Below, in pieces: positions 1 through 64,000 of a stretch of 64,000 nt of DNA. A program made the position numbers and the translations under genes. The DNA lies in NCBI RefSeq assembly GCF_000317085.1, contig NC_019702.1, forward strand, positions 960,394 through 1,024,393, in the 5' to 3' direction. Numbering within the stretch: position 1 is the first letter of the stretch; each line of letters begins with the position of its first letter. Source of the DNA: Synechococcus sp. PCC 7502 (GTDB lineage Bacteria > Cyanobacteriota > Cyanobacteriia > Pseudanabaenales > Pseudanabaenaceae). The notes beneath the pieces are model-generated. The model was not told the DNA's origin. It saw nothing but the letters and a program-made list of their open reading frames with translations, and did no database searches.

Positions 1-1536
1 CAGCACCACATCATAAATATCTGATAAAAAGGCAGAACGACTATAGTTACTCAGCCATGCAAATACTGTTAAGTTGACAATATATAGAGGGAGGAAATAA
101 TACAAAATTTCATCGGTGCTTGCTCGCACAGGAATCACGCCGATAAAAGCCGTAGCCAAAGGAATAAGTAAAAATCCTACCCTAGACAGGCTGGTAAACC
201 AATGCAGAATTCCTGTCAGGTGCGAAATGCGTTGTAATGGTCGTAAGCCAGCGATCGTCAGGGGGTTTTCCTTAATAAAAAATGCTTGCAATGTTCCCTG
301 CGCCCACCGCAGTCTTTGGGTAGCTTGAGCCCCCATATCATCAGGAGCAGCCCCAGCACTGAGTTTTTCATCTAAATAAATTAAGCGATACCCTTTACCC
401 GATAGGCTAATAGCCGTGAAGTAATCTTCGCTGAGGGAACTAGTCACAAATTCACCCCCTGAACTTTGCAATGCCGATCGCCTCATCACAAAAGAAGTCC
501 CAGCACAAACCACGCTGTCGGTACCATCTCGTACGGGTTGAATCTGGCGATAAAATGCCTCTTGTTCGGGTACCAAAATATTTTCTAAGCCTAAATTGCG
601 GGCAATGGGATCAACACTATAAAAACTTTGGGGGGTTTGCACTAGGGCAGTATTGTGATCTTGGAAAAAGCCAACGGTGCGGGTTAGGAAATTACGGGTG
701 GGGATAAAATCAGCGTCAAAACAAACAATTAGCTCCCCATTGGTGCGGGCGATCGCATGGTTTAAGTTACCAGCTTTAGCATGTTGATTATCAGGGCGAG
801 TTATATACTCACATCCCAATTCCATCGCCAAGGCTTTAATTTCGGGACGGCGGGTATCATCCAGTACATAGATGGTTTTGCGATCGTAGTCTAATGCCTG
901 ACAGCCAATAATAGTGCGCCGCAGAATAAACTCTGGCTCGTTATAGGTAGGGATCAAAATATCAACACTCGGCAGATACTCCTTCCTTTCAACTGCTTGA
1001 GCCATGAGATCAGCTTGATGACGGCGGTCCTTGGTGCGAACCATTAAAAATAATTGCAACACCCCGTTAAAAATCGTCAGCATTTCCAGTATAAATAACC
1101 CCACACTAAACACACTATTGGTTACGTCAGACAGGTTAAGTGTAGAGAGCGATCGCCAAACCACATACCGAAACGTCAAGATTAACAACAGAGCAACCAC
1201 TAAAAATCTTGACCAAGCTTGAGGCTGAGGCGAAATTTTCGTAATACTAAAAGCAACCGCAAACACACCCAAGGGTAATGCCACCACTGGTTGAGAAAGC
1301 GTATATAGGGTGGTCATGGGTAGCTGTAGCCAAGCTGGGCGATTAATCGGCAGTAACTGCATCTGCTCCATAATCGTATGCAGTGAACCCTGACTGGTAA
1401 ACCAAGCTGCCACAACGCCACCACAAATAACAACGATCGCCAACATTAACAAACTAGCGGTGGGTGGACGAAAGGATAATCTTGGATCAACAACAAATGC
1501 TTTGGATGGTTGAGTATTAATATTTAATTGTTTCAT
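1..1536 (-). CDS. Cellulose synthase-like family 2 glycosyltransferase (partial, C-terminus outside window)
   Basis: I translated the minus strand from the ATG at 1536; it stays open to the window edge, giving 512 codons. The N-terminus has several hydrophobic segments and is followed by a GT2 domain. The hallmarks of processive beta-glycan synthases are visible: a DDTRRPE segment, the DxD motif in FDADF, an SEDYF segment in the place of the TED motif, and QRLRWAQGT (QxxRW). More membrane segments follow near the cut end. Known role of the family: it polymerises UDP-glucose at the inner membrane, often under c-di-GMP control through a C-terminal PilZ domain, which would lie outside the window. 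A curdlan or other beta-glucan synthase is possible. The cellulose call is a family-level inference. Confidence 0.85.
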   Translation of the reverse strand, partial: MKQLNINTQPSKAFVVDPRLSFRPPTASLLMLAIVVICGGVVAAWFTSQGSLHTIMEQMQLLPINRPAWLQLPMTTLYTLSQPVVALPLGVFAVAFSITKISPQPQAWSRFLVVALLLILTFRYVVWRSLSTLNLSDVTNSVFSVGLFILEMLTIFNGVLQLFLMVRTKDRRHQADLMAQAVERKEYLPSVDILIPTYNEPEFILRRTIIGCQALDYDRKTIYVLDDTRRPEIKALAMELGCEYITRPDNQHAKAGNLNHAIARTNGELIVCFDADFIPTRNFLTRTVGFFQDHNTALVQTPQSFYSVDPIARNLGLENILVPEQEAFYRQIQPVRDGTDSVVCAGTSFVMRRSALQSSGGEFVTSSLSEDYFTAISLSGKGYRLIYLDEKLSAGAAPDDMGAQATQRLRWAQGTLQAFFIKENPLTIAGLRPLQRISHLTGILHWFTSLSRVGFLLIPLATAFIGVIPVRASTDEILYYFLPLYIVNLTVFAWLSNYSRSAFLSDIYDVVL

Positions 1537-1647
1537 TGTCTCAATCTGGCAATTACGTTATTGATTCAGCAAAATAGACTTAGCAAACTAGATCACGAAC
1601 CCTAATCACATTATGGATGTTAGAACCCAAATTAGCCAATAGGGTTC

Positions 1648-2088
1648 CTAGTTCCATACCACAGCAACCAAAATAATTAACCACACACAGATTAAAGCCA
1701 AAGGCAAAAAAGAAGTAGGAAAGTTGCCAAAGGAATGCTGCCACTCGGTTTGTCTAACTCCTAATTTATAAAATCTATCTTCGCCATGTTCTAGGGACAA
1801 AGCATCTTCTAGGGAATTACGGATATTTTTGAGCCGATTAATTACCGAACGTGCGGCAAAAATCGCTGCGATCGCAAATAAACAGCTTAAAATTCCGATC
1901 GATGGAATTAACAGTCGCAATAGGTCTATAACTTTTCGCATAGAGTGATCTACGGAACTATTGGCACTCGCAGCTACGGCTGTAAACAGAAATGATTGGG
2001 AAATTACCATCCAAGACATGCGTTGTCCCATGAGGTCATATTCCATGTGAATTTGATCGTCGAGCCGCTTTAAGGTTGAAAAGTCCAT
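1648..2088 (-). CDS. Small conserved membrane protein of unknown function
   Basis: This is a 146-residue protein. I see three hydrophobic stretches, at about residues 24-44, 53-80 and 124-145, separated by a charged loop (RLKNIRNSLEDALSLEHGED). The N-terminus is soluble and begins MDFSTLKRLDDQIHMEYDLM. It stands alone on the minus strand between the glycosyltransferase and the divergent zinc-ribbon gene. I do not recognise a family with certainty. No catalytic motif is visible. Confidence 0.6.
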   Translation of the reverse strand: MDFSTLKRLDDQIHMEYDLMGQRMSWMVISQSFLFTAVAASANSSVDHSMRKVIDLLRLLIPSIGILSCLFAIAAIFAARSVINRLKNIRNSLEDALSLEHGEDRFYKLGVRQTEWQHSFGNFPTSFLPLALICVWLIILVAVVWN

Positions 2089-2291
2089 TAATTAACCCAA
2101 TTCTCTAATCCTAACTCAGTTATCATAACTTGAGCATTTTCACAACTTTTATCTACTGCCTGATAGCGGTTACTAGGGTTACTAAACTTGAATGATCAGA
2201 ATTTAAGATGAAGCGATCAAGTTATTAGGCAAGGCTAACTATCGAAACTAAGCTAAATTAGGATAGCAAAATATTGACTAGGGCAAAATAC

Positions 2292-2546
2292 ATGGAAGCC
2301 TTTAATCCAACCCCCCCCGATTGGGCAATTACCGCAACTCATGCCCATAACTTTTGTTGTCCCAGTTGTCTGCGGTTACCTAAGGAGGCTAAGTCTGTAT
2401 GGTTAAATCGGCGATCGCCCGTATATCTAGAAAATCGACGGCGCAAGTGGCAGGAATTTTATCATTGTGAATGTGGAACTGCTTGGTGGGCTTGGAGTAG
2501 CGATCGCCCGCCTTCCGAATTCGCCAAACGAGACCAAGACGAATAA
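2292..2546 (+). CDS. Small zinc-ribbon-like protein
   Basis: This is an 84-residue protein starting at the ATG at 2292. An AGGG at 2280-2283 gives a sensible ribosome-binding site. The frame also contains a TTG 18 bases upstream, which I consider less likely. Two cysteine pairs, CCPSC near the N-terminal third and CEC near residue 62, look like a zinc-binding knuckle. The protein is rich in Trp (WWAW) and Arg. It lies 65 bases upstream of the lysyl-tRNA synthetase on the same strand and may be co-transcribed with it. The function is unknown. Confidence 0.6.
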   Translation: MEAFNPTPPDWAITATHAHNFCCPSCLRLPKEAKSVWLNRRSPVYLENRRRKWQEFYHCECGTAWWAWSSDRPPSEFAKRDQDE

Positions 2547-2611
2547 AGCTATACTAGACATCCAAATATGATTTGGAAATATTATTTTGAATATTACTCC
2601 ACATAACCAAT

Positions 2612-4186
2612 ATGTTCTGGGCTGATAAAATTGCATTAGATACGGAAACACCACAACCTTCTCAAATTATCGTTGTAAATGACTCAAAAACCCCATCAGG
2701 GCGGGTTCATGTCGGGTCTTTAAGGGGTGTAGTTATCCATGATGTGATCTATCGGGCTTTGAAACAAGCGGGCAAGCCAGTAAAATTTATCTATGGCGTT
2801 GATGACTATGATGCCCTAGATACAGTTCCCCATTATTTAGATCAAGAGAAATTTTCCCCCTATTTGGGATTTCCCCTGTGTAACGTCCCTTCCCCTGAAG
2901 ATCATGCCCCTGAGTATGCCAAATTTTTCATGGGTGAATTTTTAGAAGTATTTGATTACTTGGGGATCAAGCCTGAAATTTATTACCTCAGAGATAAATA
3001 TCGCTCTGGGGATATAAACAAATATATAGATATTTTCCTGACAAAAGCCCACCTAGTTAGGGAAGCATACAAACAAGTAAGCAAGGCTGACCGTCCCTCT
3101 GATTGGCTGCCTTTTCATCCAATTTGTGAGAACTGTGGCAAAATTGCGACTACCGTAACCACTGACTATAACGGTAAAGAAGTTTTCTATACTTGCAAAC
3201 CCCATGCTACTAACTATGTCAAAGGCTGTGGACATTCGGGCTGGGTATCGCCCTTTAATGGCAATGGCAAATTACCGTGGAAAGTTGAATGGGTCGCCAA
3301 ATGGGATTTAGTTGGGGTCAGTATTGAAATGGCAGGGAAAGATCACTCCCAAAAGGGTGGCTCTAGGGATGTGGCAAATTCCATCTGTCGTAAAGTTTTA
3401 GCTAAAGAACCTCCATTCCATAGTCCCTACGAATTTATTCTTGTCAATGGTACTAAGATGAGTTCTTCTAAGGGCGTGGGTTCTAGTGCCAAAGAGATGG
3501 CATCCTTACTGCCGCCAGAGCTATTAAGATTTTTAATGCTGAGAACTCCGCCAAAAACCGTAATTAATTTCTCTCCTAATTACGAAACCATTACCCGCCT
3601 ATTTCGGGATTACGATACCCTAATTGCTAAATCTAGTGGAGATGAGCTTGAAGGAAAGGAAAAAGCTCCTTTAATCTATGCCCAGTTAGAAACTGAATCG
3701 GATCAAATCTCTATCTATCGGGCATTTGATATTAGTACTTTAATTTCTCTGCTGCAAATTCCCCATTTAGATATTGAAGCGGAAATTGAAAAACGTAGTC
3801 CTGACTTAAATGAATTTGACTGGCAGATTGTACGTCAAAGAATTGCAGTTGCCCGTAAATGGTTACAGGATTATGCCGATGAAGAAGAAAAATTAGTCTT
3901 GTATTTGGATCAAATTCCTGATCGCGCCCAAGAAATTACCGAACCACAAAAGCAATATTTTCACAAGCTAATTCAAAACTTGGAAGCTACTACTAATTGG
4001 GATGGAGATGCACTCCAAACTCTAATATTTGCTACATCTAGGGAGGTAGAGTTATCGCAAAAAGAGGCATTTCAAGCCATTTATTTTGCCTTTTTAGGAA
4101 AAGAAAGAGGTCCAAAGGCTGGAAGTCTATTTTCCTATTTAGATAAATCCTTTGTACTTAAAAGATTAAGTGATGTTAGTAGTTAG
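2612..4186 (+). CDS. lysK: Lysine--tRNA ligase, class I (archaeal-type)
   Basis: This 524-residue protein charges tRNA-Lys. It is built on the class I Rossmann fold, not the usual bacterial class II LysRS. The HIGH-like signature is SGRVHVGSLRG (about residues 29-39) and the KMSKS-like signature is KMSSSKG (282-288). Between them are a four-cysteine cluster (C172, C175, C195, C206) and AGKDHSQKGGSRD, which is the substrate-loop segment typical of class I LysRS. The C-terminal half is the helical anticodon-binding region. The length matches archaeal and spirochaete enzymes. Most cyanobacteria that I know of use class II LysS, so this is unusual. It could be the only LysRS or a second copy; the window cannot tell. 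Confidence 0.9.
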   Translation: MFWADKIALDTETPQPSQIIVVNDSKTPSGRVHVGSLRGVVIHDVIYRALKQAGKPVKFIYGVDDYDALDTVPHYLDQEKFSPYLGFPLCNVPSPEDHAPEYAKFFMGEFLEVFDYLGIKPEIYYLRDKYRSGDINKYIDIFLTKAHLVREAYKQVSKADRPSDWLPFHPICENCGKIATTVTTDYNGKEVFYTCKPHATNYVKGCGHSGWVSPFNGNGKLPWKVEWVAKWDLVGVSIEMAGKDHSQKGGSRDVANSICRKVLAKEPPFHSPYEFILVNGTKMSSSKGVGSSAKEMASLLPPELLRFLMLRTPPKTVINFSPNYETITRLFRDYDTLIAKSSGDELEGKEKAPLIYAQLETESDQISIYRAFDISTLISLLQIPHLDIEAEIEKRSPDLNEFDWQIVRQRIAVARKWLQDYADEEEKLVLYLDQIPDRAQEITEPQKQYFHKLIQNLEATTNWDGDALQTLIFATSREVELSQKEAFQAIYFAFLGKERGPKAGSLFSYLDKSFVLKRLSDVSS

Positions 4187-4311
4187 CAATTGATTTCAGG
4201 ACTTCTAGAGCTTTTACATACTGTAAATCTGAGGAGGTACCTTTCCGATGGAGCCGAGTTAGTTGCTCCTTTTGTCTTTTAGTTATAGTAACTTCTACAT
4301 TGGGCTTCGTT

Positions 4312-6201
4312 TCAAAGCGATCGCCAATTTTGGACAAACTTAGTGGCATCTGCTGCGGGTAGGGGTCTAGCAAATAAATATCCCTGTCCCATTTCACAGC
4401 CCAAATTTGTGAGCAATCGTAGCTGATTTGTAGTTTCAATTCCCTCTGCCACCACATCCATGCCTAATCTATGGGCAAGGGTAATGATCGTCTGTACAAT
4501 TTCCGCATCCCCAGTGATTCTGCCAATGCGTTTGACAAAGGAACGATCTATTTTTAAGGTGTCAATGGGAAACTCATGGAGGCAACTCAAGGAAGAATAA
4601 CCCGTGCCAAAATCATCAATACATAATTTAATCCCTGAATTTTGCAACTGCCGTAAAATCTTAATTTCTTGGGAAAAGGGATCAATTAAACAACTTTCCG
4701 TAATTTCCAGTTTGATTGAAGGTTCGGGTAAACAAAATTGCTGCAATATCGCCCTTAATCTTTCCACAAATCCCACTTGATGCAGTTGAATTGCGGATAA
4801 ATTAATAGTCACCATTAGATGAGGCAGTAAAGTTTTTTGCCATACTGAGATTTGGCGACAGGCTTCTTCCATAATCCACCAGCCAATTTCTTTAATTAAT
4901 CCTGTGTCTTCAGCGACAGGAATAAACTTATTTGGAGAGATAATCTCGTTAGTATGATTTTGAAGCCTAACTAGTGCCTCAAACCCAGAGATTTCGTTAG
5001 TGGCAAGATCGATAATAGGCTGATAGTAAAGGATAAAATTCTGGTCTACGATCGCCCGTTTCAGATCGGCTTCAATTTGTAACCGTTCCTTGGCTTGGGT
5101 TTTCATGGCTGGGGTAAAAATAGCATAGCTCCCTTTACCATTAGCCTTGGCATGGTACATCGCCGTATCTATATCTGTGAGAATATCCTCAGTGCGTTCG
5201 TAACCAATGGAGCTAATCGTCAACCCAATATTACTATCTGTAAGCACTTCATAGCCTTCAAGGGTAAATGGCTGGCGTAATTGGGATTGAATCCTCTCAA
5301 CAATAGCGATTACCTCTTCAATATTAGTAATCGACTCTAGGAGTACCATAAAATCATCTCCCCCAAAGCGGGCGATCGTATCTTGGGGACGCAGGCAGTT
5401 TTTAGTGCGATGTGCCACACTTTTCAGCAGTTGATCACCAATAAAGTTACCAAGGGTGTCATTTACTAATCTGAATCGTTCCAAGTCAATGAATAAAACC
5501 GCATAAAGATAATCTGGATTACCTTGGGCGATCGCTATGATTTGGATTAAGCGTTCAATAAAGTAAAAACGATTAGGTAATTCTGTCAGGGCATCATGGC
5601 AGGCAGTATAAATTAACCGTTGTTCCCGTGCTAATAGCTGTTCTTGGACTGTCTGTAGTTCTGTTAAGGTTTGAGTTAATTCGCTGGTGCGTTCCCACAC
5701 TTTCTGCTCTAGCTCAGTGGTCAGTTTTTGTAAAGCCGATTGAGCCACAATCCGTTCCGAAACTTCGGCTTTAAGGGCAATATTTTGACGGTCATACAAC
5801 CTCACCAGGTTTTTCAGCTTAAGGTGAATTCTAACTCTAACTAATACTTCTTCGTGTTGAATCGGTTTAGTAATATAGTCCACTGCACCTGCTTGCAAGC
5901 CCTTAACTTTATGCTCCACATCCGATAATGCGGTCATAAAGATCACGGGAATATCTTTAGTATTGGGGTTACTTTTAAGGCTAATACAGGTTTCAAAGCC
6001 ATCTATACCCGGAGGCATCATCACATCTAATAGAATCAAATCTGGAGCTGCATACTCTGCTTTCTCTAAGGCACTTTCCCCGCTTCTAGCCACTAAAATT
6101 TCAAACCCTTCTTCGCTTAGAAAATCAAATAAAATATCTAAGTTATCAGGATTGTCATCAACAATTAGTATGGTACTGTTTTCTAAAAACTCCGAGTTCA
6201 T
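4312..6201 (-). CDS. Response regulator with GGDEF and EAL domains (c-di-GMP turnover)
   Basis: This is a 629-residue protein. Residues 1-125 form a receiver domain: acidic pair in VDDN, phospho-acceptor Asp in LLDVMMPPG, and Lys in ITKP. A coiled coil (about 130-190) links it to a GGDEF domain whose active-site loop reads GGDDF. A full EAL domain follows. The EAL domain keeps EALVR, NLSA, the DDFGTGYSS loop, KIDRSF and VAEGIET, so c-di-GMP phosphodiesterase activity is likely. The altered cyclase loop makes diguanylate cyclase activity less certain. No partner kinase is adjacent. The convergent neighbour is the LysRS gene, and the 125 bases between them show no gene. Confidence 0.9.
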   Translation of the reverse strand: MNSEFLENSTILIVDDNPDNLDILFDFLSEEGFEILVARSGESALEKAEYAAPDLILLDVMMPPGIDGFETCISLKSNPNTKDIPVIFMTALSDVEHKVKGLQAGAVDYITKPIQHEEVLVRVRIHLKLKNLVRLYDRQNIALKAEVSERIVAQSALQKLTTELEQKVWERTSELTQTLTELQTVQEQLLAREQRLIYTACHDALTELPNRFYFIERLIQIIAIAQGNPDYLYAVLFIDLERFRLVNDTLGNFIGDQLLKSVAHRTKNCLRPQDTIARFGGDDFMVLLESITNIEEVIAIVERIQSQLRQPFTLEGYEVLTDSNIGLTISSIGYERTEDILTDIDTAMYHAKANGKGSYAIFTPAMKTQAKERLQIEADLKRAIVDQNFILYYQPIIDLATNEISGFEALVRLQNHTNEIISPNKFIPVAEDTGLIKEIGWWIMEEACRQISVWQKTLLPHLMVTINLSAIQLHQVGFVERLRAILQQFCLPEPSIKLEITESCLIDPFSQEIKILRQLQNSGIKLCIDDFGTGYSSLSCLHEFPIDTLKIDRSFVKRIGRITGDAEIVQTIITLAHRLGMDVVAEGIETTNQLRLLTNLGCEMGQGYLFARPLPAADATKFVQNWRSL

Positions 6202-6343
6202 ACCAGAATAGTGATGTTTTTAGGACTACGAAAAGCTTAATTTCCCTAAAGGTTATAACTAAAATCGCAATTAATCAGTACCAAAAAATAATAATTTAAT
6301 TTTAATAGGATAAGTATTAATTTTAAGTAAAAAGGACTACGAC

Positions 6344-7555
6344 TCAAGTTAAGAATTCGGGTACTGGTAAAACCACAGCCAATGCTATAGTTAGCAGCAA
6401 AATTCCCCATAGCTCTCTCCCTAAATTTAATTCGGTTACATCATCAAGAGGAGTAGGCTGAGAATAGTTTAATAAAAATAGGGCTATAGCAACGATAATT
6501 AGCCACGGTTGGGATATTAGTCCTAATCCAAGCAAGATCATGCGCATAATTGGTATAGCGATCGCCATGTTACCCTCCCCAAATATACTTCTTAGTAAAT
6601 AACCTCCATCGGTAATACTGACAGGAATTAAGCTAATTGTCGTTAAATTGAGGCACCACCATCCCGCCCAGGAGATCGGGGACAAGAAATTTCCAGAATT
6701 AGGCGAAATTTGATGTAATCCCATCATTAATAGAGAAGCGTTAAAGTTAAACTCTACAGCTAAATTCCCTTGTAAATCACCTAGATGGGTTGGCTGTTGC
6801 ATTAGTCCGAATAATACAAGGCATATTCCTATGATCAAACTAACTAAATTCGGGGCGATCGCCAGATCAAATAATGCTTGACGGTTGGGAATGTGGGACT
6901 GACACCATACTACGCCACCAAAGTGGGGCATAAAATGGGGTAGGGAAATTTTAATTTTATAGCGATTGGCTACCCACCTGCGCCCTAACTCTCTCAGAAC
7001 CACACAAATAATTAAAATTGGGGCGATCGCCTGCAAAAGTGGAAATAATGGCGAAGCTTGATAATACAAACCTAATAATGCTAGTGGACATAAACCAATC
7101 ATCACCGAACTAAACCACACTAAATGATGATGAAACTGGCTAAAGGGACTTTGAGGCGTAAAACTAGGAACAATAATAAAACTAGATCGAATTGCTTCCT
7201 GCTCTGAGTTCTGATCTGATATTTGATTTGTAGTTCTAGGTTCTGATTGCAATAAAACTAAAAAGCGATCGCCAAAAGCTTTCTGGATATTTTCACTAAT
7301 TAGATGAAAGGCAGAACTAGTGGAACCGCGCAAATTACCTCGACAAACGATCGCATCATCACGATATTCTAGGGACTGTAAAAAATAAATAGACCAAGGG
7401 AAACAGCCTTTTAGCTTACTTTCATCGGGTAAGGCATAGCTAGATTTACTTTTATTGATTTCAGGCTTGATTACGGGCGATCGCCCAAACAAACTTAGGT
7501 ATAGCCATACCGCAATTAAAGATGCTCCAGTAAAAAAAATGATTAATCTCTGCAT
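6344..7555 (-). CDS. Site-2 protease-like membrane protein lacking the zinc motif (pseudo-protease)
   Basis: This is a 403-residue multi-spanning protein with an N-terminal signal/anchor (residues 4-22), a soluble region to about 145, and about six membrane segments after that. The segment RELGRRWVANRYKI (188-201), followed by SLPHFMP and IPNRQALFDLAIA, aligns by eye with the S2P/EGY core. In that core HELGH should bind zinc; here it is RELGR, so both histidines are arginine and only the glutamate remains. The second motif keeps ITDGG (D316), but the usual DGGH is DGGY. The likely role is therefore a non-proteolytic S2P homologue, like plant EGY3. It lies just downstream of clpP on the same strand. 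Confidence 0.75.
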   Translation of the reverse strand: MQRLIIFFTGASLIAVWLYLSLFGRSPVIKPEINKSKSSYALPDESKLKGCFPWSIYFLQSLEYRDDAIVCRGNLRGSTSSAFHLISENIQKAFGDRFLVLLQSEPRTTNQISDQNSEQEAIRSSFIIVPSFTPQSPFSQFHHHLVWFSSVMIGLCPLALLGLYYQASPLFPLLQAIAPILIICVVLRELGRRWVANRYKIKISLPHFMPHFGGVVWCQSHIPNRQALFDLAIAPNLVSLIIGICLVLFGLMQQPTHLGDLQGNLAVEFNFNASLLMMGLHQISPNSGNFLSPISWAGWWCLNLTTISLIPVSITDGGYLLRSIFGEGNMAIAIPIMRMILLGLGLISQPWLIIVAIALFLLNYSQPTPLDDVTELNLGRELWGILLLTIALAVVLPVPEFLT

Positions 7556-7649
7556 TTAATTTCTGCAATTAATCTTTGCACAAGTCGAGATAGCAAAGCC
7601 CATGAAACTAGATAAACTCAAAATTCTAGTCCACGGGCTGAATTAGTAA

Positions 7650-8246
7650 TTATTCGGGACGATCTTCAATCACTCGATCGATCAAGCCATAATTTTTAGC
7701 CTCTTCTGCGGACAAGAAATAATCCCGATCCATATCCCGCTCAATTTTTTCAAGGGGCTGTCCCGTGCGCTTGGCATATTCAAGGTTTAATTGCTTTTTA
7801 ATCCTTAAAATTTCCCGTGCCTCAATCTCAATGTCCGTAGCTTGCCCCCTAGTACCACCCATAGGTTGGTGAATCATAATCCTAGAGTGCGGAAGTGCAA
7901 ACCGTTTACCTTTGGTACCAGCCATCAATAGAAATGAACCCATAGAAGCTGCCAGTCCAACGCAAATGGTCGTAACATCAGACTTGATATGCTGCATAGT
8001 GTCAAAAATCGCCATGCCCGCCGTCACAGAACCACCAGGAGAATTAATATATAAGCGAATATCCTTAGTTGGGTCTTCGGAGTCAAGATACAGCATCACT
8101 GCCACAATTTGGTTAGCGATTTCATCATCCACCTCTTTACCCAAAAAGATAATGCGCTCCCGATAAAGGCGATTATAAATATCAATCCACTGGGTGTAGG
8201 GATCACCGGGCATTTTATAGGGAACTTTAGGAACTCCGATTGGCAT
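7650..8246 (-). CDS. clpP: ATP-dependent Clp protease proteolytic subunit ClpP (active type)
   Basis: This is a 198-residue serine peptidase subunit of the Clp degradation barrel. The catalytic triad is intact: Ser101 in GLAASMGS, His126 in RIMIHQP and Asp175 in DRDYF. The oxyanion/handle region includes the INSPGGSV motif. It is the second gene of a clpR-clpP pair, starting 75 bases after clpR. In Synechococcus the matching pair is ClpR-ClpP3, which forms one mixed ring. I infer the same pairing here from gene order and the inactive partner. Confidence 0.95.
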
Positions 8247-8321
8247 AGTTTTTTCCGTTTTTTAGCTTTTAAGATGAAGTTTGTACTTTTTTAGCTATAT
8301 TTCTAGCTTATTTCTAGTTTT

Positions 8322-8969
8322 TTAAATGACGGCTGGAATAGCCTTAGGTAAATCTTTACGACTCTCTAAAACCTTATCAATTAAGCCATAGTCCTTTGCC
8401 TCTTGGGCAGTCATATAAAATAACCGATCCATATCCTTAGACAATTTTTCTTTAGTTTGTCCAGTGTTACGGGATAGCACATCAATCATGGTATCTCGAT
8501 TAGCCATTACCTCTTTTGCCCGAATTTCAATATCCGTGGCTTGACCTCTGGCATAGCTTTTGGGTTGGCGTAAAACTATACTGGCATTAGGTAAACTGGC
8601 TCGCAGCCCCTTAGTCCCAGAGGATAGCAACATGGCGGCTGCACCGATCGCTGTACCAATACAAATGGTATGAATAGGCGGCTTGATATAACGCATAGTA
8701 TCAGCTATGGCAAAAGCCTCGGTTTCATAGCCCACTGGCTCCCCATCTTCCCTGCCTGTACCCGTAGAGTTGATGTAGATATAGATAGGTTTGTCTGGGT
8801 CTTCGTACTGCAAATACAGCAATTCCGCCGTAATTAGTTCAGTGACGGCAGCAACTAAAGGTAAACCGATATATACAATCCGTTCTTTGAGTAATAAGGA
8901 GGGTAAATCTGGAGGGGGAGAACGAAAGTTAGTATCTCCGTAGTAACCTGCTTGAACAGCTTGATTCAT
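8322..8969 (-). CDS. clpR: ClpR, inactive ClpP-like subunit
   Basis: This 215-residue protein is a ClpP paralogue with no catalytic triad. Aligned by eye with the adjacent ClpP, the nucleophile Ser is Gly109 (TAIGAAAM), the His is Arg134 (IVLRQP) and the Asp is replaced in DRLFY. It has an insertion with GTGREDGEPVGYETEA where ClpP has INSPGG, typical of cyanobacterial and plastid ClpR. It is a structural subunit of the ClpR/ClpP3-type core. It is first in the minus-strand pair with clpP. Confidence 0.93.
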   Translation of the reverse strand: MNQAVQAGYYGDTNFRSPPPDLPSLLLKERIVYIGLPLVAAVTELITAELLYLQYEDPDKPIYIYINSTGTGREDGEPVGYETEAFAIADTMRYIKPPIHTICIGTAIGAAAMLLSSGTKGLRASLPNASIVLRQPKSYARGQATDIEIRAKEVMANRDTMIDVLSRNTGQTKEKLSKDMDRLFYMTAQEAKDYGLIDKVLESRKDLPKAIPAVI

Positions 8970-9035
8970 CGTCTTTTGCTGGGGATTATATGCGTGTGAA
9001 TATTGTTAGCTTATCACAGGGATTTGATCGTAATT

Positions 9036-9362
9036 TTATGGAATTGTAGGGTTATCCGAATTCTGCCGATCTGCCCACTGTTTAGGTGTAAATGTACTAA
9101 GGGATAGGGCATGAATGCTTGTCTGCATTTCCAAAGCTAGGGATTCATAGACTAGACGGTGTTGTTGCATCAGGCTTTTGCCTGCAAATAAGGGAGACAC
9201 AATAATAGCGTCATAATGTCCACTACCTTCGGGTCTGTGCTTGTGGTGTTTATGGCGATCGCTTTGGTTCGTAATTTGCACAAATTCGGCTTCTAGTTTT
9301 GCAGTTAAGGTTGCCTGAATAGCAGAAATTAAGTCAATGGAATCAGTAGTCTCAGTATTCAT
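9036..9362 (-). CDS. BolA family protein
   Basis: This is a 108-residue protein. The core contains AIQATLTAKLEAEFVQI, then a His-rich stretch (DRHKHHKH), then GSGHYDAIIVSPLFAGKSLM and the HRLVYESLALEM segment, ending in IHALSLSTFTPKQW. This is the BolA class II KH-like fold. BolA proteins usually bind monothiol glutaredoxins with a shared Fe-S cluster and take part in iron and redox signalling. Its start lies 3 bases from the stop of the rhomboid gene on the same strand, so the two are probably translated from one message. Confidence 0.85.
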   Translation of the reverse strand: MNTETTDSIDLISAIQATLTAKLEAEFVQITNQSDRHKHHKHRPEGSGHYDAIIVSPLFAGKSLMQQHRLVYESLALEMQTSIHALSLSTFTPKQWADRQNSDNPTIP

Positions 9363-9365
9363 TTA

Positions 9366-9968
9366 TTAATTTGATTCAAAAGGTGGAGGACTTGATGGCG
9401 TTAACAGTCTTGCCGCAATTATGCCACCAATAAACCCAAATAAATGTCCTTCCCACGAGATGCCATGCTGAATCGGTAAAATACCCCATAGCACTCCGCC
9501 ATAGAGAAAGGCAGCCAGAAATGACAGAATAACAGCAACAAAACTGCGTTCAAAGTAGCCCTTAAAGATTAAAAACCCTAGATAGCCAAATATGACACCA
9601 CTGGCACCCACATGGACTGAATTAGGATTGCCCACAAACCATGTTCCCAAGCCCCCAATTAAAGCCGCCCAAAATGAGACAACGAAAAATTGATTTACTC
9701 CCCGCAGCATAATAAACCAGCCTAGGACTAAAAATGGCATTGTATTTGCCGCAACATGGGTAAAACTACCGTGCAGAAAGGGCGCAAATAAAATCCCCCT
9801 AAGTCCAATAATATTGTGGGGAATAATTCCAAATTGATCTAGCGATCGCCTAAATACAAAGGTATCAAGAATCTCTATAAACCAGATTAAGGCGACAAAG
9901 CTACCTAAAATTTGCAAATGATTACTAAGTTCAGCCCAAATTGTGGATTTTTTCTCAGTCATAGCCAT
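9366..9968 (-). CDS. Rhomboid family intramembrane serine protease
   Basis: This 200-residue protein has about six membrane segments. The catalytic Ser is in GASGVIFGYLG and the catalytic His is in EGHLFGFIGG. The family HGSFTHVAANT segment is present about 50 residues before the GASG motif. The expected role is cleavage of single-pass membrane proteins within the cytoplasmic membrane. It sits between the CPBP protease gene (upstream, 19 bases away) and bolA (downstream, 3 bases away), probably as one operon. Confidence 0.92.
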   Translation of the reverse strand: MAMTEKKSTIWAELSNHLQILGSFVALIWFIEILDTFVFRRSLDQFGIIPHNIIGLRGILFAPFLHGSFTHVAANTMPFLVLGWFIMLRGVNQFFVVSFWAALIGGLGTWFVGNPNSVHVGASGVIFGYLGFLIFKGYFERSFVAVILSFLAAFLYGGVLWGILPIQHGISWEGHLFGFIGGIIAARLLTPSSPPPFESN

Positions 9969-9987
9969 CTAAAACTAGGGATTAAAA

Positions 9988-10569
9988 CTAGAGATCGGAT
10001 AATTTTTGCTGCTTGAGCTTCCAAATTAAGCCCGAGAGAGAGTTAGTAAAAATATGAGTCGTAACGGCGGGCAAAAGACTATCGGTGGCGATTGTTACTA
10101 GTCCTAAGCCAATACCAACTATTACCGCCCATGCTGCATACTGCCAATGTTTTAGGCTTGCCATGTGTAGGATACCAAAAATTAGACTACTCACAATTAA
10201 GCCAACAGCATTCATGCCAAAACTTGGTAATACCACTCCCCTAAATAGTAACTCCTCGCTCATACCGGGTAAAATACCCAGCCAAATCACATCTACTAAC
10301 TCTAGGGGTTTAAGTACCATTTCCAAATAGGTATTGGCAGCAAGGCGGTAGTCCGCCCAAATTTCATAGATTAAACTACTGAGGAGAGTCACTAGTAAAC
10401 CCAAGCCTATACCCCAAGCCAAGTGTATCGGCTGCCAACTAAGGGAAATCACCCGAGCATCAAATAAAAATGTCCAAGTTTTAGCAACAACCAACATGAC
10501 CACTGCTGAGACTGCCATGCAGATTAAAACCTGCGATCGCGTAAGAGTAGGCATAACTGGTTCGGTCAT
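9988..10569 (-). CDS. CPBP family intramembrane metalloprotease
   Basis: This is a 193-residue multi-spanning protein of the CPBP (Abi/CAAX protease-like) family. Motif 1 is EELLFRG (about residues 104-110) with the two glutamates intact. Motif 2 is FGILHM, carrying a His, and motif 3 is TTHIFTNS. These are the residues known to form the active site in Rce1-type enzymes. The substrate is unknown. It heads the run CPBP-rhomboid-BolA on the minus strand. Confidence 0.9.
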   Translation of the reverse strand: MTEPVMPTLTRSQVLICMAVSAVVMLVVAKTWTFLFDARVISLSWQPIHLAWGIGLGLLVTLLSSLIYEIWADYRLAANTYLEMVLKPLELVDVIWLGILPGMSEELLFRGVVLPSFGMNAVGLIVSSLIFGILHMASLKHWQYAAWAVIVGIGLGLVTIATDSLLPAVTTHIFTNSLSGLIWKLKQQKLSDL

Positions 10570-10614
10570 CGTAATTGCATTTTTAGGATTTGCTCAGTAA
10601 TAATACCCTGTTTC

Positions 10615-11358
10615 CTAGGACTTTGCCCTGACTAACTTACCATCAGCATTGACATGTAAGCCACATTCTTGGTTGTTTTGTTCCCACCACCATCTACCCG
10701 CCCTAAGGTCTTCATCGGGAGCGATCGCCCTAGTACAAGGAGCGCAACCAATACTAGGATAGTTTTGGTCATGGAGAGCATTATAGGGGACATTATTGGC
10801 TCGAATGTATTCCCATACTTGATCATAGCTCCAATCAATTAAAGGATTAATCTTGGCAATATCCCTAGCCACATCTAGCTCCACCACCTGCATTTCTTGG
10901 CGATTACTAGTTTGATCCCGCCTCAGCCCAGTCATCCAAGCATTTAAGCCCGTTAAAGCTCTTTCTAAGGGTTCTACTTTGCGAATGCGACAACAGAGCT
11001 TGCGATTATCCACACTGTCATAGAACAGGTTAATGCCATGCTGCTGTACCATAGTTTGTACAGATTCTGTATCAGGATACATAGTTTTAATCTGTAACTG
11101 CGGATATTTTTTAGCGATCGCTGCCATGACATCGTAGGTCTCCACAGGTAATCTGCCCGTATCTAAGGTAAATACACAGGCATCGGGTTGAATCTGCGCC
11201 AGCATATCGATTAAGACTACATCTTCTGCCCCAAAACTAGAAGCTAATCCTATTTGCGGATGAAACTTAGCGATCGCCCAGGTAATAATTTCTTGGGGGG
11301 TGGCATTTTGTAACTGGGATACGCCTGCATTAATCAGGTCTGTAGTGGATGAGGTCAT
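10615..11358 (-). CDS. cysH: Phosphoadenylyl/adenylyl-sulfate reductase
   Basis: This is a 247-residue enzyme of assimilatory sulfate reduction; it reduces (phospho)adenylyl sulfate to sulfite. I chose the ATG at 11358 (MTSSTTDLINAG). The open frame extends 61 codons further, but that stretch runs into the 3' end of the pentapeptide-repeat gene and has no family resemblance. Visible motifs are SSFGAEDVVLIDM, TGRLPVETYD, the cysteine pairs LCCRIRK and GCAPC, and the C-terminal ECGLH with the catalytic cysteine. The CC plus CxxC pattern predicts a [4Fe-4S] cluster, as in APS-type reductases, so APS may be the substrate. Confidence 0.92.
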   Translation of the reverse strand: MTSSTTDLINAGVSQLQNATPQEIITWAIAKFHPQIGLASSFGAEDVVLIDMLAQIQPDACVFTLDTGRLPVETYDVMAAIAKKYPQLQIKTMYPDTESVQTMVQQHGINLFYDSVDNRKLCCRIRKVEPLERALTGLNAWMTGLRRDQTSNRQEMQVVELDVARDIAKINPLIDWSYDQVWEYIRANNVPYNALHDQNYPSIGCAPCTRAIAPDEDLRAGRWWWEQNNQECGLHVNADGKLVRAKS

Positions 11359-11419
11359 GGCAAAAATCAATTTAGGTCTATGTCTAGAATATGGGATTTT
11401 GGAGCTTTTGATTTTGGTA

Positions 11420-12232
11420 CTAAGAATTGGGAGTAGAATTAGGATTAATTTGGTCGAAGTCTTGCTCTGCTTGATCCTTAAATTGGCTACCATCGGGCAT
11501 AGTGGCACCGTAGAAATTAGCATCACCCAAATTTGCCCCAATCATCGTGGCATGAACTAGTATAGCTTCCTTAAAAATTGCTCCTGTTAAATCTGCTCCA
11601 ATTAAATTGGCTCTAACTAAAATCGTTCCACTGAAATTAGCAGACTTGAGGTTAGCATTACTTAACTTGGCTTTGTGCAGTAAGGCATCTTCTAAATTGG
11701 CATCACTTAAATTTGCTCCGCTTAGATTCGCCCCACTTAAGTTAGCACCGCTTAAATTGGCATTCTTTAAATTGGCATAGATCAAATCGGCATTAGTTAA
11801 ATTAGCCTGTCGCAGATCAGCATTCTCTAAATTCACATAGACTAAATCGGCGTTACTGAGATTACTGCCTGTGAGGTTTACCCTTGCCATCCTTGCATTT
11901 CGCAAAATAGTTTCTCGCAAGTCGGCACCTTTAAGATCAGTATCATTGAGGTTAATTGAGCGCAGGTTAGCTCCGACCAGATTGGAACCACTTAAATCTA
12001 CATGACTTAGATTAGCACCAATTAAATAGGCACCCATAAGGTTAGCATAGATCATCTCGGCACCGATTAATCTAGCGTCTCTGAGGTCAGCCGAACTAAG
12101 ATTGGCTCCACTTAAGTTAGAATTCCTGAGGTCGGAATTACTCAAATCCGCATACATCAAATTTATATGTTCTAGGTAGCATCCCACGCACTTTTTCGTA
12201 TCTAGTAATTGCTGTCGAAGCGATGGCTGCAT
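11420..12232 (-). CDS. Pentapeptide-repeat protein
   Basis: This 270-residue protein consists almost entirely of A(D/N)LxX pentapeptides (for example SGANLSGANLSGANLSDAN) from about residue 25 to 250, preceded by a short leader with KKCVGC. Such repeats fold into a right-handed quadrilateral beta-helix. I prefer the ATG at 12232 (MQPSLRQQLL), because leaders of this form are common in cyanobacterial pentapeptide proteins; an ATG at 12277 is possible. It has no signal peptide from the chosen start. The function is unknown; these proteins are abundant in cyanobacteria. Confidence 0.88.
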   Translation of the reverse strand: MQPSLRQQLLDTKKCVGCYLEHINLMYADLSNSDLRNSNLSGANLSSADLRDARLIGAEMIYANLMGAYLIGANLSHVDLSGSNLVGANLRSINLNDTDLKGADLRETILRNARMARVNLTGSNLSNADLVYVNLENADLRQANLTNADLIYANLKNANLSGANLSGANLSGANLSDANLEDALLHKAKLSNANLKSANFSGTILVRANLIGADLTGAIFKEAILVHATMIGANLGDANFYGATMPDGSQFKDQAEQDFDQINPNSTPNS

Positions 12233-12477
12233 AGATTTCAATGATCCTAGGTTTTTGTTAATATACCAAACCACCATCTTGCTTGCTTAAAAAGTTAGGA
12301 ATTGCCTGATAAACTGCCAGACGAATTACTAGACTCTAATGTCAAAGTGTTGGAGATGCTCTTTTACGAGCTAATCAAGGTAATCCAAAAATAAAGGGAC
12401 TAAAAACCTCTTTTTAATTTATGAAAGAACTCCCTATACTGAAACTCAAGGTTATGATAGTTGGAGTAGTAATGTAT

Positions 12478-12513
12478 TGCTAGATTAACAGGTGTTGCTA
12501 GATTAATAGGCGT
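12478..12513. repeat. Two 18-bp imperfect tandem copies at the helicase start
   Basis: TGCTAGATTAACAGGTGT (12478-12495) is followed at once by TGCTAGATTAATAGGCGT (12496-12513), with two mismatches. The second copy supplies the GTG start codon of the helicase gene and the AGG just before it. Confidence 0.85.
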
Positions 12514-15145
12514 GAACTCTTTAGACCTCGATAAGTTATTTCCATTTGATTTAGATCAATTTCAGCATGAAGCGATCGCTGCTCTTAATGCTAGAAAGTC
12601 AATTGTAGTTTGTGCGCCCACGGGTTCCGGTAAAACCTTAATTGGTGAATATGCCATCTATAAAGCACTAAATGATCAGCGCCGAGTTTTTTATACTACT
12701 CCCCTTAAAGCCTTATCCAATCAAAAATTACGAGACTTTCGCGATCGCTTTGGTAACGAGAATGTAGGCTTACTCACTGGAGATACTTCCGTAAATCGTG
12801 ATGCGCCGATCTTGGTCATGACTACGGAAATATTCCGAAATATGCTCTATGGTACCCCCATTGGGGAGGTGGGGACTTCGCTAACTGGCGTAGAAGTGGT
12901 GGTTTTAGATGAATGCCACTACATGAATGATCGAGCTAGAGGAACGGTTTGGGAAGAGTCAATTATCTATTGTCCTCCAGATATTCAATTAGTTGCCCTG
13001 TCTGCCACCGTTGCCAATAGCGCCCAATTAACCGATTGGATTAGTAAGGTACATGGAGTTACGGAATTAATCTATTCCGACTATCGCCCCGTGCCATTGC
13101 AGTTTCACTTTGCTAACCCCAAAGGTTTATTTCCCCTATTAGATAATTCGGGTAAAAAAATTAATCCTCGCCTGCGGGGTAATCCCCGTAATCTCAAAAA
13201 AGATGCGAATGGCAAACCCCCTAGGTATGAATCTCCTAGTCTGCCCTTTGTGATCTCGCAGTTGCAACAACGGGATATGCTGCCCGCCATTCACTTTATC
13301 TTTAGTCGCAAAGGGTGCGATCAAGCCATTGGACAACTGGATAAAATGTCGTTGGTGAATGAATCGGAGGCGTATCAACTTAAAACCCAAATCGATGCTT
13401 TCCTAGAAGCTAATCCTGAAGTGGGACGATCGCAATATATTTCTTCTTTATACCGAGGTATTGCCTCCCATCATGCGGGAATTTTACCAGCATGGAAAGG
13501 GCTAGTGGAAGAGTTATTTCAGCAGGGCTTAATTAAGGTAGTCTTTGCCACAGAAACCCTAGCGGCGGGAATTAATATGCCAGCACGAACCACGGTGATT
13601 TCCAGCCTATCTAAGCGCACCGACCGAGGGCATAGACTGCTTACAGCCTCAGAATTTTTACAAATGGCAGGAAGAGCAGGACGAAGGGGTATGGATGCTG
13701 TTGGTTATGTGGTGACGGTGCAAAGTCCCTACGAAGGGGCAAAGGATGCTGCCTATTTAGCCACCGCCCAAGCTGATCCCTTAGTTAGCCAATTTACGCC
13801 TAGCTATGGCATGGTCTTAAATCTGTTGCAAACCCATTCCATTGATGAAGTTAGAGAATTGGTAGAACGCAGCTTTGGTCAGTACTTGGCTGGCTTAGCA
13901 ATGGAACCGCAGCAAGAATCGATCCAAGAACTGGCGGATGAAGTGGAGTTACTGGAAACCCAACTGGCATCTATCGACTTAGATTTACTAGAAGGTTACG
14001 AGAAACTCCGCGATCGCCTGCGGGAAGAACGCAGATTACATAAGATTCTATTTCAGCAATCCGAAGAACAAAGACTTAATGAATTAGCCGCCTATATTCC
14101 CTATGTACTTACAGGAACTTTGCTAATGATTAAATCAGAGTCAATTAAAACTCCGATCTCGGCTCTGCTTGTCGCTAAAATTCCTAGTTCTGGTAAATTT
14201 CCGTGGCTAGTTTGCCTGAGTCAGCGCAATAACTGGCATGTGATTTTATACAAAGATGTATTCCTGTTAGGCGAGCAGTGGTCTAGTTCCGACTTGGTTT
14301 ATCCCGAACTACTAGTGCTAAAACCAGGGCAACATCTTAAGGGCGATGATTCCACCTCCGCGATCGCCGCTTCTATACCCACCCTAGAATTTCCCAATCT
14401 TCCACCCGAAGTCTTGGCACAGCAAGAAAAAGTTATTGAAGTCGAGGCACAGCTAAATGAACATCCCGTATCGACGTGGGGCGATCGCAGCATTATTGCC
14501 AAAAAAGCCCGAAAACTAGAGCAATTAAAAGAAAAACTCGAATATCAACGGGGAGTCTTGTCCCAAAAACAACAGCATCACTGGCAGGAATTTTCCAGCC
14601 TAGTCACAATTTTACAAAGCTTTGGTTGTTTACAAGGAGTTGAACCCACCGCCGCAGGACAAGTAGCAGCATCTTTACGGGGAGATAATGAGCTATGGCT
14701 GGCATTAGCATTTTTATCAGGGGAACTAGATAACCTTGATCCACACCATTTAGCTACAGCCTGTGCTGCCTTGGTTACGGAAAATAGTCGCCCTGATAGT
14801 CGAGTTAATTTTACGATTTCGCCCCTAGTTGAAGAGTCTCTAAGTGGATTGCGGGGACTGAGAAGGCAATTATTTCAAATTCAAAAAAGACATAATGTGG
14901 CAATTCCAATCTGGCTAGAATACGATTTGGTTGGATTAATTGAACAATGGGCATTGGGGATGTCATGGACGGAACTATGTGCAAATACCAGCCTGGACGA
15001 AGGAGATATAGTCCGCATTGCCCGTCGTACCTTAGATTTACTTTCGCAAATTCCCCATATTCCCCATCTACCTGAAACTATTCGTCAAAACGCCTATCGA
15101 GCAATGCAATTAATTGATCGGTTCCCCGTAAATGAGGTGATCTAG
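12512..15145 (+). CDS. Ski2-like DEAD/DEAH-box RNA helicase with DSHCT-type C-terminus
   Basis: This is an 877-residue helicase. Motif I is APTGSGKTL (about residues 35-43), motif II is DECH, motif III is SAT, and motif VI is QMAGRAGRRG. The spacing and the long C-terminal helical region (from about 450) match Ski2/Mtr4-type enzymes, including the chloroplast ISE2 homologue. The likely role is 3'-5' RNA unwinding in RNA processing or decay. The start is a GTG at 12512 whose upstream region is a tandem 18-bp duplication. No in-frame ATG lies close by. Confidence 0.92.
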   Translation: MNSLDLDKLFPFDLDQFQHEAIAALNARKSIVVCAPTGSGKTLIGEYAIYKALNDQRRVFYTTPLKALSNQKLRDFRDRFGNENVGLLTGDTSVNRDAPILVMTTEIFRNMLYGTPIGEVGTSLTGVEVVVLDECHYMNDRARGTVWEESIIYCPPDIQLVALSATVANSAQLTDWISKVHGVTELIYSDYRPVPLQFHFANPKGLFPLLDNSGKKINPRLRGNPRNLKKDANGKPPRYESPSLPFVISQLQQRDMLPAIHFIFSRKGCDQAIGQLDKMSLVNESEAYQLKTQIDAFLEANPEVGRSQYISSLYRGIASHHAGILPAWKGLVEELFQQGLIKVVFATETLAAGINMPARTTVISSLSKRTDRGHRLLTASEFLQMAGRAGRRGMDAVGYVVTVQSPYEGAKDAAYLATAQADPLVSQFTPSYGMVLNLLQTHSIDEVRELVERSFGQYLAGLAMEPQQESIQELADEVELLETQLASIDLDLLEGYEKLRDRLREERRLHKILFQQSEEQRLNELAAYIPYVLTGTLLMIKSESIKTPISALLVAKIPSSGKFPWLVCLSQRNNWHVILYKDVFLLGEQWSSSDLVYPELLVLKPGQHLKGDDSTSAIAASIPTLEFPNLPPEVLAQQEKVIEVEAQLNEHPVSTWGDRSIIAKKARKLEQLKEKLEYQRGVLSQKQQHHWQEFSSLVTILQSFGCLQGVEPTAAGQVAASLRGDNELWLALAFLSGELDNLDPHHLATACAALVTENSRPDSRVNFTISPLVEESLSGLRGLRRQLFQIQKRHNVAIPIWLEYDLVGLIEQWALGMSWTELCANTSLDEGDIVRIARRTLDLLSQIPHIPHLPETIRQNAYRAMQLIDRFPVNEVI

Positions 15146-15246
15146 TGATCTGAGTTAGCAATCTAAGGCAAAAATTTTAGAGCAGAAATGATAATTTATC
15201 TAAACTGCCACTATGATATTGCTATGGTTTTCTTGGAGTTTTATTT

Positions 15247-16107
15247 GTGCTAGGAACGAAATCTAAGTCCCCTGAAATCGAAAATCATCACTATTGGTAC
15301 GACCAAGGTACAGTTTTACTCAAGCAAAATCTCTACGTCGAAGCGATCGCCTCCTATGACATGGCGATAGAAATTCACTCCGAATATCCCCAAGCATGGT
15401 ATAGCCGAGGCACGGCTCTCCGTAAATCAGAAAGGTACGAAGAAGCGATCGCCTCCTACGACACCGCCATTAAGCTCAAACCCAGTTATTACCAAGCATG
15501 GAACCTGCGAGGGGTAGCACTATTTATGTTATCTCAGTATCAAAATGCCCTAGATTCCTTTGATAAAGCTATTGGCTTTAAGTATGACTATTATCAAGCA
15601 TGGAATAATCGAGGTAGTACCCTAGTCGGTTTGGGTGACTATAAGGAAGCGATCCTTTCCTATGATGAAGCAATTCGATTTCACCCTAATTTTTACCAAG
15701 CATGGAATAATCGGGGCAACTTACTCCGAAAGCTTCAACAATTTAGTAAAGCTCTTACCTGCTATGAAGAGGCACTAAAATACCAATCTAACCTCTATGA
15801 GACCTGGAATAACAAAGGGACAGTATTAGCAAGCTTAGAGCGTTATGATCAAGCGATCGCAGCCTACGGACAGGCAATTAGAGTTAAGCCCGACTACTAT
15901 TTAGCTTGGTATAACCGTGGGCAGGTATTTGTAACCCTAGAACGCTACCAAGAGGCGATCGCTTCCTATGATCAAGCATTAAAACTGCAACCTGAATCCT
16001 ATGAAGCACTTAATGGTAGAGAGACTGCTGTACAGAGATTTCAATCCTTAAAAGATCAATCTTTAAAAGATGAAGAAATAGCAACAAATTCATCTCCAGA
16101 GGAATGA
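15247..16107 (+). CDS. TPR-repeat protein
   Basis: This is a 286-residue protein with about seven consecutive tetratricopeptide repeats between residues 12 and 265. They have a strongly repeated consensus of the form YxQAWxNRGxxLxxLxxYxEAIASYDxAI. No catalytic domain, signal peptide or membrane span is visible, so it is probably a protein-protein interaction scaffold. The start codon is GTG. It sits between the helicase and thrS on the same strand but with about 100 bases on each side, so co-transcription is uncertain. The last 20 residues are acidic and Ser/Lys-rich. Confidence 0.9.
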   Translation: MLGTKSKSPEIENHHYWYDQGTVLLKQNLYVEAIASYDMAIEIHSEYPQAWYSRGTALRKSERYEEAIASYDTAIKLKPSYYQAWNLRGVALFMLSQYQNALDSFDKAIGFKYDYYQAWNNRGSTLVGLGDYKEAILSYDEAIRFHPNFYQAWNNRGNLLRKLQQFSKALTCYEEALKYQSNLYETWNNKGTVLASLERYDQAIAAYGQAIRVKPDYYLAWYNRGQVFVTLERYQEAIASYDQALKLQPESYEALNGRETAVQRFQSLKDQSLKDEEIATNSSPEE

Positions 16108-16215
16108 GGGCAAACCAATGCGCTTGGATATAAAGCAACTTTAATAGCAGCAACAATCTATCTATAATGGTTAAACATTCTAAATTTCAATAAAGCTAGA
16201 AATTAAGCTACAAAT

Positions 16216-18057
16216 ATGGTTGCCGTAAAATCCGTTGATGCCTCTGCTGAAAATTTACCTAGTATGCTGCCCAAAGATATTCTCCGTCTGGCAGATCAAG
16301 AGCATCTTAAGCGTATTCGTCATACTTGCTCCCATGTGATGGCAATGGCAGTGCAGAAACTATTCCCAGAGGCAAAGGTCACCATTGGACCTGCGACTGA
16401 AAACGGATTTTATTATGATTTTGATCGGGCGGAACCTTTTACGACCGCTGACTTGAAAGCGATCTCCAAGGAAATGAAGCGGATCATCAAATGGAATCAG
16501 CCCCTTGTTCGTCAAGAATTTACCCGCGAAGAGATCAAAGCGGCAATTATCAAGCTCAATGAACCCTATAAACTAGAGCTTTTAGATGCTATCCCCGAAG
16601 GTGAAATCATTACTCGCTATACCATTGGTGATCCAGAGAAAATCGAAAATCCTTGGTGGGACTTATGTGCAGGACCACATTTGGCAACGACTGGGGAAAT
16701 CAATCCCGATGCTTTCATGCTCGAAAGTGTGGCAGGAGCATACTGGCGGGGTGATGAAAAAAATGCCCAATTACAAAGAATTTACGGCACTGCCTGGGAA
16801 ACCCCTGAGCAGCTAGAAGCATATAAAGCACAGATCGAAGAAGCAAAGCGCCGAGATCACCGCAAAATCGGTGAGGATTTACAGCTTTTTAGCATTCAAA
16901 AAGATGCGGGTGGTGGCTTAGTATTTTGGCATCCCCGTGGTACAGTCATGCGGAATATCATTGAAACATTTTGGAAAGAAACCCATGTTCAAAATGGCTA
17001 TGAGCTGGTAACTACACCGCACATGGCAAATCTTGACCTTTGGAAATTATCTGGACATAACGACTTTTATCGGGAAAGTATGTTTCAGGCGATGGAAGTG
17101 GAAAATCAGTTCTACCAAATAAAACCCATGAACTGCCCTTTTCATATTTTGATCTATAAAGATACTCTGCATTCCTATCGAGAGTTACCAATCCGTTGGG
17201 GTGAACTGGGAACGGTTTATCGGTATGAGCGATCGGGAACCATGCATGGATTAATGCGGGTGCGAGGCTTTACCCAAGATGATGCCCATATTTTCTGTAC
17301 TGAAGAGCAAATGTCATCGGAAATTTTAGGGGTTTTAGACTTAGCTGAGCTAATTCTTTCGACCTTTGGCTTTGCTAATTACGAAGTTAATCTTTCCACC
17401 CGTCCCGATAAATATGTCGGTTCTGATGAAATTTGGGATAAAGCTACGGATGCGCTGAAATCTGCTTTAAATCAGAAGGGATGGGCATATCAAGTGGATG
17501 CTGGTGGTGGTGCTTTTTATGGTCCCAAAATTGATATTAAGATCGAAGATGCGATCGGTAGGCGTTGGCAATGTTCCACCATTCAAGTAGATTTTAATTT
17601 ACCCGAACGCTTTGATATGGAATATGTGGGTGCAGATGGTAATCGTCACCGTCCAATCATGATCCATCGGGCATTATTTGGTTCTTTAGAACGGTTTTTT
17701 GGCATTCTTACGGAAAACTATGCAGGGGATTTCCCTTTGTGGTTAGCTCCTGTACAGGCACGTTTAATTGCTGTCAATGAAGACCCCGCAATTTTAGAAT
17801 ATGCCCAATCCGTAGCGGCAAAAATGCAAAAACTAGGATTACGGGTGCAGGTTGATACCAGTGGCGATCGCATGGCAAAGCAAATTCGTAAGGCAGAACT
17901 AGAAAAAATTCCTGTAATGGCAATTATAGGAGCCAAAGAAGTAGAGGCAGAGTCTCTGAGTATCCGTACCCGTAAATATGGGGATTTAGGTGTAATTCCT
18001 ACAATGGAGGCGATCGAGAAAATGCTAACAGCTGTTAAAAATCATGATTGGTTCTAA
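16216..18057 (+). CDS. thrS: Threonine--tRNA ligase
   Basis: This 613-residue class II synthetase charges tRNA-Thr. After a short leader it begins directly with the editing domain (HTCSH, residues 36-40, is the HxxxH motif). The N-terminal TGS domain found in E. coli ThrRS is therefore absent. Class II motif 2 is RYERSGTMHGLMRVRGF, zinc ligands include the Cys of MNCPFH, and motif 3 lies in HRALFGSLERF. The C-terminal 110 residues form the anticodon-binding domain. I recall cyanobacterial ThrRS enzymes that also lack TGS, so this is likely normal. Confidence 0.95.
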   Translation: MVAVKSVDASAENLPSMLPKDILRLADQEHLKRIRHTCSHVMAMAVQKLFPEAKVTIGPATENGFYYDFDRAEPFTTADLKAISKEMKRIIKWNQPLVRQEFTREEIKAAIIKLNEPYKLELLDAIPEGEIITRYTIGDPEKIENPWWDLCAGPHLATTGEINPDAFMLESVAGAYWRGDEKNAQLQRIYGTAWETPEQLEAYKAQIEEAKRRDHRKIGEDLQLFSIQKDAGGGLVFWHPRGTVMRNIIETFWKETHVQNGYELVTTPHMANLDLWKLSGHNDFYRESMFQAMEVENQFYQIKPMNCPFHILIYKDTLHSYRELPIRWGELGTVYRYERSGTMHGLMRVRGFTQDDAHIFCTEEQMSSEILGVLDLAELILSTFGFANYEVNLSTRPDKYVGSDEIWDKATDALKSALNQKGWAYQVDAGGGAFYGPKIDIKIEDAIGRRWQCSTIQVDFNLPERFDMEYVGADGNRHRPIMIHRALFGSLERFFGILTENYAGDFPLWLAPVQARLIAVNEDPAILEYAQSVAAKMQKLGLRVQVDTSGDRMAKQIRKAELEKIPVMAIIGAKEVEAESLSIRTRKYGDLGVIPTMEAIEKMLTAVKNHDWF

Positions 18058-18272
18058 CGTTTGAGATTACTACACGTGGATAACCCCTAACGCGGCTGGA
18101 GTAATCAAATATATATTCTCTTCCCCGAACTCAGGTTTATGAGACTTCAAGTTGCAAATTCATAGGGGCAATAGATCAAAAAGATAGAGCTAGTTTTTTA
18201 ATTTTCTTAATGCGATCGCAGCTAAAAAGTTTAAGCTTATACAGGCAAAACCTGATTGCATAGGGAATAGGA

Positions 18273-20678
18273 ATGAACAAATACGGATACTATAGTGCTG
18301 ACTACCGAGAATTTATTATTACCGATCCTCGCACGCCACGCCCGTGGTTTAACTATATGTGGAATGGGCATTATACAGGTTTAATTTCCCATACTGGTGG
18401 TGGATTTAGCTTTTTAGATTCTCCCCGTGATAATCGTATTACCCGTATGCGTTACAACTCCTTACCTTGGGATCGCCCCGGTCGCTATGTAATGGTTAAG
18501 GATATTGCTACAGGCAAGTATTGGTCTCTTAGCTGGGCACCGACCATTGATTTAGCCTATGACAAATATGAATGCCATCATGGGCAGGGTTACACCAAGA
18601 TTATTACCGAGATAAATGGGATTCGGGGTGAGATTACCTACTTTGTCCCCAATGATATTAATGCCGAGATTTGGCAAGTCAAGCTGACTAATTTAACAGA
18701 TGAAAACCGCAACCTAGAAATTTATAGTTTCACGGAATTATTAATGGGTAATGCCCTCAACGATCTCATCAACCAACCCAATGATAAGCACTTTACAGAT
18801 ATTCACTTTGATCAAGAAACTCAAGCATTAATTGCCACTCGCCGTTACTGGGTCTTAAATAAAAAAGTGTCGGTGGCACAGCCGAATATTGATTGGAAAT
18901 ATCAACTTTATTTTGCTAGTTCCCTCCCTATTTCTGGGTTTGATAGTAGTTTGGATACTTTTATTGGACGCTGGCGATCGGAAGCAAATCCTCAGGCAAT
19001 AGAAACAGGGATCATGCAAAATACGGAAATTACGGCGGGTGATCCAGTGGTGGCATTGCAATCAAAACTAGAATTAAAAGCTAATGAGTCGTTGGAATTT
19101 GTGATTACCTTAGCGATCGCTCCGAAAAATGCAGAATCTCCTCTAAAAAGTTATCCCCTAACTAGTCTTGAGTTTGTTAATACTAAGTTCCAAGAATTAA
19201 AAACTAAATGGGATCGTCATCTTTCCACAGTTCAAGTTAATACGCCCGATCCAAATTTCAATATCATGCTCAATGTTTGGAATCAGTATCAAGCGGCTGT
19301 AACCTTTGATATGGCAAGAAATTCTGGCTATTATCACGGTGGCTTACTATTTGGGACTGGCTTAAGGGATCAGTTTCAAGATATTTTGGGCGTGGTCATG
19401 GTCGATCCCGATCGCGTGCGGAGCCGTTTATTAAATGCTTTAAGGTTCCAGTTTGCTGATGGTTCGACTTTGCATAACTTCTTTAAACTCACTGGCACTG
19501 GGGAAAAAACTAATCACTCTGATACGCCGCTATGGATTCCCTTTGGTTTAGTGGAATATCTCAATGAAACTGCTGACTTCACAATTTTAGATGAGGTGGT
19601 TGTCTATCATGATCAGGGGGACGGTACGGTTTACGAACATTTAATTAAGGCGTTGGATTTTGCTATTGCCAGTATGAGCGATCGGGGAATGCCGAAAATT
19701 AGAAACGGAGACTGGAATGATACCCTTGATCACATTGGTACCCAAGGGAAGGGCGAAACGGTTTGGGGTACTTTTTTCTTGGGCTATGTTCTCAAAAAGA
19801 CCTTTGCCTTATTAGAACTTAGGAACGATCAAACTAACCTAAATCGCTTTCAAGCTGTTTATACAAATTTGGGTGAAACTGTTAATAAATACTGCTGGGA
19901 TGGAGAATGGTATTTACGCGCCTTTAGGGATAATGGGGAGCCAATTGGGATTAAAGCCCATAAACAGGGGCAGATTTTCCTCAATGCTCAGTCTTGGGCA
20001 GTAATTTCGGGGTTAGCTCCAAAGGATCGTGCCGATCAAGCTTTACAGTCCTGTCAAACATATCTAGCAAAACCCAACGGCATGCAGATTGTCTTTCCCT
20101 CCTATACCGTAGTTGAGGATAATGTCGGGCTAATTAGTCGGTGTGTACCGGGCAAAAAGGAGAACGGTGCCATTTTTAATCATGCTTCCTCTTGGTTTGT
20201 GTTGGCTTCTCTTTTAAATGGTGATCAAAACAATGGAGGCGTGGATTTTGGCTATGAAATTTATCGGCGGATGATGCCTATTAACTCTTCGCAAAATAGC
20301 GATCGCTACGAAGTCGAGCCCTACGTTTATGCCGAATATGTCACTAGTCCCGATCATCCCACCGACGGACAGGCAAGTCATTCATGGCTTACGGGTACAG
20401 CCGTTTGGATGCTGCGGATTGGCTTAGATTACATTCTGGGCTTCCAACCCCACCTAACGGGCATGATTATCGATCCACATATTCTTTCGACATGGGAGGG
20501 GTTTACAGCTACTCGAAAGTTCAGGGGTAAAACTATTCATCTAACAGTGAAAAATCCAAATGGTAAAAACTCTGGGATTCGCTCTATGTTGGTTAATGGG
20601 ATTAGAGTAGAAGGTAACTTCTTAAATATTACTCAATTTACGGAAACTATATTAAATGTGGAAGTATTGATTGGGTAA
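18273..20678 (+). CDS. Glycoside hydrolase family 94 phosphorylase (cellobiose phosphorylase-like)
   Basis: This 801-residue protein has an N-terminal beta-sandwich domain (YGYYSADYREFIITDPRTPR onward) and an (alpha/alpha)6 catalytic domain. The general acid Asp lies in NGDWND at about residue 480. The FGTGLRDQFQD and NHSDTPLW segments and the C-terminal THSWLTGTAVW-like region (SHSWLTGTAVW) are typical of GH94. GH94 enzymes phosphorolyse beta-glucosides such as cellobiose, chitobiose or beta-1,2-glucan oligomers to alpha-sugar 1-phosphate. The exact substrate cannot be read from the sequence. It converges on mfd with a 9-base gap. Confidence 0.88.
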   Translation: MNKYGYYSADYREFIITDPRTPRPWFNYMWNGHYTGLISHTGGGFSFLDSPRDNRITRMRYNSLPWDRPGRYVMVKDIATGKYWSLSWAPTIDLAYDKYECHHGQGYTKIITEINGIRGEITYFVPNDINAEIWQVKLTNLTDENRNLEIYSFTELLMGNALNDLINQPNDKHFTDIHFDQETQALIATRRYWVLNKKVSVAQPNIDWKYQLYFASSLPISGFDSSLDTFIGRWRSEANPQAIETGIMQNTEITAGDPVVALQSKLELKANESLEFVITLAIAPKNAESPLKSYPLTSLEFVNTKFQELKTKWDRHLSTVQVNTPDPNFNIMLNVWNQYQAAVTFDMARNSGYYHGGLLFGTGLRDQFQDILGVVMVDPDRVRSRLLNALRFQFADGSTLHNFFKLTGTGEKTNHSDTPLWIPFGLVEYLNETADFTILDEVVVYHDQGDGTVYEHLIKALDFAIASMSDRGMPKIRNGDWNDTLDHIGTQGKGETVWGTFFLGYVLKKTFALLELRNDQTNLNRFQAVYTNLGETVNKYCWDGEWYLRAFRDNGEPIGIKAHKQGQIFLNAQSWAVISGLAPKDRADQALQSCQTYLAKPNGMQIVFPSYTVVEDNVGLISRCVPGKKENGAIFNHASSWFVLASLLNGDQNNGGVDFGYEIYRRMMPINSSQNSDRYEVEPYVYAEYVTSPDHPTDGQASHSWLTGTAVWMLRIGLDYILGFQPHLTGMIIDPHILSTWEGFTATRKFRGKTIHLTVKNPNGKNSGIRSMLVNGIRVEGNFLNITQFTETILNVEVLIG

Positions 20679-20687
20679 CAGTTGAAA

Positions 20688-23600
20688 CTAAGGCTCTTCG
20701 CTCTGCATAAGCTCTAGGTATTCAATTAAAGTTTGGAGTTGCTTATCGGCTGAGAGTGCTGCCATCCCTCTAGCGATCGCCTTACCAGATTGAAAGGCAA
20801 ACCTTGATTGCAGATGTTTAGGTAATCTTTGATGGAGAGTTTTCCATGCGGGTTCTTCCATTTTGGTCTCAAGGATAATATTTTGCTTCCCTTCGGGTTT
20901 AATGCGGGAGAATCCGATTTTTTTAGCAACTTGTTTCAGTTCCATCACTTTAACTAATTGTTGGGTGGCGGCTGGTACTGTTCCATAGCGATCGCGCCAT
21001 TCTTCTAAAATTTGGTTGAGTTCACGGCGGGAATTCACGGCGGCTAAGGCTCGATAGGCTGCCATTTTTTGATCTGGATCAGGAATGTAATTATTGGGAA
21101 TAAACGCTGTCAGTGGTAAATCAATTTGGGTATCGTCAACTTGGGGAATTTCTGAACCTTTAATCTCGGCGATCGCCTCTTGCAGCATTTCCATATACAG
21201 ATCAAAACCGATCGCTTCCATTTGCCCCGATTGTTCGGCACCAAGTAAACTACCTACGCCTCTAATTTCCATATCCCGCATCGCCAACTGATAGCCAGAA
21301 CCAAGGTGGGTAAATTCTTGAATTGCCCTTAACCTTTGCCTTGCTGGCTCGGAAAGTTCACCCTTTGCCTGATAGAACAGCCACGCATGTGCTTGAACGC
21401 CTGATCGCCCTACCCGTCCGCGTAATTGATAAAGTTGAGCTAATCCCAGTTTCTGAGCATCTTCAATAATAATTGTATTCACACGGGGAATATCCAAGCC
21501 AGATTCAATAATCGTGGTACAGACGAGAATATCTGCTTCTCCACTGTTAAAGGTCAGCATCGTCGTTTCCAGTTCACCCTCGGGCATTTGTCCGTGGGCG
21601 ATCGCTAATCTGGCACTGGGAATCATTTCTCGCAGTTTGGTGCTGGTTTCTTCGATCCCTTCAATGCGTGGCACCACATAAAATACCTGTCCCCCTCGAT
21701 CTAACTCTTGACGAATGGCGGAACGAATAGCCTCTGGATCGTAGCGAGATAGATGGGTTTTAATCGAACGCCGAGAAGGTGGGGGCGTAGTGATTAAGCT
21801 CATTTCCCTGACCCCAGATAGCGACATATAGAGAGTTCTAGGAATCGGAGTTGCCGATAGTGTCAGGACATCGACTTCGGTTTTGAAGGATTTAATCTTT
21901 TCCTTTTGTGCCACGCCAAATCTTTGTTCTTCATCAATCACCAGTAAGCCCAAATTCTTAAAATTAATCTCCTTGGATAATAACTGATGGGTACCCACGA
22001 CTAAATCTAATTCACCTGTGGCAAGCTTTTGAATGATTTCTTTCCGTTCCATAGTGCTTTTAAAGCGATTTAATAGAGCAATATTAATGGGATAGGGAGC
22101 AAACCGTTCCTGCATAGTATGGTAATGCTGCTGTGCCAGAATTGTGGTCGGTGCTAATAGAGCTGACTGTTTTCCTGCGGTTAAAGCCTTAAATAATGCC
22201 CGAATTGCCACTTCGGTTTTGCCAAATCCCACATCTCCGCAGACCAATCGATCCATTGGGCGATCGCTTTCCATATCCTGCTTCACATCTTGGGTAGCTT
22301 TAAGCTGATCGGGAGTAGGTTGATAGGGAAAAGAATCTTCCATTTCCTGTTGCCAAGGCATATCGGGAGGAAAGGCATAACCCACTTGCTGCGATCGCCG
22401 AGCATAGAGTTCTAATAAGTCAATGGCAATTTTTTTAATGGATTTACGCACTTTGTTAGTGGTATTTGCCCATGCTTTACCCGTCATTTTATTTAACGTG
22501 GGCTTGGTATCACCGCTAGAGCGAAATCTAGATAGAGAGCCAACTTGATCCGCAACTACCCGCAGTAAGCCATCTTCATACTGAATTACCAAATATTCTC
22601 GGGTTTCTTTATTGATAGTCAGACTTTCTAACCTTAAAAACTGCCCAATGCCATGATGACGATGTACCACATAATCTCCCGCCGAGAGTTTATCTAAATC
22701 TACTTTTTTAGAAGCAGCAACTCGGCGTTTTCGGACATAGCCGGAACTCCCAAGGGTGTGTTGTCCAAAGAACTCGCGATCGCTAACAATTAAAATCCGA
22801 AATGTCGGTAAGATAAATCCTTGAATTTCCGCTAACCCAGAATACTTAACCGCAACAGGCACTCTAGCAGTTTGCAGTTTTTCAATTGCCAGAAAATCTT
22901 GGGGATTGGGGACAAATTGAGCAGGACAATCATGCTCTTGTAATAAAGACACTGCCCTAGAAGGCTGGGCGGAAACTAGCGTAATTTGATAGCTTTGATC
23001 GCGAAATTCCCGTAGGGTGCGTGCCAAATTGCCAAATTGATGGGGAACGGCGGCGATGGGACGACTGGCTAAATTAATGCCTTTATTCTCTTCCGCTAAT
23101 TCCGATAGATAAATTCGCGGAAAAAGCTCAATTTCAGCTAAACATTCTGTCCAATTGCGATGGAGTTTATTTACTGCGATCGCAGTTTCCGTAATGCCAT
23201 CAGCCAAATCATTTTCTAAATTACCTTCTAAATCGTCCTCTAAATTTATTTGGGGATGACTATCTGCTAATACCGCAGCAGCATACCAACTTTGACTATG
23301 AGCCTGACATTGGTCTAATTCATCGATCGCTATTAAAAAATTAGAATTAATTTCCGCTAGATAGCTCAATAACGACTCCGTACAAGCACTATTTCCAAAA
23401 CTGGTAGGGGTAAGCATAATCCCCGCGATCGCATCTAAGCCCCGTTGGGATGTCAAATCAAATTCCCGAATCCGTTCAATCTGATCCCCAAGGTAATCGA
23501 TCCGTACAGGCATTTCGCTGGAGACAGGAAAAATATCAATAATATCTCCCCGCCGACTCCACTGTCCTTCAGTTTCCACCAAACTAGTGCGTTCATAGCC

Positions 23601-24074
23601 TAAATTGGTCAGGCGATCGCCTAAGGCTGATAAAGATATATCCATACCTGTGACTAGGGCAAGGGACTGTTCTTGGAAATCTTTAACCTTCGGTAAATGG
23701 GGCTGTAAAGCTCTGACTGTGGCTACTATGGCAATTTGCTTAGACTTAACTGCTAAATCCGTTAACACCTGCATCTGTCCCCAAATTACTTCAGGTTCAA
23801 GGCGTTGTTCTTGGGGTAAGGCTTCCGAGGCAGGATATAAATGCACCTGCTGCCAGCCCATTGCCTCTAGTTGTAATGCCCACCGTCCCGCTTCTTCAAG
23901 GGTTGCCGTAATCACCAGTAAGGAACTTTTAGAGCTTAAGGCTGAGGCAATAATTCCTTTGGCTAAACGCGATACTCCAGTTAGGGTTAATACTTGGTTG
24001 ATTTTTAATTTAGTTTCTAATTCATTACACAGGTGCGATCGCCCTATTGTCCGAATAACTGAAGAGAATGCCAT
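20688..24074 (-). CDS. mfd: Transcription-repair coupling factor
   Basis: This protein of about 1128 residues removes RNA polymerase stalled at DNA lesions and recruits UvrA. The order is UvrB-like N-terminal modules, then the RNA-polymerase-interacting CarD-like domain ([17 protein letters not shown]), the RecG-like translocase and the C-terminal TRCF domain. The translocase shows motif [10 protein letters not shown] and motif [10 protein letters not shown] prefer the ATG at 24074 ([13 protein letters not shown]), which matches the usual cyanobacterial N-terminus; the frame has another ATG at 24107. The next gene, the R-M-S protein, starts divergently. Confidence 0.96.
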
Positions 24075-24243
24075 GAATATAATTTGTTCTAACTGGATTA
24101 AATCCATACTAGCCTAACCATACTTTATGGAGTAAGCGATCGATCTCAAAATCATATTGTTAACGAGTTAGCCCATGATCGATCACAGTTACGGTAAGCT
24201 CTATACCATACAACGATTTCCCAGACAACGCCTTTTGTACCCG

Positions 24244-27200
24244 ATGAACCTATCCGATATCCTGAAAGACTCTGAGTATAAGCTTTCGCAGTTTAAGCCT
24301 GATGAAGTGGCTTGGCTTGAGCAGACTATTTTCTTAAAAACAAGTACTAAGGGGGATGTGCCTTATATTAAGTGTTTGGTTAGGGGTAAGGATATTAAGC
24401 TGACTCCTGAAGAGGCGGTTAGGCAGCTTTATTTAAATGTGTTAACAGGGCGCTATCAATATCCAGCTAATCGGATTTTGGTAGAGTATGAGGTTTCTTT
24501 TGGGCGGGAGAAGAAACGGGCTGATATTGCAATTATGGATAGGGATCGCCCGAATGTGCCTTATATCATCGTTGAACTGAAAAAGCCAAAACTTAAAGAT
24601 GGTAAGGAACAGCTAAAGTCTTATTGCAATGCTACAGGTTCACCGATTGGGGTTTGGACTAATGGCGAACAGATTTCTTTTTATCAACGCAAAGACCCTA
24701 ACTATTTTGAGGATATTACGGATATTCCAAATGTTAATCAAACATTGGCAGATATTCTCAATGAAAGGTTTACCCTCAACGATCTGGTAAAAAAAGATAA
24801 GCTGGTTACGGAGAAAAAGTCTTTAAAAGCACTGATTCTGGAAATGGAGGATGAAGTTCTTGCGAATGCGGGGGTTGATGTTTTTGAAGAGTTATTTATG
24901 CTGATTTTCACGAAGCTTTATGATGAGTGGGAATCTGGACGGGATGAGAAGCGTAAAAATACGAGATTGTTGGAATTTCGGAATACGGGACAAACTGAGA
25001 CTGAGCTAAAAATTAAGATTCAAGGCTTATTTGATCGAGCTAAAAAACAGTGGGAAGGCGTATTTAAGGAAAGTGACAAAATTACTCTTAGTCTTTCTCA
25101 TTTATCAATTTGCGTATCATCTTTGGAAAATGTGAAATTGTTTAATTCCAATCTTGATGTGGTTGATGAGGCGTTCGAGTATTTGATTAGTAAAAGTAGT
25201 AAAGGTGAAAAGGGGCAGTATTTCACACCACGCTATGTAATTGATATGTGTGTGAAGATGCTGAATCCACAGGAGGATGAGGCGATTATTGATACGGCGG
25301 CGGGTTCATCAGGTTTCCCTGTGCATACTATTTTTTATGTGTGGCAGCGAATTATTGATGATGAGGGTTTGCAGGTTAGCAACTTGTTCTCGTTGGAAAA
25401 GAAGCCTGTGCGTTGTGAAGATTATGTTAAAGGTAAGGTTTTTGCCATTGATTTTGATGAGAAGGCGGTACGGGTATCACGCACCTTAAATTTGATTGCG
25501 GGAGATGGACAGACAAATGTTTTACACTTGAATACGCTGGACTATGGATCGTGGAAAGAGAGAGCTAAAGAGGATGATTGGCGTGATGTTTATGGTGATG
25601 GGTTTAAGCGGTTGCGGGGTTTTGCTGATAAGAAGGATGATTTCAAGTCTTTTCAGTTTGATATTGTGATGGCTAATCCGCCGTTTGCAGGGGAAATTAA
25701 AGAATCACAAACTATTTCAAAGTACGATCTGGCGGTTAAGGGGAATGGTAAGCGGCAAGAAAAGATGGGACGAGATATTTTGTTTATTGAGCGCAATCTA
25801 GACTTTTTGAAGGCGGGAGGGCGAATGGCGGTGGTGTTGCCGCAGGGAAGGTTTAATAATTCTTCGGATAAGTATATTCGTGATTTTATTGCGGAACGTT
25901 GTCGTATTTTGGCGGTGGTGGGTTTGCACGGGAATACGTTTAAACCGCATACGGGGACTAAGACTTCGGTGTTGTTTGTGCAGAAGTGGAATGATGATCC
26001 GAGGGCTGGGGCTTTGTGTCCGCGTCGGGATAATTACAATATCTTTTTTGCGACGATGCGTAAAAGTGGTAAGGATAATTCAGGAGATAAAATCTATGTC
26101 AAAAAGTCCGATGGTTCAGGTGAGTTTTTGTTAGATGCTCATGGTCATTTGATTGTGGATCACGATCTGTTTAATCATGATGGCAAAACTCAAGATGGGA
26201 TTGCTGAGGCTTTTATTGAGTTTACGAAGAAGGAGAATTTAAGTTTTTTTGATTTAAGCTCATCTGTTACGCCGTTTGATGCTGAGAAGTATGATCGGTT
26301 AATGGGTGAGCTGGAAGCATCAGAAGTTCGATATAGTGACTTGGAACGTACCCATAGAATTGATTCTGAGTTCTTTAAGAAAGAATATATTGAAATTACA
26401 AGGATATTAAAACAAAAAAGATTAAACTCGATAACTAACTTGGTCAAGGTTTTTGATGGGAACCACATGAAAATCAGTGATAACTTTACTGATAATGGTA
26501 TTCCGTATTATCGAGGACAAGATATTCATCACTTTTTTATTGAACAATCATCACCTATTTTTATTGATGAAGATACTTATAACTTGAGTTATATGAAACG
26601 GTCTCATCTAAAAAAAGGAGATGTTTTACTCTCGATTGTAGGAACGATTGGAAGCGTGTCTTTTGTCAGTACAAATCAACCCGCAACTTGTAACTGTAAA
26701 CTAGCAATTTTGCGACCTCAAAAGGTTAAACCCGAATATTTCTCTACCTATCTAAATTCTAAATTTGGTCAAAGTCAAATTAAGAGATTTACTCGTGGAG
26801 CCGTGCAAATGGGACTGATCCTAGAAGATATGGATCAAGTTATAATTCCAGAGTTTTCATCAAAGATTGAAGAAAGTGTTTCTGATGTAATAATGCTTGC
26901 CGAAAAATGTCTAAGACAATCTGATAAAAGATATCAACAAGCTGAAGATTTGTTATTGTCAGAGCTTGGGTTGAAGGACTGGCAACCGACGGATGAAAAT
27001 ATTGCGGTTAAGAGTTTTTCGGCTTCATTTGGGACAAGCGATCGGCTTGATGCTGAACACTATCAACCTAAATTTGATCAACTCATCGAAAAAATTGAAC
27101 AAAAAGTAAACTTATCAAAACTCGGAGAATTATTAACTTGGAATCAACGAGGTAAACAGCCAAGCTACTTTGAAGAAGATCAAAATATATTAGATGGTTT

Positions 27201-27738
27201 ACCAGTTGTTAACTCAAAGCACGTTAGAGAAGGTCAAGTTATCTTAGTTGATAACCGTTATGCAAAGTATCAACCTGAAGATAAACCTCTAATTATTCAA
27301 ACTAATGATGTCCTGATTAATGGTACTGGTGTAGGAACTATTGGGCGATGCGCTCCATATCTACATAAGCAAAATGCTTTGCCAGATAATCACGTTACTA
27401 TTTTAAGAACCAAGGTACTTGATCCAGTCTATTTATCAATTTATATCAATAGTATTGCTGGTCAATATCAAGTTGAAAAATATTTAAAAGGTTCGTCTGG
27501 ACAAACAGAGCTATACCCTAAAGATATAGATAATTTTTGGGTATGGGAAGCTCCAGATAAAATTCAACAAAGGATTAAAAATAAGGTTGAAGAAGCACAT
27601 CAAAAACGTGAACAATCCAAGCAACTTTTAGAAATTGCTAAAACTGGAGTAGAAAAGGCGATAGAAGAAAATGAAGAATTAGCGATTAATTGGATTGAGA
27701 AAGAGCTTCAAAAACTAAATGTTTCTATAAATCAATAG
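24244..27738 (+). CDS. Single-chain restriction-methylation-specificity protein (nuclease + N6-adenine MTase + two TRDs)
   Basis: This is one polypeptide of about 1164 residues (1187 from an alternative ATG at 24175). Residue numbers count from the alternative start. An HsdR-N-like PD-(D/E)xK nuclease is at about 100-140 (D117 in KRADIAI, E134 and K136 in VELKK). Then comes a helical HsdM_N-like part and an N6-adenine methyltransferase at 340-610, with motif I TAAGSSGF and motif IV NPPF (501-504). Two HsdS-like target-recognition halves follow at about 730-930 and 1000-1180, each ending in a coiled coil. There is no helicase/translocase. The architecture is Type IIG/IIB-like rather than Type I. 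A toxin-antitoxin pair starts 11 bases downstream. HIP1 octamers are absent from the gene. Confidence 0.85.
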   Translation: MNLSDILKDSEYKLSQFKPDEVAWLEQTIFLKTSTKGDVPYIKCLVRGKDIKLTPEEAVRQLYLNVLTGRYQYPANRILVEYEVSFGREKKRADIAIMDRDRPNVPYIIVELKKPKLKDGKEQLKSYCNATGSPIGVWTNGEQISFYQRKDPNYFEDITDIPNVNQTLADILNERFTLNDLVKKDKLVTEKKSLKALILEMEDEVLANAGVDVFEELFMLIFTKLYDEWESGRDEKRKNTRLLEFRNTGQTETELKIKIQGLFDRAKKQWEGVFKESDKITLSLSHLSICVSSLENVKLFNSNLDVVDEAFEYLISKSSKGEKGQYFTPRYVIDMCVKMLNPQEDEAIIDTAAGSSGFPVHTIFYVWQRIIDDEGLQVSNLFSLEKKPVRCEDYVKGKVFAIDFDEKAVRVSRTLNLIAGDGQTNVLHLNTLDYGSWKERAKEDDWRDVYGDGFKRLRGFADKKDDFKSFQFDIVMANPPFAGEIKESQTISKYDLAVKGNGKRQEKMGRDILFIERNLDFLKAGGRMAVVLPQGRFNNSSDKYIRDFIAERCRILAVVGLHGNTFKPHTGTKTSVLFVQKWNDDPRAGALCPRRDNYNIFFATMRKSGKDNSGDKIYVKKSDGSGEFLLDAHGHLIVDHDLFNHDGKTQDGIAEAFIEFTKKENLSFFDLSSSVTPFDAEKYDRLMGELEASEVRYSDLERTHRIDSEFFKKEYIEITRILKQKRLNSITNLVKVFDGNHMKISDNFTDNGIPYYRGQDIHHFFIEQSSPIFIDEDTYNLSYMKRSHLKKGDVLLSIVGTIGSVSFVSTNQPATCNCKLAILRPQKVKPEYFSTYLNSKFGQSQIKRFTRGAVQMGLILEDMDQVIIPEFSSKIEESVSDVIMLAEKCLRQSDKRYQQAEDLLLSELGLKDWQPTDENIAVKSFSASFGTSDRLDAEHYQPKFDQLIEKIEQKVNLSKLGELLTWNQRGKQPSYFEEDQNILDGLPVVNSKHVREGQVILVDNRYAKYQPEDKPLIIQTNDVLINGTGVGTIGRCAPYLHKQNALPDNHVTILRTKVLDPVYLSIYINSIAGQYQVEKYLKGSSGQTELYPKDIDNFWVWEAPDKIQQRIKNKVEEAHQKREQSKQLLEIAKTGVEKAIEENEELAINWIEKELQKLNVSINQ
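27632..27661 (+). repeat. 30-bp repeat, copy 1 (end of the R-M-S gene)
   Basis: AAATTGCTAAAACTGG starts this 30-bp segment, which encodes the IAKTGVEKAI part of the C-terminal coiled coil. Positions 28742-28771 repeat it with 28 of 30 bases identical. Confidence 0.85.
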
Positions 27739-27749
27739 GAGAAATAACC

Positions 27750-27989
27750 ATGCAAGCAGTTAAAGTAATGGCAAGCATCAACGAAAAAGGTCAACTCACC
27801 TTAGATTATCCCCTTGAGCTAAAGACAAATAGCCGAGTTGAAGTAATCATTCTTGTGTCTGAACCCGAAGAACCCGAAGAAATATCTAAACAAGAAATCA
27901 TCGCTGACTTTCGACAAGCTTGGCACGAAGCAATGACAGAGCAAACCATTCCTGTATCAGCAATGTGGGAGCAACTAGAAAATGACTAA
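27750..27989 (+). CDS. Antitoxin of a type II toxin-antitoxin pair
   Basis: This is a 79-residue acidic protein. The N-terminus (MQAVKVMASINEKGQLTLDY) resembles the beta-strand DNA-binding part of short antitoxins. A charged linker (EPEEPEEISK) is followed by an amphipathic helix that would wrap the toxin. It has a clear GGAG Shine-Dalgarno site. The last 8 bases overlap the downstream RelE-like toxin gene, which is the usual arrangement for translational coupling. The family of the antitoxin is not certain. It most likely represses its own promoter together with the toxin. Confidence 0.75.
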   Translation: MQAVKVMASINEKGQLTLDYPLELKTNSRVEVIILVSEPEEPEEISKQEIIADFRQAWHEAMTEQTIPVSAMWEQLEND

Positions 27990-28269
27990 CCAAATCCACG
28001 TTGAAGCCTCACCAACATTTCTAAAAAATATCCGCACACTTCGCAAAAAATATCCACGCATTCAGAATGATATGCAATCAGTCATTCAACAACTAGAGCA
28101 AGGAAAGTTATTAGGCGATCAAATATCAGGTGTTGGTTATCCTGTCTTCAAACTGAGAGTTAAAAATAGTGACATTCAAAAAGGAAAAAGTGGCGGCTAT
28201 CGTCTAATTTATTATGTCAAAACAGCGACAGGAATCGTTTTGCTGACCGTTTACCCCAAATCTGAATAA
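27982..28269 (+). CDS. RelE/ParE-superfamily toxin
   Basis: This is a 95-residue basic protein with the RelE/ParE layout: ASPTFLKNIRTLRKKYP at the N-terminus, two helices, then beta strands with VGYPVFKLRVKNSD, GGYRLIYYVK and TGIVLLTVYPKSE. The Arg/Lys-rich GGYRLIYY strand is typical of mRNA-cleaving or gyrase-targeting members. Its start overlaps the antitoxin. The gene looks full-length. Target and mechanism cannot be read from sequence alone. Confidence 0.8.
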   Translation: MTNQIHVEASPTFLKNIRTLRKKYPRIQNDMQSVIQQLEQGKLLGDQISGVGYPVFKLRVKNSDIQKGKSGGYRLIYYVKTATGIVLLTVYPKSE

Positions 28270-28360
28270 GCAGATATTGATGCAACTGAAATTTGCGACA
28301 TTATTGCAGAATACAACACATAAAAATTTTAGGCATAAACTTATGATCGGAGATACAACT

Positions 28361-28567
28361 ATGGAAGTCCAAATGCTTAGAGACACCATCAGGCAAAGTG
28401 TTCGTGAAGTCTTGAGAGAAGAAAGAGAAGAACGCTTATCTCTTTTTCTAGCACTTATCCCAATTGTCAGCGACAAAGATATCCACAAAATCGAAGCAAA
28501 ATTTCCCACTCCGTCAAAATATGCTCCCGAAGAATTTACTGACATGACCGACTGGATCAAATCATGA
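28361..28567 (+). CDS. Orphaned antitoxin-like protein upstream of a broken toxin
   Basis: This is a 68-residue protein. I chose the ATG at 28361 (MEVQMLRDTIRQ), because a GGAG lies 7-8 bases upstream; longer versions from 28280 or 28343 are possible. It is highly charged (VREVLREEREERLS) with a C-terminal toxin-binding-like segment (FPTPSKYAPEEFTDMTDW). The stop overlaps the next start as ATGA. The next frame is a shattered RelE-like toxin, so this antitoxin has probably lost its partner. Confidence 0.6.
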   Translation: MEVQMLRDTIRQSVREVLREEREERLSLFLALIPIVSDKDIHKIEAKFPTPSKYAPEEFTDMTDWIKS

Positions 28568-28732
28568 AAGTTAAATTCAGCAAAAATGCAATTAAATTCT
28601 TAAATGCTCTATCCTCAACAGACCAAGAGAGGATACGAGAAATGCTGAAAACGCTTGTACTCTGAATCCCTTGTTGAGGAGCTAATAATTTACGAGATCG
28701 ACTTTAGAGGTGATATTTACAAGAGAAAATGA
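28564..28732 (+). pseudogene. Broken RelE-family toxin (internal deletion plus frameshift)
   Basis: The ATG at 28564 opens 33 codons (MKVKFSKNAIKFLNALSSTD onward) that look like the first helices of a RelE-type toxin, then stops at 28663. Another forward frame (28661-28732) continues as SESLVEELIIYEIDFRGDIY and KRK. IYEIDFRGDIYK is a typical C-terminal strand of the same toxin family. About half of the usual length is missing between the two parts. I infer an intact toxin once existed here. Confidence 0.7.
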
Positions 28733-29177
28733 AAATCACATAAATTGCTAAAACTGGATTAGAAAAGGAGATCGCCCCTAAACGAGTCAAGCTTATAATA
28801 ATGGCAACTCATAGATAATTCATCGGCACCTAAGCCTATGCAACAACTCCAAGAACAATACATTACAAACTCTCAAGGCGATCGCAAAGACAAATAATTG
28901 ATAAGAGATCGGGACATAACACATCTTTCGAGCGGAAAATATTGTGATATTTCGGCATTGAGTTGAAAGTTGCCTTCATGCTTAATTTTCAGAGTTTACA
29001 CAATTTACTTGACATTTTCACTTATGGGCAAAGAGTAATATCAAAGTGAAGTATCTAGTCTCAGTATACCCAAACCCTAAATTTCCATGATTAAGGCAAT
29101 TAAAAATGTTTTTTAGTTTTTTGCCTTTAAACTATTGAAGAAACCTATGTGAAAGCGCAATTTAGGAGCTTAAGACT
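28733..29177. other. Gene-free stretch with decayed fragments, upstream of mtnA
   Basis: This stretch of 445 bases has no supportable gene. It starts with a copy of the R-M-S tail (28742-28771). At 28838-28897 there is a 19-codon frame, MQQLQEQYITNSQGDRKDK, that resembles the first residues of small cyanobacterial antitoxins but stops early. A weak promoter-like TTGACA (29009-29014) and TAATAT (29036-29041) are 21 bases apart, which is wider than ideal. GGCAA and TTGCC around 29094-29130 could form an AT-rich hairpin ahead of mtnA. Confidence 0.5.
28742..28771 (+). repeat. 30-bp repeat, copy 2 (relic of an R-M-S/HsdS tail)
   Basis: 28 of 30 bases are identical to 27632-27661. In the forward frame it reads IAKTGLEKEI, matching IAKTGVEKAI in the intact gene. 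The flanks are unrelated, so it is a fragment rather than a whole gene copy. Confidence 0.8.
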
Positions 29178-30272
29178 ATGGTAAATGGCATTTATAAACC
29201 CTTTTGGCTGGATGGGGAAAGTTTAATAATCATTGATCAAACTAAATTGCCCTTTAGCTATGAAACCTTAAGATTAACTACTCCCGATGATGCGATCGCC
29301 GCCATTAAAAATATGAATGTGCGTGGGGCAGGAGTAATTGGTAATGTGGGGGCATTTGGGGTTTATTTAGCAGCGATCGCTTCCGTAGGAAATCTGGACG
29401 CAATTATAGCCATAGCTCAACAAATTCGTATAGCTCGTCCCACGGCGGTTAACTTAACTTGGGCAGTGGATCGAGTCATTAAGGTATTAAAAAATCTAGG
29501 CTCAGAAAATCCTGAAATTATTATTAATACTGCCAAACAAGAGGCAATTAATATCTCCGATGAAGATGTGGAAAATTCCGAAAAGATCGGAAAATTTGGC
29601 TGCGATCGCATTCAAGAAATTAGTAATGCCAAATCGGGACAAACAGTAAATATTCTGACTCATTGTAATGCTGGGTGGTTAGCGATCGTGGATAGTGGTT
29701 CTGCCCTTGCTCCGATTTATGAGGCACATTCTAGGGGTATAGATATTCACGTTTGGGTAGATGAAACCCGTCCTAGAAATCAAGGAGCATCTTTAACAGC
29801 ATGGGAACTTCAACAAGCGGGAATTAAACACACAATTATTGCTGATAATACAGGCGGTTTATTAATGCAGTATGGCTTAGTGGATATGTGTATTGTTGGA
29901 GCCGACCGAGTCACTGCCCAAGGTGATGTCATTAACAAAATTGGGACTTACTTAAAAGCACTAGCCGCTAAAGATCACAATATTCCTTTCTATGTGGCTT
30001 TACCCAGTTCTACCTTTGATTTTGAGTTAATCGATGGCATTAAAGAAGTGGAAATTGAAACCAGAAATCCCGATGAGGTTTTATACATACAGGGAATCAC
30101 TGCTGATCAAGTTTTATCTACGGTGAGAATTGCCCCTTATGAAAGTAACGCCATAAATTATGCCTTTGACATTACTCCTAATCGCTTAGTAACAGGTCTA
30201 ATTACCGAACAAGGAATTTGTGCTGCTAATCAAGAAGCGATCGCCCACCAGAAAAAAGAATTGAGCAGATAA
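29178..30272 (+). CDS. mtnA: S-methyl-5-thioribose-1-phosphate isomerase
   Basis: This is a 364-residue enzyme of the methionine salvage pathway. It converts methylthioribose 1-phosphate to methylthioribulose 1-phosphate. The family signatures are VRGAGVIGNVGAFGV, the catalytic Cys in LTHCNAGWLA, the catalytic Asp in GADRVTAQGDV, and NKIGTY. The C-terminus has TGLITEQGI. Length and order agree with MtnA rather than the related eIF2B or ribose-1,5-bisphosphate isomerases. Upstream is the decayed TA region; downstream it converges on the chemotaxis cluster. Confidence 0.94.
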   Translation: MVNGIYKPFWLDGESLIIIDQTKLPFSYETLRLTTPDDAIAAIKNMNVRGAGVIGNVGAFGVYLAAIASVGNLDAIIAIAQQIRIARPTAVNLTWAVDRVIKVLKNLGSENPEIIINTAKQEAINISDEDVENSEKIGKFGCDRIQEISNAKSGQTVNILTHCNAGWLAIVDSGSALAPIYEAHSRGIDIHVWVDETRPRNQGASLTAWELQQAGIKHTIIADNTGGLLMQYGLVDMCIVGADRVTAQGDVINKIGTYLKALAAKDHNIPFYVALPSSTFDFELIDGIKEVEIETRNPDEVLYIQGITADQVLSTVRIAPYESNAINYAFDITPNRLVTGLITEQGICAANQEAIAHQKKELSR

Positions 30273-30299
30273 ATTAGGATTTTCTGTAAGATTTTTGGG

Positions 30300-30728
30300 T
30301 TAAGGTTTTTTAACTATACCAATAACGTGGTTGTAAATTACCCCATTAAAGTTATAAGCTTTGCCATCCGATTGCCAAGGGCTAGTATCAAATTCCATGT
30401 TTTGCCAGTCTAGGGGATTAATCGCAATTAAGTTGGGAATATTTGTGCAGGCGATCGCTACTAAACCACCTTTAACTTCAGGAATTTTAATCAGAACTAG
30501 GGTAATTTCGGAGGTCGGTGGACAGGATTTTCGTCCAAATATTACTGGTATAGTCTCAGTTCGATACTGAGTAATACTGCGCTCCGATTCAAGGGTAACA
30601 GAGGCTTTGAGCAGAACTTCTTGAACTAGATCAACACTAAAAGCCAGATTTAAGTCTTGGGATTGTAAAAGTAGTCCCTTTTCTGTGTATATGGGCGGTG
30701 GAGCAACGGCTCGAAAGGGTTGAAGCAT
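30300..30728 (-). CDS. Divergent CheW-like protein, last gene of the chemotaxis operon
   Basis: This is a 142-residue protein. It has no clear textbook motif but fits the CheW beta-barrel pattern: LNLAFSVDLVQEVLL at the front, ETIPVIFG in the position of VIPVVDLR, then ITLVLIKIP and VAIACTNIPNLIAI, ending with FNGVIYNHVIGIV. It begins 42 bases after the CheA-hybrid stop on the same strand. I infer an adaptor-like role mainly from position and weak resemblance. Confidence 0.55.
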   Translation of the reverse strand: MLQPFRAVAPPPIYTEKGLLLQSQDLNLAFSVDLVQEVLLKASVTLESERSITQYRTETIPVIFGRKSCPPTSEITLVLIKIPEVKGGLVAIACTNIPNLIAINPLDWQNMEFDTSPWQSDGKAYNFNGVIYNHVIGIVKKP

Positions 30729-30770
30729 ATAAATAATTAGGTGGTTATGCGATTTTGAACTAATTTCGGG

Positions 30771-33700
30771 CTAATTTTCAGCTAATAGAGAGGCAACTTT
30801 GGCTAAAAGCTCTGGGGTTGTAAAGCCTTTGGTTAAGTAATCATCAGCCCCCAGCCGTTTAGTTTCCTTTGACCACTCTTCCGCTAGACGAGAAGAGATT
30901 ACCATAATCGGCATATTCATTCCTGCTTGGCGGCAACGGTCAATGAGGGTAAATCCATCCATCCCTGGCATTTCAATATCGGTAATTAGCATAGTCGGTT
31001 GGGCATGATTTTGCATCCAATCCCATGCTTCTAAGCCATCGCTACAGATATGAATGTTATAACCCTGATTGCTCAGACTACTTTCAATGCGGCGGCGCAT
31101 CAGGGCAGCATCATCTACAACGAGAATGCGGGCTATATCTTCAACCTCAGTTACAGTTGGGATCGCGATCGCCCCTTGAGTAGAGCTTAAAAGTCGATCA
31201 ATTAAGGAAACTGGGTCTATGATTGGGATTAATTTGCCATCGGACTGTAAACTTACGCCCATCACCCCCACAGGACTGGTTAAGGGACTGGGAATAGCGT
31301 TAACTAGTAAATCGCTCTGCCCCACTAGACTATCAGCAATTATCCATACCCCTAAGGTATCCTGCGATCGCTTGGTACGCACGGCAATAGAAGTCGGTAA
31401 ATAGGTACGGTTAGATGTTTCTCCCTGCCAGTATTGATAGAGGTCAAGGGCGGGTACAGCCCCAGTATCTTCGGTAATGGTCATCGAATATAGGGCAGAA
31501 TCCTGTTTTTGCCAGAGTAAATCCCCCAATAGCATTGTCGTAAAAATATCAGAGGTGGGAACACCAAAAATGCGATCGCCTGCCTGGAGCAACATACACC
31601 GCACAAATAAATTGGGTACAGGAATTTGAATCGTAAAAGTTGTCCCCACTCCCAGTTTAGTATCAAGGCTTAGCTGCCCTCCGATCGCTTCAATTTGATT
31701 AGCAACCACATCCATGCCCACACCCCGACCAGAAATATCACTGACTACTTGGGCTGAGGTAAATCCAGGTTGACATATAACTGCTAACAGAGCCGCAGAA
31801 TTATCGGTATTAGTTAAGGGTAAATTTTTAGCGATCGCAATTTTCTGAATCTTTTCTGGATCAATACCTCGACCATCATCATTAACTTTCAAGACAAACA
31901 CACTACCACGACGGACTAAAGATAGGGTAATTGTGCCTTTTTGGGGTTTGCCCAGTACAGCCCTTTCACCCACGGTTTCTAAGCCATGATCAAAGGAATT
32001 TCTAATCAGGTGTAGAAGCACAGGTTCTAGGTTCCGTAACGTACCTGCATCTAGTTCCAGTTTTTCCCCAATTACTGTCAATTGCGCCCGCTTATCTAAA
32101 TTTCGAGTGGTCAGATCGCGCAAAATTCCTCGTACCCGAAAACTTAGAGTTTCAAAGGCAACAAGGCGACTTTCTTCTAGGGTTTGTTGTAGTCCCCGTA
32201 AACTGCGTTCCAGTCTTTGTAGGCTTTCTGCTGTCCGTCTTGCCGATTCCCCTGTTTCTGCCCCTAGCTCAGTTAAGCGCAAACTAATTTCTAAAAGACG
32301 GTTAATGGCTGTGTAACCTTGGCGATAGCTTTCTACTTCGGGAGATTCTTGATTTTTGGAAGATTCAATTAAAGCATAGTCATCTTGAACTTCCCGCAAC
32401 TGCCCAATGTACTGAATGCTATCTTGCGCTAGAGACACAATCGGCAGCAGATTATCGTAAACCAGTTGATAAAACCCCTGGGTAGCACGGGTTGCCATGA
32501 GGGTTTCCACTAAATGCTGAGAAGAGCGATCAAGACGTTCTAGGGGTACGGGAATTTGCACATCGGCGGCTGATACTACTAGTTCCTTTGGCTTCTTGCG
32601 CTTGGGTTGAATGTATTGAATAAACTGCTCAGGGACTATATCCAAGGAGCTAGGTAAATCCTCAATCTCTGCAATTTCATTAGTTGCATCAGCCAGATTA
32701 TCAGTTAAATTAGTAAACTCAAGTTCATTAGTTAGTGGTTTAGTAATTACTGGTTTAGCAATTTGGGGAGCCTTACCACCGTTGCGGGCGTACTCTTTTA
32801 AGGTTCTGAGTCTATTCATAAATTGCGATCGCCACAATTCACAATCAGGACTTTCTAATAGGGTTTGGGTTTGTGCTAATAAATCTTGCCAATCTGTGGC
32901 TAAGCCAATTTCATTACCAATTTCCTGAAGCTGCATCAGGGTCATAGTTGCAACCTCAAGGGATTCCGAGGATACGGTACCAGTTTCGGGTAACTGCTCG
33001 ATCGCCATTTCCAAGTCCAAAATCACCAGATCAAAGCCCTGTTCGGCAAATTCCCGTGCTAACTGTTTCTGCTCATTCCACTCTTCTAGGTAATTTGTTT
33101 TAACTTGGGTTTGCAGTTCTAAAATTCTTTGAATTGAACTAGTAGGAACTGCAGATTTACCAAGGCTGGCAACTAAAAGCTCACCGCACTCAATCAAAAC
33201 CTGTTGCAAAAAGCCATTGCTAAGGTCAGGGACTGGGTCAACATTACGCAAATCCGATAGTAAATCCTCAAAAACCGTGGATACCTGCAAAATAGCCTCT
33301 GCCCCAACCGTCACCGCCCCCCCTTTAATCGTATGGATGGCACGATACATTTGCTGAATGTCCTGTTGCCAAGTGGACTCCTGTAGCTGCTTTACTGTAC
33401 CCATATATAGCTGTAAGGAGTTTTGGGTATCTAAGTCAAACAGATTCCGTAGCTCTTGCTCTAAAGGATCAACTGGATCAGAAGGCTCAACTGGTTCCGA
33501 AAATTCAGCAATATCAGAAATTTGGTCGGTAATTTCAGTAATAAAATCTTCAAATTGATTAGTTTGATTAGATGAATTAGATTGATCCGTCTGATCGAGT
33601 TGATGAATTGGCATAGATAGTTCGGGAATTTTGCCCCCATGCTTGGCGCATTCCTTGAGTGATCGCAAATAACCAGACCATTGAGATAACCACACATCAC

Positions 33701-34352
33701 TGCTGGGATTTTGAATCAGAGCTTGACTTTGGCTGAGTAAGGTTTGCCAAGACTCCCCCAGGTTAATCTCTTCCCCGATCTGCTGTAGCTGCATCATGGT
33801 ATCGGCGGCAATAGTGACAACATCTGATGTGACAATACTGTTAGGACTAAGCTGCTCAATCGCCATATCTAGCTCTAACACCACCAAATCAAAGCCCTGT
33901 TCGGCAAATTCTTGATGTAATTGGTCTTGATCGCTCCAGTTGGGAAGGTAGGTGGCTTGGAGTAGCGATCGCATTGCCAAAATCCTGTCTGCCAAAGCTG
34001 TGGCGGAATCGTTACTTGATAATTCAAGGCTAGCTGTTAACAGTTCACCTGCTTCTACTAGAATCTCTTGCAGTTGGCGATCGCTAAGACTGGGGGCATC
34101 ATCTAAGTAACGTAAATCTGACAGTAAATCCTCTAAAACTGTAGAAACTTCTAAAATTGCCTCGGCACCGACCGTAACTGCTCCTCCTTTAATGGTGTGA
34201 ACGCAGCGATAAATCTCCTGAATATCATGTTTCCACGAGTCCTCACTAAGGTTTTGGGCAGTACTGATGTACAACTGCAAATACTTTTGAGTATCTAAAT
34301 CAAATAGGGTACGCAATTCCTGTTGGAGTTGATCTTCGGCAGTATTCAGCAT
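30771..34352 (-). CDS. CheA-type hybrid histidine kinase with duplicated Hpt module
   Basis: This is a 1193-residue signalling kinase. Two near-identical Hpt modules carry the phospho-accepting His in HTIKGGAVTVGAEAI at residues 52 and 340. A dimerisation region, a CheA-type ATPase (LIRNSFDHGLE, NDDGRGID, GRGVGMDV), a CheW-like domain and a C-terminal receiver (VDDA, TDIEMPGMDG, YLTKG) follow. The layout matches PilL/Tax-type kinases that control type IV pili and phototaxis in cyanobacteria. It lies downstream of the two MCPs, separated by 235 AT-rich bases. Confidence 0.93.
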   Translation of the reverse strand: MLNTAEDQLQQELRTLFDLDTQKYLQLYISTAQNLSEDSWKHDIQEIYRCVHTIKGGAVTVGAEAILEVSTVLEDLLSDLRYLDDAPSLSDRQLQEILVEAGELLTASLELSSNDSATALADRILAMRSLLQATYLPNWSDQDQLHQEFAEQGFDLVVLELDMAIEQLSPNSIVTSDVVTIAADTMMQLQQIGEEINLGESWQTLLSQSQALIQNPSSDVWLSQWSGYLRSLKECAKHGGKIPELSMPIHQLDQTDQSNSSNQTNQFEDFITEITDQISDIAEFSEPVEPSDPVDPLEQELRNLFDLDTQNSLQLYMGTVKQLQESTWQQDIQQMYRAIHTIKGGAVTVGAEAILQVSTVFEDLLSDLRNVDPVPDLSNGFLQQVLIECGELLVASLGKSAVPTSSIQRILELQTQVKTNYLEEWNEQKQLAREFAEQGFDLVILDLEMAIEQLPETGTVSSESLEVATMTLMQLQEIGNEIGLATDWQDLLAQTQTLLESPDCELWRSQFMNRLRTLKEYARNGGKAPQIAKPVITKPLTNELEFTNLTDNLADATNEIAEIEDLPSSLDIVPEQFIQYIQPKRKKPKELVVSAADVQIPVPLERLDRSSQHLVETLMATRATQGFYQLVYDNLLPIVSLAQDSIQYIGQLREVQDDYALIESSKNQESPEVESYRQGYTAINRLLEISLRLTELGAETGESARRTAESLQRLERSLRGLQQTLEESRLVAFETLSFRVRGILRDLTTRNLDKRAQLTVIGEKLELDAGTLRNLEPVLLHLIRNSFDHGLETVGERAVLGKPQKGTITLSLVRRGSVFVLKVNDDGRGIDPEKIQKIAIAKNLPLTNTDNSAALLAVICQPGFTSAQVVSDISGRGVGMDVVANQIEAIGGQLSLDTKLGVGTTFTIQIPVPNLFVRCMLLQAGDRIFGVPTSDIFTTMLLGDLLWQKQDSALYSMTITEDTGAVPALDLYQYWQGETSNRTYLPTSIAVRTKRSQDTLGVWIIADSLVGQSDLLVNAIPSPLTSPVGVMGVSLQSDGKLIPIIDPVSLIDRLLSSTQGAIAIPTVTEVEDIARILVVDDAALMRRRIESSLSNQGYNIHICSDGLEAWDWMQNHAQPTMLITDIEMPGMDGFTLIDRCRQAGMNMPIMVISSRLAEEWSKETKRLGADDYLTKGFTTPELLAKVASLLAEN

Positions 34353-34587
34353 TGGTTTGGTAAAGGTTTAACGTAGGGGCTGATCTGATTTACGAATAGA
34401 ATAACTAAGAAATTAAACTTTCCTAGCTTAATTTGATTTTTAACTGTACTTAATTAGGTATTAAATTAGTTATTAAAGACTGGCTACTATAATAGATATT
34501 AAAGCGTTGCTCGTTTTTTGATTGTCTTTCAGTTAACTTTTCCATCCTTTTTCCCATTTTCTTTGTTGATCTAAAAGCTAATCTAAA

Positions 34588-36708
34588 TCAATTATCTCCT
34601 TCTTTTAAGTTATCGTTGGTGCTAGCAAATAGAAAGTTTTGGGGAATCTTATCCGCTGGTAATTGAAAAAAGCGTACATCATTTAACAGTCTTCTTGCCA
34701 ATTGCCCCATCTGTGCCGATCGCTCAAGAGTTAAATTAGATTGACTAGCGGAACGTTGTGCCAAGGCTGCAATTTCTTGGATCGAATCTACACCGCTTTG
34801 CACAGCAACAGCAATTTCTTGACTCGATTGCAAAACACTATCTCCCAAGGCTGCTACCTGCTCAGTTACATCTTTAATATCCTTAAAAGCCTGACTTGAT
34901 TGCTCAACTCCAGTGGTAAACTCGCTCACATAGTCGGTCACATCCTTAATATCTTGACTAATCCCCGATACCACAATTTCAATAAATCCCGTGCGTTGCT
35001 GTAGCACTACTAATCCCTGACTGGTTTGAGTCGCCAAGTTATTTACCTGAGAGGCGATTGCTTCAAATTCACGGGCAACACTAGCAAACTGATCTGGCTC
35101 TTTTTGTTCCACGGCACGGGCAGCAATCATGGAAGCGTTCATCGCCACCACTTGGGTTAGGGAGGATAGGCGTTTTTGATCCTGCACAAACTGTTTTGCC
35201 AAGTCCACAAACTCACCGAGGGTTTTTAACCTTTGCACAATTTGGGTGGTTCCCTCCTGTAATAGGGCAATGGAATTATTCAGCTTCGTAATTTCTTCCT
35301 GCCCCAATGACACTGCAGACTGGGCTGATTTAACGGCAATATTTGCGGCGATCGCTTCTTCGGAGGCAGTGGTGGCTAACTGATTAATATTTTCAATTTC
35401 CTTGGTAGCTTGAGCTACAGACTCAGACTGAAGTTGGGCATTTTGAGTTACAGAAGTCGCCAGTTGTTCCAGACTATCTGCACCTTGAGTTACTTGCTGG
35501 GCGGTACTTAACACCGTGGACATGATGTTTGCCAATTGTTCAATCAAGCGATTCAGCGTATCTGCCACTAGCCCCGTAGCTTGATCAGTCACCTGTGCCT
35601 GTACAGTTAGGTTTCCAGATTCCAAATCAGATACCACATCTAAAAGATCACCAACTTCATCCTCTAGTTCTATGGTCTGCGCCTGAACCTGTGCCCTAGC
35701 CTCCGCCTGCTCAATTTCGCTGTTTTGGAGCTTAGCAATCAGATTATTAAATAGGTTAGCTAAGGTGCCAATTTCATCTTGGGTAGATACCTTAATTGGA
35801 GTTGTTAAATTGCCCCGACTATATTCCCTAGCTGAGCGTTCTAATTTTTGAATTGATTTAATGATTTCCGTCACAATTGATAGGGCAAAAACGTAGCCAA
35901 TTATGAGAAATATGAAGCCGATGCCAATTACCTGCACAAAAATTAAAGGAGGTTGATATTTATGTCCATGGATAAATACGGCTATGGGCTTACCTGCATA
36001 ATTAAGAATTGGTGCGCCTGCAATTAAGAAAGACTGTCCCTCAATTTTGAACTCTTCTACAGTAGTTTTGCTCGAAGCCTCTTTAGCAATCTTGATGGGG
36101 AAGGTAGGGCTAAGTTTAGGATTGGCTAGATCATTGGGGGTGGCGATCGCTGTAAATTCAAGCAAAGCTTTACTAATTCCCGCCGTAGAAGCTTGAGTGT
36201 CCACGGGTTTAATCCCCACAATTGCCCCCAAAATATTTTGATTTTTAATCGGGGTAACTGTGTAATTCACTAAACTATTCTCGGAGGTCAAATCAGTCAC
36301 ACTAATTCGAGTACCCGAAGCGAGCGCCTTACTCACAAGCCCACTGGGATCAAACTTACTCCCAACTGGCACAGTACCCAAACTTGCAGTGACATTTGCC
36401 GATTGATCCACTATCAAAACAGATTTAGAGTCGCCCCTCAGGCTGGATAACTCTGAGCTATCAGGTAGTTTATCCCTTGAAATTGTAATAGGAGAAGAAG
36501 TTTGATTAAAGCCTTCAGCTAAAGTTGCTAGTTTAGATTTTTCCTGATTTTCTAACTGCTCCCACTGGCGATGTTCAGCTACTAATCCCGCCAAACTTAT
36601 TCCCAGCAAAGTTAATACACCAGCAACACCCAAGGCTATATTTAACTTAGTGCCGATCAACCGATTTTGAAAAATATTAACCCCAGCAGATTGAATACGC
36701 TTACCCAT
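34588..36708 (-). CDS. Methyl-accepting chemotaxis-like receptor (second of a tandem pair)
   Basis: This is a 706-residue protein. I chose the ATG at 36708 (MGKRIQSAGVN), which overlaps the stop of the upstream receptor by 8 bases; the open frame extends 18 codons further into that gene. An N-terminal membrane segment is followed by a periplasmic sensor region to about 265, a second membrane segment, a HAMP domain and a signalling domain. The hairpin tip reads MNASMIAARAVEQKEPDQF, diverged from the canonical NAAIEAARAGEQGRGF but similar to cyanobacterial PilJ-like proteins. No ligand can be inferred. Confidence 0.9.
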   Translation of the reverse strand: MGKRIQSAGVNIFQNRLIGTKLNIALGVAGVLTLLGISLAGLVAEHRQWEQLENQEKSKLATLAEGFNQTSSPITISRDKLPDSSELSSLRGDSKSVLIVDQSANVTASLGTVPVGSKFDPSGLVSKALASGTRISVTDLTSENSLVNYTVTPIKNQNILGAIVGIKPVDTQASTAGISKALLEFTAIATPNDLANPKLSPTFPIKIAKEASSKTTVEEFKIEGQSFLIAGAPILNYAGKPIAVFIHGHKYQPPLIFVQVIGIGFIFLIIGYVFALSIVTEIIKSIQKLERSAREYSRGNLTTPIKVSTQDEIGTLANLFNNLIAKLQNSEIEQAEARAQVQAQTIELEDEVGDLLDVVSDLESGNLTVQAQVTDQATGLVADTLNRLIEQLANIMSTVLSTAQQVTQGADSLEQLATSVTQNAQLQSESVAQATKEIENINQLATTASEEAIAANIAVKSAQSAVSLGQEEITKLNNSIALLQEGTTQIVQRLKTLGEFVDLAKQFVQDQKRLSSLTQVVAMNASMIAARAVEQKEPDQFASVAREFEAIASQVNNLATQTSQGLVVLQQRTGFIEIVVSGISQDIKDVTDYVSEFTTGVEQSSQAFKDIKDVTEQVAALGDSVLQSSQEIAVAVQSGVDSIQEIAALAQRSASQSNLTLERSAQMGQLARRLLNDVRFFQLPADKIPQNFLFASTNDNLKEGDN

Positions 36709-39106
36709 GATCTTCGTCTCCTGTGTTGAAATCTTCAAGATTGGGTATTGACTCAATGTCAAGGGTTTGCACCTCTAGCCTAGGCGTGATCCCTGTATCC
36801 CCCAAGCTCAATAACAAAGAGTCTGGCAAACGGAAGAATTGAATACCTGCCAGTAATTTCCGTGCTAAAGCACCCATTTGTTCTGCTTGTAAACTAGTGC
36901 TTCGGGTTAAATCCGCAGTTTGGGTAGCTAATTTATCGATTTCACTCATGTACTGCACCGTAGTTTCAGCAGCATCAGCAATCTTAACACTAGACTCAGT
37001 AATACTCTGACCTGCATTTACCACCAACTCAGTCACTTTTTGAATGTCATAAAATGCCTTTTGCGATTGTTCAACCCCAGAGTTAAAGCCTTCCACTAGT
37101 CCACCCAAGCTTTGCACTTCGGAATCGATCGCACTTACTACAGATTGGATTTGGGCTGTCCGTTGTTGCAGAATTGCTAGCCCCTCGTTGGTCTGATTCG
37201 CTAGATTATTTACCTGTCCAGCGATCGCTTCAAATTCCCGTGCTACACCAATAAATTGCTTAGGGTCTCTTTGTTCCGCCGCCCGTGCCGCAACCAGAGT
37301 AGCATTAATTGCCAGTACCTGAGTTAAGGAAGCGATTTGCCCTTGATCCTGCACAAATTGTTCTGCTAACCCCACAAACTCACCCAGGGTTTTCATTTTT
37401 TGGACAATCTGGGCTGAGCCCTTTTGCAGAACTGAAATTCCTTCGGTTAGGGTGTTAATTGCCACCTGTCCTTCTTCCACCGTAGATTGCGCTGTGAGTA
37501 GAGATTGGTTGGCGGCACTAGCTTTAGTTGCTGAATCTTGGGCTGCGATCGCCACTTCCTCCGTTAAAGACACACCCTGAGCTACAGATTGAGCCTGCTC
37601 CACCGTATTGTCTGCCACGACCCTTGCTAATTTCTGTAAATCTTCTGCTCCATGCACCACCTGCTGAGTTGTACCTAATACACGGGCAATAATTTCTGCT
37701 AACTGCTCCCTCAACCGATTCAAAGTATCAGCTACTAGACCTGTGGCGCGATCACTAACCTCTGCCTCCATTGTTAAGTCACCCTCTTCCATTGCCGATA
37801 CCACATCTAGCAAGCCCCCAACCTCATCTTCTAGGAACTCTGCTTCTGCCTGCGATTGTCTGGCTTGGTTTAATCTTTCCTGAGCCTGTACTGCTGCCGA
37901 TACCTCTTCTCTAATTTTCTGCTCGTTTCTAGCAATTTGATTAATCAGCTTGTAAAAAGACTTAGATAACTGATCAATTTCATCTTGATTCCGCTCATCC
38001 TCAATGGAAGCCTCCCCCCTCTGTTCCGATATTTTTTCACATTCATCTAAGATCGGTTTAAGGCGATTATTAAGCTGCCGCACAAATATAAATACAACAA
38101 CACCTAATAACGCTGCCACACTCATAGAAGCTAGGAGAACACCGACAAAAATTGGGGTTAAAACCGATGACTGGGGAACTTGAGCCAGTAATAACCATTT
38201 AGTTGAAGGTATGCGCCGAAAAGCCCAGAAATCTCCGCCTGATTCAATTAATCCAGCAGGCTCAGATTGGATGCGATCCCAAATTTGACTAATCTCAGGA
38301 ATTGCCCTGTAACCCTTGATAGTATCTGATTTAGATAAATCTGGTGATGCCAATAGATAACCTTGGGAGCTTAAAATTAAAAAGGAGCCGTTATTATTTA
38401 GAACCTTAGTTTTTACTGCTTGGGAAAGGCTAGATAAGGTAACATCGGCAATAGCTAGACCAATCTTTTCTCCTGCTTGATCATTTAAGGGAGAAATAAA
38501 TGAGGTCATAATTATGCTGCTGTTAGTATTAGCGTCATTAAAAGTAAAGGGTTCTAGCCAAATCGGTTCTTTGGAACTAATTTTCTGACTAAATTCTCCT
38601 TTCTCCGCAAGGCTATTGCCCGAGTATAAAGTGGCAAGGTCTGCGTATTTAATATCATCCTTATCTACTCCTCTACTAAAATAAGGATAATAAAATTTGC
38701 GATTAGGAACTAACTGATTGGGTGATTGGGCAAGACCCATAGCATAGGCTAACCCAACATTTCGGAACTGCTCTAGTACCAATTGTTTATACAAGTCTGC
38801 ATCTTTAACATTAGCTTGCTTGAGAGACTTTGTGGCAGAACCCAATGCCAGTACGGACTGGTTAACAGTTAATAACTTAGACTCAATCCCATTGACTTCG
38901 GTATATACCTTCTGCTCAATTTCACGCTTGGCACCACTGACTAACTCATGGTAAAAGAAGTAAGATAGTCCTGCTAGTCCTAATAAAGCACTTCCCAGAA
39001 CGTAAATAAACAGCCTTGAACCCAAAGAAGACATTATGGGAATAGTAGGGTTTCCTGTGGCTTTCTGAGATCGGCTATTGAGAGAAGACGCTTTACCAAA
39101 TGACAT
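36701..39106 (-). CDS. Methyl-accepting chemotaxis-like receptor with dCache-like sensor (first of a tandem pair)
   Basis: This is an 801-residue PilJ-like receptor. A membrane segment at about 30-50 is followed by a large extracellular sensor region, probably dCache (GLAIADVTLSSLSQAV and GSFLILSSQGYLLASPDL segments). A second membrane segment, a HAMP-like region and a signalling domain with INATLVAARAAEQRDPKQF at the tip come next. The start could be M25 (MSSLGSRLFIYV). It lies 54 bases downstream of the cheW-like gene and is translationally coupled to the second receptor. The shared C-terminal halves of the pair suggest tandem duplication. Confidence 0.9.
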   Translation of the reverse strand: MSFGKASSLNSRSQKATGNPTIPIMSSLGSRLFIYVLGSALLGLAGLSYFFYHELVSGAKREIEQKVYTEVNGIESKLLTVNQSVLALGSATKSLKQANVKDADLYKQLVLEQFRNVGLAYAMGLAQSPNQLVPNRKFYYPYFSRGVDKDDIKYADLATLYSGNSLAEKGEFSQKISSKEPIWLEPFTFNDANTNSSIIMTSFISPLNDQAGEKIGLAIADVTLSSLSQAVKTKVLNNNGSFLILSSQGYLLASPDLSKSDTIKGYRAIPEISQIWDRIQSEPAGLIESGGDFWAFRRIPSTKWLLLAQVPQSSVLTPIFVGVLLASMSVAALLGVVVFIFVRQLNNRLKPILDECEKISEQRGEASIEDERNQDEIDQLSKSFYKLINQIARNEQKIREEVSAAVQAQERLNQARQSQAEAEFLEDEVGGLLDVVSAMEEGDLTMEAEVSDRATGLVADTLNRLREQLAEIIARVLGTTQQVVHGAEDLQKLARVVADNTVEQAQSVAQGVSLTEEVAIAAQDSATKASAANQSLLTAQSTVEEGQVAINTLTEGISVLQKGSAQIVQKMKTLGEFVGLAEQFVQDQGQIASLTQVLAINATLVAARAAEQRDPKQFIGVAREFEAIAGQVNNLANQTNEGLAILQQRTAQIQSVVSAIDSEVQSLGGLVEGFNSGVEQSQKAFYDIQKVTELVVNAGQSITESSVKIADAAETTVQYMSEIDKLATQTADLTRSTSLQAEQMGALARKLLAGIQFFRLPDSLLLSLGDTGITPRLEVQTLDIESIPNLEDFNTGDEDHG

Positions 39107-39160
39107 AACACCTCAACTAGTTAATAATAATTGGCTTGACCTTTAGAACCTTAAGATAGG

Positions 39161-39610
39161 CTAAGATAACGGATGCCATCGCAACGGCTCCCATAATGTT
39201 TCCCCTAAACGGGTTAATAAACCTTCCAACCTTAGGTATTCAGATTGCTTGACCTCAGAGCTTAATTGCAAATACTGATCCGAGGTAACACTACTAATAA
39301 CTCGATCAACAACCAAGCCCGCTCCAGCTATTTCTTCTAATTCCTCTGATAGTCTAACCACAGTAATTTTTTCAGGCACTAGAGCTTTAATTCCCTGTAA
39401 AGCCCGCTTCAAAGAAACCAAAGGCGTGATTACTCCCTGCTGTTGAACTAAACCCAGAATTGAGGGATTAAAAAATGGGATAGGCAAGAGTTCAGAGCGT
39501 TCAACAATCATGATCTCTGCCACAAACACATCAGGGAAAACCAACTGCAGATGATCTAAGCTAGCAAGAACGTAGCGACTATAGGAGGGTAGGGAATCTT
39601 GGGTGATCAT
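39161..39610 (-). CDS. CheW-like adaptor
   Basis: This 149-residue protein shows the CheW pattern: YVLASLDHLQLVFPDVFVAEI near the start (the hydrophobic strand plus binding loop), ILGLVQQQGVITPLVSLKR in the middle, and GLVVDRVISSV. It should couple the receptors downstream to the CheA hybrid. Its ATG overlaps the stop of the cheY gene (39607-39610, ATGA), so the two are translated together. Confidence 0.85.
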   Translation of the reverse strand: MITQDSLPSYSRYVLASLDHLQLVFPDVFVAEIMIVERSELLPIPFFNPSILGLVQQQGVITPLVSLKRALQGIKALVPEKITVVRLSEELEEIAGAGLVVDRVISSVTSDQYLQLSSEVKQSEYLRLEGLLTRLGETLWEPLRWHPLS

Positions 39611-39972
39611 TTGACTTTGTCTAATGCTTCAACAAGTGCCTCACGGCTTACAGGTTTTGGTAAATAGTCATCGGCTCCAGCTTTTTTAATTCCATAATCC
39701 ATCTCTAGTTTGGTGCGTTTAGTAGAGCTAAAAATGACGTACTGATTTGCTGTTTCAGGTGTAGAACGAATTTTTCTGAGAAACTTGTAACCATCTAGGT
39801 CTGGCATGACCACATCTAAAAACACAGCCTTATAGTTACCTTGAACAATTTTGTCCAAAGCCCCCTCTGTGCTTTCACATACATCAACATCATGTCCTAA
39901 GTCTTGGAGTAAAGACCTCAGTAAATGTCTTTCAGCCGCACTGTCATCAATTATTAAAAAGTTGCCCACCAT
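39607..39972 (-). CDS. CheY-like single-domain response regulator
   Basis: This is a 121-residue receiver domain. The acidic pair is in IIDDSAAER, the phospho-acceptor Asp in VFLDVVMPDLDGYKF, the Ser/Thr switch in FSSTKR and the Lys in YLPKP. It corresponds by position to PilH in Pil-Chp type operons. It has no output domain and probably acts by binding a motor or pilus component. Confidence 0.93.
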   Translation of the reverse strand: MVGNFLIIDDSAAERHLLRSLLQDLGHDVDVCESTEGALDKIVQGNYKAVFLDVVMPDLDGYKFLRKIRSTPETANQYVIFSSTKRTKLEMDYGIKKAGADDYLPKPVSREALVEALDKVK

Positions 39973-40015
39973 ATAATTCGCTTAATGTCTTACAAAATTT
40001 ATTGAACTAAACTAA

Positions 40016-41266
40016 TCACACAAGTACATCCGAAGGTAAAGGTGCAACCTCTCTTAGGAGTGATCGCAGCTGTTCGCGGAATGATTCCGTATCTTCAGAA
40101 GTTCTGGGTTTTGCAATAAACCTGCAACTTGCCCACTTGGCTCTAAAACTATTGGTCATACTATTTTCTGCCGTTACCATAACCAAAGGAGTTGAGGCTA
40201 AGGTTGGTTGTCGCCGAATCTGTTTAATTAACTCAAACCCATTTAACCCCGGCATATTTATATCCAGAAATACCACTGAAGGGTTATGGGCTAATATCAT
40301 CTGGGTAGCATTGGTAGCATCATCAGTTAGATTAACTTGATAACCCCAACCTGTGAGCAAATCTCTAAACTGACGTAATAAAACTGGCGAGTCATCCACC
40401 ACAAATACACTGGGTTTTCCTGCAATTGTATCGGTACGGATAATATCGGGTACAACGCTAGTAAGGCTATCGGGTGACTCCCGTTCTGGTAAAGGCAATA
40501 TAGAAACTATATTTTTCTGTGCCAGTTTATCTAATAACAAAGCACTGCGATAAATAGGTTGCTTAAAGCTGTCGGCAATTTCGCAAATCCGATGCTGACC
40601 CGTAGTAACCTTAGCAAACATTGGAAAATTATCGTTACCAACCCTAGCTAACATATTGGCGGCATCTATTAACTGCACGGTTTGATAAGGATGCTTAACA
40701 CATTGAAATTGGAGCCATTGCTTCGCTTCGCTACTTGCTTTAGTCTCTAATAGAGGAAGCTGCCATACGGGTAGATTGGAGTTTAATCCATTAATTGGAC
40801 GCCACACAAACGAAAACCTATCCTCAAGGTGCAGAGCCAACATACTTTCCAGTAAAACTTCCTTAAGAACAGCTTTGGTTGGCTCGGGATAGCGTTTAAA
40901 GACTTGGGTAATGAAAGGATAAGAATATGGTTTAGTACTTTGCTTTTGATCCCATTCAGGTAATCTTGCAAACTGCATTCCCGCATTCGCAAACTTACGA
41001 GTTAGGGTTTGCATAACTTGCCCTTCCTCTTCCATAAGCACAAGTCCCCCCATTTTCATAAGTATTTTCCACTTATGGTATGGAGTTTCAATCTGCAGAA
41101 TACCTGTGGAACGGACAATTACTCTCATAGCTGCTAGTAAAGTTAGTAAGGAGGCATCCTTTACTACCTGACCTTCCGCAGGAACGTTCACAGGCGCAGA
41201 TTCTGAGGCACGAGACATTTGCTGATCTAGAATACTTTGAAGTATTTCTTCTTGAGGATTAGACAT
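40016..41266 (-). CDS. PatA-type response regulator (DUF4388 + receiver)
   Basis: This is a protein of about 416 residues from the ATG at 41266 (MSNPQEEILQS); the frame extends 17 codons upstream. The N-terminal half begins with the region KDASLLTLLAAMRVIVRSTG and the GGLVLM strand, characteristic of the PATAN/DUF4388 domain. The C-terminal receiver has VDDSPVLLRQF, FLDINMPGLNG, TAEN and KPRTS. Relatives are PatA (heterocyst pattern) and PilG/TaxP-like regulators. As first gene of the cluster it is probably the PilG-like partner of the CheA hybrid. Confidence 0.87.
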   Translation of the reverse strand: MSNPQEEILQSILDQQMSRASESAPVNVPAEGQVVKDASLLTLLAAMRVIVRSTGILQIETPYHKWKILMKMGGLVLMEEEGQVMQTLTRKFANAGMQFARLPEWDQKQSTKPYSYPFITQVFKRYPEPTKAVLKEVLLESMLALHLEDRFSFVWRPINGLNSNLPVWQLPLLETKASSEAKQWLQFQCVKHPYQTVQLIDAANMLARVGNDNFPMFAKVTTGQHRICEIADSFKQPIYRSALLLDKLAQKNIVSILPLPERESPDSLTSVVPDIIRTDTIAGKPSVFVVDDSPVLLRQFRDLLTGWGYQVNLTDDATNATQMILAHNPSVVFLDINMPGLNGFELIKQIRRQPTLASTPLVMVTAENSMTNSFRAKWASCRFIAKPRTSEDTESFREQLRSLLREVAPLPSDVLV

Positions 41267-41533
41267 GACAAAACACTCTATACCACTGTGAATAGTATTT
41301 AAACTTTGATGGAACAACTATAGTTTTAGAAGTTTTAGATCATAAGTTTTAGATAATAGAATCTATAAATTTATAAAGAATTTATCATCTATCGACATAA
41401 TAGCAGCAACTAGCCTAATGTTGAACTGGCACTGTTTTTTATTTTTGCATAATTTTCTCTGGACAAAACTAGGCTGTATAGAAATCTTAAATAGTATACA
41501 TAGTCAACGTATGCCCGCCCAATTTACCGAGCT

Positions 41534-42124
41534 TTAAAATATCTGATTTGATGCTATTACATGGTTTATGTTTAAGCTGCTAGATTGTGGTTGAGGTTTA
41601 AGAGTAGGTGGTTTGGGAGGGGGAATTAGAAGTAAAATAGCTGAGGCGATCGCTAAGGTGCTAACTCCTATAAATGCTGGTAAAACCGCAACTGAAGACT
41701 TGGAGGAATGTGCCACAGGCTCAATCACAACTTTTAGATCAAGCATAACTTGGGGATCAGTGCAAAGTTGATCAATACTTTCAGTTAAATCAAATAGTTG
41801 TACAGTATCCAAACTGATTTCTACAGGCTGATTTAGATCGCTGGATTTAATAGAGAGTTTGTGTAAGTAGTCTCCAACAACTTCTAGACGCACTGACTGA
41901 TCGTCAACTGTAGTGGGAATTGCTGCTTGTAAAGCCTGAACATAGGTGCTTGTAGATCTAATTAGACTCTCTAGTAAATCTCTTCCCCCTGTAACCTTGG
42001 TACCGTTATGGTGAAATTTAAACTCAAACCCAGTTAAAATCGATAATTTGTTTCCTACCTCTGCGCTTATACCTTCAATTTGCAGAGTACAACTAGGTAA
42101 GCTATAGAGGCGTTGAATAGGCAT
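41534..42124 (-). CDS. DUF4335 family protein
   Basis: This 196-residue protein begins MPIQRLYSLPSCTLQIEGIS, a start typical of the cyanobacterial DUF4335 family. A hydrophobic segment (about residues 153-170) with a proline-rich run (PPPKPPTLKP) follows near the C-terminus. It follows the DUF3038 gene by 19 bases on the same strand; the two families are regularly paired in cyanobacteria. The role is unknown. Confidence 0.8.
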   Translation of the reverse strand: MPIQRLYSLPSCTLQIEGISAEVGNKLSILTGFEFKFHHNGTKVTGGRDLLESLIRSTSTYVQALQAAIPTTVDDQSVRLEVVGDYLHKLSIKSSDLNQPVEISLDTVQLFDLTESIDQLCTDPQVMLDLKVVIEPVAHSSKSSVAVLPAFIGVSTLAIASAILLLIPPPKPPTLKPQPQSSSLNINHVIASNQIF

Positions 42125-42143
42125 AGTTCATTTTTAGGATCAA

Positions 42144-42728
42144 TTACTTTTTAGAACCAATTAAATTACTCCAAAGTCTCTGCTCTCCTAAACTACCACT
42201 ACAGAATAATAACTGAGTTAATAGATGGGTTCCTAGGTCTTGGATTTGTTGATCATTAAGTATAGATGGCGATCGCATTCTACTTAGGAACAAATCATGA
42301 AACTGGTGTAAGTAGGCATTTAAATAACCGAGATTATTTTGTAATCCTAGAGGCTCAATTTTGTTTTCACTGGCTTGGTAACTTGTAATGACTAACAATC
42401 GCAGGTGCGTATTAATTCTTCTGGCAATATGACAAATAATTACAACTATAGCTTTTGCTTCTTGCCAAGTCATAGTACCCCTCTGGTAGTTACGTCTATA
42501 GGGATTTGTGTTACGCATCCGCCAAAGACTAACTCGATTAGGAATTACGTCATTTAAAGCCAACTGCTCCACCAACTCAAGAATTACTTCTGTCGCCTGT
42601 AAATCAATGGCTTCGATCGCCAAAAGTAAATGATCCAAATCTACACGTATAGCTGGTGAACACCCCTGAGTTTGGGGCAGTTGTAGCTCAATAGATGGTT
42701 GAGGAAGTTGTAAGGTATTTGCCTGCAT
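42144..42728 (-). CDS. DUF3038 family protein
   Basis: This is a 194-residue, helix-rich soluble protein. The segments RVDLDHLLLAIEAIDLQATE and NRVSLWRMRNTNPYRR fit the cyanobacterial DUF3038 family. No catalytic motif is visible. It is encoded between rpsD and the DUF4335 gene. The function is not known; close pairing with DUF4335 suggests they work together. Confidence 0.8.
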   Translation of the reverse strand: MQANTLQLPQPSIELQLPQTQGCSPAIRVDLDHLLLAIEAIDLQATEVILELVEQLALNDVIPNRVSLWRMRNTNPYRRNYQRGTMTWQEAKAIVVIICHIARRINTHLRLLVITSYQASENKIEPLGLQNNLGYLNAYLHQFHDLFLSRMRSPSILNDQQIQDLGTHLLTQLLFCSGSLGEQRLWSNLIGSKK

Positions 42729-42787
42729 AGTTAGCAGTATAGGGGCTGAAGAGCTTGTTAAGTAGCTAACTGTATAGAAAATTAGGA

Positions 42788-43396
42788 CTAGGCTTGACGT
42801 GAATAGTATTCAACCACAAGTAGTTCATTGACTTGAAGGGCAATCCACTCCCGTTCAACAACTCCATTGATCTTGGCAGTTAATTTTGCCTTCTCAAATT
42901 CGAGATGGCTAGGGGTATTAGCTAGCCCGGGAAATTCTAAGTTCTGCTCAACCAATTTACGAGATTTTTCGGAATCCTTAACACCGAGAACTTCACCAGG
43001 ACGACAACCATAGCTGGGAATCGATACAACCTTACCATTGATGGTGATATGCCCATGACGAACCAATTGACGAGCCGCAGGAATTGTTGGTGCCATGCCA
43101 GTTCTAAACACAGTATTATCTAGGCGCATTTCTAAAAGTTGCAACAGGACTAAACCTGTGGAACCTTTAACCCTACGAGCTTGACGCACATAGCGTAGGA
43201 GTTGTCTTTCAGTTAAGCCATAGTTAAAGCGTAGTTTCTGCTTTTCTTCTAGGCGGACGCCATACTCGGATTTTTTCTTACGTTCTTGCCCATGTTGTCC
43301 AGGTGGATAGGCATGTTTAGGTTGCTTACGGCTGAGACCGGGTAGCTCTCCCAGTCTTCGTACAATTCTGAGGCGCGGTCCTCGGTATCGAGACAT
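42788..43396 (-). CDS. rpsD: 30S ribosomal protein S4
   Basis: This is a 202-residue primary 16S rRNA-binding protein of the small subunit. The start [20 protein letters not shown] is the classic S4 N-terminus, and the S4 RNA-binding domain begins near [15 protein letters not shown] and ends around [12 protein letters not shown]. It has no zinc-cysteine cluster at the N-terminus, as is common in cyanobacteria and plastids. The gene is transcribed away from zwf; the shared upstream region holds a long perfect inverted repeat. Confidence 0.98.
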
Positions 43397-43502
43397 GATG
43401 TTCCTTGATAATTGATATTTTTACAGGCTTTCTAGTATAAACCGAATTTCCAAAAGTTGCTAGATTAAATTTGATCTAGTTTGTATTTATTTTGGCTAAC
43501 TG

Positions 43503-43556
43503 TTTTGCTTAACTTATAAAATTATTTGGTGAAATTATTTTATAAGTTAAGCAAAA
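43503..43556. promoter_or_regulatory. Perfect 20-bp inverted repeat between divergent rpsD and zwf
   Basis: The left arm TTTTGCTTAACTTATAAAAT (43503-43522) and the right arm ATTTTATAAGTTAAGCAAAA (43537-43556) are exact reverse complements around a 14-base spacer. The two flanking genes point away from it, so it is not a simple 3'-end terminator of either. It lies about 107 bases upstream of the rpsD start and 113 upstream of the zwf start. It could be a double regulator site, a cruciform-forming element or a small mobile relic. Which one cannot be decided here. Confidence 0.75.
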
Positions 43557-43669
43557 TTATAAAAGCTAAAGAAAAAAAGGGTTAAATTCAGGGATCATTA
43601 AGGTTTAGCTAAAATGCTGGTGTCATATTTAACATCAATCATAGTTAACATAATAATGACTCAGCTCCT

Positions 43670-45199
43670 ATGGTACAAATACTAGAAAATCCTTTACGTG
43701 TTGGGCTACAGCAGGAAAGAACTCCTGAACCTTTGATTTTGGTGATATTTGGGGCATCGGGAGACTTAACTGCTCGGAAGTTAGTACCAGCTATTTATCA
43801 CCTCAAGCAACAACGTCGATTACCTGCGGAGTTAACTATTGTGGGGGTGGCACGACGACCTTGGAGTCATGATTATTTCCGTCAGCAGATGCGGGAAGGC
43901 ATAGAGCAGTTTTCTGATGGTATTGGGGCGGAACCTCTATGGGAAAACTTTGAGCAAGGGTTATTTTACTGTGCCGCCGATATGGATAACCCCGATGATT
44001 ATCAAAAGCTTAATGCCCTACTTACGGAGATTGATCAAAAGCGTGGCACTAGAGGAAATCGAGTTTTTTATCTAGCTGTAGCACCAAAATTTTTCCCTGA
44101 AGCAATTAATCAACTGGGAACAGCAGGCATGATTAAGGATGCACTTAAAACTAGATTAGTAATTGAAAAGCCCTTTGGTCGAGACTTAGCCTCATGTCAA
44201 GAGCTTAATCAGGTGGTGCAGAGGGTTTGTAATGAAAGCCAAGTTTATCGGATTGATCATTATCTTGGCAAAGAAACTGTGCAGAATCTCTTGGTTTTGC
44301 GCTTTGCCAATGCTATTTTTGAGCCGCTATGGAATCGCCAGTTTGTCGATCATATTCAAATTACCGTTGCTGAGACAGTGGGTGTAGAGGATCGAGCGGG
44401 ATACTATGAAAGTTCGGGCGCATTACGGGATATGTTGCAAAACCACCTTATGCAGCTTTTTTGCTTAACTGCTATGGAGCCTCCTAATACTATGGATGCT
44501 GATTCATTGCGTAATGAGAAGGTAAAAGTAATTCAATCTACCCGCTTATCTGATAGCCGTGATTTAACTTTTTCAGGAATTCGCGCCCAGTATGGAGTCG
44601 GAGCAATTAAGGGTAAGCCTGTGCCTGCCTATCGCACCGAACCCAATGTTAATCCTGAGTCCACGGTTCCTACCTATGTGGCAATGAAATTCTTTGTGGA
44701 TAATTGGCGTTGGCAAGGTGTGCCATTTTATTTACGCACAGGCAAACGGATGCCTAAAAAAGTAAGTGAGATTGCGATCCAATTTCGAGATGTACCTCTA
44801 ACACTATTTCAGTCGGCGGCAAAGCAGGTTAGTCCTAATATTCTCGCTCTGAGGATTCAACCCAATGAAGGTATAGCTTTGAGATTTGAGGCTAAGATGC
44901 CCGGTGCGGATTTGCGATCGCGATCGGTGGAAATGGACTTTGGCTATGGTAAAACCTTTGGAGTTGAGGGTTCTGATTCCTATGAGCGACTATTGCTAGA
45001 CTGTATGTTGGGAGATCAAACTTTATTTACCCGTGGTGATGAGGTGGAAGCGGCGTGGAAAGTTGTTACGCCTGCACTTTCGGTGTGGGATCAACCCAGC
45101 GATCCAACCCTAATTCCCCAGTATCAAGCAGGTTCTTGGGGCCCCCTAGAGGCGGATATTATGCTCAATCGTGACGGTCGACAATGGCGAAGATTGTAG
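43670..45199 (+). CDS. zwf: Glucose-6-phosphate 1-dehydrogenase
   Basis: This is a 509-residue enzyme that commits glucose 6-phosphate to the oxidative pentose phosphate pathway with NADP+. The NADP-binding [11 protein letters not shown] is near residue 28. The substrate/catalytic motif [21 protein letters not shown] includes the catalytic His. The length matches cyanobacterial Zwf. It is followed 42 bases later by opcA on the same strand. In cyanobacteria this enzyme supplies NADPH in the dark and is controlled by redox state via OpcA. Confidence 0.97.
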
Positions 45200-45241
45200 T
45201 AGTTCACTTATAAAATAAAACGAGTAAAACGAGGAGGTTTT

Positions 45242-46351
45242 ATGCAGTCAGCATCAGTTTTATCTCTACAAGCACCAAAAGATGTATCTCTATCCCAGAT
45301 TGAGCTTGAACTTAGCAAAATTTGGCAATCCTATGGTGACACGGCTGCCGCTAGGGCAACAACTTTTAACCTATTGGTTTATGAGCCTGAAAATGAAGTT
45401 GGGGCAAGGTTGGTTTCGATTGATACCATATCTAGTCAAAATCCCTGTAGGGTGATCGACCTTTGTCCGATCTCTGGGGAAGATGAGGGTATTACTGCCC
45501 AAGTTGCTGCCTACTGCCCTATTCAGAAAACTTCTAGTTCTTTAATTTGCGGTGAATATATTACCCTCAGGGGAACTAGGGAGGCTTTTAGTCGGATTCA
45601 TCCCCTATTATCAGATTTGGTGATTCCTGATTTGCCTACGTTTGTCTGGTGGAAAGATAGTCCCGCTCCCTATACGAAGATGTTTGAGCGCTTAACCAAT
45701 TTGAGCGATCGCATGATTTTTGATTCGGCATTTTTCAAGGACTCGGAAGCGGATTTATTAAAAATGTATGAATTGATTAATAATCATGCCCAAGTTGCTG
45801 ATTTAAATTGGCGACGCTTAGCTCCTTGGCAAGAACTGACAGCCCAAGCCTTTGACTCTCCCGACCGCCGTCCCGGAGCATGGAAGGTAGATCGAGTCAC
45901 CATTGACTATGAAAAGGGTAATAGTACCCAAGCTTTAATGTTTTTAGGCTGGTTGGCGAGCCGCTTAGATTGGCAGCCAATATCTTTGGTTAAAGAAGGG
46001 GGGGATTATAACATTCAAAAAATTAGGTTTATTGGACGCAATAATCTGGATGTTCAAGCTGAACTAGCAGCAATTCCCGTTGGTGATGTTGGTGATGTGG
46101 AAGGCGATTTAGTCGGACTAAAATTAACCTCTACCGATCCTGATGCGGAAATTTCTAATGTATTCTGTTCGGAATCCATGGGCTGTATGCGGATGGAGGC
46201 GGGCGCACAGAGTATCCAGACTTATCAGGTATCTCCCCTTTCTGATCAAAGTGCAAATCTTCTGCTCAGTCAGCAATTACAACGCTGGGGCAGAGAGGTG
46301 CTATATGAGGAAAGTTTAGCTTTGACGGCGGAAATCCTTAAGCTATCTTGA
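45242..46351 (+). CDS. opcA: Glucose-6-phosphate dehydrogenase assembly/activator protein OpcA
   Basis: This is a 369-residue allosteric activator of Zwf. Family features include the LPTFVWWKDSPAPYTKMF segment and the C-terminal QQLQRWGREVLYEESLALTA. A strong AGGAGG ribosome-binding site (45232-45237) lies 4 bases before the ATG. The zwf-opcA order is conserved in cyanobacteria and indicates one operon. Two cysteines are candidates for the thioredoxin-linked switch described for OpcA (the CSESMGC segment), but that is inference. Confidence 0.93.
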   Translation: MQSASVLSLQAPKDVSLSQIELELSKIWQSYGDTAAARATTFNLLVYEPENEVGARLVSIDTISSQNPCRVIDLCPISGEDEGITAQVAAYCPIQKTSSSLICGEYITLRGTREAFSRIHPLLSDLVIPDLPTFVWWKDSPAPYTKMFERLTNLSDRMIFDSAFFKDSEADLLKMYELINNHAQVADLNWRRLAPWQELTAQAFDSPDRRPGAWKVDRVTIDYEKGNSTQALMFLGWLASRLDWQPISLVKEGGDYNIQKIRFIGRNNLDVQAELAAIPVGDVGDVEGDLVGLKLTSTDPDAEISNVFCSESMGCMRMEAGAQSIQTYQVSPLSDQSANLLLSQQLQRWGREVLYEESLALTAEILKLS

Positions 46352-46410
46352 TGGCAATCTATGACAATCCACCGCCTAATAATTTGCCCAATGATTCTAA
46401 AATGCTAAGC

Positions 46411-48249
46411 CTATTCTACCGTGACAGATTTTGCTAGGTTTCTAGGCTGATCCACATCCAAGCCACGATGGGCAGCAATGTGATAAGCAAAGAGTTGTAA
46501 GGGAATTACGGTGAGAATAGGCGAGAGGATTTCTTCAACAATGGGGATGGGCAGAAGATGATCAAAGGTTTCTACGGCGACTGGATCATCCATAGGAGCA
46601 ACACCAATTAATTGGGCATCCCGTGCCTTTGCCTCTTGCGCGTTGGATAATACTTTTTCATAGACATTACCCGGTGTGGCGATCGTAATTACAGGTACGT
46701 TTTCGTCAAGTAGGGCGATCGGTCCATGTTTCATTTCACCTGCAGGATAGCCTTCAGCATGGATATAACTAATTTCCTTCAGTTTTAATGCTCCTTCGAG
46801 GGCAATGGGGAAATTAATGCCTCTACCTAAATAAATAATGTCATGGGCATGGCTAAATCTATGTGCTAGGTTTTCAATGTAGCGTTCTTGACTTTCTAAA
46901 ATTCGCTCAATTTGGGCTGGTAGTTGGCGCAGTCCTTCAATAATTGTGGAGATTTTCTCTGGGGTGAGCGATCGCCTAATCTTACCTAACTCCAGTGCTA
47001 ATACATAGAAGACTAATAGTTGCGCCACAAAGGTTTTAGTTGCGGCTACGCCAATTTCTATACCTGCTTGGGTATCTAAAACTTGATCGGCAAGGCGACC
47101 AATGGAACTTTCAGGACGATTAGTAATCCCTAGGGTGCGATCGCCCCTTGATTTAGCCAATTCTAGTGCGGCTAGGGTATCTGCCGTCTCTCCCGATTGG
47201 GTTACACCAATAACAAGGGTATTAGGAATAATAGGTGGAGCCGCATAGCGATACTCAGACGCATAGTTAACTGTGGTAGGAATACCAACTAGTTGCTCTA
47301 GTAAATATTTACCAACTAAAGCAGCGTGCCAACTGGTACCACAGGCTAGAATTTGAATATTAGTTAGGTCTTTGAGACTAGATTCTAGTTTTAAGCCCAA
47401 GTTAATTTCATTGGTTTCAGTGACAAACTTCGCCAAACCTGCCCGAATTACGCCCGGCTGTTCGTGAATTTCCTTGAGCATATAGTGACGAAAGCCTTGC
47501 TTTTCCACCATAACGGGATTCCAACTGAGGGTTTGAACACCACGTTTTTGCCGATCGCCATTAAAGTTATAAATTTCCACACCACGACGGGTGATTCTGC
47601 CAATTTCGCCATTATCTAAAGCCATAACCACATTTGTATAGGCAATCAGGGCGGGAGTATCAGAAGCAAAGAAGTTTTCATCTTTCCCAATGCCAATAAC
47701 TAAAGGTGCCTGTTGCCGCACAACAATTAATTCATCGGGGTATTCAGCAGAAATTACAGCGATCGCAAATGCCCCTTGTAACTTACCCACCGCCAGTCTG
47801 ACCGCTTCAAGTAGGGTATTGCCCCGTAAAAATTCGGAAATTAAATGGGGGATTACCTCCGTATCGGTTTCACTCACAAATTCATGCCCCAGATATTTTA
47901 ACTCTAGGCGCAGAGCATGATAGTTTTCGATGATGCCATTTTGGACGACAGCCAAGGAACCTGTATTATCGGTGTGGGGATGGGCATTATGTTCTTCAGG
48001 TTTACCGTGGGTTGCCCAGCGTGTATGTCCAATTCCAGTTTTAGCACTTACACAATTTGGTTCGGTAGTTAATTTTTCTTCAAGATTACTTAATTTGCCT
48101 TTAGCTCTTACTCTTAATAACTCCTTAGAATTAGTCGAAATGGCTGCTATCCCTGCGGAGTCATAACCCCGATATTCTAATTTGCGTAGTCCTGAAATTA
48201 AGACTTCTACCGCACCGCGATCGCCTATATAGCCAACTATTCCACACAT
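46411..48249 (-). CDS. glmS: Glutamine--fructose-6-phosphate aminotransferase
   Basis: This is a 612-residue enzyme making glucosamine 6-phosphate, the first step to UDP-GlcNAc for peptidoglycan. Met-Cys2 (MCGIVGYIGD) is the glutaminase nucleophile after Met removal. The region GHTRWATHG, two SIS domains (ILACGTSWHAAL, TQSGETADTLAAL, HGPIALL) and the C-terminal DQPRNLAKSVTVE are canonical. It converges on opcA with 59 bases between them. The 94 bases upstream of the start hold no glmS ribozyme that I can recognise. Confidence 0.97.
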   Translation of the reverse strand: MCGIVGYIGDRGAVEVLISGLRKLEYRGYDSAGIAAISTNSKELLRVRAKGKLSNLEEKLTTEPNCVSAKTGIGHTRWATHGKPEEHNAHPHTDNTGSLAVVQNGIIENYHALRLELKYLGHEFVSETDTEVIPHLISEFLRGNTLLEAVRLAVGKLQGAFAIAVISAEYPDELIVVRQQAPLVIGIGKDENFFASDTPALIAYTNVVMALDNGEIGRITRRGVEIYNFNGDRQKRGVQTLSWNPVMVEKQGFRHYMLKEIHEQPGVIRAGLAKFVTETNEINLGLKLESSLKDLTNIQILACGTSWHAALVGKYLLEQLVGIPTTVNYASEYRYAAPPIIPNTLVIGVTQSGETADTLAALELAKSRGDRTLGITNRPESSIGRLADQVLDTQAGIEIGVAATKTFVAQLLVFYVLALELGKIRRSLTPEKISTIIEGLRQLPAQIERILESQERYIENLAHRFSHAHDIIYLGRGINFPIALEGALKLKEISYIHAEGYPAGEMKHGPIALLDENVPVITIATPGNVYEKVLSNAQEAKARDAQLIGVAPMDDPVAVETFDHLLPIPIVEEILSPILTVIPLQLFAYHIAAHRGLDVDQPRNLAKSVTVE

Positions 48250-48343
48250 AAGCCTATGACTCTAAGGGTTTTAGATTAAAACTTTTAATTTTGTAAGATC
48301 ATCAATAAATTTATAGTTAGTCCATCATCAGCCCTAAGAAGCT

Positions 48344-49681
48344 CTAAACAGTTGCAAGCCCTATGGCAATTAAGGGTGGAACTGTAACTCCTAGACAAAA
48401 ACTACTAATTAAAATGATGAAAGGCACTGCCAAGGTCGCTAAAGATTCGGAGATACCTAAAATCTGATGACAACCACTGTACAGAGTTAAGACAAGATAG
48501 CATAATCCCACTATTACTAGTGCTAGGTAAAAATGAAAATTACTAATTTCTATGAGTGTAATTAACGCCCCCACCAAGCTTAGATAACCAATGGGTAAAA
48601 GTCCTACCCCTGCTAAAAACAGATCACTAACCCAATTACCTTTACCTTGAAAAATATTGCGGAGGATAAATCCAGATAGAAGAAGACTTAACCAAGCAAT
48701 TGCTCCGATCGCCAGCAAAATTGGAAATGAGACTTTCACATACTGGGCAACTTGGCGGAGGCTAATGTAATTACCAACGGCAAAGCATAGATTAAAAATT
48801 AGGGCAAAAATAATTCCCACATAAATAGCCCGATTACCCGTGAGCCTCAGATACATAGAGCGCATTCTACCGATCGGGTTCACAGTCACTACAACTAAGC
48901 TAAGCACCACATCTGTCCATAAATTATTAAAATTGTGAAAATGCCTGACCTGAAAATGATTACTTACTTTTCTAATTTCTTCCACAGTTAATTTGTGGTT
49001 TTCAGTATCTCCCTGTTGTGTAAAAATTTGCGAGGCTTTACCTAGGTCGGCGATCGCTGCTTGTCTATTATTAAGTTGAGCATGGGCAATACCGCGCCGA
49101 TAAAATGCCTGTCCGTAATTATATCTAAGATTTAGGGCATGGGTGTAGTCTTCGATCGCACCGTGGGCATAGCCTAGTTTTAATTTAGCAAGACCCCGAT
49201 TATAGTAAGCCTCAGCCATATTAGAGTTGAGATTAATCGCTTTCCCAAAATCAATAACTGCCTCAGATAATGCCCCTAGCTTGTAATAACAAAGTCCACG
49301 TTTATTGTAGGCATCCGCATAATTTTTATTGAGGGCGATCGCTTGGTTATAGTCTTTGATCGCATCTTGATAATTGCCATTTTGAGATTTCTTTAGCCCT
49401 TGACTGTAATATATTTCCGCACCTTTGCGGTTAGAGCTATTAGAACTATTAGTAGTATTTAGATCAAAATTTGTACCATCGTACTGCGATCGTCTTTGCT
49501 GGTCAGATAGTACTGTATATGCCTCATTAATCACACGAAACTTATCCGCAGATGTAGAGTCGTGGGGATTGAGATCGGGATGATATTGCCGAGCTAAGGC
49601 ACGATAGGCAGCTTTTATCTCTTCAGCCGTAGCCTTTGGTCTAATACCCAAAATTTTGTAGTAATCAGGAGATTTCTGCAC
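48344..49681 (-). CDS. J-domain + TPR + multi-span membrane protein
   Basis: This 445-residue protein starts with a full J-domain ([20 protein letters not shown], with HPD in [12 protein letters not shown]), then about four TPR units between 85 and 225. A C-terminal membrane region of about six segments (from about 285) resembles Yip1-type domains. It should recruit an Hsp70 (DnaK) to a membrane site, with TPRs to bind a partner. It lies just downstream of glmS on the same strand but is separately spaced. The fusion order is known among cyanobacterial J-proteins, but its client is not. Confidence 0.85.
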
Positions 49682-49959
49682 TTTGGATTAATGATCTTTA
49701 TGCTTACTTTAGGGGATTTAAGATAGGCTATATCTATAGATTAAGATAGCAGTTGCAAGACTATCATTGATAACTTTTGATTTACATCTAGCTTTTGATT
49801 TGCATCTAACTTTAGAGAAGTTTAAACAAAAATTAAAGAAAAATCTTTCCAAAATAGAAAGCGGAGAAAAAGTATTCTCAAAATAGCGGGGTAAAAACTT
49901 GATCTAATAGTGCAAATATGTTAGGTTTCGCTACGCTAATCGTTTTCAATTGGTACCAG

Positions 49960-50187
49960 ATGCGGTCTCAATCTGCTGAATATTATCCCGACAGCGACCA
50001 ACAGGAGTTAGAACTCTATCTGATTGAGTCTGCTCTAATCAACCAAGAACAACTAAATCTAGCCAAAAAGCTCCAAGCTCGGCAGGAAGGACCATTATTA
50101 ATGATCTTGCTGCAACTTAATTTTATAGATGTAAATCAGTTCAGTGGGCTGATAGACTGGACACCTAAGGCAAGAATTGATAACTAA
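49960..50187 (+). CDS. DUF2949 family protein
   Basis: This is a protein of about 75 residues from the ATG at 49960; an ATG at 49918 adds 14 residues. The sequence [20 protein letters not shown], then [19 protein letters not shown] and LIDW, matches the cyanobacterial DUF2949 pattern (helix, QxxxGPLPMILWQ-like core, terminal IDW). It ends 5 bases before the aroC start. The role is unknown. Confidence 0.65.
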
Positions 50188-50192
50188 GCATA

Positions 50193-51272
50193 ATGGGGAA
50201 TACTTTTGGGCATTTATTTCGGGTTACCACCTATGGAGAATCCCACGGCGGGGGAGTTGGGGTAATTATTGATGGCTGTCCGCCCCGTCTGGAAATTAGT
50301 GAAACTGAGATTCAACTTGAACTAGATCGCCGCAAACCTGGGCAAAGTAAAATTACAACTCCCAGAAAAGAAGATGATCGCTGTGAAATTCTCTCCGGTG
50401 TATTTGAGGGTAAAACCCTTGGTACCCCAATTTCGATTATGGTGCGGAACAAAGATGCCCGTGGTCAAGACTATGCGGAAATGGCAGAAAAATTTCGTCC
50501 TTCCCACGCTGACGCTACCTATCAGGCAAAGTATGGTATTCGTAATTATCAAGGGGGCGGTAGAAGTTCAGCCCGTGAAACCATTGGTCGAGTTGCAGCA
50601 GGGGCGATCGCTAAAAAACTACTCAATCAATTTGCAGGGGTGGAAATTATTGCCTATGTTACCCAAATTCAAGATTTAATTGCCCCCATTAATTCCGATA
50701 CTGTGACCATGCCTGATGTGGAGAGCAATATTGTGCGCTGTCCCGATCCAGTAATGGCAGAAAAAATGATTGATTTAATTGAAGCAATGCGGCGTGAAGG
50801 TAACTCTGTCGGTGGAATTGTGGAATGCGTTGCCCGTAATGTCCCAGTGGGCTTGGGCGATCCGGTATTTGATAAACTTGAAGCAGACCTTGCTAAGGCA
50901 ATTATGTCTTTACCTGCTACCAAAGGCTTTGAAATTGGCAGTGGATTTGCGGGAATTCACCTGACGGGCAAAGAGCATAATGATGAGTTTTACCGAGATG
51001 GCGATCGCATTCGCACAGTTACTAATCGGTCGGGCGGGATTCAAGGGGGAATTTCTAATGGTGAAAATATTATCATTCGGGCTGCCTTTAAACCCACAGC
51101 TACGATTATGCAGGAGCAGAAAACCGTAAGCATAACTGGCGAAGAAACAACCCTTACTGCTAGAGGTCGCCATGATCCCTGTGTACTGCCCCGGGCGGTG
51201 CCGATGGTGGAAGCAATGGTAGCTTTAGTTCTGTGTGATCACTGGTTAAGAAATCGAGCGATCGCTATTTAG
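50193..51272 (+). CDS. aroC: Chorismate synthase
   Basis: This 359-residue enzyme makes chorismate, the last shared step to aromatic amino acids and folate. Signatures are [17 protein letters not shown] near the N-terminus, [14 protein letters not shown] with RSSARET in the middle, and [17 protein letters not shown] at the end. Reduced FMN is the cofactor in the family. The start lies 5 bases after the DUF2949 gene, so the two are probably co-transcribed. It converges on the small gene at 51283 with a 10-base gap. Confidence 0.97.
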
Positions 51273-51282
51273 TTTACATTAT

Positions 51283-51549
51283 TTAATGTAATAGATAGGT
51301 TATAACGTCAAGGGCTGCGGATTTTAACCATTTGTCGGCATCATTTTCTAGGATGAGCCAATGAGCTAGGTTCTTGGCAACTTCTGGTTGTCTTAGGCTA
51401 AGTTCAAGTATCGCCGATGTGGCACACGAGGGTTCATCTTGATAATTCTCGATCAATTCGATTAACACATGATCTGAGACATCCTGCCATTCTGGAACTT
51501 CAGGATAGATCATTTGAATACCAGTGGCTGTCCAAATTTGGTTACTCAT
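51283..51549 (-). CDS. Small acidic protein translationally coupled to a hybrid kinase
   Basis: This is an 88-residue soluble protein of unknown function. It begins MSNQIWTATGIQMIYPEVPE, continues in two helical hairpins (LIELIENYQ, ATSAILELSLRQPEVAKNLA) and ends in YLLH, a little like one or two HEAT repeats. Its ATG overlaps the stop of the kinase by ATGA (51546-51549), so both are made from one message. A role with the kinase is likely by position only. Confidence 0.6.
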   Translation of the reverse strand: MSNQIWTATGIQMIYPEVPEWQDVSDHVLIELIENYQDEPSCATSAILELSLRQPEVAKNLAHWLILENDADKWLKSAALDVITYLLH

Positions 51550-54500
51550 GATTTATTTAGATTAATTGAGCTGGCAAGATTAGCGATCGCCTCAAAGTTA
51601 AAATTTTCAATTAGCTCCATGAGTTTGTACCTGAGATCAGTGTATTCCGTAGATTCACTGGAGATTTCTCCAATTAGTTGCATTATTGCTTCGTCATCAC
51701 CCGCTTGGGCAGCAAGTTTGAGATTGGTTATCCATGTCTCTGGCATCAGATCAGCAATTTCCCTAGAGGTTAAGCGTTCAGTGGGGATTACCTGCTCCTG
51801 TGATTCTGGGTTGGCGTTACTGTAGGCATATTTAACCCCCAAATGGGCAGCAATCTTTGTCAGTAAAGTCTCTTCTCGAAAGGGTTTACGGATAAAGTCG
51901 TCACAGCCTGAGGACATAACTATAACTCTTTCTTCTTCAAGTACGCTGGCAGTCAGGGCAATGATAATCGTAGCTTGTCCCTTGAGGTGGGATTTAATAT
52001 ATTCCGTAGCGGCGTAGCCATCCATTATAGGCATCCGCATATCCATGCAAATTAGGTGTGGTGACCAGGTTGCCCAGAGATCGATCGCTTCTTGTCCGTT
52101 ACTTGCTTCTTTGACCTCGAAGCCCAAGGGAGTAAGGAGTTTAGTAATTAGTTTGCGATTTTCAAGGCGATCGTCTACGGATAATATGCGATAAACGGGC
52201 TGATTTGGTTCTAAGCCAATGATTTGAGACTGGGGCAGGTTTGCCTCTACCTCTAGGGCATTACCAATTTTTAAGGGAATACTAAACTCAAATCTTGATC
52301 CCACTCCAACTTGGCTGGTGACGGAAATATGACCATGCATTAGCTGTACTAGTTTTTGTGATATTGCCAATCCCAAACCTGTGCCTTCTTGGGCGTGGCT
52401 AGATGCGGTTTGGCTAAAGGCGGTAAATAAACGTTCCTGTTCGGCGATCGCAATTCCTAAACCTGTATCTTGGACAGCAAAGTGTAAAAAGTCCTGATCC
52501 TGATCAACTTGTAGGGTAATGCTTCCAGCCTCGGTAAACTTCACAGCGTTGCTTAAGAGATTGAGTAACACCTGCCTTAATTTACGTTCATCGGCGATCA
52601 CATAGTGGGGAATAATCCCATAATCACAAATTAGTTCCAGATTTTTAGTTTCTGCCCGTAGTCGCATCATTTGAACAAGGGAATCCAGCATTTCCTTAAG
52701 ATTAAAGTTATCTTCCTGAAGCGTCATCTTGCCCGCCTCAATTTTGGACATATCTAAAACATCGTTAATTAAATTCAGGAGATGTTCCCCACTGCGACTG
52801 ATAATATTCAAATTTTCCTGTTGTTCAGCATTTAGGCTGCGATCGCGAATCAGAACTTGGGTAAAACCTAAAATGGCATTTAAAGGTGTGCGGAGTTCGT
52901 GACTCATATTTGCTAAAAATGCACTCTTAGCCTGATTGGCGGTTTCAGCAGTTTGGATGGCAGTTTGCAGTTCTCCTTCGATCGCTTTACGAGTGGTAAT
53001 ATCCTGAACTGTACCCTCATAAAATAAAATTTCATTGTCACTATCTTTAACCATACGAGCAGTTTCGGAAATCCAAATGATGCTGCGATCCTTACGATAA
53101 ACCCTAGACTCAAAATCATTAACTTCACCATATTGACTGATTAATTGCTCAAACTCATGACGGCGATTGGGTAAAACGTACAAATTATGGTTAAGGTCTT
53201 GTAAACTCACCATCAGGTCTTCTCGGGAGTCATAGCCCAAAATTTTGACCAAGGCGGGATTAGCATTAATGTAATAGCCAGCAGGAGTAGTCTGAAATAT
53301 CCCTTCCACTGAGTTTTCAAACATACTGCGATACTTACGCTCTGCCCGTTGGAGTTGCCATGTACGCTGTTCAACTTTTAGTTCAAGGTTATCTAACGCC
53401 TCACCGAGATCAGCAAAGGAATTTTGTAACTGCTCCGACATGTAATTATAGGAATGTGCCAGAAGGTCTAGCTCCTTTATGCGTTGGGGGCTAATTTTTG
53501 CATCTAAATTTCCATCGGCGATTTCTCGACTAGCATTAACAATCTTTAAAATTGGGAATGAAATCCACCGAGATGTAAACCAAGCAACTATAGATATGGC
53601 GATCGCTGTAATTACATAAACCAAAATCAGGTTATTGCGGTTTGCCTCGATCTGTTCCATAAAGTCAGATTCGGGAATTATCACTACAGTTAGCCAATTT
53701 AGTCCTAGATTATTAGTAACGGGAATTACCTGTAAAAAATAGGCTTTTTGGTCAAAATTTAACTGCATTTGTCCCATAGTATTAGACTGAGAATTCCCAT
53801 AGCTATCAACAGCGTTTGCCACAGCCTTGGTCAGAGCATTAGTACTATTTACCGCTTTAAATAATTCTCGTCCCTGTCCACCTTGCACTCGAAATGGTAA
53901 CTCTGCGGTTGAAGTGGCAATTAAAATCCCATTTTTATCCATAATGAATGCCTGTCCCGATCCACCGACTTTAAGATTACGCAAGTAGCTGCCAATGCCA
54001 TCTAGGCGCAGGGCAGTGTTAATTACCCCTACGGGTTGGTTCTGCTCATAGATCGGGGTGACAGCACTAATCAATAAAGTTGGCTCTAATAGGGAAATAT
54101 AGGGATCGCTCCATGTGGTTTTTCCTGCTGCCACTGCCTTTTGGTAAAAACTCCATTTGGTTGGATCAAAGTTCTCCATAATTAGTGATCCCGTGGTGCG
54201 ATCGCCCAAAGCATTAGTCTTAAAGGAATAAAAATTTCTGTTAATAGTTTTTTTACCCAATTGGGTAATTTTGACTGGATCAACTACATTAATTCTAAAA
54301 CTTCCATCTGCCAGCCTTTCTCCAGTGCGGTACTCTCCCTTGTAGTTGCCCACAGAAATAAAATTAACCGTGGGATAGATCTGGACTTGCTGCCATAGAT
54401 ACTTTTCCCAAGTTTTTAAGTTCTTAATATCAAGGAGTTTAAGCTTAACGGCATTAAGATTGGTTTGGTTGATTTGTTTAGGAATGCTCAGGTAATTTTC

Positions 54501-54725
54501 TAAGTTCTGATCAATGCGATCGCCAAGACTTTGACCTAACTGCTGGGCTATATCCTTAATACTTTCCTGTCCGTTTTTAATAGATAAATAGCTCACTACC
54601 CCCATTGCTAATAGGACTTGAGAGATAAACGGGACTGCCAAAATAAATAGCAGGGGAACTTTGATTTTAGGTTGTTTGAATTTAGCTTGTAAGTTAGTTT
54701 TTAAGTTAGCTTTTGAGTTATTCAT
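51546..54725 (-). CDS. Hybrid sensor histidine kinase (dCache-HAMP-PAS-HisKA-HATPase-REC)
   Basis: This is a 1059-residue membrane sensor. Membrane segments lie near residues 22-45 and 362-382, with a large extracellular dCache-like region between them. HAMP, PAS (about 465-585) and HisKA with the phospho-His in SHELRTPLNAILGF follow. The ATPase has N in NLLSNAVKF and G-boxes DTGLG and GTGLGLAI. The C-terminal receiver has VDDRLEN, CMDMRMP and KPF, then an acidic helical tail. No cognate regulator lies nearby except the coupled 88-residue protein. Confidence 0.93.
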   Translation of the reverse strand: MNNSKANLKTNLQAKFKQPKIKVPLLFILAVPFISQVLLAMGVVSYLSIKNGQESIKDIAQQLGQSLGDRIDQNLENYLSIPKQINQTNLNAVKLKLLDIKNLKTWEKYLWQQVQIYPTVNFISVGNYKGEYRTGERLADGSFRINVVDPVKITQLGKKTINRNFYSFKTNALGDRTTGSLIMENFDPTKWSFYQKAVAAGKTTWSDPYISLLEPTLLISAVTPIYEQNQPVGVINTALRLDGIGSYLRNLKVGGSGQAFIMDKNGILIATSTAELPFRVQGGQGRELFKAVNSTNALTKAVANAVDSYGNSQSNTMGQMQLNFDQKAYFLQVIPVTNNLGLNWLTVVIIPESDFMEQIEANRNNLILVYVITAIAISIVAWFTSRWISFPILKIVNASREIADGNLDAKISPQRIKELDLLAHSYNYMSEQLQNSFADLGEALDNLELKVEQRTWQLQRAERKYRSMFENSVEGIFQTTPAGYYINANPALVKILGYDSREDLMVSLQDLNHNLYVLPNRRHEFEQLISQYGEVNDFESRVYRKDRSIIWISETARMVKDSDNEILFYEGTVQDITTRKAIEGELQTAIQTAETANQAKSAFLANMSHELRTPLNAILGFTQVLIRDRSLNAEQQENLNIISRSGEHLLNLINDVLDMSKIEAGKMTLQEDNFNLKEMLDSLVQMMRLRAETKNLELICDYGIIPHYVIADERKLRQVLLNLLSNAVKFTEAGSITLQVDQDQDFLHFAVQDTGLGIAIAEQERLFTAFSQTASSHAQEGTGLGLAISQKLVQLMHGHISVTSQVGVGSRFEFSIPLKIGNALEVEANLPQSQIIGLEPNQPVYRILSVDDRLENRKLITKLLTPLGFEVKEASNGQEAIDLWATWSPHLICMDMRMPIMDGYAATEYIKSHLKGQATIIIALTASVLEEERVIVMSSGCDDFIRKPFREETLLTKIAAHLGVKYAYSNANPESQEQVIPTERLTSREIADLMPETWITNLKLAAQAGDDEAIMQLIGEISSESTEYTDLRYKLMELIENFNFEAIANLASSINLNKS

Positions 54726-54916
54726 TAGGCGATCGGGGAGTCTATATGAAATTTACATGAGATTTTGTGAGAAAAAATTAAGTTTAGCCTAATCTAAATT
54801 CATCGGAACTAACGTAATTATTGGTAGTATTTCAGGATAGTTTTCGCAACTTCTAAAACAACTTAAATCAACAACACAAATCCAAGTCTGGCAACTGTAA
54901 GCGAGTAAAGTAAGCA

Positions 54917-55708
54917 ATGGAACTAACAGATTTTTTAAGGATAATTCATCCCTCGGTGGCCGTTACCGTAGTATTTCCGATTCTGGGCATGGTGCTAAAT
55001 ATGGCATGGCAAACTCGACAACGCCGACTGAAATCCCAAGATGGTAGTAAGTCTAAAATCCCGCCATCAGTGGGTATGGAGCATGTCAAACTGGGTAAAG
55101 TACTATCTGGGGCAGTGGTTGGTATCAGTTTATTGGGAATGACGCATCCAACCGTAAAGTACATTCTGAAAAATGATTTAGTCACTAAAGACTTTACCCA
55201 AGTCCTAATTTTGGCTCTGCTATTTGTAGCAACGATCGCTTCATTAGTATTTTTATACATAGCTCGTGAGCGTCTATGGTTGGGAATATTTGCAACTTTA
55301 ACAGGGCTGGGCGTGGTTCTCATTGGATTTCAGGACAATATTTTTAAACGGGAAGGCTTTGGTGCTATCTTTCGGCGGGATAACGAATGGATGGTTTCGC
55401 ATTTTTACTATGGTATTTCTGTAACCATGCTAATGATCTTTTCCTTGGCAATTATTCAAGATATATACCAAGATCGGCAAAATCGTTGGCGTACCTTACA
55501 TATAGTTCTAAATTCTATTGCTGTGTTATTTTTCATTGCTCAGGGATTTAGTGGTGCGAGGGATTTACTGGAAATTCCCCTTAGTTGGCAAGAACCCTTT
55601 ATATATAGTTGTGATTTTGACAAAAAGGTATGTAAAGCCAGCTTAGATAGTCCTTATCTAGTTGGTAATCAAATTGGACAAAGTCCTAATAAGATCAACA
55701 AGATATAA
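54917..55708 (+). CDS. DUF4079 family membrane protein
   Basis: This is a 263-residue protein with about five to six hydrophobic segments. The opening MELTDFLRIIHPSVAVTVVF and the SGAVVGISLLGMTHPTVKY and FYYGISVTMLMIFSLAIIQD regions fit the cyanobacterial DUF4079 family. Histidines lie near membrane segments (for example HPSVAV and HPTVKY), which allows but does not prove heme binding. It stands alone between the kinase and the lipoprotein. Confidence 0.78.
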   Translation: MELTDFLRIIHPSVAVTVVFPILGMVLNMAWQTRQRRLKSQDGSKSKIPPSVGMEHVKLGKVLSGAVVGISLLGMTHPTVKYILKNDLVTKDFTQVLILALLFVATIASLVFLYIARERLWLGIFATLTGLGVVLIGFQDNIFKREGFGAIFRRDNEWMVSHFYYGISVTMLMIFSLAIIQDIYQDRQNRWRTLHIVLNSIAVLFFIAQGFSGARDLLEIPLSWQEPFIYSCDFDKKVCKASLDSPYLVGNQIGQSPNKINKI

Positions 55709-55867
55709 GCGTTTTAGGTCTTCGATATATCTTTCTCCCCAAGATTTTATAGCGATGCAGCATGAATGTCGTAAACTTTGGAATGAGTGATTATCGACCG
55801 AGGGATTTTTGACAAACTTCTATCGCCATTTTAGGAATGCTGGACTAATAAAATTGACTTAAAAACT

Positions 55868-56641
55868 ATGAATAATTTGTGGGTAAATTTACAAAGTAAG
55901 ATTAATGGAATTGGGCGATCGCTTGTCTTGCTTTTGATGTTGCCCTTGCTGCTGTGGGGCTGCGGCTCCTCTACGGCTCAGGCTGACATTGATCCCAAAC
56001 TAGAATCACAGGTCTTAGAAATTATTCGCAAAAATCCCCAAGTTATTCTGGAGTCAGTGCAAGCTTATCAAAAGGCACAACGAGATCAACAATCTCAGGC
56101 ACAGGATCAAATTTTAAAACAAATTCAAGCTAAGCCCCAAGCATTTATTCAAAACTCTCCCACTAAAGGGGCTACCAGTCAAAAGTTAATCCTGACGGAG
56201 TTTTCTGACTTTCAGTGTCCTTTCTGTGCCAAGGCACATGCTGTGGTCAAGCAGTTTATTGCCAGCCGTGGCGATCGCGTAACTTTAGTTTATAAGCATT
56301 TTCCTTTAACTAATATTCATCCCAATGCTGAACCCGCCTCCTTAGCATCATGGGCAGCCCAGCAACAAAATAAGTTTTGGGAATTTCATGATGGCTTATT
56401 TGAAAATCAAAGCCAACTAGGGGAAGATTTGTATATCTCTCTGGCAACTAAGCTCGGACTGAATGTGCAAAAATTTAATAGCGATCGCCAAAGTGAAGCA
56501 GCTAAACAAGCAGTTAATAAAGATGTGGAATTAGGGAAAGCGATCGGTGTCCCCGGAACTCCATTTTTCATCATTAATGGTGTACCACTGCAACCCTCCA
56601 ATGACTTACTTACGGATTTAGAGAATGCCGTAAAAGGTTAA
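55868..56641 (+). CDS. DsbA-like thioredoxin-fold lipoprotein
   Basis: This is a 257-residue exported protein. A basic start, a hydrophobic stretch and LLLWGCGSS (Cys32) look like a lipoprotein signal. The thioredoxin domain has CPFC in DFQCPFCAKAHAV and a cis-proline loop VPGTPFFIING, as in DsbA/BdbD-like oxidoreductases. The expected role is disulfide formation or isomerisation in the periplasm or at the inner membrane. Its stop is 50 bases before the chelatase start, so they may be in one unit. Confidence 0.88.
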   Translation: MNNLWVNLQSKINGIGRSLVLLLMLPLLLWGCGSSTAQADIDPKLESQVLEIIRKNPQVILESVQAYQKAQRDQQSQAQDQILKQIQAKPQAFIQNSPTKGATSQKLILTEFSDFQCPFCAKAHAVVKQFIASRGDRVTLVYKHFPLTNIHPNAEPASLASWAAQQQNKFWEFHDGLFENQSQLGEDLYISLATKLGLNVQKFNSDRQSEAAKQAVNKDVELGKAIGVPGTPFFIINGVPLQPSNDLLTDLENAVKG

Positions 56642-56690
56642 GCTAAAGACACTTGAAAATTATTCAGTAAAATTATTTGGTTTTTACCCA

Positions 56691-57419
56691 GTGCCTAGAA
56701 TTTCCTATTTTCTAGTTACCCACGGGAGTCGTAATCCCTCGGCGGCTGAGTTTTTGCATAATTTAATTAATCTAGCAAAGGCAAAATCTGAAAATTTAGT
56801 AGGAGGTGGACTGCTAGAAGGGCATGAATTAACTCTAAGTCAGCAATTAGTTAACTTTGCCAATTCTGCTAAATCACAGGTTTGCGATCAGATTTTAGTT
56901 ATCCCCATATTTTTATTGGCAGGAGTCCATGTTTGTGAAGATTTACCCAAGGAGGTGAAAATTGCCCAAGAAACCTATGGATCACAGTTAGAAATTAAAA
57001 TTGCTAATCACTTTGGCACCTATCCGATTATTCCGTCTTTACTAAAATCTAAATTCCCTAAAAAATCCACAGCTAGAATCCTGCTGGCACATGGTAGTCG
57101 CCGTCCAGAAACTAGACAATATTTGGAAAAATTAGCCCAAGCATTAGAATCAATTCCTGCCTATTGGTCGATCGCTCCTAGTCTCCAAACGCAAATAGAA
57201 GCTTTAGTTAGTCAAGGACATTCAAATATTACCGTTCTACCCTATTTCCTATCATCTGGCGGCATTATGGAGGCAATTGCTACTATAACTTCCAATTATG
57301 AAATTCCAATTCAACTCCTAGAACTACCCTTTGCTCCACAGGCGATCGTTGAAATAGTAATTAATCACATTGAATTTTATGAAAACCATCAAGTTCAACC
57401 GAGGAGAATAGCTAGATAA
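56691..57419 (+). CDS. Sirohydrochlorin chelatase (CbiX/SirB type)
   Basis: This is a 242-residue protein with a GTG start. Two internal halves each carry an HGSR motif (THGSRNPSAAEF near the start, LLAHGSRRPETRQY in the middle). The first half also has AGVHVCEDLP, the metal-binding His region. CbiX/SirB-type enzymes put cobalt or iron into sirohydrochlorin for cobalamin or siroheme. The metal cannot be read from sequence. Siroheme is needed by sulfite and nitrite reductases. Confidence 0.88.
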   Translation: MPRISYFLVTHGSRNPSAAEFLHNLINLAKAKSENLVGGGLLEGHELTLSQQLVNFANSAKSQVCDQILVIPIFLLAGVHVCEDLPKEVKIAQETYGSQLEIKIANHFGTYPIIPSLLKSKFPKKSTARILLAHGSRRPETRQYLEKLAQALESIPAYWSIAPSLQTQIEALVSQGHSNITVLPYFLSSGGIMEAIATITSNYEIPIQLLELPFAPQAIVEIVINHIEFYENHQVQPRRIAR

Positions 57420-57538
57420 AAAACTCAATCTGTCTTTGTCCCTATTCTTCTAACTGGTCTTGCGTATAGTCACTGCCCACTGAACCTGAAACCTGAAATC
57501 ACCACCCGTCACAGCAGAACTCAACCCAGATTGGGGTA

Positions 57539-57575
57539 TGCGGAACGGGGGACTTGAACCCCCAACATGTACCTG
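57539..57575 (-). other. tRNA 3'-end fragment (T-arm plus acceptor strand), possible attachment-site relic
   Basis: On the minus strand a perfect T-arm (GGGGG, loop TTCAAGT, CCCCC) is followed by GTTCCGC and a discriminator A. These form the 3' end of a tRNA whose acceptor would pair with a 5' GCGGAAC. No such 5' half is found upstream on that strand, so it is only a fragment. A tRNA-Leu-type origin is possible. Such 3' ends are typical of attachment sites for tyrosine integrases, and an integrase tail lies 2.2 kb away. Confidence 0.5.
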
Positions 57576-57815
57576 AATCAGTATTGTGTCTCCTAGAACT
57601 TTTTAATAATGAGCATCTTGGAAATCTATATATTTTAGGACTATATATTGGACTAGATTTTTTGAGATCTGGTTTTCAAAATTTCTGCAGGACTAACCTC
57701 CCGGTTACTGCCTGAAGCATTACGCCGACGGTAATGGTTCCCGTATTGCCAGTCAGACTTGCTACCCGTTGCCCGATCTCGCTCACATTGTTGGATCTTG
57801 TCATATATCCCGTTA

Positions 57816-58949
57816 TACCAAATCGAAGAGTATAGACTACAGATGGTATAAATATATAAACCGAGTTCAAAGAAAAAAATGGCAGGAGTATACAAATTAG
57901 AGATCAAAGAAAGTGAAGAAGAGCTAAAACATATGCTGAGAGTGCAAAAGACCGCATCAGATAAAGAAAGAATTCAGATGCTGTATCTGTTAAAAACAAA
58001 ACAAGCAAGCACAATCCAGACAGCATCGACAATACTGGGACGGCATCGAGTTACATTGCAAGATTGGTTAGGGAATTATCGCAAAGGGGGAATAGTAGGA
58101 CTAAACCTAGAACAGGGCGAAAACAGAGTATTCCACAATGGGCGCAGAAAGCATTGATAAAAAAGCTGGAAGAAGCAGAAGGCTTTGAAAGTTATGGGCA
58201 GATCTGCCAATGGTTAGAGAACCAATTAGGAATCAAATCAAACTATAAAACTGTGCATCATCTAGTCCGATATCGGCTGAAAGCCAGACCGAAAGTGACA
58301 CGTCCAGTCAGCGCAGGAAAGTCAGAAGAGCAAGTAGAAGCATATAAAAAAACCTTGCCAGTATTATAAGCATGATTGCTTGGTTTGGCATTAATATAAT
58401 CGGACTAAATGGCAAAGTGAGATTCTTTTGTCAAGATGAAACACGAATTGGGTTAAAGACAATTAGTGGAAGGAAGATCACAGCAAGAGGAGTCAAACCC
58501 AAAGGTAAAGTTCAGTGGCAGTTTAAGGCAACTTACCTCTATCGAATTGTAGAACCATCAACAGGGGAAAGCTTTTTCTATGAATTTACTCACCTTAATA
58601 GTGAATGCTTCCAAGTATTTCTGAACTTAGTAAGCGCATATTTTCAAGGTGACATCATCGTTATGCAAGTGGATCAAGCAGGAGCACACAGAGCAAAACG
58701 GTTAAAGATTCCTAAAAATATTATTTTGCTATTTCAGCCTGCCCATGCACCTGAGACTAATCCCATTGAAAGAGTGTGGCAGCATTTCAAATTAGGGTTG
58801 AGGTGGAAACTGCCAAAAGATCTTGACCAGTTGCGTGCATTAATGCGGGAAAGGTTAGAAGTTATGACTCAGGAGGTAATTGCTTCGATTGTTGGGTGGG
58901 ATTATATTTTAGAGGCTTTATCTGTAGCTCGTATTTAACGATTTGGTAT
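57816..58949 (+). mobile_element. IS630-family insertion sequence, about 1.13 kb
   Basis: The element has terminal repeats starting TACCAAATCG (left, 57816) and ending CGATTTGGTA (right, 58939-58948), with 19 of 27 bases matching over the terminal 27. TA dinucleotides at 57814-57815 and 58950-58951 fit the TA target duplication of this family; the right end carries one extra T, so the edge is uncertain by one base. It carries one transposase split over three frames. Confidence 0.85.
57879..58938 (+). pseudogene. IS630 transposase, split by two -1 frame changes
   Basis: Three overlapping frames join into one protein. Frame A (57879-58157) is the helix-turn-helix part (GRHRVTLQDWLGNYRKGG). Frame B (58064-58369) continues from about KQSIPQWAQKALIKKLEE. 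Frame C, open from 58348, has the DDE core: CQDETRIGL, QVDQAGAH and HAPETNPIERVW. The A-to-B change falls near a run of four A at 58120, and the B-to-C change at a run of seven A (58346-58352), giving EAYKK then NLASIIS. One or both may be programmed or may be decay. Confidence 0.8.
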
Positions 58950-59137
58950 TACGGCTTGTACCGAGGTAGGGAGATGCTTTTGATAAAGTGAGCCACTGGG
59001 ATGGAGCACCACCATTAAAAGCAACTTCTAAACTTTCGTATAGCGTAGAGGCAAGCGCTTCAGAAGCAGCCTCAATTTCCAAACTAATTGTTTTAGCTTT
59101 GATCGCAATCTTTACATCGTGTTTCATAATGCCTACT

Positions 59138-59326
59138 TTATTTATTTCTTTTGCAAAAATCCATAAGATCCCGTGAAAACTCCCAAGCAGTGGTATGTCC
59201 CCAATTGACCAAACACTGCTCTCCTTGAAGAGAGATCGCCTCACCTGCCCATCCATACAACCCACGCTTAGTAACCTTGTCTCCCACCTGCGGCACATAC
59301 AATAGCTCAGGATTGTGCCAAACCAA
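59138..59326 (-). CDS. Small protein upstream of the disrupted gene
   Basis: This is a 62-residue protein. The sequence PQVGDKVTKRGLYGWAGEAI, then LVNWGHTTAWEFSRDLMDFC, looks like a small beta-barrel (KOW/SH3-like) with a helical tail. Its stop lies 11 bases before the ATG of the gene split by IS630, so the two formed a small operon. Its own start lies 10 bases from a MITE-like element, so its promoter may be lost or replaced. The function is unknown; the context is accessory DNA. Confidence 0.5.
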   Translation of the reverse strand: MVWHNPELLYVPQVGDKVTKRGLYGWAGEAISLQGEQCLVNWGHTTAWEFSRDLMDFCKRNK

Positions 59327-59335
59327 AAGAAATAA

Positions 59336-59448
59336 TGGCGTTGCAGAGTTTAGTATGAACCAAATATTGTTTAAAGGCTAGGAATAATATCCAGCATAAG
59401 CTTTAATTTCTAAGGTTTGTATATTTCATACCTATATCTGCAACGCCA
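59336..59448. mobile_element. 113-bp MITE-like element with perfect 12-bp ends
   Basis: TGGCGTTGCAGA (59336-59347) and TCTGCAACGCCA (59437-59448) are perfect reverse complements, and the similarity continues over about 24 bases (GTATGAA follows in both). The interior has no coding capacity. I see no clear target duplication. It is either a MITE or a relic of an internally deleted insertion sequence. Confidence 0.65.
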
Positions 59449-59455
59449 AAGTAGA

Positions 59456-59758
59456 ATGTATATCAGTAAAGATATTGAGTTAATTGCTGATAAAGGATAT
59501 CAACGGATAAAGAAGCTTCATAAAAATAGTAAAACCCCAAATAAAAAGCCAAGGGGTAAAGACTTAACAAAAGAACAAAAGCAATCTAATCGAACTTTAG
59601 CTAGGGAGAGAATTGCTATTGAACATACTTTTAGGAAACTAAAAATATTTAGAATATTATCTGGAAGGTATCGCAATCGAAGACAACATTTTGGGCTAAG
59701 GTTTAATTTGATTACTGGTACCTATAATTATGAGCTGAAATTAAAACTATCTTCTTAA
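59456..59758 (+). pseudogene. C-terminal part of an IS5-family (DDE) transposase
   Basis: The frame MYISKDIELIADKGYQRIKK, then KPRGKDLTKEQKQSNRTLAR and ERIAIEHTFRKLKIFRILS, matches the end of IS5-group transposases, including the catalytic Glu in the IEH segment and the RYRNRRQHFGLRFNLI tail. The N-terminal two thirds are missing. Directly downstream, GCAAGAGGTCTA (about 59766-59777) could be the right terminal repeat. This is a truncated copy beside the MITE-like element. Confidence 0.75.
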
Positions 59759-59797
59759 ATACACAAGCAAGAGGTCTAGTGTATTAGGCGGTTTATT

Positions 59798-60022
59798 TTG
59801 TTTCACAATAAGCGTCATCCCAGCAAAATGGGTGGTGATATCGACAAACGAGTTGGATGTCATACATTTCGCCATAGCTTTGCCACACATTTGTTACAGA
59901 ATGGCTATGATATTCGCACGGTGCAGGAGTTGCTGGGGCATAAAGATGTGAAAACCACCATGATTTATACCCATGTGCTGAATCGGGGGGGGAAAGGGGT
60001 AATCAGTCCGCTTGATCGCTAA
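59798..60022 (+). pseudogene. C-terminal tail of an integron-type tyrosine recombinase
   Basis: The last 60 residues are clear: [19 protein letters not shown] (HxxR with the catalytic His and Arg), [18 protein letters not shown] (His and the nucleophile Tyr) and [10 protein letters not shown]. The THVLxRGGxGVxSPLD ending is the hallmark of IntI-like integrases rather than XerC/D. The N-terminal core is absent; the IS5 relic lies directly upstream and may have removed it. No attC-like array is recognisable in the window. Confidence 0.8.
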
Positions 60023-60046
60023 ATCAGAGAAGGATTAATATTATTT

Positions 60047-63000
60047 CTAACCCGATCGCAACTGTAAGCCTAAAACTTGAGTATGTGCGCCACGAGCTTG
60101 AGTAACACCGATGGTTCGATCTGCGGCTTCAATCATAGGACGGCGAAGACTGACCACAATAAACTGGGCGGATTCTGCCTGTTTACGCACCATTGCTGAT
60201 AAACGTTCCACATTAGCACCATCAAGGAACATATCAACTTCATCAAAGGCATAGAAAGGTGAAGGGCGATAGCGTTGTAAAGCGAAGATGAAACTAAGGG
60301 CAGTGAGGGATTTTTCACCTCCGGACATGGAGGCAAGATGAGTTACCTGTTTCCCCTTGGGATGGGCGACTAGGGTTAATCCACCTGAAAGCGGGGCAGA
60401 GGGATTTTCTAACTGCAAATGTCCATCACCATCGGAAAGTTCGGCAAAAATGGTTTTGAAATGTTCGTTGACAGCATCAAAGGCTTGCATAAACGATCTC
60501 TGGCGCAGAGTTGTAAAATTCTCAATGCGTAAAAGTAATTCTGTGCGTTCTTGGCTCAGGGTTTCAAGGCGTTCACTGAGTTCCGTGAGGCGGTTAGTAG
60601 TGGCTTCATATTCAGCGATCGCCATCATATTAACTGGTTCCATTGCCGTAATGCGCTTTTGCAGTCGCCGTACTTCCATTTGCAACTGTTCTAAGGTCAT
60701 ATCTGATGGCAGTTCAGAAATCGGATTAGGAAGTTCAATTTTTTCAATATCTTGGGCAATTTGTAGGAGTTGAGATGTAACTTCTATTTGTTCCTCCTGT
60801 TGCTTTTGCAGTTGCCATTGCAGTTGTTGCTGCATAGCTTGATGATTTCTGAGATTGCGATCGCTCTGATCCCGTTCCTGTTTAACTGCGCCAAGGGTTT
60901 GATCCACCACATTTAATTTAGTTTGTAGTTCCAGAATTTGCGACTCCATACCTTTAGCTTGAGTTTGAGATTGGGCGATCGCATTCAGCAATCCCATTTG
61001 TTCAGAACGTAATTCTTGTAGTCGGCTCTGCCGTTGATTAATCTTCTCCTGGTTGAGATGCCCTTGATTTTGGATACGTTCTAACTCTTGGGTCGCAGCA
61101 CTGAGATTCAATTCATGGTGATTTAGTTCCTGTTCGGCAGTTTGGACAAGGGTTTGGGAGTTTTGCCAATCGGTATGGGTACTAGAGGATTCCAAGTTGG
61201 CTAAATTAGTTCTGACAATGGCAAGGCGGGATTCGAGGGCTGTAATATTCGTAACGAGGGTTTCCATCTGTCCATGACTGAGATTTAGGGCGGTTTGCTG
61301 TTGTTGAATTTGAGTTTGGATTTGCTGCTGGCGTTGGATTTGCTTGGTATGGCGATCGCTTTGTTGTTGTAGTTGTTGAACCTGCAATTTTGAGGCTTGG
61401 AGTTCGGTTTCAGCAGTCTTAGCGGTAATTTGCAAACTAGAGAGCTTTTGGTTCAGGCTTTGCAATATCCGATCGATTTCTTCCAGTCTTGTCGATAGCT
61501 CAATCACTTCCGATGATTCCCTTGGTTCCTTTTGAGCATAATTACCAAACTGCATTCCCGTGTGATTACTAGAACTCCCGCCAGTCATTGCTCCTGTGGT
61601 TTCCAATAGATCGCCATCCAATGTCACCATGCGGTACCTGCCAATGTGAGGACGGGCTTGATCTAGGCGTTCATAAATTAAAGTCTGTCCGAAAATAAAA
61701 GCGAACACATCCAAATATTCATGATCAAATTCGATTAAATTCAAGGCGTAATCGATCGCCCCGCAGCGTGGATCGAATCTTGGTAATGCCCCTGCCCGCT
61801 TCAGTTTATTTAAGGGTAAAAATGTCGCCCGCCCCGCCCGTTGGGTTTTGAGTAAGTTAATGGCATCGGCAGCCACCCCATCATCATCGACTACTAAAAA
61901 CGTCATCCGATTTCCCGCCGCAATCCCTAAAGCTGATTGATACTGCGGTTGCACCCAGCCCAGTTCCGCCACTAAGCCATGTACTCCCCTGAGGTTCGCT
62001 TCCATAATTACTTGGGATGCCCTTGTACCTTGAATTTCCCTCGTAGCCTGAGTCTGTGCTTCTAATTTATCTAGCTGCCGAGATTTTAGCCTTTGTTCAT
62101 TAATTAAGCGTTCTTGGGTAGTTTTTAGGGTTTGAGTTTCTGCTAAAGCTTCACTGAGGGCGATCGCATGGGATTGAGCTAAGGCTTGAATATTAGTTAA
62201 ATCCAGATCGCAAGAAGATTCGTTTAATTCCAGATGATTAAGTTCATTGGTTAATGCCTCAATTTGCAGTTGCCATTGTTGCGATCGCTCTTGCAGGCGG
62301 GTGAGTTCTTGGCGTTGGGGATCGAGTTGCGCTAATAAGTTATTTATCTCGGTTTGTAGTTGAGCTTGTTGTTTAACCCAATCCGTTGAAGCTGAGGCGA
62401 TCGCCTGTAATTGGGTGCGATAACCTGTCACAATTTCCAATTGCCGATTGCGGACTTGGGTTATATCTAGAATTTCCTGCTCCTTAGCTTGCCGCTGCCT
62501 AGATAGCTGCTCAGTTTCTTGTAAATATTGACTGATTTCCGTCTGGATACGTCCAATTTGTTCTTGATTAGTGCGATCGCGATTGCTAGATTCCTGTTGT
62601 GTCCGTTGTAAGGCTCTGAGTTCAGCATTTTTAGTGGCAATTTCACTGGTTAATGCTAAATGTTCATCTTCCCCTAAACTTTTTACCTTTAAATTCAAAG
62701 CTTCCAGTTCTAAATTAGATGTAGCAATAGTTTGAGCTAGTTCCGCTAATTCCTGATCGAGTTCCTTAATCGTGACCCGAATATTAGCCTGTTGCTTTAG
62801 TTTCTGCTTTTGCTGTTGTTGCAGTTGGCGGTGGTGTAATACTACCTCTGAGGATTCTAAGGTTGCTAATTCCTGCCGTAATGCCTGATATTTTTGTGCC
62901 TTGAGGCGATCGCTTTTCAGTTTTTCCTGTGCTAGGATCAATTCCTGCTCCACAATCCGAAACTTATCCTCTTGGGATTTGACATCATCTAGCTTTTCTT

Positions 63001-63538
63001 TGGCAGTAATAATTTTGCGATCAAATTCACCCACTCCTGCTAATTCATCAATAATGGCACGGCGATCGCGGGAGTTCATGGAAATAATGCTCGTCACATC
63101 TCCCTGTAAAACCACGTTGTAGCCTTCGGGATAAATTCTCAAACTAGCCAACTGCTCATGGAGTTCGGTTAAGGTGCAAGGCGAACCATTAATGTAATAG
63201 GTAGAAGTATAGGTACCCTGTCCTGTAACTCGTAATCTACGGCTTACAATCCATTCATCTAAGCCATTCACTGGTTGATCAAGGGCAAAGGTCACAGTGG
63301 CACTTGCTTCTACGGTCTTACCCTTTTTGCTATGTTCTTGATTTACCAAATCTGGTAGCCGCTCCGCCCGCATCCCCTTGGAACCAGATAAACCGAGGGC
63401 AAATAATAAAGCATCAAGAATATTAGATTTCCCCGAACCATTAGGACCTGAAACCACCGTAAAACCGGGCAACATCGGAATGGGGGTGGTGTTACCAAAG
63501 GATTTAAAACGGGATAGCTCAATGTGCTTGATATACAT
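60047..63538 (-). CDS. smc: Chromosome segregation protein SMC
   Basis: This is a protein of about 1163 residues from the ATG at 63538 (MYIKHIELSRFKSFG); the open frame runs 21 codons further upstream. Walker A is GPNGSGKSN near residue 35. Two long coiled coils flank a hinge (around GVHGLVAELGWVQPQYQSAL). The C-terminal head has the signature MSGGEKSLTAL and Walker B AFDEVDMFLDG. SMC with ScpA/B compacts and separates the chromosome. HIP1 sites are frequent again in this gene, in contrast to the mobile DNA just upstream in coordinates. Confidence 0.96.
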   Translation of the reverse strand: MYIKHIELSRFKSFGNTTPIPMLPGFTVVSGPNGSGKSNILDALLFALGLSGSKGMRAERLPDLVNQEHSKKGKTVEASATVTFALDQPVNGLDEWIVSRRLRVTGQGTYTSTYYINGSPCTLTELHEQLASLRIYPEGYNVVLQGDVTSIISMNSRDRRAIIDELAGVGEFDRKIITAKEKLDDVKSQEDKFRIVEQELILAQEKLKSDRLKAQKYQALRQELATLESSEVVLHHRQLQQQQKQKLKQQANIRVTIKELDQELAELAQTIATSNLELEALNLKVKSLGEDEHLALTSEIATKNAELRALQRTQQESSNRDRTNQEQIGRIQTEISQYLQETEQLSRQRQAKEQEILDITQVRNRQLEIVTGYRTQLQAIASASTDWVKQQAQLQTEINNLLAQLDPQRQELTRLQERSQQWQLQIEALTNELNHLELNESSCDLDLTNIQALAQSHAIALSEALAETQTLKTTQERLINEQRLKSRQLDKLEAQTQATREIQGTRASQVIMEANLRGVHGLVAELGWVQPQYQSALGIAAGNRMTFLVVDDDGVAADAINLLKTQRAGRATFLPLNKLKRAGALPRFDPRCGAIDYALNLIEFDHEYLDVFAFIFGQTLIYERLDQARPHIGRYRMVTLDGDLLETTGAMTGGSSSNHTGMQFGNYAQKEPRESSEVIELSTRLEEIDRILQSLNQKLSSLQITAKTAETELQASKLQVQQLQQQSDRHTKQIQRQQQIQTQIQQQQTALNLSHGQMETLVTNITALESRLAIVRTNLANLESSSTHTDWQNSQTLVQTAEQELNHHELNLSAATQELERIQNQGHLNQEKINQRQSRLQELRSEQMGLLNAIAQSQTQAKGMESQILELQTKLNVVDQTLGAVKQERDQSDRNLRNHQAMQQQLQWQLQKQQEEQIEVTSQLLQIAQDIEKIELPNPISELPSDMTLEQLQMEVRRLQKRITAMEPVNMMAIAEYEATTNRLTELSERLETLSQERTELLLRIENFTTLRQRSFMQAFDAVNEHFKTIFAELSDGDGHLQLENPSAPLSGGLTLVAHPKGKQVTHLASMSGGEKSLTALSFIFALQRYRPSPFYAFDEVDMFLDGANVERLSAMVRKQAESAQFIVVSLRRPMIEAADRTIGVTQARGAHTQVLGLQLRSG

Positions 63539-63644
63539 GGGGCTAGCAGTGCTTGAGAGACTTAAATCTATCTCAAATTTATGATGCCAATACCTTAGCA
63601 CTAACTATGGAAATTAGGCTATTGAAGTTAGTTGAAAGACTAGT

Positions 63645-64000
63645 TCAAAGACTGGCAAAAAAATCCTTTGACTCCTTCGGTGTGGGTGTCATCGTTGCCT
63701 GACCGGGTTGCCAACCTACGGGACAAACTTCGTTAGGATTAGCTTGGGTATATTGAATCGCTTTCAGATTCCGTAAGGTTTCATCTACACTCCGCCCCAC
63801 ATCAAGGTTATTAATAGTGGTGTGCTGTAAAATTCCTGCTTTATCAATAATAAATAACCCCCTTAATGCCACACCTGCTTCGGGAATGAGGACATTGTAG
63901 GCAGCACTAATAGATTTGGTAATGTCAGCAACTAGGGGATAATTTAAGTCACCGATACCACCTGATTTACGATCGCTTTGAATCCAAGCCAAATGGGCAA
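63645..64000 (-). CDS. 2-Cys peroxiredoxin, C-terminal part (N-terminus outside window)
   Basis: The frame is open to the window edge and reads [20 protein letters not shown], then [33 protein letters not shown] and the resolving-cysteine segment [10 protein letters not shown]. The tail ends [10 protein letters not shown], typical of plastid and cyanobacterial 2-Cys peroxiredoxins. The peroxidatic cysteine lies outside the window. The enzyme reduces peroxides using thioredoxin or NTRC. Confidence 0.93.

Follow-up and report, generated by a model that had tools for sequence, protein, structure and literature searches.

The gene described here lies within a 64,000-nucleotide stretch of the genome of Synechococcus sp. 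PCC 7502 (the window, in what follows) and encodes a restriction-modification (R-M) protein in which a nuclease, a methyltransferase and two recognition halves follow one another in the order R-M-S1-S2 (Table 1). The reading frame is open over 24175-27738 (+), such that an upstream ATG at 24175 offers an alternative start and a product of 1187 aa; the ATG at 24244, which the initial annotation had chosen, is nevertheless the better start because most homologues start at this position. Beyond the domain matches listed in Table 1, Pfam searches return Eco57I at 48 bits and Methylase_S, in two stretches, at 26.4 bits (cut-off 22), all four models scoring beyond their cut-offs. The closest solved sequence is that of RM.BsaXI (E 6e-23), at an identity of only ~20%. 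In an AlphaFold model of the chain, built from 30 homologues and with a mean pLDDT of 74.5 and a pTM of 0.47, the best PDB chain by fold for residues 1-668 is the BsaXI RM protein (8w2p, Z 22.6, 530 residues aligned), and for residues 725-1142 the best chains are S subunits of the HsdS type. Neither the Pfam nor the fold search finds a helicase or translocase motor domain in the chain, and none of the neighbouring ORFs in the window encodes an HsdR motor, the mfd-like gene found there not being HsdR. In other words, the R-M-S1-S2 order without a translocase that was first read from the letters holds, and the system is not placed in Type I, since an HsdR with a translocase motor is found neither in the chain nor in the neighbouring ORFs. 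Membership of MADS was likewise considered, the NCBIfam models for its DNA methyltransferase (MAD2) and S subunit (MAD5) both aligning along the chain, and was rejected on scores far under the curated cut-offs (325.6 versus 720 bits and 152.2 versus 400 bits, respectively); no further MADS gene was noticed beside the gene. The one-chain architecture is itself already known from AloI, CjeI, PpiI and TstI, which share with the window gene the R~gammaM~S1~S2 order in ~1200 aa, two target recognition domains (TRDs) and the lack of a motor (PMC3874165).

Table 1. Features of the R-M-S1-S2 gene and of its putative frameshift cassette, numbered from the first letter of the window.
Feature	Position	Strand	Remarks
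R-M-S1-S2 restriction-modification gene	24244..27738	+	0-frame full-length product, 1164 aa
HsdR-N-type nuclease domain (HSDR_N_2)	24406..24729	+	catalytic D94/E111/K113 (24244 numbering); Pfam 97.1 bits (cut-off 25)
Gamma-class N6-adenine methyltransferase domain	25156..26067	+	motif I DTAAGSSGF, motif IV NPPF; Pfam N6_Mtase 106.5 bits (cut-off 20.4)
Predicted short RM product	24244..26252	+	669 aa, end ...ENLSFF, from −1 slip then TGA 26250-26252
Shine-Dalgarno-like AAGGAG	26230..26235	+	8 nt upstream of slip site
Slippery heptamer T_TTT_TTT	26244..26250	+	codons AGT TTT TTT
−1-frame TGA stop	26250..26252	+	immediately behind slip
Stem-loop 5' arm AGCTCATCTGTTA	26257..26269	+	6 nt after heptamer
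Stem-loop 3' arm TAATGGGTGAGCT	26300..26312	+	
TRD1, first recognition half	26389..26859	+	HsdS fold match; 15-56% identity to homologues while R-M mostly 51-93%
Central conserved region with long helix	26860..27069	+	
TRD2, second recognition half	27070..27555	+	96-98% identical to L001/L002/L006 despite differing TRD1
Distal conserved region with long helix	27556..27735	+	

The predicted PD-(D/E)xK catalytic residues of the nuclease are present. Those first proposed as D117, E134 and K136, in the numbering from 24175, are D94, E111 and K113 when counted from 24244; they are invariant in 30 full-length fused homologues, and E105 and K107 of BsaXI align to E111 and K113. Together with the Pfam score, this bears out the HsdR-N-like assignment. 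A Q and a Y further along (Q123 and Y127) and the NPPF motif of the methyltransferase are likewise invariant in the same 30 homologues, and NPPF itself occurs in all 106 homologues. The second Ser of motif I had been singled out as an oddity where Gly was thought usual. This does not stand, since the motif, found in 104 of the 106 homologues, has Cys, Ser or Ala at this position in every one of them and never Gly; a residue other than Gly is the norm of the family.

In the C-terminal part of the chain, comparison with three relatives (L001, L002 and L006) gives identities of 96-98% for TRD2 and 20-29% for TRD1, the nuclease and methyltransferase being 83-92% and 77-92% identical. Judged by such comparisons, both C-terminal parts behave like recognition domains that relatives can exchange. 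The proposed pair of HsdS-like recognition halves is upheld by this exchange, by the two Methylase_S stretches and by the fold match, and from the two TRDs we infer, as had been expected, a bipartite DNA target.

The boundary between the M and S parts carries a complete −1 programmed ribosomal frameshift cassette (26230-26312), a feature absent from the initial annotation. The codons at the site read AAG GAG AAT TTA AGT TTT TTT GAT TTA AGC, and a conserved heptamer of the X_XXY_YYZ form at the nucleotide level, a 3' stem-loop (26257-26312, with a stem of 13 bp) and an upstream Shine-Dalgarno (SD)-like element are all present. Within the 64-kb window, which served as background, a slippery heptamer combined with a −1 stop directly behind it and a strong hairpin occurs nowhere else. 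Moreover, the end of the predicted 669-aa product coincides with the end of the RM ORF in those homologues that have two ORFs. The description of the protein as 'single-chain' is in this regard probably half the story: one ORF does cover all the domains, but the conserved cassette predicts an extra R-M product without S. As to the heptamers themselves, U_UUU_UUU and U_UUU_UUC belong to a frameshift-prone set, and G_GGA_AAG and C_CCA_AAG are among the most efficient in E. coli (PMC4066793); that U_UUU_UUU slips more weakly in E. coli than A_AAA_AAG (PMC5009743) counts against the proposal.

A first set of 80 homologous loci from species genomes was extended by further loci from genomes, plasmids, phages and viral contigs, giving 106 distinct junctions: 48 fused (the window included), 31 two-ORF with T_TTT_TT[T/C] (T-type), 15 two-ORF with G_GGA_AAG (G-type) and 12 others. 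Since the homologues are related, the locus counts given here and below represent non-independent events. Fused cassette loci are found in cyanobacteria, Gammaproteobacteria, Selenomonadaceae and Synergistaceae; T_TTT_TT[T/C] is preserved in 47 of the 48 fused loci, and in 41 a −1 stop follows at once. One of the exceptions (L018) has C_CCA_AAG and a −1 stop nine codons further on, and another (L042), which also seems to have lost a TRD, has neither a nearby −1 stop nor a hairpin. In the two-ORF loci that were inspected first, S often has no good start codon and RM ends at the T-run or at GTG GGA AAG; in all 46 two-ORF cassette loci S is open in the −1 frame relative to RM. Among the 12 other junctions, L051 has a displaced G_GGA_AAG, and ten of the remainder fall in one clade without the cassette, where a separate start comes after the stop and a hairpin is absent. 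Stop-codon readthrough was considered for seven loci in which RM and S share a frame split by a single stop, and was rejected because most of these have an ATG 0-3 codons from the stop, the stops vary (TAA, TGA and TAG) and there is no hairpin.

The census bears on the possibility that R-M and R-M-S are switched not by the ribosome but by RNA polymerase slipping along the T7/T8 run, or by phase variation in the length of that run. The T7 of fused genes and the T8 of some two-ORF loci differ by a single base, such runs can slip in transcription or replication, and the Thermus dnaX gene does use transcriptional slippage (PMC5009743). Nevertheless, in ten T-type loci the run is only six T long and ends in C, a G_GGA_AAG site with no run serves at least 15 loci, S lies in the −1 frame throughout the two-ORF cassette loci with no mixing of phases, and a hairpin and an SD-like element are stimulators of ribosomal frameshifting. 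We regard this explanation as very improbable.

An equally remote alternative is that S in the two-ORF loci is made by termination and re-initiation at a TTG or ATG ~40 nt downstream, the conserved DNA only coupling translation. In the K. pneumoniae and E. coli copies RefSeq indeed starts S at a TTG, S-frame codons 12-17 often include TTG or ATG, and an ATG precedes the conserved start of S in 18 of the 46 loci. The candidate start, however, lies within the 3' arm of the hairpin and is conserved for that reason; the clade that does re-initiate has its start close behind the stop and neither heptamer nor hairpin; and re-initiation leaves the same cassette in fused genes unexplained.

The codons of the cassette are constrained beyond the protein that they encode, each gene's own codon use setting the expectation. 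All 48/48 fused loci have T immediately ahead of TTT TTT (18.8 expected). In the T-type two-ORF loci the codon at this place encodes S, G, H or P, yet its third base is T in 31/31 (10.2 expected), even at 60% GC with a TTT:TTC usage of 4:28. As a control, another invariant Phe-Phe pair in these proteins, F601-F602, forms a slippery heptamer in no more than 3/47 and 1/30. When codon identity at conserved residues was scanned along the fused gene, the highest of 1086 windows fell at codons 667-675, precisely the slip site, with an identity of 0.87 versus 0.49 expected (z 7.5), making this the strongest synonymous constraint. The SD-like element of the fused loci is enriched in the same terms (GAG in 36/48 versus 17.8 expected, AAG in 31/36 versus 16.1), with no such enrichment in the G_GGA_AAG group.

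Nearly all cassette loci fold a hairpin beginning 5-7 nt past the heptamer. With versions that encode the same protein using the gene's own codon usage as controls, the window hairpin has a minimum free energy of −27.1 kcal/mol versus −13.4 kcal/mol for the synonymous versions, none of 200 being equally stable. Mean energies of real and synonymous sequences are −25.6 and −13.5 kcal/mol for fused, −28.7 and −14.3 kcal/mol for T-type and −22.5 and −11.5 kcal/mol for G-type loci; the median z is −3.7 to −3.9 in all three groups, as against −0.08 for 144 control windows in the R-M part. Energies at the same place in the group without the cassette are −4 to −12. Three fused loci (L041, L043 and L033) have hairpins that are not clearly beyond synonymous expectation. 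Two loop lengths exist among the two-ORF loci, and RNAalifold was applied to the set of equal length, in whose 39 unique sequences 98% of the stem cells are paired and four pairs have changes on both sides. Sliding the partner reduces pairing to 39-61%, while shuffling partners leaves it at 94%, only slightly below the observed value, because most of the variation is of the kind that G-U pairing tolerates. Seven fused loci (L005, L008, L021, L023, L106, L107 and L109) retain a hairpin even though unrelated palindromes now form its stem; in five of these (L021, L023, L106, L107 and L109) it is palindromic repeat-like sequences just after the heptamer that appear to have taken the place of the native stem.

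These observations are difficult to reconcile with the simplest view of the fused genes, namely that each encodes an ordinary single-chain enzyme like AloI, with a T-run and hairpin left over from a two-gene ancestor and with any short product irrelevant. In favour of such a view, activity as a single chain has been described for AloI and CjeI (PMC3874165), and the tree contains several conversions between the fused and split states (see below). A relic should decay, though, and yet the heptamer persists in all but one of the fused loci across four groups, the 41 immediate −1 stops are kept where the two-ORF form has no need of them, the hairpin survives the exchange of its stem for unrelated palindromes, and the top synonymous constraint of the gene sits at the slip site. 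We consider the relic improbable. By contrast, it is highly probable, reading from sequence, that the window gene encodes a motor-less R-M system of the Type IIB/IIG kind, in which a BsaXI-like R-M part is fused to a two-TRD S part, and that the subunit ratio of this system is set by −1 programmed ribosomal frameshifting.

The proposed mechanism runs as follows. Ribosomes reading straight through 26244-26250 would make the 1164-aa R-M-S1-S2 chain. A fraction of them, held up by AAGGAG on the upstream side and by the stem-loop ahead, would slip back one base on T_TTT_TTT, both tRNA-Phe re-pairing with UUU, and then stop at the TGA to give the 669-aa R-M chain without S. We infer the slipping, and with it some efficiency of slipping, from the cassette. 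One short and one long chain could then assemble as (RM)2S, placing one methyltransferase and one nuclease at each recognition half; with one arm per half, it is proposed, both strands would therefore be methylatable and both flanks cleavable, the flanks being the putative positions of the cuts. In the two-ORF relatives the roles would be reversed, normal reading giving R-M and the slip giving R-M-S. By analogy, the (RM)2S stoichiometry is the likely purpose of the slip: the two-subunit Type IIB enzyme BsaXI assembles in this way (PMC11997821) and shares with the window protein (as do BcgI and BaeI) its R-M fold, its ExK motif and a two-TRD S, differing in that its R-M and S genes are separate and in that its R-M protein, of 916 aa, has extra domains.

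In an unrooted tree of 105 R-M proteins, the group without the cassette forms one clade (support 100) opposite all the cassette loci. Counting well-supported branches, the fused label needs at least six changes, and G_GGA_AAG at least two. The tree and the junction sequences indicate that fused and two-ORF forms have been interconverted repeatedly, for example by a single T, with the cassette retained. It is probable that a widespread R-M family, fused and split, uses one ancestral −1 frameshift cassette to fix its ratio of R-M to R-M-S, small changes having repeatedly swapped the default product.

The closest precedent is the E. coli dnaX gene (tau/gamma), which also combines an SD-like element, a slippery heptamer, a stem-loop and a −1 stop giving a shorter product, and for which a reversal of roles is found in some bacteria (PMC5009743); it differs in that its protein is unrelated and its slip motif is A_AAA_AAG rather than T_TTT_TTT. 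A second parallel is the engineered EcoKI HsdM-HsdS fusion, which joins M and S in one chain yet depends on extra free M to cleave in vitro (PMC3510504), although this fusion is man-made, belongs to a Type I system with a separate HsdR translocase and has no slip site. For AloI, CjeI, PpiI and TstI, compared here by description, the account consulted mentions no frameshift cassette (PMC3874165). Searches of the openly accessible literature turned up no account of frameshifting in restriction-modification, and an earlier listing may exist in REBASE, in subscription papers or in the supplements of frameshift surveys (GeneTack). Expression of an R-M system through conserved −1 frameshifting appears, within that literature, to be new, while the architecture of the enzyme is known.

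In R-M enzymes each half of a bipartite site requires a nuclease and methylase arm of its own, and fused enzymes of this order have one arm for two; a 2013 review called the 1RM:2TRD ratio of the single-chain AloI/CjeI-type enzymes "a mystery" (PMC3874165). If the proposal is correct, a dnaX-like slip supplies the missing arm, answering how one-chain enzymes with two TRDs obtain their second, and a defence system joins the short list of cellular genes that use −1 frameshifting. Databases, moreover, probably mis-describe the family, its two-ORF members being entered as separate genes with doubtful TTG starts.

Several further observations concern the relatives and surroundings of the gene. Copies of the two-ORF cassette form that match at 100% identity across the searched 2 kb are present in three E. 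coli chromosomes and on a conjugative plasmid of Klebsiella; in these copies (L153 3878-7302, E. coli NZ_CP076272; L115 3977-7401, K. pneumoniae plasmid) the RefSeq TTG start of S is inside the hairpin. The same genome as the window contains a distant paralogous R-M and S pair (G000:C3:144340-147518; L082 and L084) at ~29-32% identity. This pair and one on a Trichormus plasmid have ordinary overlapping starts (ATG in the former) and no slip cassette, and the cassette is therefore not general to the superfamily. In two-ORF loci of Moraxella and Pasteurellaceae a third TRD lies beyond S, separated from it by an (AG)n or poly-G tract (L053 ~11395-11425; L055 and L064 ~11425; L065 9974-12196), being in frame in L065, in an open stretch of 741 aa; it looks like a phase-variable extra recognition domain. 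Directly 3' of the window gene, two ORFs, one small and antitoxin-like and the other for a RelE-like toxin, occupy 27751-28269, and the homologue on plasmid pAQ6 of PCC 7002 (L114 7558-8140) likewise has a small ORF and then a RelE/ParE toxin behind it.
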